Source of the DNA: Pseudanabaena galeata CCNP1313
Lineage (GTDB): Bacteria; Cyanobacteriota; Cyanobacteriia; Pseudanabaenales; Pseudanabaenaceae
DNA: 64,000 bases
Assembly: GCF_029910235.1 (NCBI RefSeq)
Contig: NZ_CP112874.1
Location: forward strand, 434,001 to 498,000
Direction: 5' to 3'
The notes under the pieces were generated by a model, which had not been told where the DNA came from, made no database searches, and saw nothing but the letters and a program-made list of their open reading frames with translations. The translations under genes and the position numbers were made by a program. Positions 1-64,000 of the stretch are shown here, piece by piece. Every line of letters starts with the position of its first letter. Positions within the stretch are counted from its first letter, which is position 1.

Positions 1-627
1 CCCACGTAATTGCTTGGCATACCATTGGGAAACTGGATCTAATCCTGCTAGTTGACTAATCTCAATTCCATTATGTCCATGCTCTTTTCCTGAACTATGA
101 ATATATTCATCATTACCGATATAGATACCAACATGAGTTGCCTTTGTCGGATTCCCGAAAAAGATTAAATCACCGATTTGCATTTCCTCTAAAGTTACTG
201 CTTCTGCAAATGCTTCTTGTTGATAAGCATCACGCGGAATCGAAATACCAACCGAAGCAAAAGCTGCTTGCATCAATCCTGAACAATCATAATTGGGGGC
301 AACTGTCCCACCCCACAAATACTCATTGGGTGTTGCCATTGCTTGTCGGATAAAAGTGATGACATCGGGAAGGCGATCGCGTATTTCGCTAGCACTTAAA
401 GCGGGCGGTAAATTATCGATAAAACTTTGGCGATCGCTTAGTTCTAACTTCTCAACATCTTGACGATCAAGTAAGCCCGTATAGTTATCTTCTAGTAATT
501 GAATTTTTAGAAAACTTGGCTCAGATGATAGTACTTCTAGATATCTACCCTTTGCCATCTGCGTCGCAAGGCGATCGAGTTGGGGTGAATCATAAATATT
601 AATATCAGCCAAACTGCGATAAATCAT
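1..627 (-). CDS. NlpC/P60 (C40) cysteine peptidase, C-terminus cut by window edge
   Basis: The reading frame runs from ATG at 625-627 to the window edge without a stop (209 codons). Residues about 85-209 are an NlpC/P60 domain: YDCSG carries the presumed catalytic Cys115, HVGIYIG supplies His165, and His177 in EYIHSSG fits the third polar position. Residues 1-75 look like an SH3-type cell-wall-binding region, as in cyanobacterial C40 endopeptidases. I see no signal peptide. Enzymes of this family cleave the gamma-D-Glu to diamino acid bond in peptidoglycan stem peptides. The gene lies 2 nt downstream of the toxin gene on the same strand, so it may be co-transcribed. The fold assignment is firm; the physiological role (remodelling or recycling) is inferred. 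Confidence 0.85.
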   Translation of the reverse strand, partial: MIYRSLADINIYDSPQLDRLATQMAKGRYLEVLSSEPSFLKIQLLEDNYTGLLDRQDVEKLELSDRQSFIDNLPPALSASEIRDRLPDVITFIRQAMATPNEYLWGGTVAPNYDCSGLMQAAFASVGISIPRDAYQQEAFAEAVTLEEMQIGDLIFFGNPTKATHVGIYIGNDEYIHSSGKEHGHNGIEISQLAGLDPVSQWYAKQLRG

Positions 628-629
628 AA

Positions 630-983
630 CTAGATCCCAAGGGTATGTCTCAAAGCTTGATCAATTTCAGTCGTTGGCAGTGAGCCGATTACATTGTGAA
701 TTGCGGAAGTCGTGATCGTTGTCAGGTTATCGGTCATTACCACTGAGTCAGTGAGCAAACCTGATTGTTTTCCTGCGATCGTGTTCAACATTACCAAGAC
801 TCGACTAGGATGAATACTCCTGATCATCCGACTCGTAATCATCGCCACCACTATTTGTGGCAGTCCTGTTTGCAAGTTATCAGCTTGGACAATTATTGCT
901 GGTCTTGTTTTAGCTGTAGTCAAATTTGAGTTGGGGAAAACTACAAGAACAACATCTCCACGTTTAATGTTTTTTGGCGGCAT
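630..983 (-). CDS. PemK/MazF-family toxin (endoribonuclease)
   Basis: This 117-residue protein has the PemK/MazF pattern: RGDVVLVVFP at the N-terminus, TRPAIIVQAD with Arg27, and an ITSR segment with Thr50, the positions used by MazF-type mRNA interferases. Its length is typical of the family. The start overlaps the end of the upstream small gene by 20 nt, the classic antitoxin-then-toxin arrangement with translational coupling. The predicted role is ribosome-independent RNA cleavage when the antitoxin is lost. Sequence specificity cannot be read from the protein. Autoregulation by the antitoxin-toxin complex is usual for the family, but no operator was identified here. Confidence 0.85.
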   Translation of the reverse strand: MPPKNIKRGDVVLVVFPNSNLTTAKTRPAIIVQADNLQTGLPQIVVAMITSRMIRSIHPSRVLVMLNTIAGKQSGLLTDSVVMTDNLTTITTSAIHNVIGSLPTTEIDQALRHTLGI

Positions 984-1212
984 CGTAATTATCGTAAATA
1001 CTCATTTCGGGGCTATCCCACTCTTCAGCAAAAGTAAATAAACTAGCTCTTAATATCTGTGCGTCGGCTCTATTAATGCCAAGGGATTCTAAATTAATCT
1101 CATCTGACTTTAGAAATGTAACGATAACTTTTGTGCCTTCGGGTATGCCTGTGGGTAGATCGGTGATCTTGATCTGTCCATTACGGTAGAGACCTTCAAA
1201 ACTGGTGAGCAT
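964..1212 (-). CDS. Antitoxin partner of the PemK/MazF toxin
   Basis: This 82-residue protein begins MLTSFEGLYRNGQIKI, a short beta-rich module of the kind seen in cyanobacterial antitoxins paired with PemK or VapC toxins. It continues with PEGTKVIVTFL and ends in an acidic tail with the WDSPEMSIYDNYD segment that probably wraps the toxin. It precedes the toxin and overlaps it by 20 nt. The start at 1210-1212 is the only ATG that keeps the conserved N-terminus. The antitoxin role rests on gene pairing and overall form rather than on a DNA-binding motif I can prove. Confidence 0.75.
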   Translation of the reverse strand: MLTSFEGLYRNGQIKITDLPTGIPEGTKVIVTFLKSDEINLESLGINRADAQILRASLFTFAEEWDSPEMSIYDNYDAAKKH

Positions 1213-1249
1213 AGCGAACTATTCCATGATTTTGGAGCGACGTTATCTC

Positions 1250-1306
1250 TTAAGATACCAAAAAGAGAGGCGGCGCTTCGCGCCGCCTCTCTTTTTGGTA
1301 TCTTAA
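1250..1306. repeat. Perfect palindrome, family-A-type hairpin
   Basis: Two 27-nt arms around a TTC loop, with the core GGCGGCGC-TTC-GCGCCGCC. It lies between the antitoxin start and the next plus-strand gene, so it is in the upstream region of both. No outer TATAGC ends are visible, which suggests a trimmed copy. Confidence 0.85.
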
Positions 1307-1401
1307 AACAATTAGTACGAACTACGGGTTGCATTATCATACTTTGCTGCTAGTATGTGTGCATCAAAATTGAAAACTTATAAAGTGAGCTAGCAATAGC
1401 C

Positions 1402-2028
1402 GTGACCGTGCAGCTTCCCCCCCTTCCCGAAATTCATCACCCTAAGATTCAGGCGCTTTTCCAGAAGAGCGATCGCGAACTCGTGACGCTATTTCAAAGA
1501 CATCCTGAAGAGGGTCAATATTTTGCAGCGATTTTTTGTCGCTATGGACAGGTGCTATATACCTTAATCGGTACAGCAACGCGATCTCCAGTGCAGTCAG
1601 ACTACTTATTTGTAAAGACTTGGGAATATATCTACCACGAGATGCGAGTGCTAGACTTGCGGGCTAACAAACCGCATCTATCTTTGCAAAGTTGGCTGAT
1701 TAATATTGCCGCGATGATGATCAATCGTGCCGAAGTCCCACCCGTTGAAGACATTCAATATTCTCTCAAAGATACACCGCCCGTATTTTGGTGCTACCTT
1801 AATCAAGCGTTAAATCAAATGGCTGGTAACCTACGTCTGATACTATTGTTGTCTCAAACTTTTCAATGGAGCCATACGCGCATCGCAGCTTACTTACATG
1901 CTGAAGGCGAAAACATCTCTGCTAGTGATGTTAAGCAGCTTCTAGTCAAGGCTTATCACGCCTTAGAAGAGGCCCTTCCCGAAGATATCCGAGACATTTA
2001 CCTAGCTCAAAACGCTGTTACTGCCTGA
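1402..2028 (+). CDS. Sigma-70-family-like protein
   Basis: A 208-residue soluble protein starting at GTG 1402 (a second in-frame GTG lies two codons on). It resembles a short cyanobacterial family annotated as sigma-70-like: an N-terminal helical region (residues 20-90) in the position of region 2, a linker rich in Pro and Glu, and a C-terminal region (about 130-200) with the spacing of a region-4 helix-turn-helix, including the segment WSHTRIAAYLHAEGENISASDV. The canonical -10-binding residues are not obvious, so promoter recognition is uncertain. It is followed after 13 nt by a membrane-anchored SPOR protein, suggesting an operon. It is not a typical housekeeping sigma factor; the family call comes from general resemblance. 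Confidence 0.6.
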   Translation: MTVQLPPLPEIHHPKIQALFQKSDRELVTLFQRHPEEGQYFAAIFCRYGQVLYTLIGTATRSPVQSDYLFVKTWEYIYHEMRVLDLRANKPHLSLQSWLINIAAMMINRAEVPPVEDIQYSLKDTPPVFWCYLNQALNQMAGNLRLILLLSQTFQWSHTRIAAYLHAEGENISASDVKQLLVKAYHALEEALPEDIRDIYLAQNAVTA

Positions 2029-2041
2029 GGTAAAGATTATT

Positions 2042-3646
2042 ATGCAAACATTGAGTCCCACCATCTCTCCAACGATTTCTAAAACAAGCAACCAAAGAGT
2101 CACTAATTCAGAGACTGATCTTTTGCCTGCGATCGCTCAGTCTTCAGGCTTGCAAACAGCGTTGGCTGGTTTGGATGCGAGCCTCAATGATGAGCTAGAT
2201 CGTTATCGCCATTGGCAAGCCAATGGTCAGACTATTTCCTACCTCAATCCCTTTAGACCCCGTGCTGTCTCGACTCAATCGATTTGGACTTCACCAAGTT
2301 TATCCGATGCACTCTCCCCGATCGCTCCAATTGTTGATCCAACGACTAATGGCGATCGACGGACGATCCAAATGCCTGTAATGCCACCTATAGGCTCAGG
2401 AGCATCTACAAATTCATCAATCAATATATCTACTGCTGAGTTACATAACTTCCAAGGGCTAGAAGCTCTCCAGAGTCTTGAGAATTTGTATGATGCTGGT
2501 GTAGAGCCAGATTTACCCTATGCTCAAGACATGAATGGCTATGGTGAAGCCACGAGCGGTAGTCTGAATTCGCCGACAATGGCAAAAATACCTACCCCTG
2601 ACGATGATGACATTCTCCAAAGTTTTGCCAATGATTATGCAGATCACTATCAGGAATCCGTTGATCAAGAGTCTGCTTATCCGATTCCTAATGCACCACC
2701 TGAAAAGAGTGCCTTACGCAGTTTAATGAATCCCGTGGGGATTATTTCACTGTTGTTATTGCTCTGCTCTAGTGCCGCGATCGGCTATCTGATGGTTGAC
2801 CCATCGGGTGTAATGAAGATTTTTAAACCTGAAACAAAACCAAAAGCAGCTCAAACCGATGGCAAAAATGCAGATTTAGGCAGCGATATTAACTTGCAAA
2901 ATCAGCAGAAAGCCAATGATACAGGCATATCTTTTGTCCCTTTTGCTGGCGATAAGCCTGAATTAGCTAGCAAAGCCCCAGCCAATCCTGCGATCGCTCC
3001 CAAAAATCCCTTAGCTAACCCATCAACGAAGCCATCAAGTTTGTTCGCTCCAAATAGTGCCTTTGTGCCAACTACACCCTTGCGAACCGTGCCGTCAACT
3101 TCGTTACCGCCCATTTCCGTTGCGCCACTACCACCCGCATTAGCTCCAGCACCCGTAGAACGTAGCTATACTCCACCTGTAAGTAGAAGGAATTACGAAT
3201 CGGCTCCTGCTCCTGCAAGATCCTCTAGAGCGCCTGCTCCACGACCTGCGACTAGTAGGGCTACTCCTGCTCCTGCTCCTGCTCCTAGTACAGCTAGAGC
3301 AACTTCTCCAACATCTGCCACAGCACCTACCCCAACATCCGTAAGTCGTGCTAACACAAATTCTGTCGCGCCCACGACTGTGTATGTTACCCCACGCCCA
3401 AATACTGCGGTCAAGTATGCTGCTCCCATATCATCGGCTCCAGCCCCCGCAGTTTCCGCACCAGTTAGTAGCTATCGTGTAGTTGTGGAAAATAGCTATG
3501 CAGCTAGCGCTCAGCAAATTGAACGGGATGCTTATGTGCGCCCTAGTGACGGACGAGTGCAGATTGGCTCTTATCGAGATCCTAATGCGGCTCAGCAACG
3601 GATTGAGCAGTTGCGTCGTCAAGGTATTCCAGCCAGAATTGAATAA
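2042..3646 (+). CDS. Single-pass membrane protein with C-terminal SPOR domain
   Basis: 534 residues with a cytoplasmic N-terminal region of about 230 residues (acidic, low complexity), one membrane helix at about 233-253 (GIISLLLLLCSSAAIGYLMV), a long Pro/Ala/Ser/Thr-rich periplasmic stretch (about 300-480) with APAPAPAP-type runs, and a C-terminal SPOR segment ending GRVQIGSYRDPNAAQQRIEQ and so on. SPOR domains bind denuded glycan strands, often at division sites, so a cell-wall or septum role is likely. It follows the sigma-like gene by 13 nt. The membrane topology resembles an anti-sigma or regulator protein, but no anti-sigma motif is recognisable. Confidence 0.75.
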   Translation: MQTLSPTISPTISKTSNQRVTNSETDLLPAIAQSSGLQTALAGLDASLNDELDRYRHWQANGQTISYLNPFRPRAVSTQSIWTSPSLSDALSPIAPIVDPTTNGDRRTIQMPVMPPIGSGASTNSSINISTAELHNFQGLEALQSLENLYDAGVEPDLPYAQDMNGYGEATSGSLNSPTMAKIPTPDDDDILQSFANDYADHYQESVDQESAYPIPNAPPEKSALRSLMNPVGIISLLLLLCSSAAIGYLMVDPSGVMKIFKPETKPKAAQTDGKNADLGSDINLQNQQKANDTGISFVPFAGDKPELASKAPANPAIAPKNPLANPSTKPSSLFAPNSAFVPTTPLRTVPSTSLPPISVAPLPPALAPAPVERSYTPPVSRRNYESAPAPARSSRAPAPRPATSRATPAPAPAPSTARATSPTSATAPTPTSVSRANTNSVAPTTVYVTPRPNTAVKYAAPISSAPAPAVSAPVSSYRVVVENSYAASAQQIERDAYVRPSDGRVQIGSYRDPNAAQQRIEQLRRQGIPARIE

Positions 3647-3719
3647 GAATTGATAGATGGTGTAGCCGAATATCTGCGCCGTCTATCAAGGAGAAGTTAC
3701 TAGCGAAACGCAAAAATAT

Positions 3720-4070
3720 ATGCACTTTTTTTTCGATGCGATCGCCTGTGGTTTGTTGGCAGCCTTAACTTGGATAGGGCTGGTCTGGATGTCGCCTAAT
3801 CGCCCAATTGAGTCTGGAAAAGCTTGGGTGCAGGGGGGGGGACTGGTAGCGATCGCCAATATTTTTGTGTGGATTGCACTGGTAGGCTTAAACTTGCGAT
3901 GGGTTCCCCTATGGGCAATTTGCTTTTTAATAATTAATACGGCGATCGCCAGTTTAGTATTTCCGCTTTGTGAAGGGATTAAAATTCCGCGTATTTGGGC
4001 TGTGGTAATTCATCCTCTAGTGATCGCGGGGATGGGGGTTTTGCTAGGTGGTGCAGTAGGTTTTTTATAG
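3720..4070 (+). CDS. Small integral membrane protein, unknown function
   Basis: 116 residues, nearly all hydrophobic, with three to four predicted membrane helices (about 5-24, 40-58, 62-82 and 95-115). I do not recognise the family. The coding region contains three HIP1-like GCGATCGC/GATCGCC sites, consistent with native chromosomal DNA. Its stop codon TAG (4068-4070) lies in the TATAG that begins the adjacent palindromic element, so the original C-terminus may have been different. The gene is 73 nt after the SPOR gene on the same strand and may be in the same transcript. Confidence 0.6.
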   Translation: MHFFFDAIACGLLAALTWIGLVWMSPNRPIESGKAWVQGGGLVAIANIFVWIALVGLNLRWVPLWAICFLIINTAIASLVFPLCEGIKIPRIWAVVIHPLVIAGMGVLLGGAVGFL

Positions 4071-4149
4071 TTGTCTTGTCCCGCTTGTCATAAAAACAAA
4101 GAAGAGAATGGCTGCTTCGCGCCGCCATTCTCTTCTTTGTAAGACAGCT
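4066..4149. mobile_element. Family-A-like miniature element, right end split by IS4
   Basis: The element starts TATAGTTGTCTT at 4066 and has a hairpin at 4096-4140 with arms ACAAAGAAGAGAATGGC/GCCATTCTCTTCTTTGT. Its right end, AAGACAGCTATA, is the inverted repeat of the left end but is interrupted after AAGACAGCT by the IS4 element. The rest resumes at 5291. Removing the IS restores a complete element. Confidence 0.75.
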
Positions 4150-5290
4150 CTTAGTACAGGACAAAAAGTTGCAAAAGTAGACAGGAAGGGGTTTTATAAA
4201 AGATAACCACATCACAAATAAAACCCCTATGAAAGAGATTAGCGTATTTTGCGAAAAGTTACATGAACATCTGCAATGGAATGGAGCAAGACTCTTATTT
4301 GTGTCGATGTTCCTGATCGCACTAATGCGAGTAAAGACAGTAAACCTAGCGGAAATCGCGACAGGATTTAGTGGAGAAGCCAAAGTCGAATCACACTATA
4401 AGCGGTTACAGAGATTTTTTCGAGAGTTTGAAGTGGACTATGAAAGCATCGCTTTAATGGTCGTCAAAGTGATGAAAATACCTGAACCATGGGTAATCAG
4501 TATCGACCGCACCGATTGGAGATTTGGTAAGACGGTATTTAATGTGCTGACATTGGGAGTAGTGCATCACGGTATCGCATTCCCGTTGGTCTGGATGATG
4601 CTGGACAAAAAAGGTAACTCGAACACCCGTGAACGTTGTGAATTGTGTAATCGATTTCTGGAAATATTTGGAGATCGCAAAATCGACTTTTTGACCGCAG
4701 ACCGAGAATTTGTGGGGGAAGAATGGTTTGATTACTTGCTGTGTGACCCATGTACCCACTTTCGTATCCGTATTCGCAAAAACACCTTGCTTGACGATGG
4801 GCAGAAGCAACTACGGGCTGACGTTTGTTTCCAAGATCTCCAAGTTGGTCAATCGAAAGTATTGTCTAAGCCGAGGCTTGTTTGGCAACATTGGCTCTAT
4901 ATTGCGGCAATGCGTCTGGAGGATGGCGATTTGTTAATTGTAGCAACCGCTCATGACCCTAATACCGCTATTGCTGACTATGCCAAACGTTGGGCGATTG
5001 AGACTTTGTTTGGCTGTTTTAAATCCCGTGGCTTTTGTTTGGAGGCTACTCACCTTCAAGCCCCTGAACGCCTTTCTAAACTTATTGCTTTACTCACCCT
5101 CGCTTTATGTTGGGCTTTTTCTTCGGGGCTTTGGCTTGCTCAGCTCAATCCCCTCAAACCTAAAAAGCACGGTCGCTTACCTAAAAGCATTTTTCGTCTT
5201 GGTTTTGATTTTCTGCGTCATATCATCTTTGACATCCATCTCAATTCCGAGGCTTTCTTCAACTCCATTAAATTTTTGTCCTGTACTTAG
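4150..5290 (+). mobile_element. Complete IS4-family insertion sequence, 1141 bp
   Basis: Terminal inverted repeats are 18 bp with one mismatch: CTTAGTACAGGACAAAAA at the left and the complement of CTAAGTACAGGACAAAAA at the right. The element is flanked by a 9-bp direct repeat AAGACAGCT (4141-4149 and 5291-5299), the expected target duplication. It carries one intact transposase gene. Terminal repeats, duplication and open reading frame are all intact, so the insertion is probably recent and may still be mobile. Confidence 0.92.
4229..5290 (+). CDS. IS4-family DDE transposase
   Basis: 353 residues, full length. The DDE catalytic residues can be placed: Asp in ISIDRTDW, Asp in FLTADREF, and Glu in the IS4-family YREK signature Y-x2-R-x3-E-x6-K read from YAKRWAIETLFGCFK. 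The N-terminal 80 residues are helical and probably bind the terminal repeats. The stop codon lies in the right terminal repeat, as is common in compact elements. A 300-bp copy of the 3' end occurs at 52457-52756 with only a few differences. ATG 4229 lies about 60 nt inside the left end. Confidence 0.93.
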   Translation: MKEISVFCEKLHEHLQWNGARLLFVSMFLIALMRVKTVNLAEIATGFSGEAKVESHYKRLQRFFREFEVDYESIALMVVKVMKIPEPWVISIDRTDWRFGKTVFNVLTLGVVHHGIAFPLVWMMLDKKGNSNTRERCELCNRFLEIFGDRKIDFLTADREFVGEEWFDYLLCDPCTHFRIRIRKNTLLDDGQKQLRADVCFQDLQVGQSKVLSKPRLVWQHWLYIAAMRLEDGDLLIVATAHDPNTAIADYAKRWAIETLFGCFKSRGFCLEATHLQAPERLSKLIALLTLALCWAFSSGLWLAQLNPLKPKKHGRLPKSIFRLGFDFLRHIIFDIHLNSEAFFNSIKFLSCT

Positions 5291-5302
5291 AAGACAGCTA
5301 TA

Positions 5303-5335
5303 TAAAAAAGGGAGTGCATAGCACTCCCTTTTTTA
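5303..5335. terminator. Bidirectional terminator-like hairpin
   Basis: Arms TAAAAAAGGGAGTGC and GCACTCCCTTTTTTA surround an ATA loop, giving a U-run in both directions. It ends the minus-strand gene at 5333, whose TAA stop is part of the arm. Confidence 0.75.
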
Positions 5336-5560
5336 TTTGATGGAAAAGTTAAGAAATATCAACATAACGCCAAAAGCTAGCATTCCCACTGCAAAAACTG
5401 ACAACGCGTTGGTAAATTGTTCGGAAAATTGCATTACTTCTGCGGCAATGACTTCTGGAGTCTTGTAGCGATCGGCCCACCAGAAATAACTTAGGGTAAA
5501 GGCGGCTCCTAAAAATAGGATGACAAATAAAGTAAAACCGATTAAAGGGGTATACACCAT
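5333..5560 (-). CDS. Small two-helix membrane protein, unknown function
   Basis: 75 residues with two membrane helices (about 6-28 and 50-72) separated by a polar loop (WADRYKTPEVIAAEVMQF). No family is recognised. A purine-rich GAGGAGTTGGAAGAAAT stretch lies just before the ATG at 5558-5560 and can serve as ribosome-binding site. The compact size and helix-loop-helix topology resemble small subunits of thylakoid complexes, but nothing in the sequence assigns it to one. The stop codon is inside the terminator arm. Confidence 0.6.
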   Translation of the reverse strand: MVYTPLIGFTLFVILFLGAAFTLSYFWWADRYKTPEVIAAEVMQFSEQFTNALSVFAVGMLAFGVMLIFLNFSIK

Positions 5561-5768
5561 ATTTCTTCCAACTCCTCTTTGGGATTTAAAAGTTTAGAAA
5601 TTGGCTAGCTATTTCTAAACTGGTATTAGTCTAGTCAAGACAAAGGCTGAGTTAGTAGCGATCGCTACTAGCCTAGTTGATAACTATTATCGGGCTTTAA
5701 TCAATCTTTTGTGTTTAGCTATATGTGAGCAATTGTTAAGTTCAATTACAAATCTAAACTCAAAAGAT

Positions 5769-5795
5769 AAGTGGCGGCGCTTCGCTCCGCCACTT
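5769..5795. repeat. GC-rich hairpin, family-A core
   Basis: AAGTGGCGGcgcttcgctCCGCCACTT; the arms pair over 9-12 nt. A shorter and more degenerate copy of the core seen at 29.4, 51.8 and 63.7 kb. Confidence 0.7.
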
Positions 5796-5821
5796 ACAGC
5801 GCTTTGCGCTCAAACCCAAAC

Positions 5822-5872
5822 CAAGAAAAATTTTGAAAGCGTTGCAAAGCAACGCTTTCAAAATTTTTCTTG
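5822..5872. repeat. Perfect 51-nt palindrome
   Basis: 24-nt arms from CAAGAAAAATTTTGAAAGCG meet around a three-base AAA loop. The GCGTTGC-type core is shared with the hairpin at 53462-53514, whose outer CAAGAAAA end is also shared, so the two are probably copies of one family. Confidence 0.8.
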
Positions 5873-6001
5873 TGTCTCGTTTGATCGGCAATTGCTGTAT
5901 CTGACTTACATTGCTATAGAAATAATCTGAGAAGTAATCCCAATTCACGAAAGTATGGCAACACTTTTGTGGATTAAAAACAAAACCCAGTAAGGGTTAA
6001 A

Positions 6002-6038
6002 CCAAGACACAAAATGGCGTAGCTATTTTGTGTCTTGG
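6002..6038. repeat. Hairpin, CCAAGACACAAAATGGC family
   Basis: Arms of 17 nt with one mismatch around GTA. The same motif and flanking text (AGGGTT upstream, TTGGTAT downstream) recur at 34349-34381. It lies just downstream of the minus-strand gene ending at 6049 and may act as its terminator. Confidence 0.7.
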
Positions 6039-6048
6039 TATGACCTCT

Positions 6049-6372
6049 TTAAAAAGCCTTTTGTACCCTTTTCACGAGGTTACTTGATGTTCGGTTATCT
6101 GGCCCTGCTACAGCAAAGAAAACAACTCCTCGTTTTGCTTCACAGCGTATTGAGACACTGTAATTACCATTGACTCCGAAGGCTCCATTAGCGAGTGGTT
6201 CAAAGTTACTATCGAATCCAGAATCTTGGGCTGCTATTTCTGCTCTTCTAATACAAGCATCTTGACTGATCGAGATATATTTGACGTGATTAAAAATAAT
6301 TGGATATTGTGCTACAGCCATGGCAGGAAAGGCAAACACACTCAAGACTGGTAATAGTTTTAGATAGTTCAT
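6049..6372 (-). CDS. Small secreted protein, unknown function
   Basis: About 107 residues. A signal peptide is clear: a short basic start, the hydrophobic core LLPVLSVFAFPAM and the AVA-Q cleavage site. The mature part has two cysteines (in QDACIRR and SIRCEAKRG) placed to form one disulfide. I prefer the ATG at 6372; an upstream TTG at 6384 would add four residues. A conserved cyanobacterial periplasmic family is likely, but I cannot name it. It stands alone between a repeat-rich spacer and prmA. Confidence 0.55.
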   Translation of the reverse strand: MNYLKLLPVLSVFAFPAMAVAQYPIIFNHVKYISISQDACIRRAEIAAQDSGFDSNFEPLANGAFGVNGNYSVSIRCEAKRGVVFFAVAGPDNRTSSNLVKRVQKAF

Positions 6373-6452
6373 AGGGATTCTCAATATTGATTTTTGCTTG
6401 GTCTCTTAATTAAAAAGCGTATCTCTAACTTTCGCTTTATACTCAAATTTTA

Positions 6453-7406
6453 TTAACGATCGCGAATACGATAAGCGATCGCGATCCATTCGTTCATGTG
6501 AACGTGATCACATTGTTCAAACCCTGCTTCGATCATCGCCTGAGTTACATCTTCGGCGCGATCGCTGGTATAACCTGCGGTAATTAAGGTTCCTGAATGG
6601 GTAGAAGTATTACGTAGAGCCTTATAAAATTCGGTGGCAAGGGAAATATGAACTCGCGCAAAAATATTCGCAACGATCAGATCGAATTGTCCATTAGCTT
6701 GAACTTCAGGAACAGACTCAATGCTATCACCACCCATCCAATGTCCTAGTTGGCTAGCACTGCCGAGGCTCGCGCATGTGACTGTAACCTTCTGTAAGAC
6801 TTGGTTGCGTTCCACTGCGTCCTGAGTAGCGGCTACGGCGATGCGATCATTATCAATTGCCAAAACTGTCGCCCCAAGTTTTGCTAGAGCTACACTGAGA
6901 ATCCCTGAACCAGAGCCAAGATCGAGAGTATGAAGTGATGGCTGAGTATGACGTTCTATTAGTTTCAAACTCAGGATCGTGGCAGGATGCAGTCCGCTGC
7001 CAAAGGCAAAACTATTTTGAAGACGGAGAATAATCTCTTGGGAATTGCCAGCTTGATAGTCAACATCAGCCGATAGAATCACAAAGCGATCGCCTATACG
7101 CCGTATCAAAGAATTTTCAGGATTCTGTTCTCTTTGAGATGGCTTTTGTTCAACAATAAAGGTTTGCAATTCACTGGTCATGCCCGTGCGATGGAGTGGC
7201 TTCAGCAGATCCGCGATCGCATCTATACGTTGATGAATTTGAGCATCTTCAAGTAGGTACATTTGAATTATAAATGTCCATTGAGGATTATGATCGCGAT
7301 ATTCGCTGATGTGCATATCTTCAGCAGCGATCGCCTTGGCGAGTAATGTACAAATCCAATCAACGGCTTCGTTGGTGGTATCAAGTCTCAATTCTATCCA
7401 TGACAT
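6453..7406 (-). CDS. prmA: Ribosomal protein L11 methyltransferase
   Basis: 317 residues, the usual length for PrmA. The N-terminal substrate-recognition domain occupies about 1-110. The Rossmann methyltransferase domain follows with the family hallmark FAFGSGLHPATILSLKLIE, the SAM-binding loop DLGSGSGILSVALAKLGA, an acidic AIDNDRIAV strand, and LIVANIFARV in place of the catalytic-loop motif. The enzyme trimethylates residues of ribosomal protein L11 in the cytoplasm. The insert around residues 200-225 (SLGSASQLGHWMGGDS) is longer than in E. coli PrmA but occurs in cyanobacterial forms. It is transcribed divergently from the adhesin gene. Confidence 0.92.
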   Translation of the reverse strand: MSWIELRLDTTNEAVDWICTLLAKAIAAEDMHISEYRDHNPQWTFIIQMYLLEDAQIHQRIDAIADLLKPLHRTGMTSELQTFIVEQKPSQREQNPENSLIRRIGDRFVILSADVDYQAGNSQEIILRLQNSFAFGSGLHPATILSLKLIERHTQPSLHTLDLGSGSGILSVALAKLGATVLAIDNDRIAVAATQDAVERNQVLQKVTVTCASLGSASQLGHWMGGDSIESVPEVQANGQFDLIVANIFARVHISLATEFYKALRNTSTHSGTLITAGYTSDRAEDVTQAMIEAGFEQCDHVHMNEWIAIAYRIRDR

Positions 7407-7449
7407 AATTATTGCTCAGTATCTGATTTACTAACCTATATCCAGCAAG

Positions 7450-7478
7450 TTATTTACAGCATAAAGCGCTGTAAATAA
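7450..7478. repeat. Hairpin between prmA and the adhesin
   Basis: TTATTTACAGC and GCTGTAAATAA pair over 11 nt. A second imperfect pairing (TTACTCCC with GGGAGTAA, about 7483-7521) follows. Both lie in the divergent promoter region. Confidence 0.5.
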
Positions 7479-7579
7479 TGAGTTACTCCCTTCCCAGTAA
7501 TTCTTGGATGGAAAGGGAGTAAGCATTTAAATAAATTGCTGTATGCTAGACAAATTAGTATGGGAGTATATCTCAAAAT

Positions 7580-9031
7580 ATGAAGTATATGAGAGAGCAT
7601 AACTTTAAAAACACAGCTATAGCATCAGTAATTTCAATAATCAGTTTTAGTCTTTTCTCCCATGCAAGTTTTGCTCAAAATGCGATCGCGCCTGACAATA
7701 CCCTCCCAATCAACACATTAGTTAATTTCAACAGTGCAAATAAAACCTATACGATCACAGGTGGTACACAGGTTGGTGGAAATCAATTTCATAGCTTTCA
7801 AGATTTTTCAGTACCGACTAGAAACACTGCACACTTTGATACAGCGCCAACTACAGTTAATGCGATCGGGCGAGTGACAGGCTCCAATATCTCGAATATT
7901 GATGGGATATTGAGAACTAATGGAACAACAAATTTATACTTAGTTAATCCCAATGGAATTGTGTTTGGCGCAAATGCCAAGCTCGATATTGCTGGTTCGT
8001 TTAGTGCCAGTACAGCTAATAGCCTTAAGTTTTCAGATGGTAGCGAGTTTAGTGCAACTAATCCCCAAGCGCCATCTTTGTTAAATGTAAATGTGCCATT
8101 GGGTTTGCAGTATGGTAACAGCAATACAGGAGCAACAATTAGTAATCGGGGTAATCTCTCGGCAGGACGGGATTTGACTTTAAATGCGGATAAATTGGAT
8201 TTACAGGGGACTTTGCAAGCAGGAAGAGACTTGACACTGCAAGCTCAGGACTTGGTGAAGATTCGTGATAGTTCTACTAGTCCTTTTGTGGCGGTGGCGG
8301 GTAGAGATTTACTAGTGCAGGGAAATCAATCAGTTGATATTTTTGCGCTGAATAATAGACAGAGCGGTTTGTTTTCGGGTGGGAATATGTTGTTGCGATC
8401 GCCTAATTCTGTAATCGGTGATGTTCATTATTATGCAGGCGGAAATTTTAAGATCGAGCAACTAGACGGCTCTGTAGGCAATCTCGAAAGTCCTAATGAT
8501 CCCATCATTCGCTCTGCTGGTGATGTAACATTTGGACTTTATCAGGGCAGTTCGCTCCATATCCTTGCTGGTGGTAGAGTCAATATTGGCACTGTCATCA
8601 TTTTTGGAGCAGATACAATAGGCAATACAATTAATCCAACTAATACGCCAACTCTAGCAAATGTAACTCTATCGAATGGTGAAACACTAACTATTAATGG
8701 TAGTGCGCGACCTACTCTGGATATTCGGGCGGGGATGAATCCATCTGATATTGGTATAGCTGGAATTACAGGAACTGGAACATTTACCGATCCTTTTGGT
8801 AGTTTTTTAGTGCCTCCTCCAAGTACAAATCTAGCATCAACAGGTACAGGAATTACAGTTGGAGATATTGCGTTTTTTGCGCCAAATGGAGTTGTGTTAC
8901 TTACAAATAATTACAAGCCAAATATTTCTCTAATAAATGAAAATATTGTTGTTACAGGAACAGGAATTTTTGGACAATTACCTTTATTCAGTCTATTTCT
9001 ACTAATGCTACTAGTAACGGTGGCAGAGTAA
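7580..9031 (+). CDS. Two-partner-secretion adhesin, N-terminal part (frameshifted)
   Basis: 483 residues as read. A signal peptide (residues about 5-33, ending SHASFAQN) precedes a haemagglutination-activity/TPS domain (about 37-250): the repeated short beta strands, HSFQDFSVP, NPNGIVFGANAKLDIAGSF and an SLLNVNVPLGLQYG motif are diagnostic of TpsA proteins exported by an Omp85-type TpsB partner. A beta-helix of AGRDL-type repeats follows. The frame ends abnormally in LFSLFLLMLLVTVAE, while the neighbouring frame continues the same beta-helix at once. The intact gene would therefore span 7580-11970 (about 1460 residues). No TpsB gene is in the window. Confidence 0.85.
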   Translation: MKYMREHNFKNTAIASVISIISFSLFSHASFAQNAIAPDNTLPINTLVNFNSANKTYTITGGTQVGGNQFHSFQDFSVPTRNTAHFDTAPTTVNAIGRVTGSNISNIDGILRTNGTTNLYLVNPNGIVFGANAKLDIAGSFSASTANSLKFSDGSEFSATNPQAPSLLNVNVPLGLQYGNSNTGATISNRGNLSAGRDLTLNADKLDLQGTLQAGRDLTLQAQDLVKIRDSSTSPFVAVAGRDLLVQGNQSVDIFALNNRQSGLFSGGNMLLRSPNSVIGDVHYYAGGNFKIEQLDGSVGNLESPNDPIIRSAGDVTFGLYQGSSLHILAGGRVNIGTVIIFGADTIGNTINPTNTPTLANVTLSNGETLTINGSARPTLDIRAGMNPSDIGIAGITGTGTFTDPFGSFLVPPPSTNLASTGTGITVGDIAFFAPNGVVLLTNNYKPNISLINENIVVTGTGIFGQLPLFSLFLLMLLVTVAE

Positions 9032-11970
9032 CTTTACTTGCAAATAATGATATCCGTTTCGGTGACAATACCTCTATTGACACTGATGCTCCCCTTTTTA
9101 GTGGACAGATTAATCTTCAAGCTAATGGAGAAATATCAGGTAGAGGGATAGATGTTTTAAGTCGAAGTAATGGATTAACGCTTACTGGCAATAGCGGTGG
9201 GATTAATATCACAGCTGCATCTTTATCACTTACTGAATCTCTCCTTAATCCCTCTCTACTAACTACCCGTACGGCTGGGGCGGCAAAAGCGGGTGACATC
9301 AGCATAAACATTTCTGGAAATGCAACTTTTTCTGGAGCTATTGGCACATTAGCCACGCAAGTTTTCAGTCAAGTTGACCAAGATGCTAATGGAAATGGTG
9401 GAAATGTTAGTATTACAGCAGGAACTCTTAATCTCTTTAATGGTGCAAAAATTAGTGCTGTAACAGCAGGTTTAGGCTCTTCAGGAGATGTAGAGATTTT
9501 TGCAAATGCAATTAATATTGATGGTGTTGGTAGTGCGATCAATAACCAAGTTAGTCCTACAGCCAATGCTAATGGTGGCAAACTAACTTTAAATGTGGGT
9601 ACACTAAACGTAACTAATGAAGGACAGATTAGTACACTTACTTCAGGTAATGGGAATGCTGGCGAGTTGAGAATCATTGCGACTGGTGATGTCATTTTTG
9701 ATCGCAGTACAGTTTCTTCATCTATTAATCTTAGTGGAGTTGGTAAAGGAGGGGATTTATTCATCTCTGCAAGGACATTACAGTTACTCAATGGCGCTCA
9801 GGTGGGTGCTGGAGTATTCGGCATCGGTGATGGCGGTAAACTTACCATTCAGGCTGACACAGTAACGCTTAGTGGTACAGGGCTAATCTCAGGCTCAATA
9901 GTTAATAGTGCGATCGCTACAACCGTTGAGAGAAGTACAGCGATCGGTAATGCTGGAGATATAGATTTGATTACTCGTCTTCTCAGTCTAAGTAACGATT
10001 CTCTCATCTCAGCAGCCACCAAAGGACAAGGCAATACTGGTAATATCGATATTCGTGCTAGTGAAAGCATATCAATAAATAATAGTTTGGTTAGCAACGT
10101 TATTACCACTACTGGGAATGGGAAAGGAGGTAATCTCAACATTACCTCGCCATCGATCTTTATCAGCAATTTAGGTCGAGTCAGTTCCTTTACTGCTGGA
10201 ATAGGAGATGCAGGCAATCTAAACTTATCTTCCCAGTTACTCTCTCTCACAAATAATTCTCAACTCCAAGCATATACCGATGGGAATGGCAATGCGGGGA
10301 ACATTACGATCGCACCAATCAACACCTTCACCAATCCTAATAATACAGTCAAGATAGATGGTAGTTCCGTTTCAGTAGATGTAAATACTAATGGACAGGG
10401 AAATGCTGGAACACTCTCCATCACCGCAGACTCACTACATTTTCTCAATGGCGCTCAAATTAGCGCGAGTGTATTTGGGAAAGGCAATGGTGGTCAAATT
10501 ATCATCAGTTCTGACACAATTAAGCTAGAAGGAGAAGGGATTGTATTTGGTCAAGATGTAGTTAGTGGTATCTTTACGTCAGTAGACAATAACGCGATCG
10601 GTAATGCAGGCAGTTTAGATATTAGGACTCGTAACCTTGAGATATTAAATAGTGCGGTTATTAGCGCAACAACAGAAGGAATAGGCAACGCAGGAAAAAT
10701 TGCAATTCGAGCTAGCGATGCAATCTCTTTAAATAATGGGTCAATTCGCAGTAATGTCAACGCAACGGGTCAAGGTGATGGCGGTAATTTGGATGTTTTT
10801 GCAAATACTTTACACCTTGAAAATCAATCAGCTTTGAGTGCTTCTACGGCTAGTGCAAATAGGGGTGGAAATATTGCAGTTACTTCTAATAGCTTAGAAA
10901 TTGCTGGTGGTTCACAGTTACGTACCACTACCTCTAGCAGTGGTGCAGCAGGTAATATCTCACTATTCCTTACTGATCTATTAAAAATAGATGGAACTGA
11001 CAGTGGTATTTTTGCAGGAACTACAGCCGTATCCACAGGCAAAAGTGGCACGATTTTTATCGATCCTGAGCTTGTAACTTTGACGAATGGCGCAAAGATT
11101 TCTGTGAGCAGCCTTGGTAAAGGCAATGGTGGCGACATTCAACTGATTGCAGGTTTACTAGCCCTTGATAATGGTTCACAGATTATTGCCGAGACAGCAA
11201 GCGGTGAAGGAGGCAACATTGTTTTGCAAGTGCGAGATTTACTATGGTTGCGAAATGGCAGTCTCATTAGTGCCACGGCTGGCAATGATGGCAATGGCGG
11301 CAACATTGATTTGAGTGCAAACTTTATCTTGGCATTTGCTAAAGATAACAGCGACATTACCGCCAATGCTTTTAAAGGGAAAGGTGGCAACATCCGAATT
11401 ACTACTCAAGCAATTTTTGGAATGCAATTCCGTCCACGTTTAACTCCTTTGAGCGACATTACCGCTAGCTCTGATTTTGGTATTAATGGAACTGTAAATA
11501 TTAATACCCCCGGAGTTGATCCTAGTAAAGGATTAACGAATTTACCTGTTGATATTGGCGATGCGAGTAAACTTGTCTCTCAAAAATGCTTAGCCGATCG
11601 CCAAGATAGCGCGTTTGTGATCACAGGACGAGGTGGCATTCCTGCTAGTCCTGCTGATGTAATTAGTGGCAATAATTTACAAGAAAATCTGGGTATACCG
11701 ACTAATCCAGAGCGGATAGCTGATGCGAACAGAAGGACAATTAATCCCTATGGTGAAGTTGCACAACTTGTGACGGAATCTTCACAAGCTGTGCCAACTC
11801 CATCTTGGACTAGACAACTCCAATCAAATCAAACCTCTGATGTATTATCTGATCGCATTATTGAGGCACAAGGATGGACTGTTAATCCCTATGGCGAAGT
11901 TTTACTAGTAGCAGAAGTTCCTAAAGTTACCCCTATGCCCACTTGGGCTACACAATTACAGTGTCGTTAA
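8992..11970 (+). pseudogene. Two-partner-secretion adhesin, C-terminal part after frameshift
   Basis: Frame +1 is open from 8941 and becomes recognisable at SISTNATSNGGRVTLLAN (8992 onward); its first ATG is only at 9595. The protein is a long beta-helix with about 19-24-residue repeats such as GNAGNITI, GKGGNLNI and GDGGKLTIQA, ending in a cyanobacterial TpsA tail: two copies of an NPYGEV motif, RIIEAQGWTVNPYGE and an aromatic PTWATQLQ end. The break lies at about 8941-9031, where a one-base loss or two-base gain joins both parts. It could be real inactivation, phase variation or a sequencing error. The repeats show no decay, which favours a recent or technical cause. Confidence 0.8.
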
Positions 11971-11990
11971 CCATTAGAGATAATACAGTT

Positions 11991-14630
11991 ATGAAGCGAT
12001 TATTACCAAGTTTTGCGAAATCCCGAATCACTAAATTTTTGATAAAAGCAGCGCGAAGCGCTGCTTTTATCAAAAATTTGGGTTTGGGTTTTCTGTTATT
12101 TTTTCTGACTGTATTTATTCAACCCCTGTTGGCAGTTGCCATTACTTCGCCGCAGAGTTCTCAAATAGTTCAATCAAATTTAGAACAACCAAACACTTTA
12201 TTTAATCGTGGTAAATCATTTTATCAATTAGGACAATGGCAAGAAGCAATTCAAGTTTGGGAACAAGCCGCAAAGTTCTATCAACAGCAAAATAATTCCT
12301 TGGATTTAGCGATCACTTTCAGTAATCTCTCCTTAGCTCATCAAAAATTAGGACAATGGCAACAAGCAGAACGCACGATCGCCCAAAGTTTACAAATAGC
12401 CCGATCGCTTGAAGTCAATCCCGCAAGTCAAAGAGCGATCGCTCAGGCTCTAGATACTCAGGGGAATCTATATTTAAACCTAGGCAAAGATGAAGAGGCG
12501 ATCGCGGCTTGGCAAGAAGCCGCGATTTTGCATTCTCGACTTGGCGATCTGGATCATCAGATTCGTAATGTGCTTAATCAAGCCCAATCTCTCAAAGCTC
12601 AAGGCTTTTTTCGGCGATCGCTGCAAACTTTAGAATCAATTCAAGCATTATTGCCAAAAATTTCTGATGATCTGCTGACGGCGATCGCACTTCATAACTA
12701 CGGTGATATGTTGACCACAGTTGGCGATCTCAAACTGGCGCATCAGCCTTTAGACAAGAGTTGGAAAATTCTTGAACGCATTAATAACAAAGAACAAAAG
12801 AGTATTGTGCTGCTAAGACAGGGAAACCTCGCCCGACTGGAAGGTGAATCTGAAAAAGCCGCAGAATTTTATAAAAAGTCTGCTCAAACAGATGGGCGAT
12901 CGCTTACCAGTTTACAAGCCCAATTGAATCTATTTAGTTTACTAATTGATTCTAATGATGGGCAAGAAGCGGTAGAGATGCGATCGCAAATTGCGCCTCT
13001 ATTATTAAATCTAGAAACAAGTCGCGAGGCAATCTTTGTAAGAATCAACTATGGTGAGAGCTTACTGAGACTCACGAAGTTAGTCCCTCAATCAGTAGCC
13101 GATTCTCTATTAGCCGAAGCCGCCCAAACATTAGCAGTTTCAGTCCAGCAGGCTCAATCCATCAACGATAGCCGCACTATTGCCTATGCGATCGGCAGTC
13201 TTGGCAATGCTTACGAACAAAGTAAACAAATCGAAGAATCTCAAAAACTCACTCAACAAGCTTTAGCGATCGCCCAAAGTATCAATGCAACCGACATTGG
13301 CTATCGTTGGCAGTGGCAATTAGGAAGACTGCTCAAAGCTAAAGGTGATATCAAGGGCGCGATCCTTGCCTATACCGAAGCCGTCAATGGGTTACGCCAA
13401 TTACGCAGTGATCTCGTCTTTGTGAATCCCAATGTGCAATTCTCATTTCGGGAAACTGTCGAGCCTGTCTATCGTCAACTCGTGAGTTTATTGCTGCAAG
13501 ACGATACGGGTGATAAACAGAAGAACCTAATCACAGCGCAAGCAGCGATCGAATCATTGCAAATTGCCGAATTAGTCAATTTTTTTCGTTCTGACTGTCT
13601 TAATGCTGCCCAAGTTGACATTAATCAAATTGATAGAACTGCGGCGGTCGTTTATCCAATCATTCTTGAAGATCGCTTAGAAGTTATTCTAAGTCTGCCT
13701 AATCAACCGCTCCGTCATTATGCTAGTAAAGTTACAGCAGCAGAAATCGACGATATGGTCATCGATTTACGCCTAAATCTGCGCGATCCCTCCTCGGATG
13801 ATTATCTTTCGAGCGCTCAAAGTATCTATGATTGGTTGATTCGTCCTGCTATTAGTGCGATCGCCCAAAGTAATGTCAAAACCATTGTTTTTGTTTTAGA
13901 CGGTTCTTTAAGAAATATTCCCATGTCCGTTTTGCATGATGGCAAGCAGTTCTTAATTGAGAATTACAGCATTGCCCTTACGCCGAGCTTGCAACTCCTA
14001 GACCCAAAACCGATCGCTAAGCAAAAAGTTACCGCCCTAATTGGTGGATTGAGTGAGGCAAGACAAGGATATTCAGCATTGCCAAATGTTAAAAGTGAGC
14101 TACAGGAAATTAACAAACAAGTTTCTTCGAGTTCGATCTTTCTTAACTCTAGTTTTACGAAGCAAAATCTTGCCCAAACACTGACCTCCCTGACTTTCCC
14201 GATTATTCATCTTGCTACTCACGGCAACTTTAGCTCTGAAGCTGAAAACACTTATTTGCTTACTTACGATGGAAAGTTAACCATTGAAAATCTTTATCAG
14301 TTGTTACGTTCTAATAACCGCAGTGATTTAGAACCAATTGAGTTATTGATTTTGAGTGCCTGTCAAACGGCGGTGGGAGATAAGCGTGCGGCTCTGGGCT
14401 TAGCAGGAATGGCGGTGCGGGCAGGAGCGAGAAGTACGATCGCCTCGCTTTGGTCGGTTGATGATGAGGCAACTTCTAAGTTTATGATTGCTCTCTATCA
14501 AAGTTTATCCTCAGCCAACGTCACCAGAGCCGAATCTTTGAGATTTGCCCAACAGTCTCTGCTCAAAAACGCAAAATACGATCATCCCTACTATTGGTCA
14601 GCCTTTGTATTGCTCGGAAACTGGCTATAG
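11991..14630 (+). CDS. TPR-repeat CHAT-domain protease-like protein
   Basis: 879 residues from ATG 11991 (an upstream in-frame ATG at 11943 overlaps the adhesin and is less likely). The hydrophobic segment LGFLLFFLTVFIQPLLAV (about 34-51) is a signal peptide or anchor. Residues about 60-470 are TPR units (for example LFNRGKSFYQLGQWQEAIQV). A CHAT domain follows (about 590-879) with the caspase-type dyad His744 in LATHGN and Cys791 in LSACQTAVGD. It starts 20 nt after the adhesin stop, so the two are probably one operon. CHAT proteins are caspase-related; known members cleave specific partners. The substrate is unknown here. A 47-bp palindrome lies in the signal-peptide coding region. Confidence 0.85.
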   Translation: MKRLLPSFAKSRITKFLIKAARSAAFIKNLGLGFLLFFLTVFIQPLLAVAITSPQSSQIVQSNLEQPNTLFNRGKSFYQLGQWQEAIQVWEQAAKFYQQQNNSLDLAITFSNLSLAHQKLGQWQQAERTIAQSLQIARSLEVNPASQRAIAQALDTQGNLYLNLGKDEEAIAAWQEAAILHSRLGDLDHQIRNVLNQAQSLKAQGFFRRSLQTLESIQALLPKISDDLLTAIALHNYGDMLTTVGDLKLAHQPLDKSWKILERINNKEQKSIVLLRQGNLARLEGESEKAAEFYKKSAQTDGRSLTSLQAQLNLFSLLIDSNDGQEAVEMRSQIAPLLLNLETSREAIFVRINYGESLLRLTKLVPQSVADSLLAEAAQTLAVSVQQAQSINDSRTIAYAIGSLGNAYEQSKQIEESQKLTQQALAIAQSINATDIGYRWQWQLGRLLKAKGDIKGAILAYTEAVNGLRQLRSDLVFVNPNVQFSFRETVEPVYRQLVSLLLQDDTGDKQKNLITAQAAIESLQIAELVNFFRSDCLNAAQVDINQIDRTAAVVYPIILEDRLEVILSLPNQPLRHYASKVTAAEIDDMVIDLRLNLRDPSSDDYLSSAQSIYDWLIRPAISAIAQSNVKTIVFVLDGSLRNIPMSVLHDGKQFLIENYSIALTPSLQLLDPKPIAKQKVTALIGGLSEARQGYSALPNVKSELQEINKQVSSSSIFLNSSFTKQNLAQTLTSLTFPIIHLATHGNFSSEAENTYLLTYDGKLTIENLYQLLRSNNRSDLEPIELLILSACQTAVGDKRAALGLAGMAVRAGARSTIASLWSVDDEATSKFMIALYQSLSSANVTRAESLRFAQQSLLKNAKYDHPYYWSAFVLLGNWL
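12033..12079. repeat. Palindrome inside the CHAT coding sequence
   Basis: 22-nt perfect arms (AAATTTTTGATAAAAGCAGC...) around a GAA loop, in the family of GCGCGAAGCGC hairpins. It is read in frame as KFLIKAARSAAFIKN just before the hydrophobic core of the signal segment. Confidence 0.85.
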
Positions 14631-14649
14631 CAATTGTCCAAACCCAAAT

Positions 14650-14682
14650 AAATGAAGGCGGCGCGAAGCGCCGCCTTCATTT
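14650..14682. repeat. Hairpin at 3' end of the CHAT gene, half of a family-A element
   Basis: Arms AAATGAAGGCGGCGC and GCGCCGCCTTCATTT around GAA. The left TATAGCAATTGTCC end (14626-14639) overlaps the CHAT stop codon. The right end has been replaced by a family-C terminus, AACGTCAGTTCGA (14683-14695). Confidence 0.75.
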
Positions 14683-14918
14683 AACGTCAGTTCGACGGAG
14701 TAGACTTTACACTTCTCCAAGATCACCAGATTATGAGTCCAGCCAATTTCTGCCACCAATGGTGTCAGTTTTTCATTGCCGTGGCAAGCAAGGTAAAAAT
14801 CCCGCATTCTCCAAATATTTCGCGCCGAAACCCAGCCATCCCATGAAACTCAACCTGCAAATCCTGAGCCAATTGTTCCACTACTGACTTACCCCAACCA
14901 GCAACAAGTAACGATTAA

Positions 14919-15234
14919 GAGCGTGTTTGAGAAGTCTCTTATTTAGCGTAAATTCCTGCTTTTACCCCCCTTAATCCCCCCTTGCAAAGGCTACCGTGTA
15001 CATACAAGTCTCCCCCTGTCTACGTTTGAGGGTTTAGATCCCCCTCAATCCCCCTTTTTAAGGGGGGAGAATTTTCTTCTTCCCCCTTAAAAAGGGGGAT
15101 TGAGGGGGATCATTAGTAACTCACGCTATAACTGATGACTTGTGTGTACACGGTAGCTTGCAAAGGAGGGAAACTCAGATTCTCCCTCTTTACAAGGGGG
15201 AGTTAGAGGGGGTAAAAACTTCTCAAACACGCTC
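14919..15234. mobile_element. Outer miniature element with 17-bp TIRs and TAA duplication
   Basis: The ends are GAGCGTGTTTGAGAAGT and its exact complement. A TAA flanks both sides (14916-14918, 15235-15237), consistent with a 3-bp target duplication. There is no coding capacity. Subtracting the nested element and its duplicated 8 bp leaves about 140 bp. It is inserted in the DUF1016 gene. Confidence 0.85.
14990..15157. mobile_element. Nested 168-bp miniature element
   Basis: The ends are GCTACCGTGTACATACAAGT and the complement of GCTACCGTGTACACACAAGT (one mismatch). It is flanked by an 8-bp direct repeat TTGCAAAG (14982-14989, 15158-15165). Inside is a long palindrome built from GGGGGATTGAGGGGGAT and its complement (about 15040-15111). 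It therefore landed inside the outer element after that had inserted in the DUF1016 gene. Confidence 0.85.
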
Positions 15235-15388
15235 TAACTCACCAATATCCCAATAAAGCGCCATTAACTCTCGATTAACCGACTTTAAAGCCTCATACTG
15301 AATCGCACCTGTAACTTCCACCGCTCTCTCATAGATGATCTCGCTGTAATGAGAAATAGAAGCACACTATAGCCCAATCATCTATGCA

Positions 15389-15610
15389 TTAAAGCCACCA
15401 ACCAGTCCAATCCCTAAAGTTTTTCCAAAAATCGTCGCCCAATTTCCAAGCCAGCAACCCGCAAATAATGCCGCCGATCAAAAATCCTGACAAAAATGCG
15501 CCGTTAAAAAGGCTTAAATTCCCAAAACCACCAGCAAGACCACCAATCAGAAATCCGCAGCCAAATCGAACTATAAATGTCTGCATGTCAAAGCGTTTTG
15601 GTGAAGTCAT
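15389..15610 (-). CDS. Small glycine-rich membrane protein
   Basis: 73 residues with two Gly-rich membrane helices (about 14-32 and 38-54; CGFLIGGLAGGFGNLS and FLIGGIICGLLAW), both with small-residue packing motifs. The C-terminus is aromatic and basic. No family is recognised. It stands alone between the DUF1016 remnant and purS on the opposite strand. A start further in (MQTFIVRF) is possible. Confidence 0.45.
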   Translation of the reverse strand: MTSPKRFDMQTFIVRFGCGFLIGGLAGGFGNLSLFNGAFLSGFLIGGIICGLLAWKLGDDFWKNFRDWTGWWL

Positions 15611-15757
15611 AAAGCATATTTCTATAAATTCGTGAAGATTATACTAAGTTATCCTGCACCTAGGTACTTAACTTTTTCTTGTTTATCTTGCTATATGATC
15701 GATGATGTCAGTCATATAACAAATATGGCGATCGCATCTCACCATTTCACAGCAAGC

Positions 15758-16021
15758 ATGAAGTATCAAGCCCGTATATTTGTTACCCTACGTCCCTCAG
15801 TTCTCGATCCCGCAGGTACTGCTGTCCAGTCTGCACTCAAACAAATGGACTACCACGTTGACTCAGTCCGCATTGGCAAGTATGTCGAAATCATCCTAGA
15901 TGCAGCAGATGAAGCCGAAGCATCGCAAAAGCTAAATGAAACTTGCGATAAGCTTTTGGCAAACCCAGTGATTGAAAATTATCGCTTTGAGCTAACCGTC
16001 ATTGAGGAGCCAAAAGCATGA
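15758..16021 (+). CDS. purS: Phosphoribosylformylglycinamidine synthase, PurS subunit
   Basis: 87 residues from ATG 15758 ([20 protein letters not shown]), the standard PurS length; the frame is open further upstream but those residues are unlike PurS. PurS is the small dimeric subunit of the multi-subunit FGAM synthase (PurL-PurQ-PurS) that makes FGAM from FGAR, glutamine and ATP in purine biosynthesis; it bridges PurL and PurQ for ammonia transfer. The gene overlaps purQ by ATGA, so translation is coupled. purL is not in the window. Confidence 0.93.
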
Positions 16022-16716
16022 AATTTGGCATCCTTGTCTTCCCTGGTTCCAACTGCGATCGCGATGTCGCTAGTGTTACCAGTGGTATTTTGAAACAGCC
16101 CACAAGGCTGATTTGGCATACAGATACCGATATTAGTGATTGTGACGTGATCGTTGTCCCTGGGGGATTTAGCTATGGTGATTATTTGCGCTGTGGGGCG
16201 ATCGCCAGATTTGCACCCGTGATGCGATCGCTACAGGAACATGCGGCTAAGGGCAAATATGTCCTCGGTATCTGTAACGGATTTCAGATTTTAACCGAAT
16301 CTGGATTATTACAAGGTGCTTTAGTTCGCAATCGAGATTTGCATTTTATTTGTGATCGCGCCCCTTTAAGAGTTGAGCGCAACGATTTAGCCTTCACTCA
16401 GAAATATCAAAAACAGCAAGTTATTATCTTACCGATCGCACATGGAGAAGGTTGTTATTTTGCGGATGCTGATATTCTCAAAGAGCTTGAAGATAACAAT
16501 CAGGTTGTTTTCCGTTATTGCGATGCGATCGGCAATATTACTGACGACGCAAATCCCAATGGTTCACTGGACAATATTGCAGGGATTTGCAACAAACAAG
16601 GTAATGTAATTGGGATGATGCCCCATCCAGAACGTGCTGCCGAAAGCATTCTGGGCGGCACGGATGGTAAGGCTCTATTTGAAGGATTAGTTGAGAGTTT
16701 ATTAATCAATGCCTAG
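16018..16716 (+). CDS. purQ: Phosphoribosylformylglycinamidine synthase, PurQ glutaminase subunit
   Basis: 232 residues. It is a class I glutamine amidotransferase: the nucleophile Cys sits in [11 protein letters not shown], the oxyanion region is [16 protein letters not shown], and the His/Glu pair is in MMPHPERA. It begins [16 protein letters not shown], typical of PurQ. It generates ammonia from glutamine for FGAM synthase with PurS and PurL. It overlaps purS by 4 nt at the start and sixA by 8 nt at the end, forming a three-gene unit. Confidence 0.95.
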
Positions 16717-17215
16717 CCTGTATCTAATTCGGCATGGCATTGCCGAAGAGCGCGGAAATTACGAAGATGATCGGCAACGCCCTCTCACTGAAGAGGGACG
16801 CAAAAAAACTAAGCAGGTTGCCAAACGTCTCTATGACTTAGGTTTGCGTTTTGACCTATTGCAAACTAGTCCTCTAGTTCGCGCTCAACAAACTTCTGAT
16901 ATCTTCGCTAATGTTTTTGAAGGATGTCCTGTACAACAGTTATCAGAACTTGCTCCTGAAGGAAGTTTTGAGGATTGGCTCAAACAGGTAATAGCTTGGC
17001 TTGCCCAACATCCACAACCTGCTAGATCTTCATTGGGAATTATTGGACACGAGCCTGATCTCACTACTTGGGCAGAAATGTTGATCTGGGGAGAATCTAA
17101 GGGTGTATTAGTTTTAAAAAAAGCTGGGATCATTGGGTTAGTGCTACCTGAAACTCAACCTTGGACTAGCAATGGAGTTCTCTTTCTATCCATTCCACCC
17201 AAGTTGCTAATTTAA
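16709..17215 (+). CDS. sixA: Phosphohistidine phosphatase SixA
   Basis: 168 residues of the histidine-phosphatase superfamily: the RHG motif is in [11 protein letters not shown], followed by [27 protein letters not shown] and the second catalytic His in IIGHEPDLT, all at SixA spacing. SixA-type enzymes dephosphorylate phosphohistidine, classically on HPt domains or the PTS. In cyanobacteria the target is not defined. Overlap with purQ suggests co-expression but not shared function. The TAA stop overlaps a family-C terminus (AACGTGAGTTCGA, 17214-17226). Confidence 0.88.
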
Positions 17216-17226
17216 CGTGAGTTCGA

Positions 17227-17318
17227 TATAGCAATCCTAAATGGGTTGAGAGAGTGCGCCCCTTCGGGGCGCACTCTCTCAACCCTCTAAATCTTACAAA
17301 TCATTTAGGATCGCTATA
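17227..17318. mobile_element. Family-B miniature element, copy 1 (92 bp)
   Basis: The outer ends are TATAGCAATCCTAAATG and the complement of TATAGCGATCCTAAATG. A central hairpin GAGAGTGCGCCCC-TTC-GGGGCGCACTCTC is included. It abuts a family-C terminus on its left. The same length and layout occur at 43761-43852 and 44562-44653. Confidence 0.85.
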
Positions 17319-17488
17319 GTGAGTTCTTTAAAAACTATGGCATAAATCTTTAAAAGCAGATGTAGTTAAACTATTGTCTGATATGGCGATCGCTAATCTT
17401 TCCTATGACTAGCAAGAAGCATAATAAGCGCGATCGCAAATTCATATCACTATTTTCAAAAAGCAAAAGCGCTATAACTCGTTTTTAT

Positions 17489-17531
17489 AACAAAAGAGGC
17501 AACTTTACTTAGTAAAGTTGCCTCTTTTGTT
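17489..17531. terminator. Hairpin terminator of the ribosomal operon
   Basis: A 21-nt perfect arm (AACAAAAGAGGCAACTTTAC...) ends 4 nt from the infA stop. In the minus direction the stem is followed by a short AT-rich stretch rather than a clean U-run; it is the only termination candidate for the 11.5-kb operon. Confidence 0.65.
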
Positions 17532-17535
17532 TGAT

Positions 17536-17775
17536 TTATTTCTTGCCGCCGCCTTGATTTTTAAGACGGTAGGTAATGCGTCCTTTAGTAAGGTCATAGG
17601 GCGTTAGCTCCACCTTAACGCGATCTCCTGGCAGGATTTTGATATAGTTCCGACGAATCTTACCCGAAATGTGAGCAAGTACATTAAAGCCATTATCGAG
17701 TGAAACCCGAAACATAGCATTAGGAAGAGACTCAGTTACCGTCCCTTCCATTTCAATAGAATCTTCTTTTGACAA
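17536..17775 (-). CDS. infA: Translation initiation factor IF-1
   Basis: 79 residues with the single S1/OB fold of IF-1: [57 protein letters not shown]-1 binds the 30S A-site during initiation. It is the last gene of the spc-type cluster here, 113 nt after adk. In many cyanobacteria rpmJ-rpsM-rpsK-rpoA follow; this chain is broken in this genome. Confidence 0.95.
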
Positions 17776-17888
17776 ACAAACTCTCCCAAATTTAGTATTA
17801 GTTCTTTATGTATTTGTTGCGAGCGCAAAGCACTTGCAACACAGGGTAGATATTTGAGAAAGCATTACTTGATCAAATATCACCGCAT

Positions 17889-18446
17889 CTATGCAAAGAA
17901 TTTTTTGATTGCCTCAGTTACTTCTGGCATCGACGGAGTGCCATCAATTTGAGTAACATGCTTTCCATAAAATTCTAGCAAAGGTCGAGTTTTGGCATTG
18001 TACTCTTCCAGCCGATTTTTGATGACTTCCTCGGTATCATCAGCACGTCCTTGATCGATCGCTCTTGCTAACAAGCGATCGACTAAAAACTGATCTGGTA
18101 CATCTAGATTGACAACCGCATCATAGGGTTGGTTAATCTCCGCTAATAGAGCATCTAGAGCCTCAGCTTGGGTAACTGTGCGCGGAAAGCCATCAAGAAT
18201 CCAACCAACTTGAGTATCAGGCTGTCTCAAGCGTGACTCAATCACCTCAATTACAACCTCATCAGGCACAAGTCGCCCAGAATCGCTAAAAGACTTAACT
18301 TTCAGCCCTAGCTCAGTACCTTGCTTGATTTCAGCGCGAAAAATATCGCCAGGTGCAATTTTTGGCACTTGCCAAGCTTCAGCCAAAATTTCGCCCTGCG
18401 TACCTTTACCCGCTCCAGGAGGACCCATCAAAATTACTCTAGGCAT
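17889..18446 (-). CDS. adk: Adenylate kinase (short form)
   Basis: 185 residues. The P-loop GPPGAGKGTQG is at residues 8-18, followed by the AMP-binding PGDIFRAEI segment, the DGFPRTVTQAEAL motif and LLARAIDQGRADD. The zinc/LID domain of long forms is missing, as usual in cyanobacteria. It converts ATP + AMP to 2 ADP in the cytoplasm. The start codon shares one base with the secY stop (TAATG), so translation is coupled to secY, the standard gene order. Confidence 0.95.
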   Translation of the reverse strand: MPRVILMGPPGAGKGTQGEILAEAWQVPKIAPGDIFRAEIKQGTELGLKVKSFSDSGRLVPDEVVIEVIESRLRQPDTQVGWILDGFPRTVTQAEALDALLAEINQPYDAVVNLDVPDQFLVDRLLARAIDQGRADDTEEVIKNRLEEYNAKTRPLLEFYGKHVTQIDGTPSMPEVTEAIKKFFA

Positions 18447-19786
18447 TACTGTTTCACCATGCCTTCATAACGTTGAGAAATTACATAGGTTTGAATTTGC
18501 TTCGAGGTTTCGATCGCCACACCAACCAAAATTAGTAAAGAAGTTGCACCAATACCACTAAAGGTTGATACACCAGTAGCTTTTTCCAAAGCACTAGGAA
18601 TAATTGCAATACCGCACAAGAAAATTGAACCAAGCAAAGTCAATCGATTCAAAATACGGCTGATATAATCCGAAGTTGCGGTTCCAGGGCGCACAGTGGG
18701 AATACTGCTACCCATCTTCTTGAGGTTCTGTGATAATTCCACAGGATTAAGAACTAAGGTCGAGTAAAAGAAGCTAAATCCTAGAATTAGCAACATATAC
18801 ACAGGAATGTGACCAGCACCACTAGGAGAAATCCAAGTCGCGATCGCCACAAACACCTCATTATTAATGCTTTGGCTGAGATAGGCAGGCAAAATCATCA
18901 CCGATGAAGCAAAAATAATTGGCATCACACCGCCTTGATTTAAGCGTAATGGCAAGTACGAAGCTTGCTCGCGATAAAGCTTGCGCCCCACTTGTCGGCG
19001 TGCTGAAATAATGGGAATCCGCCTTGTTCCTTCCTGAACAAACACAATGCCAATGATCATGACCAAGAAAATAAACAGCAGCAAGATTACGCCACCAACT
19101 CGCGAACTGTCCTTCTGAGCAAGGGCGATCGTATCTCCTAAGGAAGATGGCAAATTGGCGACAATACTAATAAAAATCAGTAAAGATGCACCATTACCAA
19201 CGCCTTTCTCAGTAATCAGTTCACCAGCCCACATCACAAACATTGAGCCAGCCGCCAAAGCTACTGTTGTTTGAAAGATAAAGCTAGACATAATTACGCG
19301 ACCATCACCAACCGTGATCCAGTTGGAGGTCGCTTCAGAAAGTACGCCAGAGTTCTGCACCCAAACCCCAAGTCCCCAACTTTGGATCACACCCCAAACA
19401 AAGGCAACATAGCGGGTGTATTGGGAAATCTTTCTGCGTCCAGCTTCACCTTCATTTTTTTGAAGATTTTCTAAACTTGGGAGCGCCGAAGTCATTAATT
19501 GCATAATGATCGAGGCATTGATAAATGGCAGAATCCCAAGGGCAAAAATACCGAGCAGTGACAAGCCACCACCCGAAAAAATATCCAAGAAATTAACTAC
19601 CGCATTATTTCTGACAATTTCCGTAAAGCGGAGACGATCAACCCCTGGTAATGGCAAATAGATGCCAAGTCTAACTAATATCAAAACGCCAACAGTAACT
19701 AACAAACGACCTCTTAGCCCTGCGGCTTGAGCCATTTGCATAAAAGTTTCTTGTGCTGTCGGGTTCTTTCCTTTACTGACAACCAT
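18446..19786 (-). CDS. secY: Preprotein translocase subunit SecY
   Basis: 446 residues with ten membrane helices and SecY signatures: RLGIYLPLPGVD in helix 1, the plug region FLDIFSGGGLSLLGIFALGI, PFINASIIMQLM, EGTRRIPI and the basic cytosolic loop SARRQVGRKL before the C-terminal helices. It is the channel of the Sec pathway; cyanobacteria use one SecY for plasma and thylakoid membranes. It lies between rplO (173 nt upstream) and adk (1-nt overlap). The long rplO-secY gap contains two hairpins. Confidence 0.96.
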   Translation of the reverse strand: MVVSKGKNPTAQETFMQMAQAAGLRGRLLVTVGVLILVRLGIYLPLPGVDRLRFTEIVRNNAVVNFLDIFSGGGLSLLGIFALGILPFINASIIMQLMTSALPSLENLQKNEGEAGRRKISQYTRYVAFVWGVIQSWGLGVWVQNSGVLSEATSNWITVGDGRVIMSSFIFQTTVALAAGSMFVMWAGELITEKGVGNGASLLIFISIVANLPSSLGDTIALAQKDSSRVGGVILLLFIFLVMIIGIVFVQEGTRRIPIISARRQVGRKLYREQASYLPLRLNQGGVMPIIFASSVMILPAYLSQSINNEVFVAIATWISPSGAGHIPVYMLLILGFSFFYSTLVLNPVELSQNLKKMGSSIPTVRPGTATSDYISRILNRLTLLGSIFLCGIAIIPSALEKATGVSTFSGIGATSLLILVGVAIETSKQIQTYVISQRYEGMVKQ

Positions 19787-19905
19787 AACTAAACTTACCT
19801 CAAGCTATTGATTGAGTTAGGCAGCGATCGCCTAACCTAAGATATTTAAATATTGTAAAGCGATGTCGAGTCACAAGGGGCTGAAGCCCCTTTTCCAAAA
19901 ACAAC

Positions 19906-19956
19906 AAAAGAGAATATGTGGCGAAACGCTTAGCGCTCCGCCACATATTCTCTTTT
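19906..19956. repeat. Hairpin in the rplO-secY spacer
   Basis: 18-nt perfect arms AAAAGAGAATATGTGGCG with a loop that itself contains an inverted AGCG/CGCT motif. It starts 4 nt after the rplO stop. A second small hairpin, AAGGGGCTGAAGCCCCTT, lies at 19876-19893. Either could attenuate transcription into secY. Confidence 0.75.
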
Positions 19957-19959
19957 TGA

Positions 19960-20403
19960 CTAGGCAACTTCTACAGTGCCGCCAGCAGCTTCGATTTTAG
20001 CCTTGGCAGAGGTGGTAATCGAATGAGCACGAACCGTCAGTGCTACACTCACCTCACCTCTACCCAATACGCGCAATACACCATCATTTTGAGTAATAAT
20101 GCCTGCGTCCATCAAGGATTCAAGGGTTACTACCGTATCTTTAGGTAATTCGCTTAATTGATCAAGATTAACAATTGTGAAATGTTTGGGGTTAACAATT
20201 GTGAAATGCTTAAGTTTGGGTACTCGTCTGTAAAGGGGGATCTGACCACCTTCAAAGCCAGGTCTGGTGGGACGACCTGAACGAGATTTTTGACCACGCA
20301 TACCGAAACCACCGCTAGCACCTTGCCCTGCGGCAATACCACGTCCTAAACGACGCTTGCGATGCTGTGAGCCTTCTTGAGGCTGAAGATCGTCAATTCT
20401 CAT
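19960..20403 (-). CDS. rplO: 50S ribosomal protein L15
   Basis: 147 residues, normal length. The N-terminal glycine/arginine-rich loop ([27 protein letters not shown]) and [17 protein letters not shown] are diagnostic. Residues about 68-82 read [15 protein letters not shown], and 17 nt of DNA are identical at a 24-bp period, but this region aligns without a gap to other L15 proteins. L15 binds 23S rRNA late in 50S assembly. It follows rpsE by 51 nt; rpmD (L30), which lies between them in many bacteria, is missing. Confidence 0.95.
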
Positions 20404-20425
20404 AGTTTTTCCTTTTCACTTTTGA

Positions 20426-20452
20426 CAATAACGGCGCGTAGCACCGTTATTG
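20426..20452. repeat. Hairpin between rpsE and rplO
   Basis: CAATAACGGCGC and GCACCGTTATTG pair with one mismatch around GTA. It occupies most of the 51-nt spacer, in the slot of the missing rpmD. Confidence 0.7.
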
Positions 20453-20454
20453 CA

Positions 20455-21069
20455 TTAATTAAATAACTGTTCAAGGGTAATACCACGCGCTCTGGCAACT
20501 TCACCAAAGGTACGCAGGGTTGAAAGTGCGTTAATTGCGGCTCGAGCGTTGTTGAGAGGGCTGCTAGAACCGAGTTGCTTAGCCAAAATGTTTTTGACTC
20601 CAGCTAGTTCTAGTACAGTTCTGACAGCGCCACCAGCAATTACCCCAGTACCTGGAGAAGCAGGACGAATCATTACTTTCGCACCACCGCCGATCCCATT
20701 GGTAGGATGAGGGATGGAATTGCTCTTGGTCAAAGGTACGTCGATCGCGTGCTTTCTAGCATCGGCAACACCTTTTTTGACGGCGTTAATAACATCAGCA
20801 GCTTTGCCAACACCAACACCGACTTGACCCTTCTCATTACCGACGACCACGATCGCACGGAAGCTGAGTTTTTTACCGCCCTTGACAACCTTGGTGACGC
20901 GACGGATTTGGACTACCCGTTCTTGCCATTCAGATTCTTTCTCAGTACGAGCGCGATCGTTCTTTTTACTATCGCGCTTGCCTTTGCGTTTTTCATCGCG
21001 GTTATCGCCACTGTCGCCGCTGCCACTGTCGCGACCACCACCTGGTCTTGATTCTCTATTCTTAGCCAT
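20455..21069 (-). CDS. rpsE: 30S ribosomal protein S5
   Basis: 204 residues. The core (about 45-204) has the S5 double-stranded-RNA-binding region ([37 protein letters not shown]) and the C-terminal domain ([27 protein letters not shown]). A charged N-terminal extension of about 40 residues, rich in Arg, Asp, Gly and Lys, makes it longer than E. coli S5 (about 167) and resembles other cyanobacterial S5 proteins. S5 shapes the mRNA entry site and affects decoding fidelity. It follows rplR by 35 nt. Confidence 0.95.
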
Positions 21070-21104
21070 ATTTATTTCTATCTACTGATTCACTGCTGGA
21101 TGAT

Positions 21105-21470
21105 TTAGAAATCGAGACCTGCTTCGCGAGCAGCTTCAGCGAGAGCTTGGACTCTTCCATGATAGAGGTTGCCACCACGGTCGAACACAACCTTGGTAAT
21201 TCCCTGTGCGATCGCTCTTTCAGCAATCAACGCACCAACCTTAGCCGAAGCTTCAGAATTGGCTGTAGTGCTGACGCTCTCACGAACATCTGATTCGAGG
21301 GTTGAAGCAGCAACGAGAGTATGTTGAGCCACATCATCAATTACCTGCGCCACAATATGATTGTTAGAGCGATAAATTGCAAGGCGAGGACGCTCGGGTG
21401 TACCTGACATCCCCTTACGAATTCGCTTATGACGGCTTATGGTTGCTTGTCTACGACTATTAGCACTCAT
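21105..21470 (-). CDS. rplR: 50S ribosomal protein L18
   Basis: 121 residues with the L18 pattern: a basic N-terminus ([20 protein letters not shown]), the [12 protein letters not shown] strand and the C-terminal [24 protein letters not shown] segment. L18 binds 5S rRNA with L5 in the central protuberance. The gene is 66 nt after rplF. Position in the operon matches the standard order L6-L18-S5. Confidence 0.95.
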
Positions 21471-21536
21471 GTTTGTTATATATGAAGATTACAAAAATTA
21501 AGAAGATCAAATAAAGGAGCTAGAAAAAGCTTAGCT

Positions 21537-22100
21537 TTACTTCTTACCAGTCTTACCAGCCTTACGTCTGACGAATTCACCGAAGTAACGAATACCCTTG
21601 CCTTTGTAGACTTCAGGAGGACGTACAGCGCGGATTTTGGCTGCTAAATTACCAACGATTTCTTTGTCAATACCTTCGACAATAATAAATGTGCCTTGAG
21701 GTACTTTCTTGCCAGAGGCATCTTCAACTGCGAGGGAAACTCCTGTAGGAGGAATAATATCAACAGTGTGGCTGTAGCCAACAGTCAGAACAATATTGCT
21801 GCCGTTCAAGTTAGCCCGATAACCAACACCTTGAATTTCCAACTTACGCTGAAAGCCAGTGGACACACCTTCGACCATGTTGGCAACGAGGGTGCGGAAA
21901 AGTCCGTGCTGTTGCCTTGCAGGACGAGATTCATTGGCCCGATTAACAACTAAGTTGTTTTCTTCTTGCAGAACTTCCACGGTGGGTGGCAACACCCGTT
22001 TGAGTTCTCCTTTAGGCCCTTTGACGGTTACCTCTTGCCCAACGATCGAGACCGCAACTTTGGGGGGAAGAGGAATGGGACGTTTTCCAATACGAGACAT
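21537..22100 (-). CDS. rplF: 50S ribosomal protein L6
   Basis: 187 residues with two repeated L6 domains: MSRIGKRPIPLPPKV and GPKGELKRVLP in the first, and the C-terminal signature RPPEVYKGKGIRYFGE in the second. L6 binds the sarcin-ricin region near the factor-binding site. It follows rpsH by 72 nt. Confidence 0.95.
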   Translation of the reverse strand: MSRIGKRPIPLPPKVAVSIVGQEVTVKGPKGELKRVLPPTVEVLQEENNLVVNRANESRPARQQHGLFRTLVANMVEGVSTGFQRKLEIQGVGYRANLNGSNIVLTVGYSHTVDIIPPTGVSLAVEDASGKKVPQGTFIIVEGIDKEIVGNLAAKIRAVRPPEVYKGKGIRYFGEFVRRKAGKTGKK

Positions 22101-22172
22101 GTCTGTTTTCCGTTGCTTGTAATGTTATGTGCTGAGTTAACAGCCTGAATTACCAGATCTTGAGGATCTGAA

Positions 22173-22574
22173 TTACCAGATATAGCAAAGGACTTCACCG
22201 CCGACACCCTGTTTACGGGCTTCGCGATCGGTCATGATCCCTTTAGAGGTGGAGATGATCGCAATGCCGATCCCACCCAATACACGGGGTAATTCTTTGG
22301 AGTTCGAGTAAACCCGTAAACCAGGTTTGCTAACGCGCTTGAGGCGCTTGATAATCGATTGACGATTTTTGCCTTCATACTTGAGGGCGACGACCAAGGC
22401 GCGGTCGATGTTTTCGCCTGTTTCTTCAAAATCTGCGATAAAACCTTCTTGTTTCATCACTCGGGCAATGCTCAACGTCATTCTTGTAGCAGGAATGGAA
22501 GTTGTCTGGTGCTTTGCAAGTGTTGCATTGCGAATGCGGGTAAGCATGTCCGAGATGGTGTCGTTGGTAGCCAT
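22173..22574 (-). CDS. rpsH: 30S ribosomal protein S8
   Basis: 133 residues. It begins [17 protein letters not shown] and ends with [19 protein letters not shown], both S8 hallmarks. S8 binds 16S rRNA helix 21 early in assembly. It lies directly after rplE (23 nt). rpsN (S14), which sits between these in many bacteria, is not present, as usual for cyanobacteria. Confidence 0.95.
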
Positions 22575-22597
22575 CCTTATCTCCTAATTCGATCTAC

Positions 22598-23143
22598 TTA
22601 TGATTCTCTAAAGGGCATACCGACTGCTTTCAGGAGCGCACGTCCTTCTTCGTCCGTGTTGGCAGTGGTAATGATGGAAATATCAAGCCCCCGAATTTGC
22701 TCAATACTGTCGTAGCTGATTTCGGGGAAGATAAGTTGCTCACGGACACCGAGGGTATAGTTACCACGTCCATCAAAGCTCTTGGGGCTAACACCGCGAA
22801 AGTCACGGATGCGAGGCAAGGAGAAATTGATCAGACGATCCAAGAAGTTATTCATCTTGTCGCGGCGTAGAGTGACCATCATGCCGACGGGCATTCCTTG
22901 ACGCAATTTGAAACCAGCGATCGCTTTTTTAGCTCTAGTTACCACGGGCTTTTGACCAGCGATCGTGGCAATTTCGGTTAAAGACGCTTCTAGGGATTTT
23001 GCATTTTGGGCAGCTTCACCTAGACCACGGTTGATCACAACTTTCTCAAATTTTGGAACTTGATGGATGTTGGTGTACTTAAACTGTTCCATTAATTTAG
23101 GAACAACTTGTTTGGCATAGACTTCGGCAAACGGTGTTAGCAT
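22598..23143 (-). CDS. rplE: 50S ribosomal protein L5
   Basis: 181 residues with the L5 motifs [54 protein letters not shown] and the C-terminal [18 protein letters not shown]5 binds 5S rRNA and contacts P-site tRNA. It follows rplX by 48 nt. Confidence 0.96.
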
Positions 23144-23191
23144 TTTATCTTCCTCGATGATTTTTCCTGGGCTTGGTCAGGTTGTGCAGAA

Positions 23192-23575
23192 TTATTTCTT
23201 TTCAGTCTTAACGGAATCAACGATTTCGCCAGTCTTTTTCAACATTCTTACTTTCTTGCCATCATCCGTAAAGGTATAGCAAGAACGACTAGCGGTCTTT
23301 TCCTTTTCGGAATACAACAAAACTTTAGAACTGTGGATCGGGAACTCTCGGGTGATGATTTGTCCAGACTCGCCATCAGCTTGAGGCTTGACATGCTTAG
23401 TCTTAACATTCACCCCTTCAACGATGATGGTGCTGTCTTTAGGAAAAACCTGCAACACCTTTGCTACAGTACCTTTAGAGCTTCCTGAAATTACTTGAAC
23501 CACATCATCTTTTTTGACATGAATCTTAAAAGACTTGCGGTTGCCGCGATAGGCAGGTTTTGACTTGAATGACAT
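23192..23575 (-). CDS. rplX: 50S ribosomal protein L24
   Basis: 127 residues. The KOW motif ([20 protein letters not shown]) starts at about residue 20, followed by the conserved [13 protein letters not shown] segment and PIHSSKV. The N-terminal extension and lysine-rich tail are slightly longer than in E. coli. L24 initiates 50S assembly at the 5' end of 23S rRNA. The start shares one base with the rplN stop (TAATG). Confidence 0.95.
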
Positions 23576-23943
23576 TACAGTACCTCTGGCGCTAGGGAGA
23601 TAATTTTAGTGAAATTTTTATCCCGCAACTCACGCGCAACTGGACCAAATACGCGGGTTCCTTTGGGGTTGCCGTCTTGGTTAATGATTACAGCGGCATT
23701 GTCGTCAAAGCGAATTCTCATGCCGCTTTCACGGTTGATGGATGCTTTGGTGCGAACAATCACAGCGCGGACAACATCAGATTTTTTGACTGGCATATTG
23801 GGCGCAGCGTCTTTAACAGTAGCGATGATTACATCACCAACTCCGCCAAAGGCGCGATTACCACCAGCTAGGACACGAATACATAGCAGCTTTTTAGCTC
23901 CGCTATTATCCGCAACGTTTAGATAAGACTCTTGTTGAATCAT
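23575..23943 (-). CDS. rplN: 50S ribosomal protein L14
   Basis: 122 residues, exact family length. It starts [19 protein letters not shown] and contains [15 protein letters not shown] and the conserved [15 protein letters not shown] end. L14 contributes to the subunit interface and contacts 16S helix 14. The gene overlaps rplX by one base and follows rpsQ by 3 nt. Confidence 0.96.
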
Positions 23944-23946
23944 GAC

Positions 23947-24198
23947 TTATGCTTCCGAGCTAGATGAGAGAATCTCTACAACTTCCCATCGCTTTGTACG
24001 GCTGAGGGGACGGGTTTCCCGAATTTTGACGCGATCGCCTTCACGGGTTTTGTCTTCTTCATCGTGGGCTTTAAACTTAGTCGTTTTGACCACGATTTTT
24101 CCATATTTAGGGTGAGAGGTACGATTTTCAACCGCAACTACCACCGTTTTTTGCATTTTGTCGCTGACGACAACGCCAACTTTTTCTTTAACTGCCAT
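23947..24198 (-). CDS. rpsQ: 30S ribosomal protein S17
   Basis: 83 residues with the OB-fold S17 pattern: [37 protein letters not shown] and [21 protein letters not shown]17 is a primary binder of 16S rRNA. It lies 33 nt after rpmC and 3 nt before rplN. Confidence 0.95.
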
Positions 24199-24231
24199 TG
24201 CTAAAATTCCTATGTTTTGTAAATAGCTTTC

Positions 24232-24435
24232 TTAAGCTCTGGACTGACGTTCACGTTCGACGGTCATCAGTTGAGACAAACGATGCTTAGCATGTTGGAA
24301 CTGATGTGGCTTGACAGGTTGTCTAGTAGCCTGCTGGAACCGCAGATCAAATAGCTCTTTCTTGACGGTCAAGATTTGAGCTTGCAACTCATCATCAGAT
24401 AGCTCTCTAGTTTCTTGGACTTTTGGGAGTGCCAT
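24232..24435 (-). CDS. rpmC: 50S ribosomal protein L29
   Basis: 67 residues starting [20 protein letters not shown] at ATG 24433-24435; the frame is open further upstream but that overlaps rplP. The [15 protein letters not shown] helix is the L29 signature. L29 sits at the exit tunnel and contacts trigger factor and SRP. It starts 4 nt after rplP. Confidence 0.94.
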
Positions 24436-24439
24436 ATCT

Positions 24440-24853
24440 TTACTCCTTCTCACGGATAACAAATCTGGTTTTGATCGGCATTTTAGCTGCGGCAAGACGG
24501 ATAGCCTCTCTTGCAGTTTCTTCGGCGACACCAGCAACTTCAAACATGATGCGACCAGGCTTGACCACTGATACCCAAAATTCGGGAGCACCTTTACCAG
24601 AACCCATACGGGTTTCAGCAGGACGCATTGTTACGGGCTTGTCTGGGAAAATGCGAATCCAAATCTTGCCACCGCGACGGATGTAGCGGTTCATGGCTCG
24701 ACGGGCTGCTTCAATTTGACGGGCGGTAATCCACGAAGGTTCTAAAGCCTGCATGGCATAATCACCAAAGTTGATTTCAGTTCCTCTGGTAGCAGGACCT
24801 GCCATCCGACCGCGTTGCTGCTTACGAAATTTTGTACGTTTAGGACTTAACAT
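24440..24853 (-). CDS. rplP: 50S ribosomal protein L16
   Basis: 137 residues. [17 protein letters not shown], the basic [20 protein letters not shown] and [17 protein letters not shown] are diagnostic. L16 organises the A-site tRNA region of 23S rRNA. It is 27 nt downstream of rpsC. Confidence 0.96.
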
Positions 24854-24880
24854 GGTTCAAAACTTAAGGGTGACAGAAAT

Positions 24881-25627
24881 TTATCCTTCAGCGCTCGAAC
24901 GATCCTCAAACTGAGGACGACGTTGCTGGCGACGACGGGGTTGAGCGGCTGGAGCAGGAGCTTCTTCGCCTTGAATGATTTCGCCTTTAAAGATCCAGAC
25001 TTTGATGCCAATGACGCCATAAATAGTTCTGGAAGTTTTGTAGCTATAGTCGATATCTGCACGCAATGTATGCAGAGGAACACGACCTTCACGAACCCAT
25101 TCAGTTCTCGCAATTTCAGCACCGTTAAGACGACCACTGATTTGCACCTTGATACCTTCGATGCCTGCACGCTGCGCTCTTTGAATAGCTTGACGAACAA
25201 CACGACGGAAGGAAACACGACGTTCGATTTGCTGAGCGATGTATTCAGCGATGAGAGGCGCTTCCGCATCAACTCTGGCTACTTCGGTGACATTAATCCG
25301 AACTTGGCTAGTACCTGTCTTTTTCAGAGAACCATCTTGCTCGAGATACTTAACTAGTCCGACGCGCAATTGCTCGATACCAGCGCCACCACGACCAACA
25401 ACAACTCCAGGACGAGCTGTGCGAATTTCGAGATCTACTTGATCAGCTTTGCGATCAATCAAGATTTCTGCGATACCAGCATTACTCAAAGTTTTTTCAA
25501 TAAACTTACGGATTTTGCTATCTTCTTCAGCCAAGACACCGTAGCGATTGACATCAGCGTACCAACGAGAAAGATGGGACTTGGTGATGCCGAGGCGTAA
25601 CCCTGTTGGGTGAATCTTCTGACCCAT
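24881..25627 (-). CDS. rpsC: 30S ribosomal protein S3
   Basis: 248 residues from ATG 25627 ([18 protein letters not shown]), the conserved S3 start; an in-frame ATG 15 codons upstream overlaps rplV and is rejected. The KH domain contains [14 protein letters not shown]; the C-terminal S3 domain has [28 protein letters not shown] and [14 protein letters not shown]. The last 20 residues are an Arg/Pro-rich tail. S3 forms part of the mRNA entry helicase. Confidence 0.95.
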
Positions 25628-25629
25628 AC

Positions 25630-25986
25630 CTATTCTTCCTCCGATGGTTTGACGGTGATCGTAATGTGGCACGTTGGCTTACAGATTTGGTAAGCACGAC
25701 CTTGAGCGCGGGGACGGAAGCGTTTGAGGCTAGGTCCCATATCGGCAAAGGCTTGGTTAACTACTAGGGATGCAGGATCTAGTCCTGCGTTATGTTCAGC
25801 ATTAGCTACAGCAGAACGCAATACTTTCGTAATTGGTTCGCAGGAGCGATAAGGCATGAACTCAAGAATCATCAATGCTTCGCGGTAGCTACGACCACGG
25901 ATTTGGTCTAGTACTCGACGCACCTTATGGGGTGACATCCGAATATATTTGGCTACGGCAGGGATTTCGTTTTGGGCGAGGATCAT
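25630..25986 (-). CDS. rplV: 50S ribosomal protein L22
   Basis: 118 residues. The N-terminus ([20 protein letters not shown]) and the tunnel-lining hairpin end in [20 protein letters not shown], the L22 signature. L22 lines the exit tunnel constriction. It ends 2 nt before rpsC and starts 18 nt after rpsS. Confidence 0.95.
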
Positions 25987-26004
25987 TTTTAACTACCTGT
26001 CTAC

Positions 26005-26283
26005 CTATCTCTTAGCCTTTTTGTCGCTCTTGGCATGACCGCGGAAGGTGCGAGTAGGGGCAAACTCACCGAGTTTGTGTCCTACCATTTGCTCCGTGAC
26101 ATATACAGGAACGTGCTGTTTTCCGTTGTGACAAGCAATGGTATGCCCGATCATTTGAGGAAGAATGGTGGAAGCGCGTGACCATGTTTTGATAACTTGC
26201 TTTTCGCCTTTGGCGTTGAGCTTTTCAATTTTGGTCAATAAGTGATCGGCAACAAAGGGACCTTTTTTTAGCGATCGCGTCAT
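26005..26283 (-). CDS. rpsS: 30S ribosomal protein S19
   Basis: 92 residues, exact family length: [36 protein letters not shown] and [17 protein letters not shown]19 lies in the 30S head and contacts S13. A hairpin separates it from rplB (62-nt spacer). Confidence 0.96.
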
Positions 26284-26312
26284 AATTTTTATTCTCTGTA
26301 AAAACTTTGGAT

Positions 26313-26343
26313 ATATATTTCCCCGCTACGCGGGGAAATATAT
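26313..26343. repeat. Hairpin between rplB and rpsS
   Basis: 14-nt perfect arms ATATATTTCCCCGC around TAC, 2 nt after the rplB stop. It interrupts the S10 cluster without disturbing either gene. Confidence 0.75.
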
Positions 26344-26345
26344 GG

Positions 26346-27212
26346 TTAAGCGTTACGTCCGCCCTTACCGCGCTTCGAGGACTTGCGACGGCGACGAACA
26401 ATCAAGGCATCACTAAGTTTGCCCTTCTTGCGAGTCTTGTAACCCAAGGTTGGTTTACCCCAAGGTGTAACAGGTCCACTGCGACCAATGGGGGCGCAAC
26501 CTTCACCACCACCATGGGGGTGATCGACGGGGTTCATGACCATACCACGGACTTTAGGACGACGATTCAACCAACGGCTGCGACCTGCTTTACCAAGACT
26601 GGTGTTGCTGTGATCGAGGTTGCCCACTTGTCCGATGGTGGCGAAACAATCTTTGCGAATCAAACGAACTTCACTAGAAGGAAGCTTGAGTGTGACGAAA
26701 TCGCCTTCCTTAGCTGCAATTTGAGCGCCAGCACCAGCTGATCGCACAATTTGTCCACCCTTTCCAGGGACGAGTTCCACATTGTGAACAATCGTACCAA
26801 GAGGGATGTTTACCAATGGCATCGCGTTACCGATTTCAAAAGGCACATTGCTTGTACCTGCTTGAATCTTGTTGCCAACAGCGATTCCCTTTGGAGCAAG
26901 GATGTATCTCTTTTCGCCGTCTTCGTATTGCAACAGTGCAATACGAGAAGTGCGGTTGGGATCATACTCGATCGCAATTACTTCGGCGATAATGTCGCGT
27001 TTATTGCGTTTGAAATCAATAATCCGATAGAGTCTCTTATGACCACCACCGCGTCTGCGGCTGGTGATAACACCACGGTTATTGCGTCCTCTTTTACGAT
27101 GGACGTGGCTAGTTAAAGACTTTTCGGGTTCTGACTTAGTGATTTCCGAGAAGTCCGAGACAACAGTTTGTCTGGTACTTGCGGTATACGGTTTATATGC
27201 ACGAACGCCCAT
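26346..27212 (-). CDS. rplB: 50S ribosomal protein L2
   Basis: 288 residues. It starts [20 protein letters not shown] and has [20 protein letters not shown], an SH3-type core and the C-terminal peptidyl-transferase-proximal segment [18 protein letters not shown] with the conserved His. L2 is needed for subunit association and tRNA binding. It follows rplW by 51 nt. Confidence 0.97.
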
Positions 27213-27263
27213 AATTGTCTGGTTTTGTTAAAGAACAGTTCTCTGGTTTTTTTAAGCTAGTGC

Positions 27264-27578
27264 TTATACATCGGGGAACAAATCAATTTTGCTGCCTTCG
27301 GCAAGGGTGACGATCGCTCTTTTGATTTGAGCACGTTTGCCTGCAAACTTACCAATCCGACGCGCTTGTGCGGGTGGGTTATGGGTGTTCACTTTTTTGA
27401 CCGTAACTGAGAAAAGGCTTTCGATAGCTGCCTTAATTTCAGGTTTAGTAGCATCATGAAAAACATCAAATGTATATTTGTTGCTTTCTAGTTGTCGGGT
27501 TGCCTTTTCATTGAGCAGAGGGCGACGAATGATATCGGGCAAGCGACGGGGATCGAATTCGGTAGGGATCTTAGCCAT
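27264..27578 (-). CDS. rplW: 50S ribosomal protein L23
   Basis: 104 residues. The family motif [20 protein letters not shown] is present, with the C-terminal [20 protein letters not shown] tail. L23 is the exit-tunnel docking site for trigger factor and SRP. The spacing to rplD is 28 nt. Confidence 0.94.
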
Positions 27579-27606
27579 GTTGTTTCTTTCTTCTACTTAG
27601 ATTCCG

Positions 27607-28278
27607 TTATTCTGCATCTTCGACCGTAACGATCTCTGTTGCTAACTTTGCATCGCCACCATACACTTCATGAATTCTGGCGATCGCCGAGCGAGTTGCC
27701 ACAATTTTTTCAGCATTCAAAATGTCGAACATGTTTAGCTGATCAGCCGCAAGCAATTGTAGGTTCTGAATATTACGTGCAGAAAGAACAATGTTTTCAT
27801 CTTTGCGATCGGTGATAATCAGCGTCTTTTTGCCAACAGTCACACCCCAACGTTCAAGTGCTTGACATAGCTCCTTAGTCTTGGGCTGAGTAAGATTTAT
27901 GGCAAAATCTTCAACGACAATCAAATCTGCTGTACGACCAATGAATGCGGTACGAAGGGCAAGACGACGCTCCTTGCGATTCATCTTGGTTTCGTAATCT
28001 CTAGGCTTAGGCCCAAAGATTGCTCCACCACCACGGGTCAAAGGCGATCTTGTCGAACCTTGACGGGCGCGACCTGTACCCTTTTGTCTAAAAGGCTTAC
28101 GACCACCACCGCGAACTTCAGCGCGAGTCTTGCTGCTGGCTGTGCCTTGACGGGCATTGGCTAACTGTCTGACAAGGGCGCGATGAACTAAACCCTTTGC
28201 GCTTGCTTCTTTAGCAACACGCAACTCTAGGCTTACTTCACCAACTTCATTCCCTGTCCAATCTATTACTGTAGGCAT
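27607..28278 (-). CDS. rplD: 50S ribosomal protein L4
   Basis: 223 residues. The tunnel loop region ([47 protein letters not shown]) is characteristic. L4 lines the exit tunnel; in some bacteria it autoregulates the S10 operon, but no leader structure can be claimed here. It follows rplC by 66 nt. Confidence 0.95.
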
Positions 28279-28344
28279 AACTTATATTCTCTCGATCTCA
28301 CGAACAAATTACTTAGTCTTTATTTCGCGCCTTTACTTGCGCCT

Positions 28345-28986
28345 TTATTTAGCCTTGCCGATAATTACGGTAGGAATGACGTTAAGCAATGCGCCAGGCT
28401 TGCCAGGGACTGCTCCTTTAATTAGCAACACATTGTTCGCTGCATCGACTTTGACTATAGTTAGCTTCTTCACGGTGATTTGCTTACCGCCAAGACGACC
28501 AGCCATGCGCTTACCAGGATAAACACGACCTGGGGTAGTACCTGCTCCAGTCGAACCAGGTTGTCTGTGGTTCTTAGAACCGTGAGCCATCGGACCGCGA
28601 CCAAAGTTGTGGCGCTTTTGATAACCAGCGAAACCTTTACCAATGCTAGTTCCAATCACATCAACGATGTCGCCATCCTTGAATTGACTTACGTCTAGAG
28701 TCTGACCAATTGTGAAATCGCTAACGTTATCGAGGCGATATTCACGGAGGTGTTTTACAGGCTCAGCACCTGACACTTTCAAATGTCCTAACTCTGGCTT
28801 GCTGAGGAGTTTTTCACGAGTCTTACCGTAACCGACTTGAATAGCTTTGTAGCCTTCTTTAGTTTCAGTTTTAACTTGGGTAATTGTACAGGGACCAGCA
28901 AGAACAACTGTTACAGGAACAGCGTTGCCATCCGAATCGAATACTTGGGTCATCCCAAGTTTTGTGCCGAGAATTCCGACAGTCAT
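28345..28986 (-). CDS. rplC: 50S ribosomal protein L3 (first gene of the cluster)
   Basis: 213 residues from ATG 28986 ([20 protein letters not shown]), the conserved L3 start. It contains the peptidyl-transferase loop [20 protein letters not shown] and [19 protein letters not shown]3 starts 50S assembly. As in other cyanobacteria rpsJ is not directly upstream. The 608-bp upstream region must hold the operon promoter. Confidence 0.96.
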
Positions 28987-29364
28987 TAAAATTAGCTCCG
29001 CTTGCTTGACTTTCAAATTTTCGCGCAGATGTGTTCTGCCGATTTTTGACAGGCTCAAAAGAGATCGGTTTCGATCTTAGTAAGAAGTATGGGTTTTGAA
29101 GGCTGTTTAATGGACTTCGAGACGACTTACAGAAGATGTCTAGACTAGATACTAGACGTGAGAAACACAATCTCTTGGGTTGGTTGTTATAGGTTAAAGA
29201 CTTTTAAGTTTCTTTAGATCGCTATACCAATGCATGACTCAGACTTAAGGAAGTAAGCTCTTGACTTATTTCTCTTAGTTTCTGTTTTTAGTCACGATTA
29301 ACAATCATAACTCTATGTGAGATATTTTGTCTATGATTTTTAGAAAAAAATTGAAAAACCAACA

Positions 29365-29429
29365 AAATCACTGCGACGAAGATTTTTGCGCCCGCGTAGC
29401 GGGCGCAAAAATCTTCGTCGCAGTGATTT
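29365..29429. repeat. 65-bp perfect palindrome
   Basis: 31-nt arms from AAATCACTGCGACGAAGATT around GTA, with a GCGCCCGC core. One of the longest perfect inverted repeats in the window. Confidence 0.88.
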
Positions 29430-29430
29430 A

Positions 29431-29534
29431 AGTTTTGCTTAGGACATAAAACCAAAAAGATGAGTGGCGGCGCTTCGTGCCGCCACTCATCTTTTTGGTT
29501 TTGATTTGTCCTATCTATCTCTTGCGTTGCTATA
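29431..29534. mobile_element. Family-A element, left tip missing
   Basis: From AGTTTTGCTTAGGACATAAA through the GTGGCGGCGC-TTC-GTGCCGCCAC hairpin to TTGCGTTGCTATA. It matches the 51821-51936 copy except at the lost left tip, which is replaced by the preceding palindrome. Confidence 0.8.
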
Positions 29535-29594
29535 GGGTTTAATTATGCCTAGCTATTTAGCGGATTGGTATTTAGTAGATTGGAATGATGAAGA

Positions 29595-30674
29595 TTATGA
29601 ATATGTGCAACGCCTTGAAATTTGCCATAGGATTAGACCAACCAACCAAGACAAGCTTGCTGCCAATGGAACAAATAGGATTCCTCCAACTATTTCGAGG
29701 GGAGCGATCGCCCGTAGCACCCAAACATGAACTAGATAAGTAGTAAAGCTTGCCTTAGATAATGTCTTAATATGCGGTTGAATTGCTTGCCAAATTCCAA
29801 AAGTGGGAGACGGTAAAAATCTCTGACTCTCACTTTTAGATTCTGGATTTCGCCAAGAAATTGACCATAACAAGAAAGAGAAAGTCAAGAAAAGCACAGT
29901 TGGACGGATATAATGACCGACTGCTTCAGCCGATTTTTTGAATATTGCTGTCCAATAGAATTCACTTAATTCCACAGATGCAGCGATCGCAAATAAATAT
30001 CCCCATGAATGCGATCGCCAATTTGTCACAAATAGACTAGTCCAACCGTGATCTTTAGCTAACCAAATTCCTATTTGAAAGTAGGATAGCCAATAGATTA
30101 CATGATCGCCGTTGGGCAGAAAGTATGTCATATTTGGTAGCCATCCAAAGATTGCCGATCCCCATCGCAAACTCAACAGAGCAAAAGTAATGAGAATTAA
30201 TCCAATTAGTCTTTGCTGAGAAAATTTAAGGCGGCGTAGTAATGGATAAACTATGTAGCATTGGAAGATAATTCCAAGGAAATAGAGGTGATAGTCACCC
30301 ATACCCGTAGAGAGAGCTTGCCAAATCTGTTTTCCTCGCTCTAGCCAATTTGCTGTAAGGAACTGCGATCGCCCGACAATGTTGAATAAAGTAAATAGAA
30401 AATAGGGCGGTACAATTCGCCAGAGGCGGCGTTGGATAAATATTTTTAGATTAAATGGGTGATTCTCTTCCGATTTAGCTAGGGCAAAACCTGACAAAAT
30501 CACAAATAACGGTACGGTAAAGCGACCTACTTGATTAATGATCGTATCAATAAAGATTTCAGGAGTGATAGTAGTTACATCCTTTACTCCAAACCACCAG
30601 TGATGAGAAGCATGAATACCAATCACAATAGTGGTGGCGATCGCTCGTAGCAGATCAGAGAGTTCCCAAGTCAT
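29595..30674 (-). CDS. Acyltransferase family 3 membrane protein
   Basis: 359 residues with about ten membrane helices. The N-terminal helix holds LSDLLRAIATTIVIGIHASH, with the catalytic-type His of acyltransferase-3 proteins; it is followed by FTVPLFVILSGFAL and the RRLWRIVPPYFLFTL motif. Such proteins acetylate or acylate surface polysaccharides, peptidoglycan or lipids using cytoplasmic donors. The substrate cannot be inferred. It is a lone minus-strand gene. The C-terminal residues RRCTYS look truncated or shifted, and a family-A element lies 60 bp beyond the stop. Confidence 0.8.
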   Translation of the reverse strand: MTWELSDLLRAIATTIVIGIHASHHWWFGVKDVTTITPEIFIDTIINQVGRFTVPLFVILSGFALAKSEENHPFNLKIFIQRRLWRIVPPYFLFTLFNIVGRSQFLTANWLERGKQIWQALSTGMGDYHLYFLGIIFQCYIVYPLLRRLKFSQQRLIGLILITFALLSLRWGSAIFGWLPNMTYFLPNGDHVIYWLSYFQIGIWLAKDHGWTSLFVTNWRSHSWGYLFAIAASVELSEFYWTAIFKKSAEAVGHYIRPTVLFLTFSFLLWSISWRNPESKSESQRFLPSPTFGIWQAIQPHIKTLSKASFTTYLVHVWVLRAIAPLEIVGGILFVPLAASLSWLVGLILWQISRRCTYS

Positions 30675-30882
30675 AGATAAAAACCAGAAGAATAGAAGTG
30701 AAGCAAGACCTTATCATTTGTAGCGGTTTTCAAAGCAGTTTTCAAATGGAAGTATATTCATTTGAAAATTAAAAAATCCATGCCAGTAAGGTTTTTACAG
30801 CGCTTGGCGCTAAAATCCAAAATCTTTGGAGGTTTGTTTGACGATCTATAGATATAGGTAAAGATATAGATGAAAAATCGCT

Positions 30883-31263
30883 CTAATTTCTTAGGAGCAT
30901 ATAGATTTTAGGAGTTTTCAAATCTCCATTTTCAAGGCTTTTTAACAGATTCCCAATACCTTCTTTTCCACTCAGTTGCACTGTTCGCAAGATGACTAAA
31001 CTATCTTCCAATAAAGTTTCCACATCAATGGATTGATAATTAGGAAGATAGGCTGGTAAACGACTCGTACCTTCACCCAAGAGAATTGCCGCACCATGCC
31101 AATTTTGATTTTTGAGATGATATAGACCAACGGCAATTTGCAAAATACCCTGATAAAAAGCCCGATCGCTTTGCCAAGCATCATTCCAAATCGCCTCTAA
31201 GGTGTCATGACAAGCATAATAATCACCGCTATTAAACTGAGCGATCGCTTCTTCAAAGGTCAT
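30883..31263 (-). CDS. DUF309 domain protein
   Basis: 126 residues, all helical. The DUF309 signature is present near the N-terminus: FNSGDYYACHDTLEAIW, with the HDTLE motif, followed by FYQGILQIAVGLYHLKNQNW and GAAILLGEGTSRL. The family is common in cyanobacteria and Bacillus; biochemical function is unknown. It stands alone between repeats. Confidence 0.85.
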   Translation of the reverse strand: MTFEEAIAQFNSGDYYACHDTLEAIWNDAWQSDRAFYQGILQIAVGLYHLKNQNWHGAAILLGEGTSRLPAYLPNYQSIDVETLLEDSLVILRTVQLSGKEGIGNLLKSLENGDLKTPKIYMLLRN

Positions 31264-31319
31264 ATTCTCAATGCTTTTTATATTAGGTCTATAGTCTGGT
31301 GAGAGTCACGCCCCGACTC

Positions 31320-31370
31320 TTCCATAAATTGCAAAAGGGGCGCTTAGCACCCCTTTTGCAATTTATGGAA
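31320..31370. repeat. 51-bp hairpin at the end of the KOW-like gene
   Basis: 24-nt arms from TTCCATAAATTGCAAAAGGG with one mismatch around TTA. The right arm encodes the last codon and TAA stop of the gene ending at 31363. Confidence 0.82.
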
Positions 31371-32019
31371 TGTGATCCAAACAATGATTAGGTAAAAAGG
31401 CAGTCCAGCCATTGTCTAATTTGACACGACAGCTAACGCTAATTACCTGCTCAACGACACCTTTATGGTTGGCATACTGTTGACGATTAGCATTTACAAC
31501 TACGAGATCCCCTACTTTAAAAGTTTTGCTTAGAGATTTATGATCCGCACCTTGTTTTTTATCAGCAACATTGGGAATCGCTGCTTTTTTGAGAGTTGGG
31601 GCAGAATGGAAAGTCAAGGAAGCAGATTGCTGTCCATTTACCTGATAGTTGTAGCCACGACCTTGAATAAGCTGCAAACTGCCAATCTGAACATTTGATA
31701 GATACTGCACAAAGCGATCAACAGATATTTCCATTGCTTCGGCAATGTCCTCAAACATGACAGGATAACTCCAATAGTTTTCTCCCACTTGTAGGTCAGC
31801 TAGCTCTTTCCAAGCTTCAAATAGTTTTTGTCCAAACTGCAATTCTAGATCAGCGTCGCGATCGCTATTGGACTTAGTAACAGAACTTATGGTGCTGTTA
31901 GATGTCAGAGTCTCAAGTTTTTTGAGCAAGCTTTCAGCAAGGCGATCGCTGGCTTCAGTTCTTGCTCGAAGATATTCGAGAATCTGCTCAAACAAAGATT
32001 CGCTAACATTGACAGTCAT
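31363..32019 (-). CDS. Conserved protein with C-terminal SH3/KOW-like segment
   Basis: 218 residues from ATG 32019 (a TTG 30 nt upstream is less likely). The N-terminal half is helical with a coiled-coil-like region (FEQILEYLRARTEASDRLAE). The middle segment includes EDIAEAMEISVDRFVQYLS, which looks like a small helical DNA- or protein-binding module. The end, KVGDLVVVNANRQQYANHKG and VKLDNGWTAFLPNHCL, has the pattern of an SH3/KOW barrel. I do not recognise the family. The final codon and stop come from the palindrome. Confidence 0.6.
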   Translation of the reverse strand: MTVNVSESLFEQILEYLRARTEASDRLAESLLKKLETLTSNSTISSVTKSNSDRDADLELQFGQKLFEAWKELADLQVGENYWSYPVMFEDIAEAMEISVDRFVQYLSNVQIGSLQLIQGRGYNYQVNGQQSASLTFHSAPTLKKAAIPNVADKKQGADHKSLSKTFKVGDLVVVNANRQQYANHKGVVEQVISVSCRVKLDNGWTAFLPNHCLDHIP

Positions 32020-32049
32020 AAAACTACTCGCACTAATCGCCTTTAACAA

Positions 32050-32355
32050 CCTATCTGAAAACCTGTTTTTTAGACTCTGAAGTATTGGAAAAATTCAGCT
32101 TTTAGACTTTTTAAATATTCTCTAAGTTAACATCAATCAGTTAACACCGAAAATGTTTAAGCACAAAATCTCAAAAGTAATGAAATTTAAAAGCCCCGCT
32201 TTTGTGAACAAGATGTCAAGGGCGGAGCTTTGCGCCACCCTTGACATCTTGTTCACTACCTTATAGCAAAGCAAGTTTTGCTTAGGACATAAAACCCAAG
32301 AAGACGAGTGGCGGTGCTTCACACCGCCACTCGTCTTCTTGGGTTTTGGTTTGTA
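32050..32355. other. Gene-free spacer with a hairpin and most of a family-A element
   Basis: No gene seen. It has a 53-bp hairpin at 32204-32256 and a family-A element at 32262-32379, which runs into the GST gene. Confidence 0.55.
32204..32256. repeat. 53-bp imperfect hairpin
   Basis: Arms GTGAACAAGATGTCAAGGGC and complement, two mismatches near the TTT loop. It abuts the family-A element. Confidence 0.75.
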
Positions 32356-32379
32356 CTAGTTAACTTTTGCATTGCTATA
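32262..32379. mobile_element. Family-A element, 118 bp, overlapping the GST 3' end
   Basis: The ends are TATAGCAAAGCAAG and the complement of TATAGCAATGCAAA. The central hairpin is GAGTGGCGGTGC-TTC-ACACCGCCACTC: relative to the 51821 copy one arm has T for C and the opposite arm has A for G, so pairing is kept. Its right end encodes the last residues of the GST. Confidence 0.88.
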
Positions 32380-33069
32380 ACTTGATAAACCATCAAGTCC
32401 AGCTTGCCAATTTTTGGGTAATGGTTCATTACAAAACTGATGAATTTCGGTAATGCGCTCAAATAGCCAAGGATAACTTTGCCGATAAGCAGGAATTAAA
32501 CCCAATGGCGACAGCAAAGCTGCCGCAGTCAAATCGGCAACACTAAAGCGATCGCCTACCAGATAGCCATCTTGCCAAAATTCACTGAGCATCGCGATCG
32601 CATCGGCAATTTTCTGAGCAGCAATCTTTGCCGAATTAGCATTAATGCCATATTGCGATCGGACTATCGCAATCACAGCTTGACTCATCCAAGAAGGATC
32701 GATCTGTTTGCCCTCGTTAGCGCGAAACTGATAGTAAACAAACCGCGCCGCCGTACCAATAAATTCATCAAAATAATCTTCCAATCGTAAAGCCTCTTTT
32801 TGTTGCATATCATCTTCCAAATACAGTGGTGGATCAGGTTGATAGGCTTCCAGAAACCGAATAATTTCGGTGGAGTCGGCGACTACGGCAGGACAGTTTT
32901 TTTGCTGAGGCAATAGTACAGGTACGGTTTTTGAGCCTGAAAGAGGCTTAACTCTTAAAATATGTAAAGCGGGAGTGAGATTTTCAACCTGATAGAGAAT
33001 TTGCTTATAGCCAAGAGCCAACCTAGCTTTACGGCAATAGTGGGAAGTACTGAATTGTAATAAAAGCAT
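32356..33069 (-). CDS. Glutathione S-transferase family protein
   Basis: 237 residues. The N-terminal thioredoxin fold (1-80) has STSHYCRKARLALGYK at the glutathione site, the cis-Pro strand SGSKTVPVLL and ADSTEIIRFLEAY. The helical C-terminal domain includes the N-capping motif YLVGDRFSVADLTAAALL. The specific substrate is unknown. The last eight or so residues, YSNAKVN and stop, are translated from the terminal repeat of a family-A element, so the C-terminus has been rewritten. Confidence 0.82.
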   Translation of the reverse strand: MLLLQFSTSHYCRKARLALGYKQILYQVENLTPALHILRVKPLSGSKTVPVLLPQQKNCPAVVADSTEIIRFLEAYQPDPPLYLEDDMQQKEALRLEDYFDEFIGTAARFVYYQFRANEGKQIDPSWMSQAVIAIVRSQYGINANSAKIAAQKIADAIAMLSEFWQDGYLVGDRFSVADLTAAALLSPLGLIPAYRQSYPWLFERITEIHQFCNEPLPKNWQAGLDGLSSYSNAKVN

Positions 33070-33113
33070 GGCTTTAAAGCTTTAAAATTGGCAAACTAAA
33101 CAAATTGGGCGGC

Positions 33114-33226
33114 TATAGCAAAGCAAGTTTTGCTTAGGACGAAAAACCAGAAGATAAGTGGCGGCGCTTTGCGCCGCCACTTATCTTCTGGTTTTTTGGT
33201 TTGTACTAGCTGACTCTCGCTTTGCA
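33114..33226. mobile_element. Family-A element, right tip altered
   Basis: TATAGCAAAGCAAG at the left, central hairpin AAGTGGCGGCGC-TTT-GCGCCGCCACTT, right end CTCTCGCTTTGCA. The last TATA is replaced by the next palindrome. Confidence 0.82.
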
Positions 33227-33289
33227 CTAAAATCCAAAACATAGTTGGTGAGCTTAGCTCTCCAACTATGTTTTGGATTTTAGTGCAAA
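33221..33289. repeat. 69-bp palindrome upstream of the coiled-coil gene
   Basis: 28-nt arms from TTTGCACTAAAATCCAAAAC with a 13-nt loop (TGAGCTTAGCTCT, itself partly self-complementary). It ends 62 nt before the following ATG. Confidence 0.82.
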
Positions 33290-33351
33290 AAAGTAGTAAA
33301 TCATATGGTATAGTCTCGACTAAATTTTTATGGTCTTCGGTGCTGTCGCCT

Positions 33352-34119
33352 ATGCAAGCCAATCCAGTCTTTAAACCTACAACTTCTCAATCTGGTTATC
33401 AGACCGCCCAATCTGGTTATCAAGCCTCAGTACCTGTGACTGTGTATCGAGAACTGGCTGCGGAGTTGCAATCTACTCAAGCAAAGCTCTCATTTTTTCA
33501 GTTGCAAAATGAGCAACTAACTAAGCAAAATCAAATGCTCTTGCAAGAGTTTGAAGCGATCGCCCAATCTACTGATCGAGTTCAAGCAATTCTCACCCAG
33601 TCTAATTTACCTGATTCCAAGCTAACTGATGTGTTAGCAGGTATCCGTGCTTCTTCACAAATTAATACTGCACCATCCAGAAGTAATCCTCAACCTCAAG
33701 GTCGTCCTCCTGCCGCTAAGCCGCGCTCTGTAGAAAAGCCCACACAGGTTAGTCCTCGTAAAGTTGCTGTGCAGCAAACAACCAACGCTATCCAAGAAGC
33801 AATTTCTAGGGCGAGGCAACTTGCTACTGAGCCAGTACAACCCATTGATAGCGATTCAATGTCTAGTGAAGCTTTATATTACGATAGTTCTTTTGCAGCC
33901 TTTGAAGCCCCTGCTCCTACATCGACCCCAAAAACAAAGGTATTGCCTAAGTTAGAAATTCGTGAAGAAATATCTTCTCGACCTCTTCGCACTGAGTCGA
34001 TGGAGGAGGCAAATGAGTCTACAGGCTTAAGTGGTTGGGTCTTAACTGCAACGATCATAGCGATCGTGCTAACTTCGTTTGGCGCTGGTTATTTGCTGAT
34101 GCGTCCATTTGTAAAGTAA
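33352..34119 (+). CDS. Coiled-coil protein with C-terminal membrane anchor
   Basis: 255 residues from ATG 33352 (MQANPVFKPTTSQSGY); the upstream part of the open frame lies in a palindrome. Residues about 25-85 form a Gln/Leu-rich coiled coil (ELAAELQSTQAKLSFFQLQN). The middle is Pro/Ser-rich and disordered. A single helix at about 226-248 (VLTATIIAIVLTSFGAGYLL) anchors the C-terminus. A duplicated SGYQTAQSGYQA motif is near the start. No family is recognised; it looks like a cyanobacterial tail-anchored scaffold. Confidence 0.65.
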   Translation: MQANPVFKPTTSQSGYQTAQSGYQASVPVTVYRELAAELQSTQAKLSFFQLQNEQLTKQNQMLLQEFEAIAQSTDRVQAILTQSNLPDSKLTDVLAGIRASSQINTAPSRSNPQPQGRPPAAKPRSVEKPTQVSPRKVAVQQTTNAIQEAISRARQLATEPVQPIDSDSMSSEALYYDSSFAAFEAPAPTSTPKTKVLPKLEIREEISSRPLRTESMEEANESTGLSGWVLTATIIAIVLTSFGAGYLLMRPFVK

Positions 34120-34131
34120 AAACTAAGCAAT

Positions 34132-34248
34132 TATAGCTGCCGTCGATTGTGTTAGGACAAAAGCAAAACCCAAGAAGAGAATGGCGGCGCGAAGCGCCGC
34201 CATTCTCTTCTTGGGTTTTATGTCCTCATACACTTGGCGACAGCTATA
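34132..34248. mobile_element. Family-A element, 117 bp
   Basis: The ends are TATAGCTGCCGTCGATTGTG and a largely complementary right end reading CACTTGGCGACAGCTATA. The hairpin is AGAATGGCGGCGC-GAA-GCGCCGCCATTCT. The loop is GAA instead of TTC, i.e. the element is inverted relative to other copies. Confidence 0.82.
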
Positions 34249-34272
34249 AAAAAGGAGCTTTGCTCCTTTTTT
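34248..34272 (+). terminator. Rho-independent terminator
   Basis: AAAAAAGGAGC-TTT-GCTCCTTTTTT: a short stem followed by a T-run on the plus strand. It probably ends the transcript of the upstream coiled-coil gene. Confidence 0.7.
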
Positions 34273-34287
34273 AATTGCTTGTGGGTC

Positions 34288-34310
34288 AAAGCGGCGCTTT
34301 GCGCCGCTTT
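34288..34310. repeat. Short GC-rich hairpin
   Basis: AAAGCGGCGC-TTT-GCGCCGCTTT, a minimal version of the family-A core. Confidence 0.7.
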
Positions 34311-34348
34311 GTTTTTGTAAATTGCAAACCAAACCTAGCAAGGGTTTT

Positions 34349-34381
34349 AAAACACAAAATGGCTATGCCATTTTGTGTTTT
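34349..34381. repeat. Hairpin of the AAAACACAAAATGGC family
   Basis: 15-nt perfect arms around TAT, flanked by AGGGTTTT and TTGGTATT as at 6002-6038. It lies 33 nt upstream of the lipoprotein gene. Confidence 0.75.
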
Positions 34382-34414
34382 GGTATTAATAGGATATGGG
34401 TATAAAATTAGGTC

Positions 34415-35500
34415 ATGGATAGACGTAAGTTTTTAGTTGTAAGTGGGGCGGCGATCGCCACTCTTGGGGGATGTCAATTATCAAATCCTTTTGATCAGCG
34501 CGATCGCCTACGGATTCTAGGTATGTTAGGAGCCATACCCAGTAAAGTTATTAATCAATTTGAGTCCGCCTCTAAAATAAAAATTGAATTTAAAGCCGAA
34601 AATGCACCCTCAAAGCTTTGGCAAGAACTACAAAACTATCCCAATGTTGCTAAAGAAAAAGCACCGCATCTCATCAGTATTGGTGATAGTTGGCTAGATC
34701 AAGCGATCGCCAATTCTTTAATCCAACCCATCACGCCTGATCTGTTAGAAAAAATTCCGAAATGGCAAAAACTATCTCCCCTCTGGCAACAAAGCGTGAC
34801 GCGCAATAATCAAGTCTGGGGTATTCCCTATCGCTGGGGTGCAACGGCGATCGCCTACCGTAGTGACAAACTGAAATTTAAGATTACTCAATGGTCAGAC
34901 CTATGGCGACCAGAATTAAAACTAAAACTATCCCTACCCGACGATGCCCGTGAAGTAATTGGCTTAGTTTTAAAAAAGATGGGGCAATCCTATCAACTAG
35001 AAAACTTAGTTGAACGTCAAGATGTTTTCGCCACACTGACGCAAGAACTAAAAAGCCTTAACTCGCAGGTCTTAACCTATTCTTCTGATAATTATTTGCA
35101 GTCTCTATTAGCAGACGATACATTCGCCGCAGTGGGGTGGACGAGTGATATGCATAAAGCCCAAAGGCAAAACCCTAATCTGAGAGTAGTCATCCCTCAA
35201 GATGGCACATCTCTCTGGAGTGATCTTTGGGTAATACCTAAGGGCGAAGCCGCGATCGCGGCGGCGGAATGGATAAATTTTTGTCTAACGCCTGAGATTG
35301 CCGCTCAAATTACATCTTTGTCTGAGGCAGTTAGCGCATCTAGTGAGTTAGATCAAGTTCCCGCTAGTGTCAAAGCTGATCCGATCAAGTTTTTCTCACA
35401 AGATATCCTCGCTAAAAGTGAGTTAATCGCTCCTTTGTCTCCATCAACACTTACACAATATAAAGATCTTTGGACTAAGCTGCGATCGGGAACAATATAA
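34415..35500 (+). CDS. Extracellular solute-binding lipoprotein (PotD-like)
   Basis: 361 residues. The start MDRRKFLVVSGAAIATLGGC has a twin-arginine-like RRKF and a lipobox LGGC, so Cys20 is the lipidated residue. The mature protein has the type 2 periplasmic binding fold of polyamine/iron-binding proteins: FESASKIKIEFK, PHLISIGDSWLDQAI, VWGIPYRWGATAIAYRSDKL and DLWVIPKGEAAIAAAEWINF. Polyamine (spermidine/putrescine) binding is the closest match, but the ligand is not proven. No ABC permease genes are adjacent, which is unusual. Confidence 0.8.
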   Translation: MDRRKFLVVSGAAIATLGGCQLSNPFDQRDRLRILGMLGAIPSKVINQFESASKIKIEFKAENAPSKLWQELQNYPNVAKEKAPHLISIGDSWLDQAIANSLIQPITPDLLEKIPKWQKLSPLWQQSVTRNNQVWGIPYRWGATAIAYRSDKLKFKITQWSDLWRPELKLKLSLPDDAREVIGLVLKKMGQSYQLENLVERQDVFATLTQELKSLNSQVLTYSSDNYLQSLLADDTFAAVGWTSDMHKAQRQNPNLRVVIPQDGTSLWSDLWVIPKGEAAIAAAEWINFCLTPEIAAQITSLSEAVSASSELDQVPASVKADPIKFFSQDILAKSELIAPLSPSTLTQYKDLWTKLRSGTI

Positions 35501-35518
35501 ACCCATATACTTCCTTAT

Positions 35519-35567
35519 CCCAAGAGTTAGTGGTGCGGTGCAAAGCACCGCATCACTAATTCTTGGG
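35519..35567. repeat. Hairpin after the solute-binding gene
   Basis: 23-nt arms from CCCAAGAGTTAGTGGTGCGG, one mismatch, around AAA. It is 18 nt after the stop and may terminate transcription. Confidence 0.78.
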
Positions 35568-35633
35568 GTTTGTTTTTTAATTCATAAAAGTACTGTCATA
35601 CTTTCATAAATGGGTATTAGTTAGGAAAAATAA

Positions 35634-35686
35634 AAAACCAGAAGAGGAATGGCGGCGCTTCGCGCCACCATTCCTCTTCTGGTTTT
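35634..35686. repeat. Family-A hairpin
   Basis: 25-nt arms AAAACCAGAAGAGGAATGGC..., one mismatch, around TTC. Confidence 0.8.
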
Positions 35687-35853
35687 CAACTATATCTAAG
35701 TGATTTGGCGTAATTAAGAAACAAATTTAAAACCTGTATAACTTACTTATCAAGCTGTACAAGTTTTTGAGGTTTATATTTAATTATGACTACTTATTTA
35801 GGTAAAAGTTTTAAATTGGTATAATTTGCCAATAGTAGTTAGTAAATAAAGAA

Positions 35854-35948
35854 TATAGCGTTTATTAGTTTAGTGAAGTACGGGTTTGATTCCCCACCTT
35901 CTGCGGGGAATCAAACCTTTGTCCCTCGCTTGCTTATAAAAGGTTATA
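35854..35948. mobile_element. Family-D element (reverse orientation)
   Basis: It has TATAGCGTTTATTAGTTTAG at the left, a hairpin with GATTCCCC/GGGGAATC arms, and CCTCGCTTGCTTATAAAAGG near the right end. It is the inverted relative of 44652-44746 and 60457-60549. It ends 25 nt before the DUF928 gene and may contribute to its promoter. Confidence 0.72.
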
Positions 35949-35972
35949 TTTACTATTAGGAAATAAGTAAAG

Positions 35973-36824
35973 ATGAAACTTTACATTTGGCGATCGCTAT
36001 TCCAATACCCTAAATTAGTCTTGGTGACAATATTGCTGAGCGCAGTTAGTTGGTGCGCCCCAATTTTAGGACAGTCAAAAAGCATTAGTTCTTATGGCTT
36101 AGGAATAGTCCAAAGTTCATCTCAAAGAGAACAGATCAGATGTGCAGATTTAACTAACCTTGTTTCTATAGATTTGCTTGCTCCAGACGACGGTGCAAGA
36201 ACACTTTCAGAACGTCCAACTTTTTATTGGTATATCGAGCATAAATCACTAGCATCTAAAAATTCAACGCAAGTAGGTTATAGCAATAATTTTTATGTAG
36301 ATTTCTTCGTGAGAGATGGATTTGCTCGGAATGCAAAATCAATTTTTCGTTCTCGGTCAGAAGTAACTCCTAAAGTTAAGTCTGGTCTATATCGATTTGA
36401 GCTTCCAGCCAAGGCTCCTGCTCTTGAAGTAAATAAAACCTACAGTTGGCATATTCGTTATATGCAACTTAGCGGTCATGACCAGAGCGATGTTACTAAT
36501 CAAATAGACATTAGAGCAATTGTCAAGCGAGAAAGTAATCCTTCAGTCATCAAGAAAGTACAAGCTGCTTCTACACATTTAGAGAAAGCGAGAATCTTTG
36601 CAAAAAATCTTTATTGGTATGATGCTCTTGATGCATACACCAAATGGATTGATGTAAATCCTAATGATAAAGAGGCTTTACAAGAGCGATTAGCAATGTT
36701 AGATCAATTAATGGAAAGGTATCCTAAGAAGAAATGTATTGGTAAATATAACGTAAACAATTCAAGCTTAATTAACTCTAAGCAGTCAATACCACAAATC
36801 ATGAAATATAGCCCATCAAGATAA
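35973..36824 (+). CDS. DUF928 domain protein, secreted
   Basis: 283 residues. Signal peptide at 1-33 (LVLVTILLSAVSWCAPILG). The DUF928 core is recognisable: LVSIDLLAPDDGARTLSERP followed by TFYWYIEH, then YRFELPAKAPALEVNKTYSW, and the C-terminal IFAKNLYWYDALDAYTKW helix pair. DUF928 proteins are cyanobacterial secreted proteins often encoded near CHAT and TPS-adhesin genes (my recollection of neighbourhoods). Function is unknown. Both are present in this window but 21 and 13 kb away. Confidence 0.72.
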   Translation: MKLYIWRSLFQYPKLVLVTILLSAVSWCAPILGQSKSISSYGLGIVQSSSQREQIRCADLTNLVSIDLLAPDDGARTLSERPTFYWYIEHKSLASKNSTQVGYSNNFYVDFFVRDGFARNAKSIFRSRSEVTPKVKSGLYRFELPAKAPALEVNKTYSWHIRYMQLSGHDQSDVTNQIDIRAIVKRESNPSVIKKVQAASTHLEKARIFAKNLYWYDALDAYTKWIDVNPNDKEALQERLAMLDQLMERYPKKKCIGKYNVNNSSLINSKQSIPQIMKYSPSR

Positions 36825-36826
36825 TC

Positions 36827-36863
36827 AGAGTAATACCCCGCACGGAGTGCGGGGTATTACTCT
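36827..36863. terminator. Bidirectional hairpin between convergent genes
   Basis: 17-nt perfect arms AGAGTAATACCCCGCAC around GGA. It overlaps the last two bases of the ComFB stop and follows the DUF928 stop by 2 nt. No U-run, so termination is inferred from position. Confidence 0.65.
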
Positions 36864-37920
36864 ATGTAGCGTATGGATAGTTATGATCGCTGCGTTTACG
36901 CCATTCCATTTCATTGTTAACAACTTTATATAGACATTCCTCAACGATAAATGGTGCATTACGCCAATTAATATCATCACGTTGCAAAATCCAACTCACT
37001 TGCTCAAGGGACTCTTCCAGTTCTGCTTCAAAACGAGCCAAAGGTAGAGGAATTTTTTCTAAATTTGGAGATTCTACACATACAGCGATCGCCTCTTTGA
37101 GGACAGCCACAACTTCTTTGCCATAAACTTCGCGCGCTCTTAGTCTCAGTGATTTATAGCCTTTTTCTGAAGTTGCATACATTGGAGGTAATCGATTTAA
37201 TACATAGGCAGTAGCCTCTCCTAAATCGACGGTTTCAGCGATCGCAGGATGTAACTTCTGAATTTGGTGATAGGCAAGCGACAATACTAATTTTTCTAGT
37301 ACATTACTAAATTGATAATTGACATCCACCATGTAGGTTTGAAAATCTTTAGCCTTCTGCTCATCCCGATTAGGATTGATTGATGTTTGAACCTGTCTAC
37401 CTTTCCAAGAAATTTCAGGTGGTTTACGACCAAAAGCAGTTTCATCTCGACCAGCAGCATCGCGTTTACCTGTAACCATGTAGGTATTGCTAACGGCACT
37501 TTTAAGTTTGACTGTCATCAAGGCATTTTCTAGCGCCGTGGGAATATCTTTCCAAGAGGCATTTTCTGCGCCTAAAATTTGTTGGAGCGCAGCAAGCGAT
37601 CGCGCATGACTGGCTACTTCCTGTGATGGCAGAGGTCTTACATCTCTTAATGCGTCAGGTTTCACACTCACGAGCGCCCGACGCACTGCCGATTCAATTT
37701 GCGATCGCATTTCGGTGGCGGCTTTTTTGCGCTGCCTCAGCCATCCTAATTTCGATGTGGCATACATCGGTGGCAGGCGATTGAGCGCATAGGCTGCGAC
37801 TTCACTTAAATTAATCTGATCGCGTCGGTATTGCGGTAAGTGAGAGATTTGTAAATCAATTTCTGCAATTACCAGTTCCTCTATTGCATTTTTGCAACTT
37901 TGCATATCAAGCCGTCCCAA
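36862..37920 (-). CDS. Tandem ComFB-domain protein
   Basis: 352 residues containing two ComFB (late competence) domains: the first with AAYALNRLPPMYATSKLGWL (about 42-61), the second with TAYVLNRLPPMYATSEKGY (about 236-254). The N-terminal HLPQYRRDQINLSE segment is repeated as LHPAIAETVDLGE. Each repeat is about 95 residues and they are separated by a 90-residue basic linker. Single ComFB proteins of cyanobacteria have been reported to bind cyclic dinucleotides; a tandem protein could bind two ligands or mimic a dimer. The stand-alone location gives no partner. Confidence 0.78.
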   Translation of the reverse strand: MGRLDMQSCKNAIEELVIAEIDLQISHLPQYRRDQINLSEVAAYALNRLPPMYATSKLGWLRQRKKAATEMRSQIESAVRRALVSVKPDALRDVRPLPSQEVASHARSLAALQQILGAENASWKDIPTALENALMTVKLKSAVSNTYMVTGKRDAAGRDETAFGRKPPEISWKGRQVQTSINPNRDEQKAKDFQTYMVDVNYQFSNVLEKLVLSLAYHQIQKLHPAIAETVDLGEATAYVLNRLPPMYATSEKGYKSLRLRAREVYGKEVVAVLKEAIAVCVESPNLEKIPLPLARFEAELEESLEQVSWILQRDDINWRNAPFIVEECLYKVVNNEMEWRKRSDHNYPYAT

Positions 37921-38090
37921 ACCTAATATGAAATTGAAGTGTTTCTAAGGTTAAAAAATATTCAGTTTAGACTAATTGCAAATTTTTTGGGAATTGCAAA
38001 GAAATCAAAATTAAAATTATTTAGACATTATAGCAATTGACATAATACTTTCAAAAAAGTTCAAGTTCATAAATTTATATCTTTAACCCC

Positions 38091-38130
38091 AAGAAATTAG
38101 TGGCTCTTCGCGCCGCACCACTAATTCTTA
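38091..38130. repeat. Imperfect hairpin with T-run
   Basis: AAGAAATTAGTGG and CCACTAATTCTT pair around a GC-rich loop. It overlaps the TAA of the DUF3493 gene. Confidence 0.65.
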
Positions 38131-38376
38131 TTTTTTTTTGCTGCGATCAATACGATATAGCCAAATCATTAAAGCCAATACTCCAATTTGTAAAGCTAAG
38201 TTTCCTAGATTGGCTTCCAAATCTCCATTTCCAGCAATTAATCTCGCGAAAAAGATCACTGCTCCAATAAATCCCGATCCTGCAAAGGCTATATAAATAA
38301 ATACGCGGAGTCCACGATAGGGGGATTTAGCTTCACGTCTTAGGCGATCATACTGCTCAGAATTTAGTTTAGACAC
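38128..38376 (-). CDS. DUF3493 membrane protein
   Basis: 82 residues starting at GTG (MSKLNSEQYDRLRREAKSPY). RLRREAKSPYRGLRVFIYIA and GSGFIGAVIFFARLIAG match the DUF3493 (LPA1-like) family of cyanobacteria and chloroplasts. Two membrane helices (about 24-45 and 56-74) are followed by a basic KKK tail. Plant relatives affect photosystem II accumulation; that role here is extrapolation. It is 66 nt downstream of pgl. Confidence 0.72.
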   Translation of the reverse strand: MSKLNSEQYDRLRREAKSPYRGLRVFIYIAFAGSGFIGAVIFFARLIAGNGDLEANLGNLALQIGVLALMIWLYRIDRSKKK

Positions 38377-38404
38377 GTTTTTTATTTAGCAAAATATCTT
38401 AACA

Positions 38405-38449
38405 GCCAAATAATTGATGGTGGCGCAAAGCGCCACCATCAATTATTTG
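38405..38449. repeat. Hairpin providing the pgl stop codon
   Basis: 21-nt perfect arms CCAAATAATTGATGGTGGCGC around AAA. The TAA of pgl lies in the right arm. Confidence 0.82.
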
Positions 38450-39153
38450 GGTTTCATAGCTGTGCGATCGCATAGCCAAATAGTATTACCAGTAATCAGT
38501 CGTGATGGATATTGATTAACATCACCTTGAGGAGCTAACACCGCAGTTAAAGCTTTTGCCTTAGCTGCACCTTCGATCATGAAAATAATCTCTTTCGCTT
38601 GATTAATCAAAGGAACAGTCATCGTGATGCGCGGTTGACCATCTTTTTCGCCGACGGTTACAAGGCGATCGCCAACTTTGAGAGCCTTAGTATGTGGAAA
38701 TAGCGAGGCTGTATGTCCATCGTCCCCCATTCCCAACAAAATCAGATCGAATCGAGGAAATGCTCCTGCACTGACACCAAAAAACTCTTGAATATGCTGC
38801 TCATATTGGGCAGCGGCGATCGCAGGATCAGTAGCATCAGTTGGCACTGCATGAATATTTGACTCAGGAATAGCGACATGATTCAGCCATGCTTGACGAG
38901 TCATCCCCTCATTACTTTGCGGATCGCTAACAGGTACATAGCGCTCATCTCCCCAAAAAACATGTACCTTTGACCAGTCCCATTCTTTATTTGCTAAGAG
39001 TTCATACAAAACACGGGGTGTACTACCACCTGCAGCAACAATGGTAAAGCGTGCATCTTTAGAAATTGCTTCATCATAGGCAATCTGACACAATAGCAAT
39101 GCTCTTGAGGCAATTTCAGCGCGATCGTTCCAAATTTCTACCTGTCTAGCCAT
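38443..39153 (-). CDS. pgl: 6-phosphogluconolactonase
   Basis: 236 residues of the Pgl/DevB type: FTIVAAGGSTPRVLYELLA, the VHVFWGDERYVPVSDPQSNE signature, and LILLGMGDDGHTASLFPHTK. It hydrolyses 6-phosphogluconolactone in the oxidative pentose phosphate pathway, the main night-time NADPH source in cyanobacteria. Length is normal. zwf and opcA are not nearby. The last codon and stop come from the hairpin arm. Confidence 0.94.
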   Translation of the reverse strand: MARQVEIWNDRAEIASRALLLCQIAYDEAISKDARFTIVAAGGSTPRVLYELLANKEWDWSKVHVFWGDERYVPVSDPQSNEGMTRQAWLNHVAIPESNIHAVPTDATDPAIAAAQYEQHIQEFFGVSAGAFPRFDLILLGMGDDGHTASLFPHTKALKVGDRLVTVGEKDGQPRITMTVPLINQAKEIIFMIEGAAKAKALTAVLAPQGDVNQYPSRLITGNTIWLCDRTAMKPK

Positions 39154-39369
39154 AAAAAATACCTCTGTAGCAAAAAAATGGTGAGAATAAACTAATCATC
39201 AACTTATGATGCATTTTGTATATTTTTTGATCGATTTTAATCAATATTCATCGATCAATCTTAAGAGAGGTGTCTTTTATTTCATTTTGTGTGATTTTTG
39301 ACATTACTAACTAGTAAATGTATTAACCTATAAAATGTTAGAACAATATTAAGGTTAAAGGTAATCGTC

Positions 39370-39579
39370 ATGACACCTGCTATCATACGCCTCTTCTGGG
39401 ATTCAGTTAGCCAAGCACAGCCAAATCTACTCCTAAATCTTGATGATGATGGACTGATGAGCTGGTTGGTTGATCAAGTTCAGCAACGCTCATCGCTTGA
39501 CTCCCATCAACAAAATGATCTCAGCAACTACATCAGCAATCGTCTGCCTTTAATTCGAGAAATGGCTTATCAGAATTAG
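39370..39579 (+). CDS. Small conserved cyanobacterial protein
   Basis: 69 residues, acidic, soluble and helical, with the motif DDDGLMSWLVDQVQQR and a C-terminal LSNYISNRLPLIREMA helix. The form is typical of small conserved cyanobacterial proteins of unknown function. A TAAAGGTAAT stretch upstream can act as weak ribosome-binding site. It is divergent from pgl, with a 216-bp AT-rich spacer. Confidence 0.55.
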   Translation: MTPAIIRLFWDSVSQAQPNLLLNLDDDGLMSWLVDQVQQRSSLDSHQQNDLSNYISNRLPLIREMAYQN

Positions 39580-39898
39580 TTCGCTTGAAGACGAGTCATT
39601 GTGATTTCGTTTAATTATAAGGTTTTTAAGATATTAATTTTTTATTCTGTTTTTTGAGTTCGGTTTAAGTGTATTCACTTTTCAAGTACTACTTTTTGAT
39701 TAGTGAGAGTTTAACTATATATTTACGGGTATTTAGGGATATTTAGGGGTATTTAGGGTATTTTTCTGAAGGGGGGCATCTCAGATTTCTGACAGTACCA
39801 TCCGCCAAAATGTTAGGATACTTGCCTGAGCTATGCGATCGCTGATTTCATTGCTCTACAAACTATTCACAGTTATTTCTAGCAATTATTTCTAGCGT
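39580..39898. other. Upstream region of asnS with tandem repeats
   Basis: No gene. It contains TATTTAGGG-type repeats at 39725-39765 and probably the asnS promoter; boxes cannot be assigned. Confidence 0.5.
39725..39765. repeat. Short tandem repeat GGGTATTTA
   Basis: About four degenerate 9-11-bp units: GGGTATTTA, GGGATATTTA, GGGGTATTTA, GGGTATTT. It lies 130-170 bp upstream of asnS. Confidence 0.75.
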
Positions 39899-41299
39899 AT
39901 GTCATCTGCAAGAATCATCGATTTATTACGTAGCGGTCTAACTAGTCAGTCCTATATTGTTCGTGGTTGGGTACGGACAAAGCGTGAAGGGAAGGGAATT
40001 ACTTTCTTAGAACTAAATGATGGTTCATCGCTACAGGGAATTCAAATAGTTTTGCCGCAAACGATTGATGACTATGCAACTCTAATTAAGCAAATCACTA
40101 CAGGTACGTCGATTGAGGTGACTGGGACTTTAGTTGAGTCCATGGGCAAAGGACAAAGGGTGGAAATGCAAGCTACAGCGATCGCTGTTTTTGGTGTTGC
40201 CGATCCTGAGACTTATCCTTTGCAAAAAAAACGTCACTCGATCGAATTTCTTCGCACGATCGCGCATTTGCGTCCCCGTACAAATATGTTTGGGGCTGTA
40301 TTTCGCGTGAGAAATGCTTGTGCCTTTGCAATTCACAAATTTTTTCAAGAACGGGGGTTTTTATGGGTACATACACCAATTGTCACTGCTAGCGATTGTG
40401 AAGGTGCGGGCGAGATGTTTGGGGTCACCACATTTGACCTAAATAAAGTAGCGGCGGCGGGTAAGCCTGTTGATTTTACCCAAGATTTTTTTGGAAAGCC
40501 AGCTTTTTTGACAGTCAGTGGTCAACTAGAAGCCGAAATCATGGCAACCGCCTTTTCTAACGTCTATACTTTTGGTCCTACTTTTCGCGCTGAGAACTCA
40601 AATACTTCCCGCCACCTTGCTGAGTTTTGGATGATTGAGCCAGAGGTCGCTTTTTGCGATCTCGAAGGTGATGCGGATCTAGCCGAAGATTTTCTCAAAT
40701 ATATTTTCAATTATGTTTTGGAAACTTGCCCAGAAGATATGGAGTTTTTCCAAGAACGGGTAAATGATCAAGTAATGACCAATGCTCGCAAAATCATTGA
40801 TCAAAAATTTGAGCGAATTACCTATACAGAGGCGATCGCCATTCTCGAAAAATGTAGTAAAACCTTTGAGTTTCCCGTTTCGTGGGGATTAGATCTGCAA
40901 TCGGAACATGAGCGCTTTTTAGCCGAAGAACATTTTCAAAAGCCCGTGATTGTCATGGATTATCCACTGGGAATCAAAGCATTTTATATGCGGGTGAATG
41001 AAGATACCGCCAGCGATCGCCAAACTGTAAGAGCTATGGATATTCTCGCTCCGGGAGTTGGAGAAATTATCGGCGGTTCGCAGCGTGAAGAACGCCTTGA
41101 TGTACTGGAAGCCAGAATTCGCAGTGTTGGTCTAAATCCTGAAGATTATTGGTGGTATTTAGATTTACGTCGTTATGGCACTGTGCCTCATGCTGGTTTT
41201 GGGCTTGGCTTTGAGCGTCTAGTGCAGTTCATTACAGGCATGGGAAATATTCGAGATGTAATTCCCTTTCCTCGATTTCCTCAAAGTGCAGAGTTTTAG
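39899..41299 (+). CDS. asnS: Asparaginyl-tRNA synthetase
   Basis: 466 residues, normal length. The OB-fold anticodon-binding domain (1-110) includes [20 protein letters not shown]. The class II catalytic core has motif 2 in [28 protein letters not shown], and motif 3 in [20 protein letters not shown]. The [12 protein letters not shown] segment and VPHAGFG favour Asn over Asp specificity. It charges tRNA-Asn, so direct Asn-tRNA formation is available. It converges with the guanine deaminase gene. Confidence 0.95.
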
Positions 41300-41303
41300 G
41301 CAA

Positions 41304-41330
41304 CATAAAGGGCGCAACGCGCCCTTTATG
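41304..41330. terminator. Bidirectional hairpin between asnS and guaD
   Basis: 12-nt arms CATAAAGGGCGC around AAC, 4 nt after the asnS stop. The guaD TAA lies in the right arm. Confidence 0.7.
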
Positions 41331-42657
41331 CTTCGTGAGCTAATTTGCCCATGATGTAAGTCGCGGCGATCGCCCGATCGTCGCCCATAATGATCGTCGC
41401 AAATAGTTGATCGGAGATTTCGGCAAGTGTTGGGGCGATCGCTTCTGAAGATTGATTTCTTAACGCCATAATTGGTGTTGAGTGCAGATTTAGCACCACA
41501 AAATCAGCTTCTTTCCCAATTTCAAAATTACCTAATTTATCCTCAAGACATAACGCTCTTGCTCCCCCCAAAGTCGCTAAAAATAGTGCTTGAAACGCTG
41601 ATAATTTTTGCGATCGCAATTGAGCAACTTGATAAGCTGCACTAGCAGTTTTCAAAATTGAAAAACTAGTTCCTGCACCGACATCGGTTCCTAAGCCAAC
41701 TTTCACAGGAGTTTCTGAAGATTTAGCTTTCTCTAATTTGAATAGTCCGCTCCCCAAAAATAGATTAGAAGTTGGGCAAAAGGCGATCGCCGATTTTGCT
41801 TCTGATAATCTGGTAAATTCGCGATCGGTAAGTTGGACTCCATGAGCAAATACCGATCTTTCAGTGACTAAACCTGCTCGATCGTAGACATCTAGATAAC
41901 CATCGCTTTCAGGGAACTCAGCAACAACCGCTTCTACTTCTTTTACATTCTCTGAAAGATGCGTATGTAAATAAACATCAGGATATTCCTGCAAAAGTTT
42001 ACTGATATTAGTTAATTGTTCTGGGGTTGATGTCAGCGCAAATCTTGGGGTAACAGCATAAAGTAAGCGATCGCACTTATGCCACTTCTCAATTAACTGC
42101 TTAGTTTCTAGATACGAAGATAAGGCTGTATCTCTTAAAAACTCTGGAGCATTACGATCCATCATTACTTTGCCAGCAATCATCCGCAAATTACGACGCT
42201 GTGCTTCTTCAAAAAAAGCATCCGTTGATTGTGGGAATACTGCGGTAAATACCAAGGCAGTTGTAGTTCCATTTCGCAATAACTCATTGAGAAAAATAGA
42301 GGCAATCTCTAGGGCATAGTTGCGATCGGCAAACTTTCGCTCTGTCGGGAATGTATAGGTACTTAGCCATTCTAATAACTGCTCGCCATAGGAAGCAATC
42401 ATTTCTGTCTGTGGGAAATGAATATGCGTATCAATGAATCCTGAGACAATTAGGCGATCACGATACTCTGTAATTGGAAGATCTACATATTTAGCTTGCA
42501 GATCTTGGTAGTTACCTAAATCTTTGACTTTGCCATTTTCAACTATCAGCAAACCATCGGAAAAGTAGCGGATACAATCAGATTCTGGGGCATAGAATGG
42601 ATCAGCGATCGCATCTAGAAAGCTGGCTCGAAATCCTTTGATAGAGTGATGTTGCAT
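41326..42657 (-). CDS. guaD: Guanine deaminase
   Basis: 443 residues of the amidohydrolase superfamily. Metal ligands are in VSGFIDTHIHFPQTEMI, HTHLSENVKEV, VFAHGVQLTDRE and VGLGTDVGAGTSFS. The QTEMIASYGEQLLEWLSTYTF stretch is specific to guanine deaminases. It converts guanine to xanthine and ammonia for nitrogen salvage. It stands alone. Confidence 0.9.
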   Translation of the reverse strand: MQHHSIKGFRASFLDAIADPFYAPESDCIRYFSDGLLIVENGKVKDLGNYQDLQAKYVDLPITEYRDRLIVSGFIDTHIHFPQTEMIASYGEQLLEWLSTYTFPTERKFADRNYALEIASIFLNELLRNGTTTALVFTAVFPQSTDAFFEEAQRRNLRMIAGKVMMDRNAPEFLRDTALSSYLETKQLIEKWHKCDRLLYAVTPRFALTSTPEQLTNISKLLQEYPDVYLHTHLSENVKEVEAVVAEFPESDGYLDVYDRAGLVTERSVFAHGVQLTDREFTRLSEAKSAIAFCPTSNLFLGSGLFKLEKAKSSETPVKVGLGTDVGAGTSFSILKTASAAYQVAQLRSQKLSAFQALFLATLGGARALCLEDKLGNFEIGKEADFVVLNLHSTPIMALRNQSSEAIAPTLAEISDQLFATIIMGDDRAIAATYIMGKLAHEA

Positions 42658-42832
42658 AGTTAAGAAAATAGTGATCGATCAAAAAATACTTGTTTTAATG
42701 AAGTTATTTATAGTAGAACTATTTTTGGCATTTTTTGATCTTGACTGTAGTCGCCAAAAGTACAATACATCCCTAGAAAGTCCTTATAACATTCATAAAA
42801 TCAAGATATTGTTGTGAGTCTGCTTTATTTCA

Positions 42833-43456
42833 CTAATGGGCAAAAACATCCGCATATCCTAGTAAATCTAAATAAACAAGGGTAGGAATATGGGCAAAGC
42901 AGGCTTTCGCTAAATCATAGCGATTTTCTCGAATCAGCATATCAATTAGTTTTCGATAAACAGATAATAAATATCGAACGTCATTAGCTGCATACTGTAG
43001 TTGGGCTTCTGACAGAACTTGAACATTTCCCCAGTCTGATGATTGCGAAGTTTTATCTAGTTCAATCTTTTCAAGTTCGCGGACCAATTCCTTTAAACCA
43101 TGCTTGTCGGTATATGTCCTAGCCAGTTTGCTAGCAATTTTAGTGCAGAAAATTGGATGCGTGGCAATGCCGAGATGGGCTTCCAGCATCGCTACATCAA
43201 ACCTTGCAAAATGAAAGACCTTATTAACTTCAGGCGATTCAAACAAATACTTAAGGTTGGGCGCATCTTTGATACCCTGTGCAATTCTGACTAAACTTAC
43301 AGTTTCATCGTCATTACAAATTTGAATTAAACATAGGCGATCGCGTCTGGGAATCAATCCCATAGTTTCAGTATCAATGGCGATCGCCTCACAGCCAAGA
43401 TATTCTTGAAGAGTTTCAAAATCAATATCGTTATCAAAAATTTTAAAAGCAGGCAT
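42833..43456 (-). CDS. RNase D-type 3'-5' exonuclease
   Basis: 207 residues consisting of one DEDDy exonuclease domain: Exo I in IAIDTETMGLIPRRDRL, Exo II in NKVFHFARFDVAMLEAHLGI, and Exo III in LQYAANDVRYLLSVY with the catalytic Tyr and Asp. The HRDC domains of E. coli RNase D are missing, as in cyanobacterial forms. It is likely to trim structured RNA 3' ends. Single gene; no operon. Confidence 0.88.
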   Translation of the reverse strand: MPAFKIFDNDIDFETLQEYLGCEAIAIDTETMGLIPRRDRLCLIQICNDDETVSLVRIAQGIKDAPNLKYLFESPEVNKVFHFARFDVAMLEAHLGIATHPIFCTKIASKLARTYTDKHGLKELVRELEKIELDKTSQSSDWGNVQVLSEAQLQYAANDVRYLLSVYRKLIDMLIRENRYDLAKACFAHIPTLVYLDLLGYADVFAH

Positions 43457-43657
43457 CTTAATTTATCGGTTAGATTTCTCAAGTAATTTTAGGGTTTATA
43501 CAGACTTATGCAACCTATTTGTTAAACTTGGCAAAATTTGACAAATACTTTTACCCTGAAAATAGCGATCAAATAGTAAATCTTCAAGTAGCAACAACAT
43601 TTGGAGATTCTATAGCTTTGAAAAAGTTACGTAACCTCAGTTCGGGTTAATTTTAAA

Positions 43658-43694
43658 TTCTAGAGAGGTTTCGCGGCGCGAAACCTCTCTAGAA
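43658..43694. repeat. Hairpin TTCTAGAGAGGTTTCGC
   Basis: 17-nt perfect arms around GGC. It is immediately followed by the next hairpin. Confidence 0.82.
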
Positions 43695-43743
43695 ACCACA
43701 ACAGTAAAAGCCTTGCTTCGCGAGGCTTTTACTGTTGTGGTTT
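43693..43743. repeat. Hairpin AAACCACAACAGTAAAAGCC
   Basis: Arms of 24 nt with one mismatch around TTC, sharing two bases with the previous hairpin. Confidence 0.8.
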
Positions 43744-43760
43744 TTGCATTGCCATATTTA

Positions 43761-43852
43761 TATAGCGCTCCTAAATGATTTGTAAGATTTGGAGAGTTGT
43801 GAGAGTGCGCCCCTTCGGGGCGCACTCTCACAACCCATTTAGGATTGCTATA
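43761..43852. mobile_element. Family-B miniature element, copy 2 (92 bp, inverted)
   Basis: TATAGCGCTCCTAAATGATT at the left and CATTTAGGATTGCTATA at the right, with the GAGAGTGCGCCCC-TTC-GGGGCGCACTCTC hairpin. It is followed directly by TCGAACTGACGTT (43853-43865), a family-C terminus. Confidence 0.88.
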
Positions 43853-43882
43853 TCGAACTGACGTTACATTTACCAATAAATT

Positions 43883-43950
43883 AACGTCAGTTCGACGAAA
43901 GCGAAAAATGGGAAGAATCGCTAAGCGATTCTTCCCATTTTTCGCCAAAT
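43883..43950. mobile_element. Family-C element, half copy
   Basis: AACGTCAGTTCGA terminus, then a 45-bp perfect hairpin GCGAAAAATGGGAAGAATCG.... The second hairpin and other end present at 51302 and 53553 are missing. Confidence 0.8.
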
Positions 43951-43979
43951 GCGTAAGTAGCGCACCATAATTAAAACCT

Positions 43980-44032
43980 AAACCCAGAAAGCTGTCCCGC
44001 CCGCGTAGCGGGTGGGACAGCTTTCTGGGTTT
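43980..44032. repeat. 53-bp palindrome AAACCCAGAAAGCTGTCCCG
   Basis: 25-nt arms, one mismatch, around GTA. The same unit with flanking CACCATAATTAAA occurs at 53331-53370. Confidence 0.82.
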
Positions 44033-44296
44033 TTTAGCTTACTTATACCTAGCTACTTACCTTTAAAAATAAGCGTTTAGTACCATGACTCAAACATATG
44101 CAACTCAATATAATTCGTATGGAAGTAAGTTTCTCCTAAGTAGATTTTATTCAGTTAAGCATGTGGTCGTAAGTAAAAAAATCTCACAAGCTATAACGAA
44201 GACCTAGCGATCGTTATGTAGGCTAAGGGATTTTATCCCAACTTAAACCTAAGCTAATTGGTAATTTTCACTAAGTAGCTAGGCTTAAGTAATACC

Positions 44297-44329
44297 AAAT
44301 TAAGAAATGACGTAGCCATTTCTTAATTT
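44297..44329. repeat. Hairpin AAATTAAGAAATG
   Basis: 13-14-nt arms around an ACGTAG loop; preceded by AATACC as in other members of the GGTATT-ended family. Confidence 0.7.
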
Positions 44330-44351
44330 AAAAAACCTTACTGGATTTGGC

Positions 44352-44400
44352 TTATACCAATTCACAAAAGTGTGGGTCACACTTTTGTGAATTGGTATAA
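44352..44400. repeat. 49-bp perfect palindrome TTATACCAATTCACAAAAGT
   Basis: 23-nt arms around GGT. Related TTGGTATAA ends occur near 6038, 58470 and 63870. Confidence 0.83.
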
Positions 44401-44480
44401 GCCAGAAGCCTAGAAGATAGTTTTGTCCACTACGCGGGCAAAACTATCTCTGGTTTTGAGTCTTAATTAAGCTGAACTTA

Positions 44481-44563
44481 TATAGCGATTTTTAACCAAT
44501 CGAGGTACAACGGTTTGTTCCCCCGCCTTTGGCGGAGGCTTCACTAGACTGAAATGCTATATA
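44481..44563. mobile_element. Family-D element, degenerate copy
   Basis: TATAGCGATTTTTAACCAAT, then CCCCCGCC/GGCGGAGG core, then TTCACTAGACTGAAATGCTATA. Its terminal TATA is shared with the following family-B element. Confidence 0.75.
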
Positions 44564-44653
44564 TAGCAATCCTAAATAGGATGTGAGAGTGCGCCCCGAA
44601 GGGGCGTACTCTCACATCACTCAAAATCTTACAACTCATTTAGGAGCGCTATA
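44562..44653. mobile_element. Family-B miniature element, copy 3 (92 bp)
   Basis: TATAGCAATCCTAAATAGGA at the left, GCGCCCC-GAA-GGGGCG core, CATTTAGGAGCGCTATA at the right. Flanked on both sides by family-D elements with shared TA. Confidence 0.88.
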
Positions 44654-44746
44654 TAGCGGTTTTCAAGCAAGCGAGGTACAAAGTTTTGTTTCCCCGCCTT
44701 CGGCGGGGAAACAAAACCGTACTTCACCAGACTGATAAACGCTATA
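44652..44746. mobile_element. Family-D element (95 bp)
   Basis: TATAGCGGTTTTCAAGCAAG to GACTGATAAACGCTATA with a TTTCCCCGCC/GGCGGGGAAA hairpin. Nearly identical to 60457-60549. Confidence 0.85.
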
Positions 44747-44750
44747 TAGC

Positions 44751-44789
44751 ATTACTAAATGAAAATTACTAAATGAAAATTACTAAATA
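44751..44789. repeat. 14-bp tandem repeat, 2.8 copies
   Basis: Unit ATTACTAAATGAAA, perfect over two and most of a third unit, directly after the family-D element. Confidence 0.85.
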
Positions 44790-44963
44790 CTTACATAGCA
44801 ACTTTAATATATTGAATTCGACAAAGGAAATAAATCTCAACCATTGTAAACTCTAAACTTTTTAACCAATAGCTTCAATGACAAACGACTAGAAACCTGT
44901 CCAAAACAATAAGTTATTTGAAGGAAATAAGTTTAGATGAATTTTTTGTTGATTAGTATAATG

Positions 44964-45056
44964 TATGGCAGTCCTAAATAGTTGATGAATAAGCTTTACG
45001 TAACGATAAACCCAACCCTTAATTCATCAAACCATAAAAAGCTAAGAATTGCTATA
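44964..45056. mobile_element. Degenerate family-B-like element (93 bp)
   Basis: TATGGCAGTCCTAAATAGTT at the left and GAATTGCTATA at the right; the inner arms GATGAAT and ATTCATC still pair. It ends 48 nt before the 461-residue gene and may supply its upstream region. Confidence 0.6.
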
Positions 45057-45104
45057 GTCTGATCTAAAGTTCAATTTTTTACTCTTGTTCAAGCAAATAT
45101 TGAC

Positions 45105-46490
45105 ATGTCACAGTTTAATAATCAAAATCAATTTAGTCGTTTCTCTGAGCCAGTAACTGACATAACAGCGGGTAGTATAGAGAAGGCTCAGCAACATATT
45201 TATAATTTCTTTTTAGGAATTATTAAACATTATGAAGCTGAATTAATATTAAGTCAATTTGAGAAACTATTTATTAAATATGAAGAGATTGAAAATGTTA
45301 ATGCTTACTACGCTTTAGGGGAAATCATATTTCATGATAAAGAGAATGAGTTTAAGTACGCTCTTTTACGTTGTTGTTATATTCTTAATAACAATTGGGC
45401 GATCAATGGAAATATTAATGCTTGTCAAAAACTAGTTGATCTTTTTTTGTCAGATTCTATTGGCATTCCTACTAAAATTCACAAATTAAAGAAGTTAAGA
45501 TATTGGCTACAAAAATTTGTTCAGTCTGAAGAATATAATACTCTGCGATCGCTCTCAGGTCGAGCTGGCATAAGCAAGAGCTATCATAATTGGAGTGAAC
45601 GTTTTTCCTCCTATCTACTCATTTCAGAATATGCCGATCCAAGAAAACCTTTAGAACAACGCCAATATGCGGCAAATTTATCTCGCAAGATTAAGAAACA
45701 ATTTAAGTTTGATCTTGCTATGTATACAGCGCGTATTGACTCAAGATTAGGTACAAATCCTCAACGTCCAAATCCAACCAATTTGGGTGATGGAGTACTA
45801 CTTTTAATTAAAAGAGTCTTAAATAAGCAGGGTAATGAAAACTATAGAAAAGCTGCTAGGAAATTTTATGAACAAATTCAGAATATAACTTTCTTAGAAT
45901 TCAAGATCAGATTACTTAATTATCTTGGGATATCACAAGATGATTTAGAAATTTCTGAGGTGTTGCGGTTGACAGTTGTGGAGAAATTAAAGCATTTTCA
46001 AGAACATCGCGATGAAGAAATAATGCCAATTAGTTTGTTGTATGCAACTTGCAATCGTGTTTTGCAATACTTGCTATTGAATGAACGCCGCAAGCCTTCT
46101 GAATTTTTACAGTTATCACTAGAATATGATAATTTTCTGAACCCTACAATTTTATTACTGAAAATTGTCCTGATTCTGCCGCATATTCGTTTTTATTTGG
46201 AAAGCTATATCGCTGAATTACTCAAGTTTTACAGCGTATATGATGAAACAGAATGTCGCGCATTCATTAATTTTCTTGATGTTTTGAATGTCACCTTAGC
46301 AATTTTCGATGAGGATACAGACTATAGCTTAATTAAAATGAAAAATGCTGACAACGATCTAGTCGATATAAATTTAGAAAACTATCGGGTATTTTCGCAG
46401 TTAAAGAGGTTTGTAGATCTAGAGCAGAAATCAGTTGAGCAATTTGAGCGGCTAGAGCAAGAAGATACGACTAAAACTTTAAATTTTTAA
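45105..46490 (+). CDS. Orphan 461-residue helical protein
   Basis: No family recognised. The protein appears entirely helical, rich in Leu, Asn and Phe, with no signal peptide or clear membrane helix. A basic segment at about 150-215 (SGRAGISKSYHNWSERFSSY, then RKIKKQFKFDLAM) and a short acidic C-terminal tail stand out. The coding sequence is very AT-rich and almost free of HIP1 sites compared with neighbours, which could reflect rapid evolution or transfer. The start ATG at 45105 has no strong ribosome-binding site. It sits between the repeat island and a convergent hydrolase gene. Confidence 0.6.
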   Translation: MSQFNNQNQFSRFSEPVTDITAGSIEKAQQHIYNFFLGIIKHYEAELILSQFEKLFIKYEEIENVNAYYALGEIIFHDKENEFKYALLRCCYILNNNWAINGNINACQKLVDLFLSDSIGIPTKIHKLKKLRYWLQKFVQSEEYNTLRSLSGRAGISKSYHNWSERFSSYLLISEYADPRKPLEQRQYAANLSRKIKKQFKFDLAMYTARIDSRLGTNPQRPNPTNLGDGVLLLIKRVLNKQGNENYRKAARKFYEQIQNITFLEFKIRLLNYLGISQDDLEISEVLRLTVVEKLKHFQEHRDEEIMPISLLYATCNRVLQYLLLNERRKPSEFLQLSLEYDNFLNPTILLLKIVLILPHIRFYLESYIAELLKFYSVYDETECRAFINFLDVLNVTLAIFDEDTDYSLIKMKNADNDLVDINLENYRVFSQLKRFVDLEQKSVEQFERLEQEDTTKTLNF

Positions 46491-46518
46491 TATCCCATAG
46501 CAATATGTGGCTGTATCT

Positions 46519-47562
46519 TTATGATTGAGATTCTATCCATTCAAAAACTCGATTCCAAGCCCACCAGCGATCGCGATCGCCATATTTGTGTTGGCAATTT
46601 TTGCTACTAACATAACCGACATGACCACCGTGTTCTGTAACCATGAGTTTAATAGCAGGATTATCTTCAGCAATTTTTTCTAAATCGGCAATGATCGTTG
46701 GGTCAAACATTGGGTCATCCGCAGCATAAAGAACCAAGGTTGGCTTTTGCAAATGCGGCATGAAATATAACGGACAACTTGCATCGTAATATTCCTCCAC
46801 CGAGTCAAAGCCTAATTTGGCGATCGTCAATTCATTATCAAATCCCCAGATGCTGTTTGCTCTCTCTACCGCATCACGATCAATTGATTCAGGATGCATT
46901 TTTGCCATGCCACGTCCTAGTTTCTTCAATTCACGGGCGATCGCCTTTTCCAGAAATCGACCCAGTTCATCTTTGACCAAATAGGTAAGCGATCGATTCG
47001 AGTCAACACTTGGGCAAATGACGGCTCCGCCTGCGATGTCAGCAGATGTAATATCTAAATCACTCCCCCAGCTAGCGATCGCCTCTCCCGCCTTAATCCC
47101 CCATAACGCCAATTGTCCACCGAGGGAATAGCCCGTCAGCCAAAAGGGTGATGGACATCCTAATTGTTTGGCGGTATTGGCGATCCTAATAAAATCTTCA
47201 CCTTCATATAGACCATCAGAGGTTAGCGCTGGTGAAAGCTCAGCAGTTTTGCCATGCGCTCGCCAATCAAATAAAACGACAGCATATCCCTTAGCGATCG
47301 CCTTCCGCCCTAAAATCTTGAGAAACCATTGATTATCCAAATCCCCAGTGATGCCATAGGTTCCAACAATAGTTCCTTTCGCATTTTGCGGAATTGCATA
47401 CTTACCAAAGATCGGCACACCATTTGCACCTGTAAAAATATGCTCTTGATAAATAGGCTCTGGTTCAACTGTGAAGTTTTCCCATTTTCGACTCACCCGC
47501 AAAGCAGTATAAAGGGTCATTAGCAGACCATTGGTGAGATGCCAAGGTGGGGTATAAAGCAT
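46519..47562 (-). CDS. Alpha/beta hydrolase, YheT-like
   Basis: 347 residues of the YheT/COG0429 group: YGITGDLDNQWFLKILGRKA at the oxyanion region, VVLFDWRAHGKT, the nucleophile elbow LTGYSLGGQLALWG (Ser), the acid in LYAADDPMFDP, and the catalytic His in TEHGGHVGYV. The family includes putative esterases of membrane lipids; the substrate is unknown. It is a single gene with the porin diverging from it. Confidence 0.85.
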   Translation of the reverse strand: MLYTPPWHLTNGLLMTLYTALRVSRKWENFTVEPEPIYQEHIFTGANGVPIFGKYAIPQNAKGTIVGTYGITGDLDNQWFLKILGRKAIAKGYAVVLFDWRAHGKTAELSPALTSDGLYEGEDFIRIANTAKQLGCPSPFWLTGYSLGGQLALWGIKAGEAIASWGSDLDITSADIAGGAVICPSVDSNRSLTYLVKDELGRFLEKAIARELKKLGRGMAKMHPESIDRDAVERANSIWGFDNELTIAKLGFDSVEEYYDASCPLYFMPHLQKPTLVLYAADDPMFDPTIIADLEKIAEDNPAIKLMVTEHGGHVGYVSSKNCQHKYGDRDRWWAWNRVFEWIESQS

Positions 47563-47927
47563 ACTAAATGGTAATTAATTGCATTTCTTTACACTTTAAC
47601 TATAGCAATTCTAAATTATTTTTGAATTTGAATTATTAGCAATATATATCAATTCTAAATAATTCATGATAATACATCTTTAAGATGCATTATCATGAAT
47701 TATTTAATCGCACAAATGTAATAGAAATGCTATAAGTATCTGGGCATAATTAAAGCTCAGATACTTATGTCGATATGTATATATAAATTGTAATTCTTTA
47801 AAAGGCATGACAAACTGAATTTTATCAATTAGTTTTTACTGATTAGGTCTCATTTTCTGGTTATAAGATACAAATAGTTATAAATACTTGTATCTCTCAG
47901 TTTATTCAGTTTAAGGAGAAAGCAAAT
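47563..47927. other. Divergent promoter region of hydrolase and porin
   Basis: It holds a 49-bp hairpin (47657-47705) within a family-B-like unit (TATAGCAATTCTAAAT at 47603 to ATGCTATAAG at 47736) and AT-rich sequence. The porin ribosome-binding site AAGGAG is at 47913-47918. Confidence 0.55.
47657..47705. repeat. 49-bp hairpin AAATAATTCATGATAATACA
   Basis: 24-nt arms with one mismatch around a single T. Confidence 0.78.
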
Positions 47928-49679
47928 ATGTTTAATCGGATTGATCCGATTGAAAGAGTTCACTACATTACACCTAATTTGAGGTGGGTTAAATGGTTGT
48001 TATTTAGTGGATTTTTACTAACAGGATTCCCCACAGATACTATTGCACAACAATCTCGTGCTACCACAATTAGCAGTGAAAAGAAAGCGGATCAGAATGT
48101 TAAAGAAACTCTTCAAAACATTCGCACTCTTTCACCCACAAATCCAAAAGACTCGGAGTCAGTAACATCAGTTTCTCAATTGAGTGATGTGCGATCAACT
48201 GATTGGTCATTTACTGCCGTGCAATCTTTGGTTGAACGCTATGCATGTATTACGGGTTATCCTGATGCTACATTTCGCGGACAAAAAAAACTTTCACGCT
48301 ACGAATTTGCGGCTGGTTTGAATGCTTGTTTGGACAAAATCAACGAAATTATTACCACAGGCTTAGCCGATAAGGTTAGCAAAGAAGATCTTGCTACTAT
48401 TCAAAAACTTCAAGAAGAATTTGCTGCTGAGTTGGCGATATTGCGGGGGCGAGTGGATACGCTAGAAGCAAAAACTTCAAAATTAGAAGCTCAGCAATTC
48501 TCAACGACAACTAAGCTGTATGGACAGGCTATATTTGGCTTGCAGGGGCGATTGCGTAACTCGGCTGACTTGAGTCCTCGAGATGGAATCTTGACTGCTG
48601 ATGAAGTCGATCCCTCGACCAATCTGACCTTGGGTTACAATCTACAGCTTAGTTTACTGACCCAATTTGATTTTCATAATCGGAGCTTACTCTTAGTCGG
48701 GCTGCGCGCTGCCAATTTGACTACGGACTCAGGTAATATTTTTCAAGACAACTTTACTCGTCTTAGTTATGAGGGTAATTCGGCAAGTACATTTTTGCTT
48801 TCTGATTTGTCCTATCGCTTCATGGTGGGAGATAATGCCGTACTTATCGTTGGGACGGAAGGTGTCAATCCAGCAACTGTTTTTCGGGGACCTAATCGAG
48901 TCGAAAGTGCTGGTTTGGGACCAATATCGAATTTTGCTCAGCGCAATCCGATATTAGACGTTGGACGGAGTCGCGCAGGTGTGGGCTTTGATTGGCAAAT
49001 TGCCGATCGCATCAGTTTTCAGGGTACATATGCCGCAGGCGATCCCGCAAATCCAACCACCTTAGGCAATGGTGGGGGCTTATTCGGTAGTGATTACACA
49101 TTAGGAGGACAGCTAACACTGACACCGACTAATGCGATCGATGTCGCTTTGTATTACCTCCATGCTTATACGACTGGTGGCTTTTTAAAAATATCCTCTG
49201 GTGATAGTTTCATCAGCACTGATGGTGCAAATTTTCTGACTGATGCGATCGGAGCAACGCTTAACTGGCGACTTAGTCCCTACCTTACACTTGGCACATG
49301 GGGCGGTTATACAAAATCCAATGCTGTCAATTTTGGAAGTGGAACTGTAGAAACGACAAACTGGATGGTCTATCTTAATTTGTTCGATTTGTTTGGGCGC
49401 GGTAACCTTGGTGGTATTTACGTTGGGCAACCACCCAAAATCGTCAGCAGCAATCTTTCAATCGGTAACTTTCCGAGTGCTCTTGGATTGAATGAAGTTG
49501 CCTTTGGTGCAGTAGGTTCTCAGCCAGCTAGTACCACCCATGTGGAACTCTTTTATCGCTATCGAATTTCTGACAATATCAACATCACCCCAGGAGTGAT
49601 CTTTCTATTTAATCCTGTGCACACATCTACAAGTGACACAATTACAATCGGCACAATTCGCACCACTTTTATGTTTTAG
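47928..49679 (+). CDS. SLH-OprB iron-uptake porin
   Basis: 583 residues. A signal peptide (about 20-45, ending DTIAQQ) is followed by an SLH domain (about 88-145: VSQLSDVRSTDWSFTAVQSL, GYPDATFRGQKKLSRYEFAA), a coiled coil (about 155-195: LQEEFAAELAILRGRVDTLE), and an OprB-type beta-barrel (200-583) ending FMF, the outer-membrane C-terminal aromatic signal. Cyanobacterial members are annotated as iron uptake porins and anchor to peptidoglycan-linked polysaccharide by the SLH domain. AAGGAG precedes the ATG. The CHAT gene follows after 43 nt. Confidence 0.9.
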   Translation: MFNRIDPIERVHYITPNLRWVKWLLFSGFLLTGFPTDTIAQQSRATTISSEKKADQNVKETLQNIRTLSPTNPKDSESVTSVSQLSDVRSTDWSFTAVQSLVERYACITGYPDATFRGQKKLSRYEFAAGLNACLDKINEIITTGLADKVSKEDLATIQKLQEEFAAELAILRGRVDTLEAKTSKLEAQQFSTTTKLYGQAIFGLQGRLRNSADLSPRDGILTADEVDPSTNLTLGYNLQLSLLTQFDFHNRSLLLVGLRAANLTTDSGNIFQDNFTRLSYEGNSASTFLLSDLSYRFMVGDNAVLIVGTEGVNPATVFRGPNRVESAGLGPISNFAQRNPILDVGRSRAGVGFDWQIADRISFQGTYAAGDPANPTTLGNGGGLFGSDYTLGGQLTLTPTNAIDVALYYLHAYTTGGFLKISSGDSFISTDGANFLTDAIGATLNWRLSPYLTLGTWGGYTKSNAVNFGSGTVETTNWMVYLNLFDLFGRGNLGGIYVGQPPKIVSSNLSIGNFPSALGLNEVAFGAVGSQPASTTHVELFYRYRISDNINITPGVIFLFNPVHTSTSDTITIGTIRTTFMF

Positions 49680-49722
49680 TCATGGATTGGAATTTTTTTA
49701 GTACAGAAATTTTTGTAAGAGA

Positions 49723-51210
49723 ATGAGAAAGAAAGTTATGAAAATGCGATCGCTTAGTTGGAAAGTGTTGCTAGTTCTGATTTTAAGTGGAATAGTATTT
49801 TTGGGTCGCAGAGCTACTTATCACAACAATGCAGCATTAGGTCAAGCAACTCCATCAGCAAGTCCTAGACCCTTAAATTCTTCCCCCGAAATTTTTTCCC
49901 CAGAGGGTGGTGGACTGGGGGATCGCTTGCTAGGTGGTGTAATAACCAACGGATTTACCAAAGCACCAGCAGGATTGGAGGCTCGTCGGCGGGCTGGAGA
50001 TTATTTTAATCGCAACCAATTGGAAGATGCACAATATGCGATCGAGCAATCCTACAGTGACGAGCATCGCTATTACAGTAATGAAAATATTAATCCTATC
50101 CCTATGAGCCTCAGTGTGGCTCAGACTGCTTTACTTCGCTCTGAGCGGATTACTGAGAGTGCAACTGCTTTAGTTTATCCCGTGATCTTCCCTGATCGCT
50201 TAGAGATACTACTGATACCATCATCTGGCAAACCAATTCGTAAAGTTGTCCGAGAAGCCAATGAATTAGATATTATGTCAGCGGCTGAAGATTTTGTGGG
50301 TAATATTCGTGATGTAAGTTCGATAGACTATTTACCCTCTGCTCAAACTCTATACGATTGGATAATTCGTCCAATTGATACTGATTTACAATCGGCTAAT
50401 ATCAAAACGCTGATCTTTGTAATGGATGGACCATTGCGGGCAATTCCGATCGCGGCTTTACATGATGGCAAAGACTTTTTAGTGCAGAAATATGCGATCG
50501 CGACTGTTCCATCTATGGGAATGGTAAATTTGCAATTGAGAGATCGCCGAAGCAACAGCATTCTGGTAATGGGTCTGACCGAAGCTATGCAAGGGTTGTC
50601 GGCACTACCTAGTGTCGAAGTGGAAGCTAATATAATCACCACACAAGTTTTACAAGGCGATGCTTTTCTTAACCAAAGCTTTACCGTTGAAAATATCAAG
50701 ACCCAGCGAAAAAAGAAAAACTATGGCATCGTGCATCTAGCCACTCATGCCAAATTTGTGAGTAACACTATTAGTGGTGCATTCATTCAAATGTGGAATG
50801 AGCGGCTATATCTCGATCAACTTCAATCTTTCAATCTCGGTTTTGAACCAATTGAGATGCTGACACTGAGTGCTTGTCAGACTGCTGTCGGCAAAAATCT
50901 CGGTCTAGGTGGAGTCGCAGCGCAAAAAGGCGCAAAAAGTGTGCTTGCATCACTTTGGGTAGTAAGTGATGCTGGTACAGTACCATTGATGCTATCTTTT
51001 TATCGCAATTACCCCGATGCCCAAAGTAAGGCGATCGCCTTGCAACAAACTCAAGTCGCTCTACTAACAGGAGATGTAAGAATTGAGGGTAACCAGATCC
51101 AAAGAATTCCCAATTTACCAGAAGTTTCTCTCAATCAACTTAATCAAGAGATCGATCTGAAGCACCCATACTTTTGGGCTTCTTTTATCTTGGTTGGCAA
51201 TTGGCTATAG
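49723..51210 (+). CDS. CHAT-domain protein, secreted or anchored
   Basis: 495 residues; ATG 49723 or 49738 could start. A hydrophobic segment (VLLVLILSGIVFLG, about 15-28) is a signal or anchor. There are no full TPR repeats. The CHAT domain occupies about 140-495: VYPVIFPDRLEILLIPS, PSAQTLYDWIIRPI, MDGPLRAIPIAALHDGKDFL, catalytic His342 in HLATHAKF and Cys385 in LSACQTAVGKNLGLGGVAA. The dyad is intact. It ends HPYFWASFILVGNWL, as does the first CHAT protein, so the two are related. It probably shares an operon with the porin upstream. The substrate is unknown. Confidence 0.85.
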   Translation: MRKKVMKMRSLSWKVLLVLILSGIVFLGRRATYHNNAALGQATPSASPRPLNSSPEIFSPEGGGLGDRLLGGVITNGFTKAPAGLEARRRAGDYFNRNQLEDAQYAIEQSYSDEHRYYSNENINPIPMSLSVAQTALLRSERITESATALVYPVIFPDRLEILLIPSSGKPIRKVVREANELDIMSAAEDFVGNIRDVSSIDYLPSAQTLYDWIIRPIDTDLQSANIKTLIFVMDGPLRAIPIAALHDGKDFLVQKYAIATVPSMGMVNLQLRDRRSNSILVMGLTEAMQGLSALPSVEVEANIITTQVLQGDAFLNQSFTVENIKTQRKKKNYGIVHLATHAKFVSNTISGAFIQMWNERLYLDQLQSFNLGFEPIEMLTLSACQTAVGKNLGLGGVAAQKGAKSVLASLWVVSDAGTVPLMLSFYRNYPDAQSKAIALQQTQVALLTGDVRIEGNQIQRIPNLPEVSLNQLNQEIDLKHPYFWASFILVGNWL

Positions 51211-51225
51211 TGTCTAGAACTCTAA

Positions 51226-51271
51226 TCAAACAAAAAAAGGAGGTGCTATACACCTCCTTTTTTTTGTTTGA
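51226..51271. terminator. Terminator after the second CHAT gene
   Basis: 20-nt arms TCAAACAAAAAAAGGAGGTG (one mismatch) around a CTATA loop, giving a U8 run in the plus direction. Confidence 0.8.
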
Positions 51272-51301
51272 TAGCTAGCTATAGCTTTCGCCATTCTTGT
51301 T

Positions 51302-51414
51302 AACGTCAGTTCGATATCGCCATTTGCGGCGTGCGAAGCACGCCGCAAATGGCGAAAAATGGTAAGAATCGCTTAGCGATTCTTACCATTTTTCGCTTTT
51401 GTCGAACTGGCGTT
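51302..51414. mobile_element. Family-C element, full copy 1 (113 bp)
   Basis: Ends AACGTCAGTTCGA and TCGAACTGGCGTT. Two hairpins in tandem: GCCATTTGCGGCGTGC/GCACGCCGCAAATGGC and GAAAAATGGTAAGAATCGC and complement. No coding capacity. Confidence 0.88.
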
Positions 51415-51427
51415 CTTGTTAGGGCTT

Positions 51428-51482
51428 AAAGCCCAAATAGTGTGAGGTAGCGCTTCGAGCTACCTCACACTATTTGGGCTTT
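51428..51482. repeat. 55-bp palindrome AAAGCCCAAATAGTGTGAGG
   Basis: 24-nt perfect arms around GCTTCGA. The flanking GGTGTCTATAGCTATA resembles a family-A right end. Confidence 0.82.
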
Positions 51483-51518
51483 GATTTAGGTGTCTATAGC
51501 TATAAAAGCTATATTTTA

Positions 51519-51605
51519 CGGAGAGAGAGGGATTCGAACCCTCGTTAAAGTTACCCCTAAACAGCATTTCCAGTGCTGCGCCTTCAACCACTCGGCCATC
51601 TCTCC
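51519..51605 (-). tRNA. tRNA-Ser (anticodon GGA)
   Basis: Read on the minus strand: acceptor GGAGAGA pairs with TCTCTCC, the D region is GCCGAGTGGTTGAAGGC, the anticodon stem-loop is CAGCA-CTGGAAA-TGCTG with anticodon GGA, a long variable arm (TTTAGGGGTAACTTTAACG) marks a class II tRNA, and the T arm is GAGGG-TTCGAAT-CCCTC. The discriminator is G, as for Ser. CCA is not encoded. It decodes UCC/UCU. Confidence 0.95.
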
Positions 51606-52130
51606 TCGCTTAACTAAACAAACAAATTTACTAGAATTTACCTGTTTAGTTGCGCGGTATTTAATCATAGCAAAACATGACACGTCTGCAAATTTTTTTG
51701 TAGGGTTTTGCTTTTTGATAAAAAAGCCTTGATTTCGTCGTAAGCGTGGTACTTGCAAAGGCTGATGTCAAGATATTCTTTCTCTTACCAAGTCCATTCT
51801 CTTTGACGGATGGCAGCACTTATAGCAATGCAAGGTTTGCTTAGGACATAAAACCCAAAAGATGAGTGGCGGCGCTTCGCGCCGCCACTCATCTTTTGGG
51901 TTTTGATTTGTCCTAGCTATCTCTTGCATTGCTATAGTCGATTTTATGCTCGGTGATAATCCTAATTCTTTCTGAATCTTTGTCTTGCTGTATTTTGTAT
52001 CTATTGCTACTTTTTGAATTTGAAATTGCTGATGCTGACCTAATTATTTCTCGATCTTGGATCGAATGGGTTTAGCGATGGTTATGCTAGAGCCTAATCA
52101 AGCTAATGTCGGTAAATTATAGGGTTAAAT
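51606..52130. other. Spacer between tRNA-Ser and the hsdM remnant
   Basis: It holds one family-A element (51821-51936). The remaining sequence shows no gene or recognisable site. Confidence 0.55.
51821..51936. mobile_element. Family-A element, reference copy (116 bp)
   Basis: Ends TATAGCAATGCAAG and the complement of TATAGCAATGCAAG (perfect over 14 bp). Next come TTGCTTAGGACATAAAACCC and a perfect 20-nt-plus hairpin AAAACCCAAAAGATGAGTGG... around TTC. This copy is the most symmetrical of the family. Confidence 0.9.
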
Positions 52131-52455
52131 ATGGTGCAACTCGAACATATTGAGGCAATTGAAAAGCGCCTATGGGGTGCTGCTGACATATTGAGGTCTA
52201 ACTCCAACTATGCCAGTAATGAGTATTTCATGCCTGTAATGGGATTGATCTTCCTGCGTCATGCCTTGCCTATAGTGATTATTTTGCACACTCATTAACC
52301 TTTAAAGGTTTGGAGAAAAAATCGAGCACGATTCGGCTTGCCAAGATGAATTTGGCGGTGCATGGGTTGGAGGGGGATATGCCAAAGGCGATTACTTATT
52401 ATGAAGATCCCCATGAGTTGTGGGGTAAGGCTGATTTTGTGGCGTTGCACAAATG
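52131..52455 (+). pseudogene. hsdM: Type I restriction methylase (HsdM) remnant
   Basis: The N-terminal 48 codons are typical Hsd[21 protein letters not shown] followed by [20 protein letters not shown] and FLRHA. The frame then ends at a stop (52296). In another frame from about 52301 the middle of HsdM follows: TIRLAKMNLAVHGLEGD, then ITYYEDPHELWGKADFV, the region just before the catalytic NPPF motif, which is absent. About 200 codons between the two parts have been deleted, and everything after GKADFV is replaced by an IS4 3' fragment. No hsdS or hsdR is present. The gene is non-functional. Confidence 0.88.
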
Positions 52456-52456
52456 A

Positions 52457-52756
52457 TGGGCGATTGAGACTTTGTTTGGTTGTTTTAAATCTCGTGGCTT
52501 TTGTTTGGAGGCGACTCACCTTCAAGCCCCTGAACGCCTTTCTAAACTTATTGCTTTACTCACCCTCGCTTTATGTTGGGCTTTTTCTTCAGGGCTTTGG
52601 CTTGCTCAGCTCAATCCCCTAAAACCTAGAAAGCACGGTCGCTTACCTAAGAGCATTTTTCGTCTTGGCTTTGATTTCCTGCGTCACTTCATCTTTGACA
52701 TCCATCTCAATTCCGAGGCTTTCTTCAACTCCATTAAATTTTTGTCCTGTACTTAG
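52457..52756 (+). mobile_element. IS4-family 3' remnant (300 bp)
   Basis: The 300 bp correspond base for base in length to 4991-5290 of the intact copy, with a small number of substitutions, including the right terminal repeat GTCCTGTACTTAG. It encodes the last 95 or so residues of the transposase from IETLFGCFKSRGF. The left part is missing and fused to hsdM. Confidence 0.93.
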
Positions 52757-52757
52757 G

Positions 52758-52830
52758 TTAATTTATAAAACCCAAAAGAGTAATGGCGGCGCTTCGCGCC
52801 GCCATTACTCTTTTGGGTTTTATAAATTAA
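52758..52830. repeat. 73-bp perfect palindrome, family-A core
   Basis: 35-nt arms from TTAATTTATAAAACCCAAAA around TTC. It starts 2 bp after the IS4 end and supplies the stop of the minus-strand gene at 52827. Confidence 0.9.
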
Positions 52831-53207
52831 CCTTCAAACGAATCCAGATCTAATGCTGCGGAGCCTCCCTTCTCTAGCTCAATCAACATTTGTCCCAGTT
52901 GTCGCCAAACGAGAAGAGCAATACCGACGGTGAGAGGAATCGCAATGATATAGCCAAATAGAGTCGGAAAACCAAATACTTCTAGACCTGTTGACATAAA
53001 AACAGCAATACTGATAGTCATGCCTAGATAAGGGACTTTGATACTGGCACTCTTTAGCTCCAGCATGACGCGAGAGGACTTACTGCTTGACCAAATGTTA
53101 ACCAAATTGCGTAAAGTTACTTCAAATGATCGACCGCAGGCGATTCCAGCTACAAGGGAAATAGCGAACAAAAAGTATGGTGGATCGGAAGGAAAATAGT
53201 AGTTCAC
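52827..53207 (-). CDS. Conserved membrane protein, unknown function
   Basis: 126 residues. Two to three membrane helices (about 9-27, 57-75 and 80-100); the N-terminus begins MNYYFPSDPPYFLFAISLVA. The C-terminal tail is acidic (KGGSAALDLDSFEG). Not recognised as a named family. Its TAA lies in the right arm of the palindrome, so the tail may have been altered by the insertion. Confidence 0.55.
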   Translation of the reverse strand: MNYYFPSDPPYFLFAISLVAGIACGRSFEVTLRNLVNIWSSSKSSRVMLELKSASIKVPYLGMTISIAVFMSTGLEVFGFPTLFGYIIAIPLTVGIALLVWRQLGQMLIELEKGGSAALDLDSFEG

Positions 53208-53330
53208 AAGTGTATAAACGTTTAAAGTATATTTTTATATTAAGCTTAATCGTATAGCAAGGTACATGCTCCTATTTACCGATCAACAATTCTCATTGTA
53301 AGTAGATCACCATAATTAAACCCTAAAATC

Positions 53331-53370
53331 AGAAGCTGTGCCGTCCGCTACGCGGATGGCACAGCTTTCT
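53331..53370. repeat. Hairpin AGAAGCTGTGCCGTCCGC
   Basis: 18-nt arms with two mismatches around TAC. Homologous to 43980-44032 including the upstream CACCATAATTAAA. Confidence 0.75.
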
Positions 53371-53461
53371 AGGTTTCTAGCTTTAGTGTTTCAATATGGC
53401 AATTTTTATACTGCTGAGATACAGATAAGGTGTTTGTAGCAATTGCCGATTAAACAAGCCA

Positions 53462-53514
53462 CAAGAAAAAAAAATAAAAGCGTTGCTTCGCAACGCTTTC
53501 ATTTTTTTTTCTTG
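53462..53514. repeat. 53-bp palindrome CAAGAAAAAAAAATAAAAGC
   Basis: 25-nt arms with one mismatch around TTC and a GCGTTGC core. Related to 5822-5872. Confidence 0.82.
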
Positions 53515-53552
53515 GTTTGGGTGTAAGTACCTTGTTCAGCTAATACTAATTC

Positions 53553-53665
53553 AACGTGAGTTCGATATAGCCATTTGCGGCGTGCTTCGCACGCCGCAAA
53601 TGGCGAAAAATGGGAAGAATCGCTTAGCGATTCTTCCCATTTTTCGCTTTCGTCGAACTGACGTT
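53553..53665. mobile_element. Family-C element, full copy 2 (113 bp)
   Basis: Ends AACGTGAGTTCGA and TCGAACTGACGTT. The same two hairpins as at 51302, with GGCGTGC-TTC-GCACGCC in place of GGCGTGC-GAA-GCACGCC. Same length as copy 1. Confidence 0.88.
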
Positions 53666-53706
53666 AATTCACGCAAGTGTTGCAACACTCACGTTAAGTA
53701 AAAGAA

Positions 53707-54144
53707 TTAAGTCAGACCAGTACTTCCAAAACCACCGATACCGCGATCGCTGGTTCCTAATTCTCCTTCAATATAAAGAGCTTGAATTACTGGTTTTAAT
53801 ACTAACTGAGCAACCTTCTGTCCTTTGGTGAAGGTATAGGCTTCCGTTCCCAAATTAATCACAATCACTTGAATCTCTCCACGATAGCCAGCATCAACTG
53901 TCCCTGGGGAATTGAGAACTGTAATCCCATGTTTGAGAGCAAGTCCACTTTTAGGACGCACTTGAATTTCGTAGCCAATGGGAATATCAACAGCTAAACC
54001 TGTAGGAATGGCTATGCGTTGATGTGGTTGCAATGTGATTTCAGCGACTGAATAAACATCAGCACCAGCGTCACCAATATGGGCATAGCTGGGAATTATG
54101 GCTTCAGGATGTAACTTTTGGAATTTGATTTCGACGGTTTGCAT
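53707..54144 (-). CDS. dut: dUTP diphosphatase
   Basis: 145 residues, normal length, with the dUTPase motifs: DAGADVYSV (1), RPKSGLALKHGI (2), NSPGTVDAGYRGEIQVIVIN (3), KGQKVAQLVL (4) and RGIGGFGSTG (5, the flexible C-terminal arm). A trimeric enzyme that hydrolyses dUTP to dUMP and pyrophosphate. It is 68 nt downstream of the kinase gene, separated from it by a hairpin. Confidence 0.95.
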   Translation of the reverse strand: MQTVEIKFQKLHPEAIIPSYAHIGDAGADVYSVAEITLQPHQRIAIPTGLAVDIPIGYEIQVRPKSGLALKHGITVLNSPGTVDAGYRGEIQVIVINLGTEAYTFTKGQKVAQLVLKPVIQALYIEGELGTSDRGIGGFGSTGLT

Positions 54145-54174
54145 TGATTAGATGGGAGTGCTATATATATCAGA

Positions 54175-54207
54175 AATGATGGGCGGCACTTTGTGCCGCC
54201 CATCATT
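54175..54207. repeat. Hairpin between kinase and dut
   Basis: 15-nt perfect arms AATGATGGGCGGCAC around TTT, 5 nt after the kinase stop; a possible terminator without U-run. Confidence 0.75.
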
Positions 54208-54212
54208 GGGTT

Positions 54213-55925
54213 TTAAAAGGTTAGAGTATTCGGATTTGAGGTCGGTTTGGTGGGTTCAGGAGCAGGCTCAATTGGATTAGGTACTGGTGATGGAGAAGGC
54301 GATGGCGATGGCTCGGTAGGACTAGCCGTAGGCGAAGGATCAGGCGATGGCAATGGTTCCGTTGGAGTTGGCGATAGTGTTGGGGTGGGAGTGACTGTGG
54401 GTGTGGGTGTGGGTGTCGGAGTTCGCGTGGGAGTTGGTTTTGGACGAATGGGCGCTTCTAACTGAACATCAAGTTTGTAGGTAGTTTCACTTGTACTAGT
54501 GGTTTTGATCTTGATATAGTACACACCATCTTTTTTCAGGCGACCTTGCCAATATCCCGTAGCATTGTCGATCGCTTTACGGTCGAGACTAACTTGATCG
54601 TCACTTTGGATCGTCATTTGTAAATCTGCACCAGTTAGAGAAACGGTAAGAAGCTCATCTTTTTCACCATTAAAACGGACATTGACAACTTGTCCAGCCA
54701 CGATCTTATCGCTACTAAATCCTCGATTTAAGCCTTCATTCACGGACTTGAGTTCGAGGCTAGTATTAATGTTTGTCGCATTTGTCGCGTTTGGTGTAGC
54801 TGTGGGAGAAGCGATCGCCGACTCAGTGGGAGTTGTTGTAACTCGATTACGGCTAAAAAAGAAAGAAGTGACTGCCCATGAGCCAACGCCAGCCACTAAA
54901 ACAATTAAAATTCCTAAAAACCAATTGACGGAACCATTACTATTTGACCGAACTGGTGCATTTTGAGTGCCATATGCAGGGTTGCGATTGCTAGCACCTG
55001 CAACAACTGTTTTCTGAGGAATATTGGCGACCACATTGGAAGGCACTTGCCGTCCTACTGCATAGGTCTTTGCACCTGAAAAAGAGGCTTGAGCAACTTG
55101 CAGAGCTTGCATTACCTCGTCGGCGGAACGATAGCGATTGGTGGGTTTGTAGCTCAACATTTGGTTGATTACCCTTGCAAAGGCAGGATTGACATTGGCA
55201 AACTGCTGCCAATTCCACGCTAAATTGATGCTATCAAAGAGTTCCGATGGCTCTTTGCCTGTCAGCAACACAATCGAAGTTACCGCAAGAGCATAGAGAT
55301 CACTATTAGCATAGGCGCTTCCTGACTGCAATTGTTCGGGAGGCGCATAGCCCGCTTTACCTGCGACCGTTGAGGCAGGAATACCCATTTGCGAGTTGAG
55401 TTTGGCATTAGTTTCTTGGACAACACCAAAATCGATCAGCACAGGTAAATTATCCTGCGATCGCAACATTAGATTTTCAGGAGAAATATCGCGGTGAATG
55501 ATGTTGTGGCTATGCAGATAGCTCAGCACAGGTAAAAGCTGCTGCATTAATGCAAAAATTTCATTCTCCGAGAATGTCTGTCCAACCTTGAGGCGATCGA
55601 GTAACAAATTACGATAGTTTTTGCCATCCACATAGTCTTGAACCAAGAGCAATCGCCCCTCAGACTCAAAGGTTGCCCGAAAATCTGGCACTTGAGGATG
55701 ACGGATTTGATAAAGCACTGAGGCTTCACGGCGAAAAAGTTCTTTAGCTTTTTCGGTTACTTCTAGAGAATCTTGAGGCGGAATAAATTCTTTGAGTACG
55801 CAGGTTTCATTAAAGCGCTCTAAATCTTGTGCTAAGTATGTACGCCCCATACCACCCTGTCCAATCGTTGATCGGATTGCATAGCGACCTTTAAGTACAA
55901 AACCTTGAGGAAATGGGGGTTGCAT
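54213..55925 (-). CDS. Serine/threonine protein kinase with PPC-like and Pro/Thr-rich C-terminus
   Basis: 570 residues. The kinase domain spans about 14-270: glycine loop GQGGMG (22-27), Lys45 in CVLKEF, HRD as [11 protein letters not shown] (Asp146, Asn151), DFG as IDFGVVQ (Asp165). One membrane helix at about 335-357 ([20 protein letters not shown]). Outside lies a PPC-like beta-sandwich (about 395-490; [29 protein letters not shown]), then an 80-residue tail of (T/S)P repeats. It starts 2 nt after the DUF4330 stop. It is Hanks-type, probably autophosphorylating; the extracellular module may sense or bind wall material. Confidence 0.9.
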
Positions 55926-55927
55926 AA

Positions 55928-56449
55928 TTAATACCTCACCGCCATCGCACTACCCCGAATGATATATCTCGGTCCTTCAATATCAATTGATGTACCGACT
56001 TTAACCTTTTCATTGGCAAATACAGCCCCATCATTGGTAATTTGGGCTGTTGCTTCGAGGGTGATCGCTAGGTCAGACTGAGAAGTGGCGACAGCGCGAG
56101 GATCATCAAAATAAACGGCTGTACCATCAGCTTTGGCGGTGACAATTTTGGGAATTGAAATATCTACTTTTCTGATCGTGACTTCGCCGCGTGGTTGATT
56201 GCGGATAATAATTTTCACTTTGTCACCGACTTTGACAAGGTTTTGCGGCTCACTTGCACTTAAACCACGTACATTCATATCGACTTGGACTGTCTTATTT
56301 TCAGCAGATAGCACTTGAGCGATCGAACTGCCGCTATTGCCAGGGACGATGAGTAAGCCAATCAGGACAATCAGGATCGTCGCGATCGCGCCAATGTCCA
56401 GAATGCTTAATTTACCAAATAAACGACCTTGCCGATCTAGAAGTGCCAT
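55928..56449 (-). CDS. DUF4330 membrane protein
   Basis: 173 residues. [20 protein letters not shown] leads to one membrane helix ([14 protein letters not shown], about 22-36), then a beta-rich extracytoplasmic domain with [20 protein letters not shown]. This is the DUF4330 pattern. Function unknown. The 2-nt spacing to the kinase gene implies one transcript and possible joint function at the membrane. Confidence 0.78.
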
Positions 56450-56556
56450 GCGTATTTTCAGGATGTAACGGTGGAGTAGAGTGTTAAAGGTTTGCTAAAG
56501 CGACAAAGCGCTTACAGCATTACAGTATAGCAATGGCTAAGACGGTTACAGTGATT

Positions 56557-56591
56557 TTTTGTGTGGCGCGGCTTCGCCGCGCCACACAAAA
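56557..56591. repeat. Hairpin TTTTGTGTGGCGCGGC
   Basis: 16-nt perfect arms around TTC, between the DUF2059 gene end and the DUF4330 start. Confidence 0.8.
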
Positions 56592-56613
56592 TCTGGTTAC
56601 TGTGCGTCCCTTC

Positions 56614-57231
56614 TTACTTACGGGGTAATGCGTTTAAAAGCTCTTCGGTAATAATTTCGGTCATGATGCGTGACATTTGGGGTAATAAGATCTCGTTAGT
56701 ACGCTGAAAAGAGTCATTAAAAATCTGTGGCATCAGACTAATTGCCTTTTTGCCAGTTGACGACTTATAAAATCCGATAATGTCGCGCAATTCCGATTCG
56801 GTAAAATACTTGTCATAGATCGGATAGGAAACCTGTTCAATTAACTGATTGACATCAATTTTTTTGACCACGCGATCGCGATACTTAACCGCCATGCGTG
56901 AGACGATCTCACTAAATTGTTTTTGAATTTCTGGGCGATCGCTGTCGAGGGCAGGCGCATTTTTGAGGACTGCTGATACCAGATTCGGCAACTCGGAACG
57001 CACCATCGAATCCATGATCTGTTCAGCGTTTTTCGTGGATTCTGTAATTTCCAGTAACTCTTTGATCAAGGCTCGTTTTTCCTGAGAAATTATCGGCGCA
57101 CTTGGTTTTACAGGCTTAGCGGGTTCACTACTCTCTTGAGGTGTTTGGGCGATCACTTGATGAGATGAGGGCAAGACTAAGGCAGTAGTAAGTAATGAGG
57201 ACAGTGCAGCAGTTAGAAAAATGCGGTTTAG
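56614..57231 (-). CDS. DUF2059 domain protein, secreted
   Basis: 205 residues from ATG 57231 (MLNRIFLTAALSSLLTTALV), which gives a signal peptide ending HQVIAQ; the upstream ATG at 57273 would spoil it. The C-terminal half has the DUF2059 core FTESELRDIIGFYKSSTGKK followed by the AISLMPQIFNDSF segment. Such proteins are periplasmic and of unknown role. 82 nt after the CCB-like gene, so possibly co-transcribed. Confidence 0.8.
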   Translation of the reverse strand, partial: LNRIFLTAALSSLLTTALVLPSSHQVIAQTPQESSEPAKPVKPSAPIISQEKRALIKELLEITESTKNAEQIMDSMVRSELPNLVSAVLKNAPALDSDRPEIQKQFSEIVSRMAVKYRDRVVKKIDVNQLIEQVSYPIYDKYFTESELRDIIGFYKSSTGKKAISLMPQIFNDSFQRTNEILLPQMSRIMTEIITEELLNALPRK

Positions 57232-57312
57232 CATAATTTTTTTTAGTGTAATGAGGAAAAGCTTGTGGCGCACACACAGCCTGCGCCACAGGTTTTAGAT
57301 CAGATGAGTTAC

Positions 57313-57939
57313 TCATGAGGACATTTTTTCGAGATTATAGGTGAGTTTGTCAGCGATCGCTGTTACCCAATTTTCATCTTGCTTAGTATAGCTACGCGGA
57401 ATATTTGCTCCTAAAATCATGACTCCTTTTTCGCCCAGAGGTTGCACGATTACGCCCTGAGTATTTTCGGGTAGATAGTCAAACTCCACCCGACCTGGAT
57501 AAAGCTCCAATTTGACCAAATAAACTGGCTTTTGGGTTTTCATCACGCGCTCAGCGATCGCGCCAATATTTACCTGTTTGCTTTTGCCTAAAATGCCTCG
57601 GCGGAGAATAGTTTGGCGATCATAATAAATAGCTACCGCTTTTGTAACTGTATTGGTAAGTAAAATATGCGTTGCCCAAGCGAGTTCTGTTTTAACTGCC
57701 TCTGGTAGATTTCCATCTATTTCCAAGCCTTCTTCGCCTACTAAAATCACGGCTTCGGGCGGTTTGGGTTGCACTTGCTGCCATAACAATCCAATCAAAA
57801 TCAAAACCGCACTTAATAAGACCCCCAAGGCATCAGCCCGTGACTGACTAGCAGTGAGGTTTGCCGTCACCATCCGATTAGCTAATAGTGCTAAGCCGCC
57901 CACTGTGCCCACCACAAGAGGCAAATACCGAATCATCAT
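57313..57939 (-). CDS. Cofactor assembly of complex C subunit B (CCB2/CCB4-type)
   Basis: 208 residues from ATG 57939 (MMIRYLPLVVGTVGGLALLA); a TTG at 57951 lies in the hairpin. Two N-terminal membrane helices (about 5-25 and 38-55; ADALGVLLSAVLILIGLLWQ) precede a cytoplasm-facing domain with PPEAVILVGEEGLEID, ILRRGILG and VIVQPLGEKGVMILG. This matches the cyanobacterial/chloroplast CCB2/CCB4 family, which attaches haem c_i covalently to cytochrome b6. Assignment is by pattern recall. Confidence 0.75.
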   Translation of the reverse strand: MMIRYLPLVVGTVGGLALLANRMVTANLTASQSRADALGVLLSAVLILIGLLWQQVQPKPPEAVILVGEEGLEIDGNLPEAVKTELAWATHILLTNTVTKAVAIYYDRQTILRRGILGKSKQVNIGAIAERVMKTQKPVYLVKLELYPGRVEFDYLPENTQGVIVQPLGEKGVMILGANIPRSYTKQDENWVTAIADKLTYNLEKMSS

Positions 57940-57943
57940 ATAT

Positions 57944-57998
57944 AAAACCAATAAAATCAGAGGTGATGCTTTGCATCACCTCTGATTTTATTGGTTTT
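57944..57998. repeat. 55-bp perfect palindrome AAAACCAATAAAATCAGAGG
   Basis: 26-nt arms around TTT. It separates the CCB start from the Uma2 remnant and contains the latter's stop codon. Confidence 0.88.
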
Positions 57999-58266
57999 AA
58001 AACAATTCTTGCCATGAAAAACTGATATCGGGAAAGGCCATCATAAAAAAATTATCATCTTTTTCATAACGCTGCATTTTCTTATATCCCTTTGCCGCAG
58101 GCTGCGAATATCCGAAAATCACCTGCTCATTGACATCAAATAACCTCATTTCGGGAATTCCCGCCGCCGCATACAAGGGCCTCTTGACTTCTCGATCATT
58201 AGCGATCGTGCTGTCCGCGACCTCAATAATTAATAAAATATCCGCAGGTATTGGTAAAGCCTCCAC
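57997..58266 (-). pseudogene. Uma2/DUF820-type nuclease, N-terminally truncated
   Basis: 89 residues matching the second half of Uma2-family proteins: PADILLIIEVADSTIANDRE, VKRPLYAAAGIPEMRLFDV and a C-terminal FPDISFSWQELF. Residues like Glu in LIIEVADS and Lys in EVKRPLY are PDDEXK-type catalytic positions. The usual N-terminal hundred residues are gone; an IS982-type fragment begins at the break. Probably inactive. Confidence 0.78.
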
Positions 58267-58269
58267 AAC

Positions 58270-58465
58270 CTTTGCCTGAGATGCCTCAAGCCCTGTTTGG
58301 TCAATTGTTGGGTGACCGTGATTATATCTTCCAAAAGTTGTTTGAGAAGCTCTATAAGCAAGGTTTGCAAATGATTACCAAGCGCAAGAAAAACATAAAA
58401 AACTGTCTGGTCAAGTTGATTGATAAGATTTTGCTTCGCAAACGCGCAATTATTGAGTCCGTCGT
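58270..58465 (+). mobile_element. IS982-family transposase remnant
   Basis: The frame encodes MPQALFGQLLGDRDYIFQKL, FEKLYKQGLQMITKRKKNIK and KILLRKRAIIESV, the end of the DDE domain of IS982-type transposases, then loses homology at VVNWYNGI where a GGTATAA-type repeat end begins. It is truncated at both sides and abuts the Uma2 break. Confidence 0.78.
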
Positions 58466-58504
58466 TGTGAATTGGTATAACGGAATCTAGCTTGATATCC
58501 AGCC

Positions 58505-58541
58505 AAAAAAGAAGCACCCAAAAGGTGCTTGCTTCTTTTTT
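58505..58541 (-). terminator. Terminator of ndhC-ndhK-ndhJ
   Basis: AAAAAAGAAGCACC pairs with GGTGCTTGCTTCTTTTTT (four-base bulge), with a U-run in the minus direction, directly at the ndhJ stop. Confidence 0.7.
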
Positions 58542-59079
58542 AGTATGCGTCTTGTAACTCGTAGAAGTCTGGTGTAACGTAATCCTTACGCATAGGATAG
58601 CCAATCCAGTCTTCAGGCATGAGAATCCGCTTGAGATTGGGATGCCCCTCGTAGATGATGCCGTACATATCGAAGGTTTCGCGCTCTTGCCAATCAGCAG
58701 TTTTCCAGATCCAATAGACCGATGGACAACGCGGATCGGTGCGCGGAAGAAATACCTTGATGCGGACTTCTTCGAGGCGATCGCTTTTATTAATGCCCTC
58801 ATCGGTGAGCTTAGCGAGATGATACATACTCACTAAACTATCCCCAGCGCCAGCATCATAACCACATTGACACATCATGTAGTTAAAGCCATAGGCATAG
58901 AGAGCAGTCGAGAATGGTAATAAGAATTGGCGATCGATTTTGAGAATGGGAACGCCTTGCTTATCCAACCCCAAAAACTCATGCTCAAAGCCATTACTCG
59001 TTAGCCATTGCGAAACTGGGGCAGTTACCTCAGTCGTAGCTAAAGCCGCTTCTTGCTTTTCTGATTGATTATCTGCCAA
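58540..59079 (-). CDS. ndhJ: NAD(P)H-quinone oxidoreductase subunit J
   Basis: 179 residues starting at TTG 59079, supported by an AAGGAGGT ribosome-binding site 8 nt upstream. The complex-I 30-kDa signature is clear: [40 protein letters not shown] and [20 protein letters not shown]. NdhJ is in the hydrophilic arm of NDH-1, used in respiration and cyclic electron flow around photosystem I. It overlaps ndhK by 11 nt. Confidence 0.95.
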
Positions 59080-59809
59080 CGGTTTCTACCTCCTTCTGAG
59101 CCATTTGCAAAGCGGGCAGAGGAATGCCAGACTCAACTAATTCCTTAGGTGGAGCCATACGGCTAGGCATTTCTAGATATTGTCCAGTCAAAATTGGGCT
59201 AACTACCTTCATTTCATGCTTTACCGCATAGTAGCGATGAGTGCGATCAAGAGTAGCTCTTTCTTTAAATCCTTCAGTGCCGATTTTTTTACGCAACTTG
59301 ATGATCGCGTCCATAATTGCTTCAGGACGAGGAGGACACCCTGGGATATACACATCAACGGGAATCAGCTTATCCACACCGCGCACTGTGGTGTAGGAAT
59401 CGGTGCTAAACATGCCACCTGTGATCGTGCAAGCGCCCATGGCGATTACATATTTCGGTTCTTGCATTTGCTCATAGAGACGCACTAGCGCAGGAGCCAT
59501 TTTCATGGTGACTGTCCCTGCGGTGATGATCAAGTCAGCTTGACGGGGGCTAGAACGGGGCAGTAGACCAAAGCGATCAAAGTCAAATCTGGAGCCAATC
59601 ATGGCAGCAAACTCAATGAAGCAGCAGCTAGTACCGTAGAGCATCGGCCAGAGGCTAGACATTCTCGACCAGTTGTAAAGGTCGTTGAGGGTGGTCAAAA
59701 CGACATTATTAGATAAGTCTTGGGTGACTTGTGGTGTAGCGGCGGGATTAATGAGGCGTTGTGTTTGTTCTTCGATGCTGAAGTCCAGACCAACGTTTTC
59801 GGATTTCAT
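59069..59809 (-). CDS. ndhK: NAD(P)H-quinone oxidoreductase subunit K
   Basis: 246 residues from the ATG (59809) that overlaps the ndhC stop as ATGA; another ATG lies two codons upstream. The N2 [4Fe-4S] ligands are present: [23 protein letters not shown] and [15 protein letters not shown]. NdhK is the last electron carrier before plastoquinone in NDH-1. The gene order C-K-J is conserved in cyanobacteria and plastids. Confidence 0.95.
59088..59095 (-). promoter_or_regulatory. Ribosome-binding site deciding the ndhJ TTG start
   Basis: AAGGAGGT on the minus strand, 8 nt before TTG 59079 and inside the ndhK coding region. A strong anti-SD match at ideal spacing supports TTG over a downstream ATG. 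Confidence 0.75.
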
Positions 59810-60165
59810 GACCATTCTAAGGCTCCTTTTCTCCAAGCGTAGACTAGACCTAATACAAGAATGCTAATAAAGATTAATGCTTCCACAAAAGCAAGTAATC
59901 CTAGTTTACTAAATGCGACTGCCCAAGGGTATAAAAATACCGTTTCTACGTCAAAGATAACGAAGGCGAGTGCAAACATATAATAACGAATATTAAACTG
60001 TATCCAAGCTCCCCCAATGGGTTCACAGCCAGACTCGTAGGTGGTACGACCTGCGGCTCCAGACTGTTTTGGGCTTAATAGAGCAGATAATGCTAGCCCC
60101 GATAGGGGGACAAGCGTACAAACGATGATGAATACCAGTAAGTATTCGTATCCGCTTAAAACCAA
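59806..60165 (-). CDS. ndhC: NAD(P)H-quinone oxidoreductase subunit 3
   Basis: 119 residues, three membrane helices. The NuoA/NdhC signature is [20 protein letters not shown] followed by [20 protein letters not shown]. Membrane-arm subunit at the quinone-site junction. First gene of the ndhCKJ operon; it overlaps ndhK by 4 nt. Confidence 0.96.
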
Positions 60166-60652
60166 AATTTATTACCTCTTCAAGCTAGCTTGACTAAATT
60201 CTAATTTGTCACGGTCAGCTTTCGCGATCGCTTCAAATTAGGAGATCCTGACTACATTATATGGGTGTAGGGGTAGATGAAAATTTGTAACAGACTAGAA
60301 ATTTTTCTATACATTGGCTTATATACTTGGATAAGGTCTCAGATTCTGTTGATTTGAGGCTTTAGCAGCGATCGCAGTTTTTGACTAGCCCGCAATTATC
60401 CCGTAATTATCGTAATTATATTTATTTATCCCAGCATATATTTCCATAATCGCTTTTATAGCGGTTTTCAAGCAAGCGAAGTACGGTTTTGTTTCCCCGC
60501 CTTCGGCGGGGAAACAAAACCGTACTTCACCAGACTGATAAACGCTATATAGCTGTTTTTATTACTATTTTAAAATTCATGCTAAGTTGCCTTCGCAGTT
60601 ACCTAGCGTGAGTGATAACACTATTTTTATTTAAAAAAGTTTAGGAGAATCC
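60166..60652. other. Divergent promoter region of ndhC and heme oxygenase
   Basis: No gene. A family-D element lies at 60457-60549. The remaining 290 bp next to ndhC probably include its promoter; the heme oxygenase has AGGAGA at 60640-60645. Confidence 0.55.
60457..60549. mobile_element. Family-D element (93 bp)
   Basis: TATAGCGGTTTTCAAGCAAG to GACTGATAAACGCTATA. The palindrome GTACGGTTTTGTTTCCCCGC... has 23-nt-plus arms around TTC. It differs from 44652-44746 at only a few positions. Confidence 0.87.
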
Positions 60653-61387
60653 ATGAGTCAAGGTTTAGCAACGCTTTTGCGTGTAGGCACACAAAAATCA
60701 CACTCCGCAGCAGAGAGTACAGATTTTATTAAATGTTTTTTAAAGGGTGTAGTTAACAAGACAGCCTATAGCAGACTAGTCGGCAACCTTTACTTTGTTT
60801 ACAAAGCGATCGAAGCAGAGTTTGAAGTTCACAAAAATGATCCTGTTCTCAGCAAGCTCTACTACCGTGAATTGTGGCGTGAAAAGAGCCTAGAGCTCGA
60901 TATGTTGTTTTACTTTGGCTCCAACTGGCGCGAAGCAGTAAAGCCTACTCCTGCTTGCGAAAAGTATCTTGCTCGTATCCGTGAGATTTCTGCTAATGAC
61001 CCAGTATTGCTAGTTGCCCATGCCTATACTCGCTACATGGGTGACCTTTCTGGAGGTCAAATCCTCAAGAAAATTGCTAAGGAGTCGATGGGATTGACTG
61101 AAGGCGATGGCACTGCTTTCTATGAGTTTGATGACATTCGTAATCATGGCGAATTCAAAAAACGCTACCGTGAAGCTCTGGATACCTTGCCTGTAGATGC
61201 TGCTACTGCTGAGCGCATTGTAGATGAAGCCAATGCTTCATTTCATATGAACATGGCGATGTTCCGTGAGCTAGAAGGTAACTGGCTACTTGCTCTAACC
61301 AAGTTTGGCTGGAATTCTCTAGTCACAAAGATCAAGGGTGAACCCAAGAATACCTCTGTACGTCGCGAATCTAATGCTGCTAGCTAA
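60653..61387 (+). CDS. ho1: Heme oxygenase (biliverdin-producing)
   Basis: 244 residues, typical of HO1. The proximal haem ligand is His17 in GTQKSHSAAES; the distal helix motif is YTRYMGDLSGGQILKKIA. It cleaves haem to biliverdin, iron and CO using ferredoxin, the first step to phycobilins. A clear AGGAGA site lies 7 nt before ATG 60653. The neighbour across a shared terminator is ferrochelatase, a second haem-branch enzyme. Confidence 0.95.
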   Translation: MSQGLATLLRVGTQKSHSAAESTDFIKCFLKGVVNKTAYSRLVGNLYFVYKAIEAEFEVHKNDPVLSKLYYRELWREKSLELDMLFYFGSNWREAVKPTPACEKYLARIREISANDPVLLVAHAYTRYMGDLSGGQILKKIAKESMGLTEGDGTAFYEFDDIRNHGEFKKRYREALDTLPVDAATAERIVDEANASFHMNMAMFRELEGNWLLALTKFGWNSLVTKIKGEPKNTSVRRESNAAS

Positions 61388-61394
61388 TTAACAA

Positions 61395-61433
61395 CAATAA
61401 AAAAGGGGGCGCTTTGCGCCCCCTTTTTTATTG
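61395..61433. terminator. Bidirectional terminator between ho1 and hemH
   Basis: 18-nt perfect arms CAATAAAAAAGGGGGCGC around TTT, with U-runs on both strands. The hemH TAA is within the arm. Confidence 0.85.
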
Positions 61434-62579
61434 AAAGATTTGTCCGCGTCCTAACCATAGCTCTAGGAGCAAAATTAGAAACCCTAGCATTGCTAAGCGT
61501 CCATTCCAAACTTCGGCGGATTGGGTCATTCCCCATTCCCAACGCTCTTGAGGATAGAGTTTGGTATTTTTTTGAGGCTGAATTGTTTCGGCAAAGGCAA
61601 TGGGGCGATCGCTTAAAGCTTTCATTACCACATCGGCTAAAGCTTGGATAAAAGTGGGGTCAGTGTCAGGGGCAGGAACTCGCGCAAAGGTTTCAATGCC
61701 AGCATGTTCAGCAATTTCACGATATTCCATATCGATTTCTTCGAGGGTTTCGATATGCTCTGATACAAAACTAATTGGAACTACGACTAGTTCCTTTACG
61801 CCCTGTGCAGCAAGTTCTTCGATCGCTACATCAGTGTATGGCTGTAACCATTCAACGGGACCAACACGACTTTGGTAGGCGAGCTTATAGGGATTGGAGC
61901 GATTGAGTTTTTGCATAATTAAAGCCGCGCAAGTTTCGATTTCCTTTTGATAGGGATCACCTGCTTCTTCGATATAGCTGACGGGTACACCGTGGGCGCT
62001 AAAGAAGATATATGCTGCGCTCGGATTTTTAACTTGATCGAGTTTAGTGGCAATCAGATTTGCCATCGCTTGCAAATAGCCTGAATTGTCATACCAAGAA
62101 GGTACAACTGTGTACTTGATTTTTTGTAGTTCTGGATCGTTTTTCCAGATGCGATCAAGTAGTCGGAAGCTAGAGCCTGTAGTACTAATTGAAAATTGTG
62201 GATACAAAGGCAAAACCACTAATTCTTCAATCTGATCGTGTTTGATTTGGGCGATCGCCTCTTCAGTGAAGGGATGCCAGTAGCGCATTCCCAAATACAC
62301 ATGGGCTTCATGACCATTTTGCTGAAGCTGCGATCGCAGGGCTTGAGCTTGAGCTTCAGTAATTCGCCGTAATGGTGAGCCGCCACCAATTTTTTTGTAA
62401 TTCTCTTGAGATTTTTTTGCTCGTAGTGTCGAAATTAACCAAGCTAAAGGTGCTTGCAGTAATGGCGAAGGCAAGCGAATAATTTCTGGGTCAGCAAATA
62501 AGTTGTACAAAAAAGGGCGGACATCTTCTAATTTGTCTGGCCCGCCGAGGTTCAGCAGTAAAACGCCTAGTCGCCCCAT
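61428..62579 (-). CDS. hemH: Ferrochelatase with C-terminal CAB-like helix
   Basis: 383 residues. The catalytic domain (1-320) has [20 protein letters not shown], the metal-site [17 protein letters not shown] with the active His, and the [20 protein letters not shown] signature. A linker leads to a C-terminal helix with [20 protein letters not shown], a chlorophyll a/b-binding motif found in cyanobacterial and plastid type II ferrochelatases. It inserts iron in protoporphyrin IX at the membrane. Confidence 0.95.
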
Positions 62580-62715
62580 ATCAATCGCTATATCCCTTTA
62601 TAATTTTAGATTTGTTATTAAGATCGAGTTTCATTAATTATAGCTAGGGTCAGGATCGTTATACCGTTTTGTGCTGATCTTAAATCTATGGTAATGAAAG
62701 TTTTACTTAGGGCTT

Positions 62716-62770
62716 AAAACTCAAATAAATGAAGACGACGCGAAGCGTCGTCTTCATTTATTTGAGTTTT
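62716..62770. repeat. 55-bp perfect palindrome (family-A core), overlapping cobK 3' end
   Basis: 26-nt arms from AAAACTCAAATAAATGAAGA around GAA. The core is GACGACGC/GCGTCGTC instead of GGCGGCGC/GCGCCGCC, a compensated change. ACTTAGGGCTT and CTTGTCCTTCGTTGC flank it as in family A. Confidence 0.87.
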
Positions 62771-63533
62771 TACTTGTCCTTCGTTGCTTCCTGATCTGAT
62801 TTAACCATGCGATCGCTGCTTCGATACTCGTTACTTTTTCGCCTTCAGGCATGGCGGGACGCTGCACCATAATAATGGGAATTCCCAATTCCCTTGCGGC
62901 GACAATCTTGGCATAGGTAGCATTGCCGCCGCTATTTTTACTAACGATCGCCTGAATTCGATAGTCTCGCAATAATTGTCGTTCCTGCTCTAAACTAAAT
63001 GGTCCGCGATCAAGCAGTACCTTGCTATTGGGTAATTCTAGTTCGGGTGGATCGATCGAGCGCATTAGATACCAGATATGCGGGCTGATATGTGATCGCT
63101 GCAAAAAAGGCTCTAGTTGTTGTCTCCCTGATGTAATAAATACTCGATTTACCGATTCAGGAATAGACCTTGCGGCGGCTTCTACACTTTCTACTTCGAT
63201 CCAATTATCGCCATTTATTTTCTTCCATTGAGGACGAGTGAGCATTAGATAGGGAATATTAACTGAATGCGAAGCGATCGCGCCATTAATAGTTATTTGT
63301 CCCGCACAGGGATGGGTTGCATCAATGAGAACATCAATGGAATAGTCTTGTATATATCTAGCTAATCCTTCTGCGCCACCAAATCCACCAATACGAACTT
63401 GTCCAACTAGGGCGGCTGGCTTTTTAGTGCGGCCTGCGAGGGAGCTAATTACTTCTAATTTGGGATTAGTGGCGAGTTTTGCGGCGAGTTTCACGGCATC
63501 ACCCGTGCCACCCAAAATGAGAATTTTCTGCAT
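62754..63533 (-). CDS. cobK: Precorrin-6A/cobalt-precorrin-6A reductase
   Basis: 259 residues. MQKILILGGTGDAVKLAAKL is the NADPH-binding start; VLIDATHPCAGQITINGAIA, RVFITSGRQQLEPF and IQAIVSKNSGGNATYAKIVA are CobK/CbiJ motifs. It reduces the macrocycle in B12 (pseudocobalamin) synthesis. The last 11 or so codons (KQRRTSKNSNK) and the TGA are translated from the adjacent family-A element, so the native C-terminus has been replaced. Confidence 0.9.
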   Translation of the reverse strand: MQKILILGGTGDAVKLAAKLATNPKLEVISSLAGRTKKPAALVGQVRIGGFGGAEGLARYIQDYSIDVLIDATHPCAGQITINGAIASHSVNIPYLMLTRPQWKKINGDNWIEVESVEAAARSIPESVNRVFITSGRQQLEPFLQRSHISPHIWYLMRSIDPPELELPNSKVLLDRGPFSLEQERQLLRDYRIQAIVSKNSGGNATYAKIVAARELGIPIIMVQRPAMPEGEKVTSIEAAIAWLNQIRKQRRTSKNSNK

Positions 63534-63609
63534 AATTAGAAATATTTAGACATTGTAGTTTGCTGGTTGCTGAGTCCGCGAGCCATATGTTACAGCATTT
63601 ATTTAGTCT

Positions 63610-63653
63610 AGTAAGGTACAAAGGTTGGTTTCTACAAACCTTTGTACCTTACT
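63610..63653. repeat. Hairpin AGTAAGGTACAAAGGTT
   Basis: 17-nt perfect arms with a 10-nt loop. The flanks TTTAGTCTAG and the AGGTAC motif suggest a decayed family-D element. Confidence 0.75.
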
Positions 63654-63721
63654 GCGCCATAACCCTTTTCTCGACTGTACGCGATCGCCACTAGAAAGGA
63701 GTTTCAGTCAGTTTTGATTTC

Positions 63722-63832
63722 TATAGCAATGTAAGTTTTACTTAGGACATAAAACCCAAAAGATGAGTGGCGGCGCTTCGCACCGCCACTCATCTTTTGG
63801 GTTTTGATTTGTCCTATCTATCTCTTGCGTTC
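63722..63832. mobile_element. Family-A element, right tip missing
   Basis: TATAGCAATGTAAGTTTTAC at the left; GTGGCGGCGC-TTC-GCACCGCCAC core with one mismatch; it stops at CTCTTGCGTT without TATA. Confidence 0.83.
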
Positions 63833-63925
63833 AAAAGACACAATGACCACGCCATTTTATCTTTTGGTATAAAACTGTTAGGATCAAATGCATAAGTACT
63901 TTGAAATTTGAAACTGGTTACTGTC

Positions 63926-64000
63926 GTGGATGCGATCGCCATTAGCTCTCTTACTCTCAATATTGTTTTGGGATTATTTATCCTGATGTATATATTTCGG
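63926..64000 (+). CDS. Start of a membrane protein gene, possibly YggT family
   Basis: GTG 63926 opens a frame of 25 codons to the window edge: MDAIAISSLTLNIVLGLFIL followed by MYIFR. A membrane helix followed by a short basic turn fits the first segment of YggT-family proteins, but the part that would prove it is outside the window. Confidence 0.4.
   Translation, partial: MDAIAISSLTLNIVLGLFILMYIFR

Follow-up and report, generated by a model that had tools for sequence, protein, structure and literature searches.

In the window, that is the 64,000-nucleotide stretch of DNA analysed here (C1:434001-498000 of the 5.84-Mb Pseudanabaena genome; element coordinates are window positions), one miniature element (MITE) lies within another. 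Their nesting is not fortuitous, as palindromes are what the inner family aims at and one is present in the outer MITE. According to our overall reading, to which we assign a probability of roughly 85%, both are non-autonomous MITEs served in trans by unrelated transposases, the inner one being aimed at the palindrome of the outer. An IS5-family transposase, which duplicates TNA, would have put a 140-bp MITE into a DUF1016 gene or its remnant, and a Tn5-like IS4-family transposase, generating a 10-11-bp duplication, would have put a 166-bp MITE at the axis of the palindrome CCCCCCTTGCAAAGGGGGG in this outer MITE. Because the inner family appears to insert preferentially at the axis of palindromes made of G/C runs, among them the cores of other MITEs as well as its own, nesting would arise again and again. 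The features of the locus are as follows:

14706..14918, minus strand: left part of the DUF1016/YhcG remnant, in more than one frame, aligned to roughly codons 53-118 of the 343-aa orthologue
14916..14918, no strand: TAA target duplication, left copy, a single TAA in four empty sites
14919..15234, no strand: outer MITE, IS5-type, 316 bp with the insert and 140 bp without the insert and one duplication copy
14919..14935, plus strand: left terminal inverted repeat of the outer element; ends GAGCGTGTTTGAGAAGT with an exact match across 17 bp
14981..14990, no strand: left copy of the 10-bp duplication CTTGCAAAGG, lying on the axis of the first palindrome in the outer MITE
14991..15156, no strand: inner MITE with Tn5-like/IS4-type ends, 166 bp
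14991..15009, plus strand: inner terminal inverted repeat, left, CTACCGTGTACATACAAGT
15037..15111, no strand: double-palindrome core of the inner MITE, 35-nt arms, 97%, used as an insertion target in other family members
15138..15156, minus strand: inner terminal inverted repeat, right, pairing with the left inverted repeat
15157..15166, no strand: 10-bp duplication CTTGCAAAGG, right copy, direct repeat of 14981-14990
15218..15234, minus strand: outer terminal inverted repeat, right, exact 17-bp match to the left end
15235..15237, no strand: TAA target duplication, right copy, likewise a single TAA in four empty sites
15235..15301, minus strand: right part of the DUF1016 remnant, past the outer element, roughly codons 24-45

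The initial annotation, made from the sequence of the window, had described the outer element as 316 bp long with exact 17-bp inverted ends and a TAA duplication, and this description stands: the element occupies 14919-15234 and is bordered by TAA on both sides. A search for empty sites recovered four, namely L154, L155, L156 and L048, the latter being a DUF1016 paralogue within the window's own genome, and in these the flanks join at one single TAA. Searching the genome for the outer end with up to two mismatches revealed a multicopy family, with 28 + 24 = 52 matches as compared to 2 + 1 = 3 for the reversed-pattern control. Twenty paired copies are present, 18 of which carry no insert; the insert-free copies measure 140-141 bp in 12 cases and 103-150 bp in the remainder. 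TNA flanks were found at all 20 paired copies, the triplets being identical in 17 (10 TAA, 6 TTA and 1 TCA). With up to one mismatch, the outer end occurs in 25 of the 38 genomes of the family, but in just two of its eight genera, at three control matches.

For the inner element, a length of 168 bp, 20-bp ends and an 8-bp duplication had been proposed. The nested element itself was confirmed, but its borders were not, as it measures 166 bp and is flanked by the 10-bp duplication CTTGCAAAGG. When the older boundaries are applied, 19 of 20 positions pair between the two ends, located at 14990-15009 and 15138-15157, and TTGCAAAG flanks both sides; this 8-bp duplication was replaced by the 10-bp version upon a boundary-base test. 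In copies with exact repeats, an unusual boundary base equals the flank in five of six instances of a left base other than G and in one of two instances of a right base other than C. The G..C at the very tips of these ends is thus most likely part of the target DNA, which leaves 166 bp for the element. The inner end is likewise multicopy: with up to one mismatch, the genome contains 30 + 29 = 59 matches, as compared to 2 + 4 = 6 for the control. Its 19-base version was detected with up to two mismatches in 25 of the 38 genomes of the family (two control matches), and with up to one mismatch in 42 of the 386 sampled genomes of the phylum, representing 24 of 142 genera (one control match).

Altogether, 124 inner-type copies with two ends and distinct flanks were assembled, 30 of which derive from loci L001-L078 of this genome. 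The pairing rule was loose, tolerating up to five mismatches in each 20-base end, and some of the resulting pairs, e.g. those of 1.2-1.3 kb in L041 and L043, are probably false; these are repeat-less and so fall outside the target tests described below. If the ends are taken as CTACC..GGTAG, 68 of the 124 copies, comprising MITEs and IS, possess a direct repeat with at most one mismatch, which is 10 bp long in 33, 11 bp long in 27 and of other length in eight. With the older boundaries, 62 of the 124 are devoid of a clean direct repeat. At four of the 124 copies (L002; L043, position 4283; L050, position 6508; L233), the direct repeat is missing and the flanks instead form inverted arms with 10-18 exact bases, which look as if one loop were flipped. 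The inner family also nests within itself, as seen at C1:4027921-4028514 and C1:1155896-1156182. Copies of 348-349 bp had been regarded as simple self-nestings as well, which proved wrong for L047, a longer variant that has the ends alone in common.

The initial annotation also deduced from the two duplications that two different transposase families were involved, and the partner IS bear this out, as they belong to the IS5 family (outer) and the IS4 family (inner). Full IS with either type of ends, which it proposed to look for, exist in relatives (~915 bp and IS5-family for the outer ends; ~1.49 kb, Tn5-like and IS4-family for the inner ends), but searches for both in the window's own genome were negative. 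IS of 913-918 bp with outer ends were identified in four relatives (L089-L092) and contain two overlapping reading frames; L090 and L089 match NF033580 (IS5-family), with two of three fragments above the cut-off. An IS5 transposase, the TNA duplication and the common ends place the outer partner among the TNA-duplicating members of the IS5 family, which we take to be the IS1031 group. TNA duplications, an IS of ~915 bp, two overlapping frames and the NF033580 match are shared with these members, whereas the outer element itself is a MITE, whose genome contains one distant IS5 relative (34% identity, at E<=1e-10) and in which the partner was not found.

IS bounded by inner-type ends on both sides occur at eight loci and are 1486-1490 bp long in seven and 1604 bp long in one of them. 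In Pseudanabaena sp. UWO311 (L214/L273, contig NZ_SJEE01000036), a 1489-bp IS of this kind encodes an uninterrupted 443-aa transposase frame. The L214 transposase matches NF033590 with an E value of 6e-112 (374.6 bits as compared to a cut-off of 160), finds its best PDB match in Tn5 transposase (E 5e-28, residues 15-406 of the query aligned) and contains the YREK motif (Y(2)R(3)E(6)K) in the form of YCWRWRIEQLFATLK at residue 297. The DDE transposase, the motif and the single frame agree with membership of the IS4 family, as does the length of the target duplication, which amounts to about one helix turn (mostly 10-11 bp). Subgroups of this family and the IS50 end consensus are given in Table 1 of De Palmenaer et al. 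(PMC2266710). Compared with the entries of that table, the IS resembles the IS50 subgroup, which includes Tn5, in length (seven of eight full copies within 1350-1550 bp), in the ends (CTACCGTGTACACACAAGTC agrees with the consensus CW------Y---CA-A--W- at 7/7 positions), in the YREK motif and in the Tn5 PDB match. It differs from IS50 in clear palindrome targeting and in the direct repeats, which are mostly of 10-11 bp instead of 8-9 bp, the older boundary yielding 8-9 bp. Since the duplication is 10-11 bp long when the outermost G..C is given to the target, we class the inner partner as a Tn5-like member of the IS4 family outside IS50. The inner element in turn qualifies as a MITE of this partner, as it has the same ends, is short, lacks a transposase and generates a duplication of the same length. 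For outer and inner MITEs alike, the sequence in common with the partner IS is confined to the terminal ~20 bp.

The IS4-type transposase was detected at E<=1e-60 in at least six of the 386 phylum genomes, the best four candidates per genome being scored. Seven of the nine corresponding loci have both inner-type ends (in one case with five mismatches in the left end) and two have one. Within the family, seven of 38 genomes match it at E<=1e-30, the same element being present in G022 (100%) and G018 (96%, 288 aa) alone; the window's genome yielded no match to this transposase at E<=1e-30. It is reasonable to assume that IS5- and IS4-type transposases moved the outer and the inner MITE in trans, respectively, and since neither partner IS was found in this genome, mobilization there would be historical. 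Further candidates for the inner partner were rejected. Six distant IS4 transposases of the genus (L275-L280; 33-34% identity) have no inner-type ends in the flanking DNA examined, and L213, which is 1336 bp long and has inner-type ends, is actually an inner-type MITE with an ISAs1-family IS in its own hairpin (L213:533-1868, Cyanobacteria bacterium RU_5_0). Given the position of the latter IS, a further IS family may use such palindromes.

To judge from the reconstructed sites, insertions of the inner MITE and of its IS in cyanobacteria fall on the axis of palindromes composed of a C run and a G run. Targets were derived from those 62 of the 124 copies for which the older boundaries give a repeat of 7-10 bp, one mismatch being tolerated, and 56 of them remained after removal of near-duplicates; the other 62 copies lie outside the tests, and the reconstructed site is identical under either boundary. 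The sites of outer MITEs served as control for the bias that mobile elements persist chiefly between genes. The left arms of the inner targets are mainly C/T runs and the right arms A/G runs. A contiguous stem of at least 5 bp surrounds the axis at 44 of the 56 inner targets, as compared to two of 20 targets of the outer MITE and 125 of 2000 sites chosen at random, which places axis insertion above chance, as expected for a palindrome-targeting IS of the ISRm22 kind. The inner targets also fold more stably, with a mean of -7.68 kcal/mol (n=56) as compared to -1.11 for outer targets (n=20) and -2.28 for random window sites (n=200). Relative to dinucleotide shuffles of their own letters, their stability is moderate (median z -1.73), z values below -2 being reached by 25 of 56 inner targets, none of 20 outer targets and 22 of 200 random sites. 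Ten of the 56 sites are located in the window's genome, seven of them with a stem of at least 5 bp, and all five full-length IS copies in the tested set have targets with such a stem.

An alternative, whose chances we rate somewhat below even, is that the palindromes are incidental, i.e. that the transposase reads a short symmetric sequence consisting of a pyrimidine run, ~10 bp and a purine run, which is common in hairpin repeats. The strong C columns on the left and G columns on the right of the inner targets would fit this idea, and so would the description in PMC1525189, in the part concerned with Tn5, of Tn5 sites as palindromic with G/C pairs at the duplication ends. Moreover, this genome has 298 CCCCTT(N2-5)AAGGGG palindromes on offer (reversed pattern: 1), and just 25 of 56 targets fold more than two standard deviations better than shuffles of their own letters. 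What speaks against incidental palindromes is the outcome of half-site shuffling. When right arms were exchanged between sites, complementary flank pairs dropped from 269 to 238.6 +/- 8.7, none of 5000 shuffles reaching the observed value. Likewise, exchanging the halves of 9-bp repeats lowered internal pairing from the observed 59 of 78 to an expected 44.4, again with 0/5000 reaching the observed count. The 8-bp repeats (older boundaries) displayed no excess of internal pairing (26 of 66 as compared to 26.3 expected). As pairing both outside the repeat and in 9-bp repeats falls upon shuffling of half-sites, whole palindromes rather than a mean consensus would be used as targets. In addition, some stems are made of quite other letters, e.g. 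at the targets GGCTGAAGCC (L282) and CCCCGTTTACGGGG (L231).

This preference is accompanied by recurrent nesting. Six complete composites of an inner in an outer element were identified, namely the one in the window, C1:3306529-3306828, L087 (Pseudanabaena sp. SR411), L182 (Nostoc sp. JL33), L264 (Mojavia pulchra) and L265 (Fischerella sp. PCC 9431). The outer ends of the last three differ from the Pseudanabaena end at no more than four of 17 positions and TNA flanks are present. Another six composites are partial (L031, L082, L176, L214, L267 and L269). In L214 (G022), the right end of the IS adjoins the right half of an outer-type MITE, and the contig stops 29 bases to the left. L169, which had been flagged by a 4-mismatch end lying within a core, was left out of the count.

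The initial annotation considered the order of events at the locus, i.e. gene, outer element, inner element, to be readable. That the inner insertion followed the outer one in the building of the composite is certain; the complete order for the locus is merely the likelier one, because a finished composite could have moved as a unit. That is, the composite may have been built elsewhere and then brought to the DUF1016 remnant, complete at 316 bp, by an IS5-type transposase, in which case the inner insertion would predate the outer one at this locus, a scenario that we regard as unlikely. It would agree with the perfect outer ends of the window copy, as in a recent move, and with the second complete composite of this genome (C1:3306529-3306828), in which the insertion point and the palindrome are the same as in the window. 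Against transfer as a unit, both layers of the window copy are closest to free-standing elements: the inner element is 92.9% identical to a free-standing copy, the inner element of the second composite ranking third with 88.9%, and the outer element is 95.7% identical to a free-standing outer MITE as compared to 80.1% for the outer element of the second composite. The inner element of the second composite is also closest to a free-standing copy, and its outer element is about equally far from several outer MITEs (80.1% to that of the window, 80.3% at best). Furthermore, the arms around the insert in the second composite are inverted rather than direct, and no second copy with the junctions of the window was found among 115 matches of the window stretch in this genome (best 40 of 166 candidates scored). 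As each layer of the window copy is closest to free-standing copies, separate insertions are favoured, albeit unproven. Growth of the structure through recombination or slippage between related palindromic cores, with no transposition, is highly improbable: the cores of the inner, outer and a third MITE family are similar, and the composites in L082, L267 and L269 miss one inner end, as if recombined, but the window copy contradicts this scenario by exact target duplications, complete ends and empty sites for both layers.

The core similarity just mentioned extends over the double palindromes of the outer and inner MITEs, which align at 54 of 72 positions. The third MITE family in this genome has ends like AGAAACCATTTAAGAATT, which are paired at seven of 20 core loci (L293, L294, L297, L298, L299, L301 and L304), mostly 110-143 bp in length; L297 contains two copies side by side. 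At eight core loci, some of which belong to the third family, the core is 76-86% identical to that of the inner MITE, with 83-86% for L294, L297, L298 and L304. To judge from this similarity, unrelated MITE families may have in common a hairpin that also acts as a hot spot for insertions, and this could contribute to an explanation of the dense palindromic repeats in cyanobacterial genomes. A more far-reaching idea, which we hold to be rather doubtful, is that the Tn5-like transposase recognizes extruded hairpin or cruciform DNA and not sequence, so that the core found in three families would be a self-spreading landing pad, further insertions being drawn to every element that has gained it, with runaway nesting as the result. 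Insertion into a folded target would, in this view, have yielded the copies with inverted arms as a by-product.

Few DDE transposases have been studied as thoroughly as that of Tn5, which is also widely used as a laboratory tool. From a natural Tn5 relative with strong preference for palindromes, one could learn how enzymes of this family come to choose their targets. In this way, two nested miniature elements become a testable rule, namely that a Tn5-like element uses palindromes as targets, and tests may draw on the occurrence of the inner end in 24 of the 142 sampled genera and on the uninterrupted transposase gene of the partner IS in Pseudanabaena sp. UWO311.

Insertion of an IS4-family element at a palindrome axis has a precedent. 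ISRm22, an IS4-family element of Sinorhizobium meliloti, inserts at the palindromy axis of REP sequences and produces 6-bp repeats (Tobes and Pareja, PMC1525189). It resembles the inner family in its IS4-family transposase, in the use of the axis of a palindromic repeat and in imperfect repeats in some copies, which were ascribed to recombination. By contrast, the inner family generates duplications of 10-11 bp instead of 6-bp repeats and uses many different palindromes instead of a single REP family; it also comprises MITEs, shows nesting and brings along its own landing site. In Anabaena variabilis, GTAG-15 REP dimers are inserted in long palindromes (PMC3733652). Going by that description, they are similar to the inner element as small repeats within cyanobacterial palindromes, and the inner element also ends in GTAG, whereas their palindromes have the letters TATAGGA..TCCTATA and they are REP units, as opposed to other letters and an IS4-type MITE here. 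IS1111 in QMITE2 of Coxiella provides a case of an IS recognizing a palindrome borne by a MITE (PMC10969869); it involves a different transposase family, whereas here a MITE enters a MITE, and does so in several genera. Finally, the MITEs of Anabaena sp. 90 were classed as type II, as that genome holds no IS with their ends (PMC3542288). As described, they share with the present MITEs the abundance in a cyanobacterium, the lack of a partner IS in the genome and the location of some copies within genes; the partner IS of the present MITEs, in contrast, were found in other genomes. A literature search, covering mostly open texts and main articles, returned no description of the inner element or of a bacterial MITE nested in this manner, and a text search for pieces of the inner-end sequence returned only papers on other organisms. 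What is new here is the target choice of the inner MITE and its IS, i.e. the axis of palindromes, including those of other elements and their own.

With regard to the gene that hosts the composite, the claim that DUF1016 homology is split by the outer element and reads across it was confirmed, since both flanks align to complete DUF1016 genes of 338-343 aa in L147, L048, L154 and L155. The left part is 83-95% identical at the DNA level to element-free DUF1016 homologues in L147, L148, L153-L156 and L048, and the right part is 97-98.5% identical to homologues across 66-67 bp. The left-flank stretch scores 36.3 bits with PF17761 (Pfam cut-off 32.8). L154, L155 and L048 contain full 338-aa frames, and the L156 homologue has no frame of at least 150 aa at the site. 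An intact gene in a sister strain, for which a search had been advised, exists at the same locus beside purS in L147 (G022): it is free of the element, 343 aa long and carries PF17761 and PF06250, the Pfam domain check of complete genes covering L147 and L048. At the same purS-side locus of L148 (G020), the gene also lacks the element and its frame stops at 165 aa. Relative to the L147 orthologue, the window copy retains about codons 24-118 of 343, its 3' part is gone and the frame changes. A deletion of 658 bp just past the right remnant part removes the gene start; in L147, these 658 bp hold, besides the gene start, a small upstream frame in full and the greater part of a second one. The gene had been described as dead and as holding both elements. 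It is dead, but with its start and 3' part lost and its frame changed, it is a remnant to which the elements did not do the sole damage.

Beside the intact DUF1016 gene, L147 contains two small overlapping frames of 129 and 84 aa (L147:2341-2950), which gave us the impression of a toxin-antitoxin pair; the 658-bp deletion has removed the former wholly and the latter mostly from the window. A perfect hairpin with 16-bp arms (TAAATGAAGGCGGCGC) occupies 14649-14683, in the interval that separates the DUF1016 remnant from a gene whose end is at 14630, and the palindromic repeat around it recurs in L048 at ~3448-3503, with 98% identity on one strand and 91% on the other.
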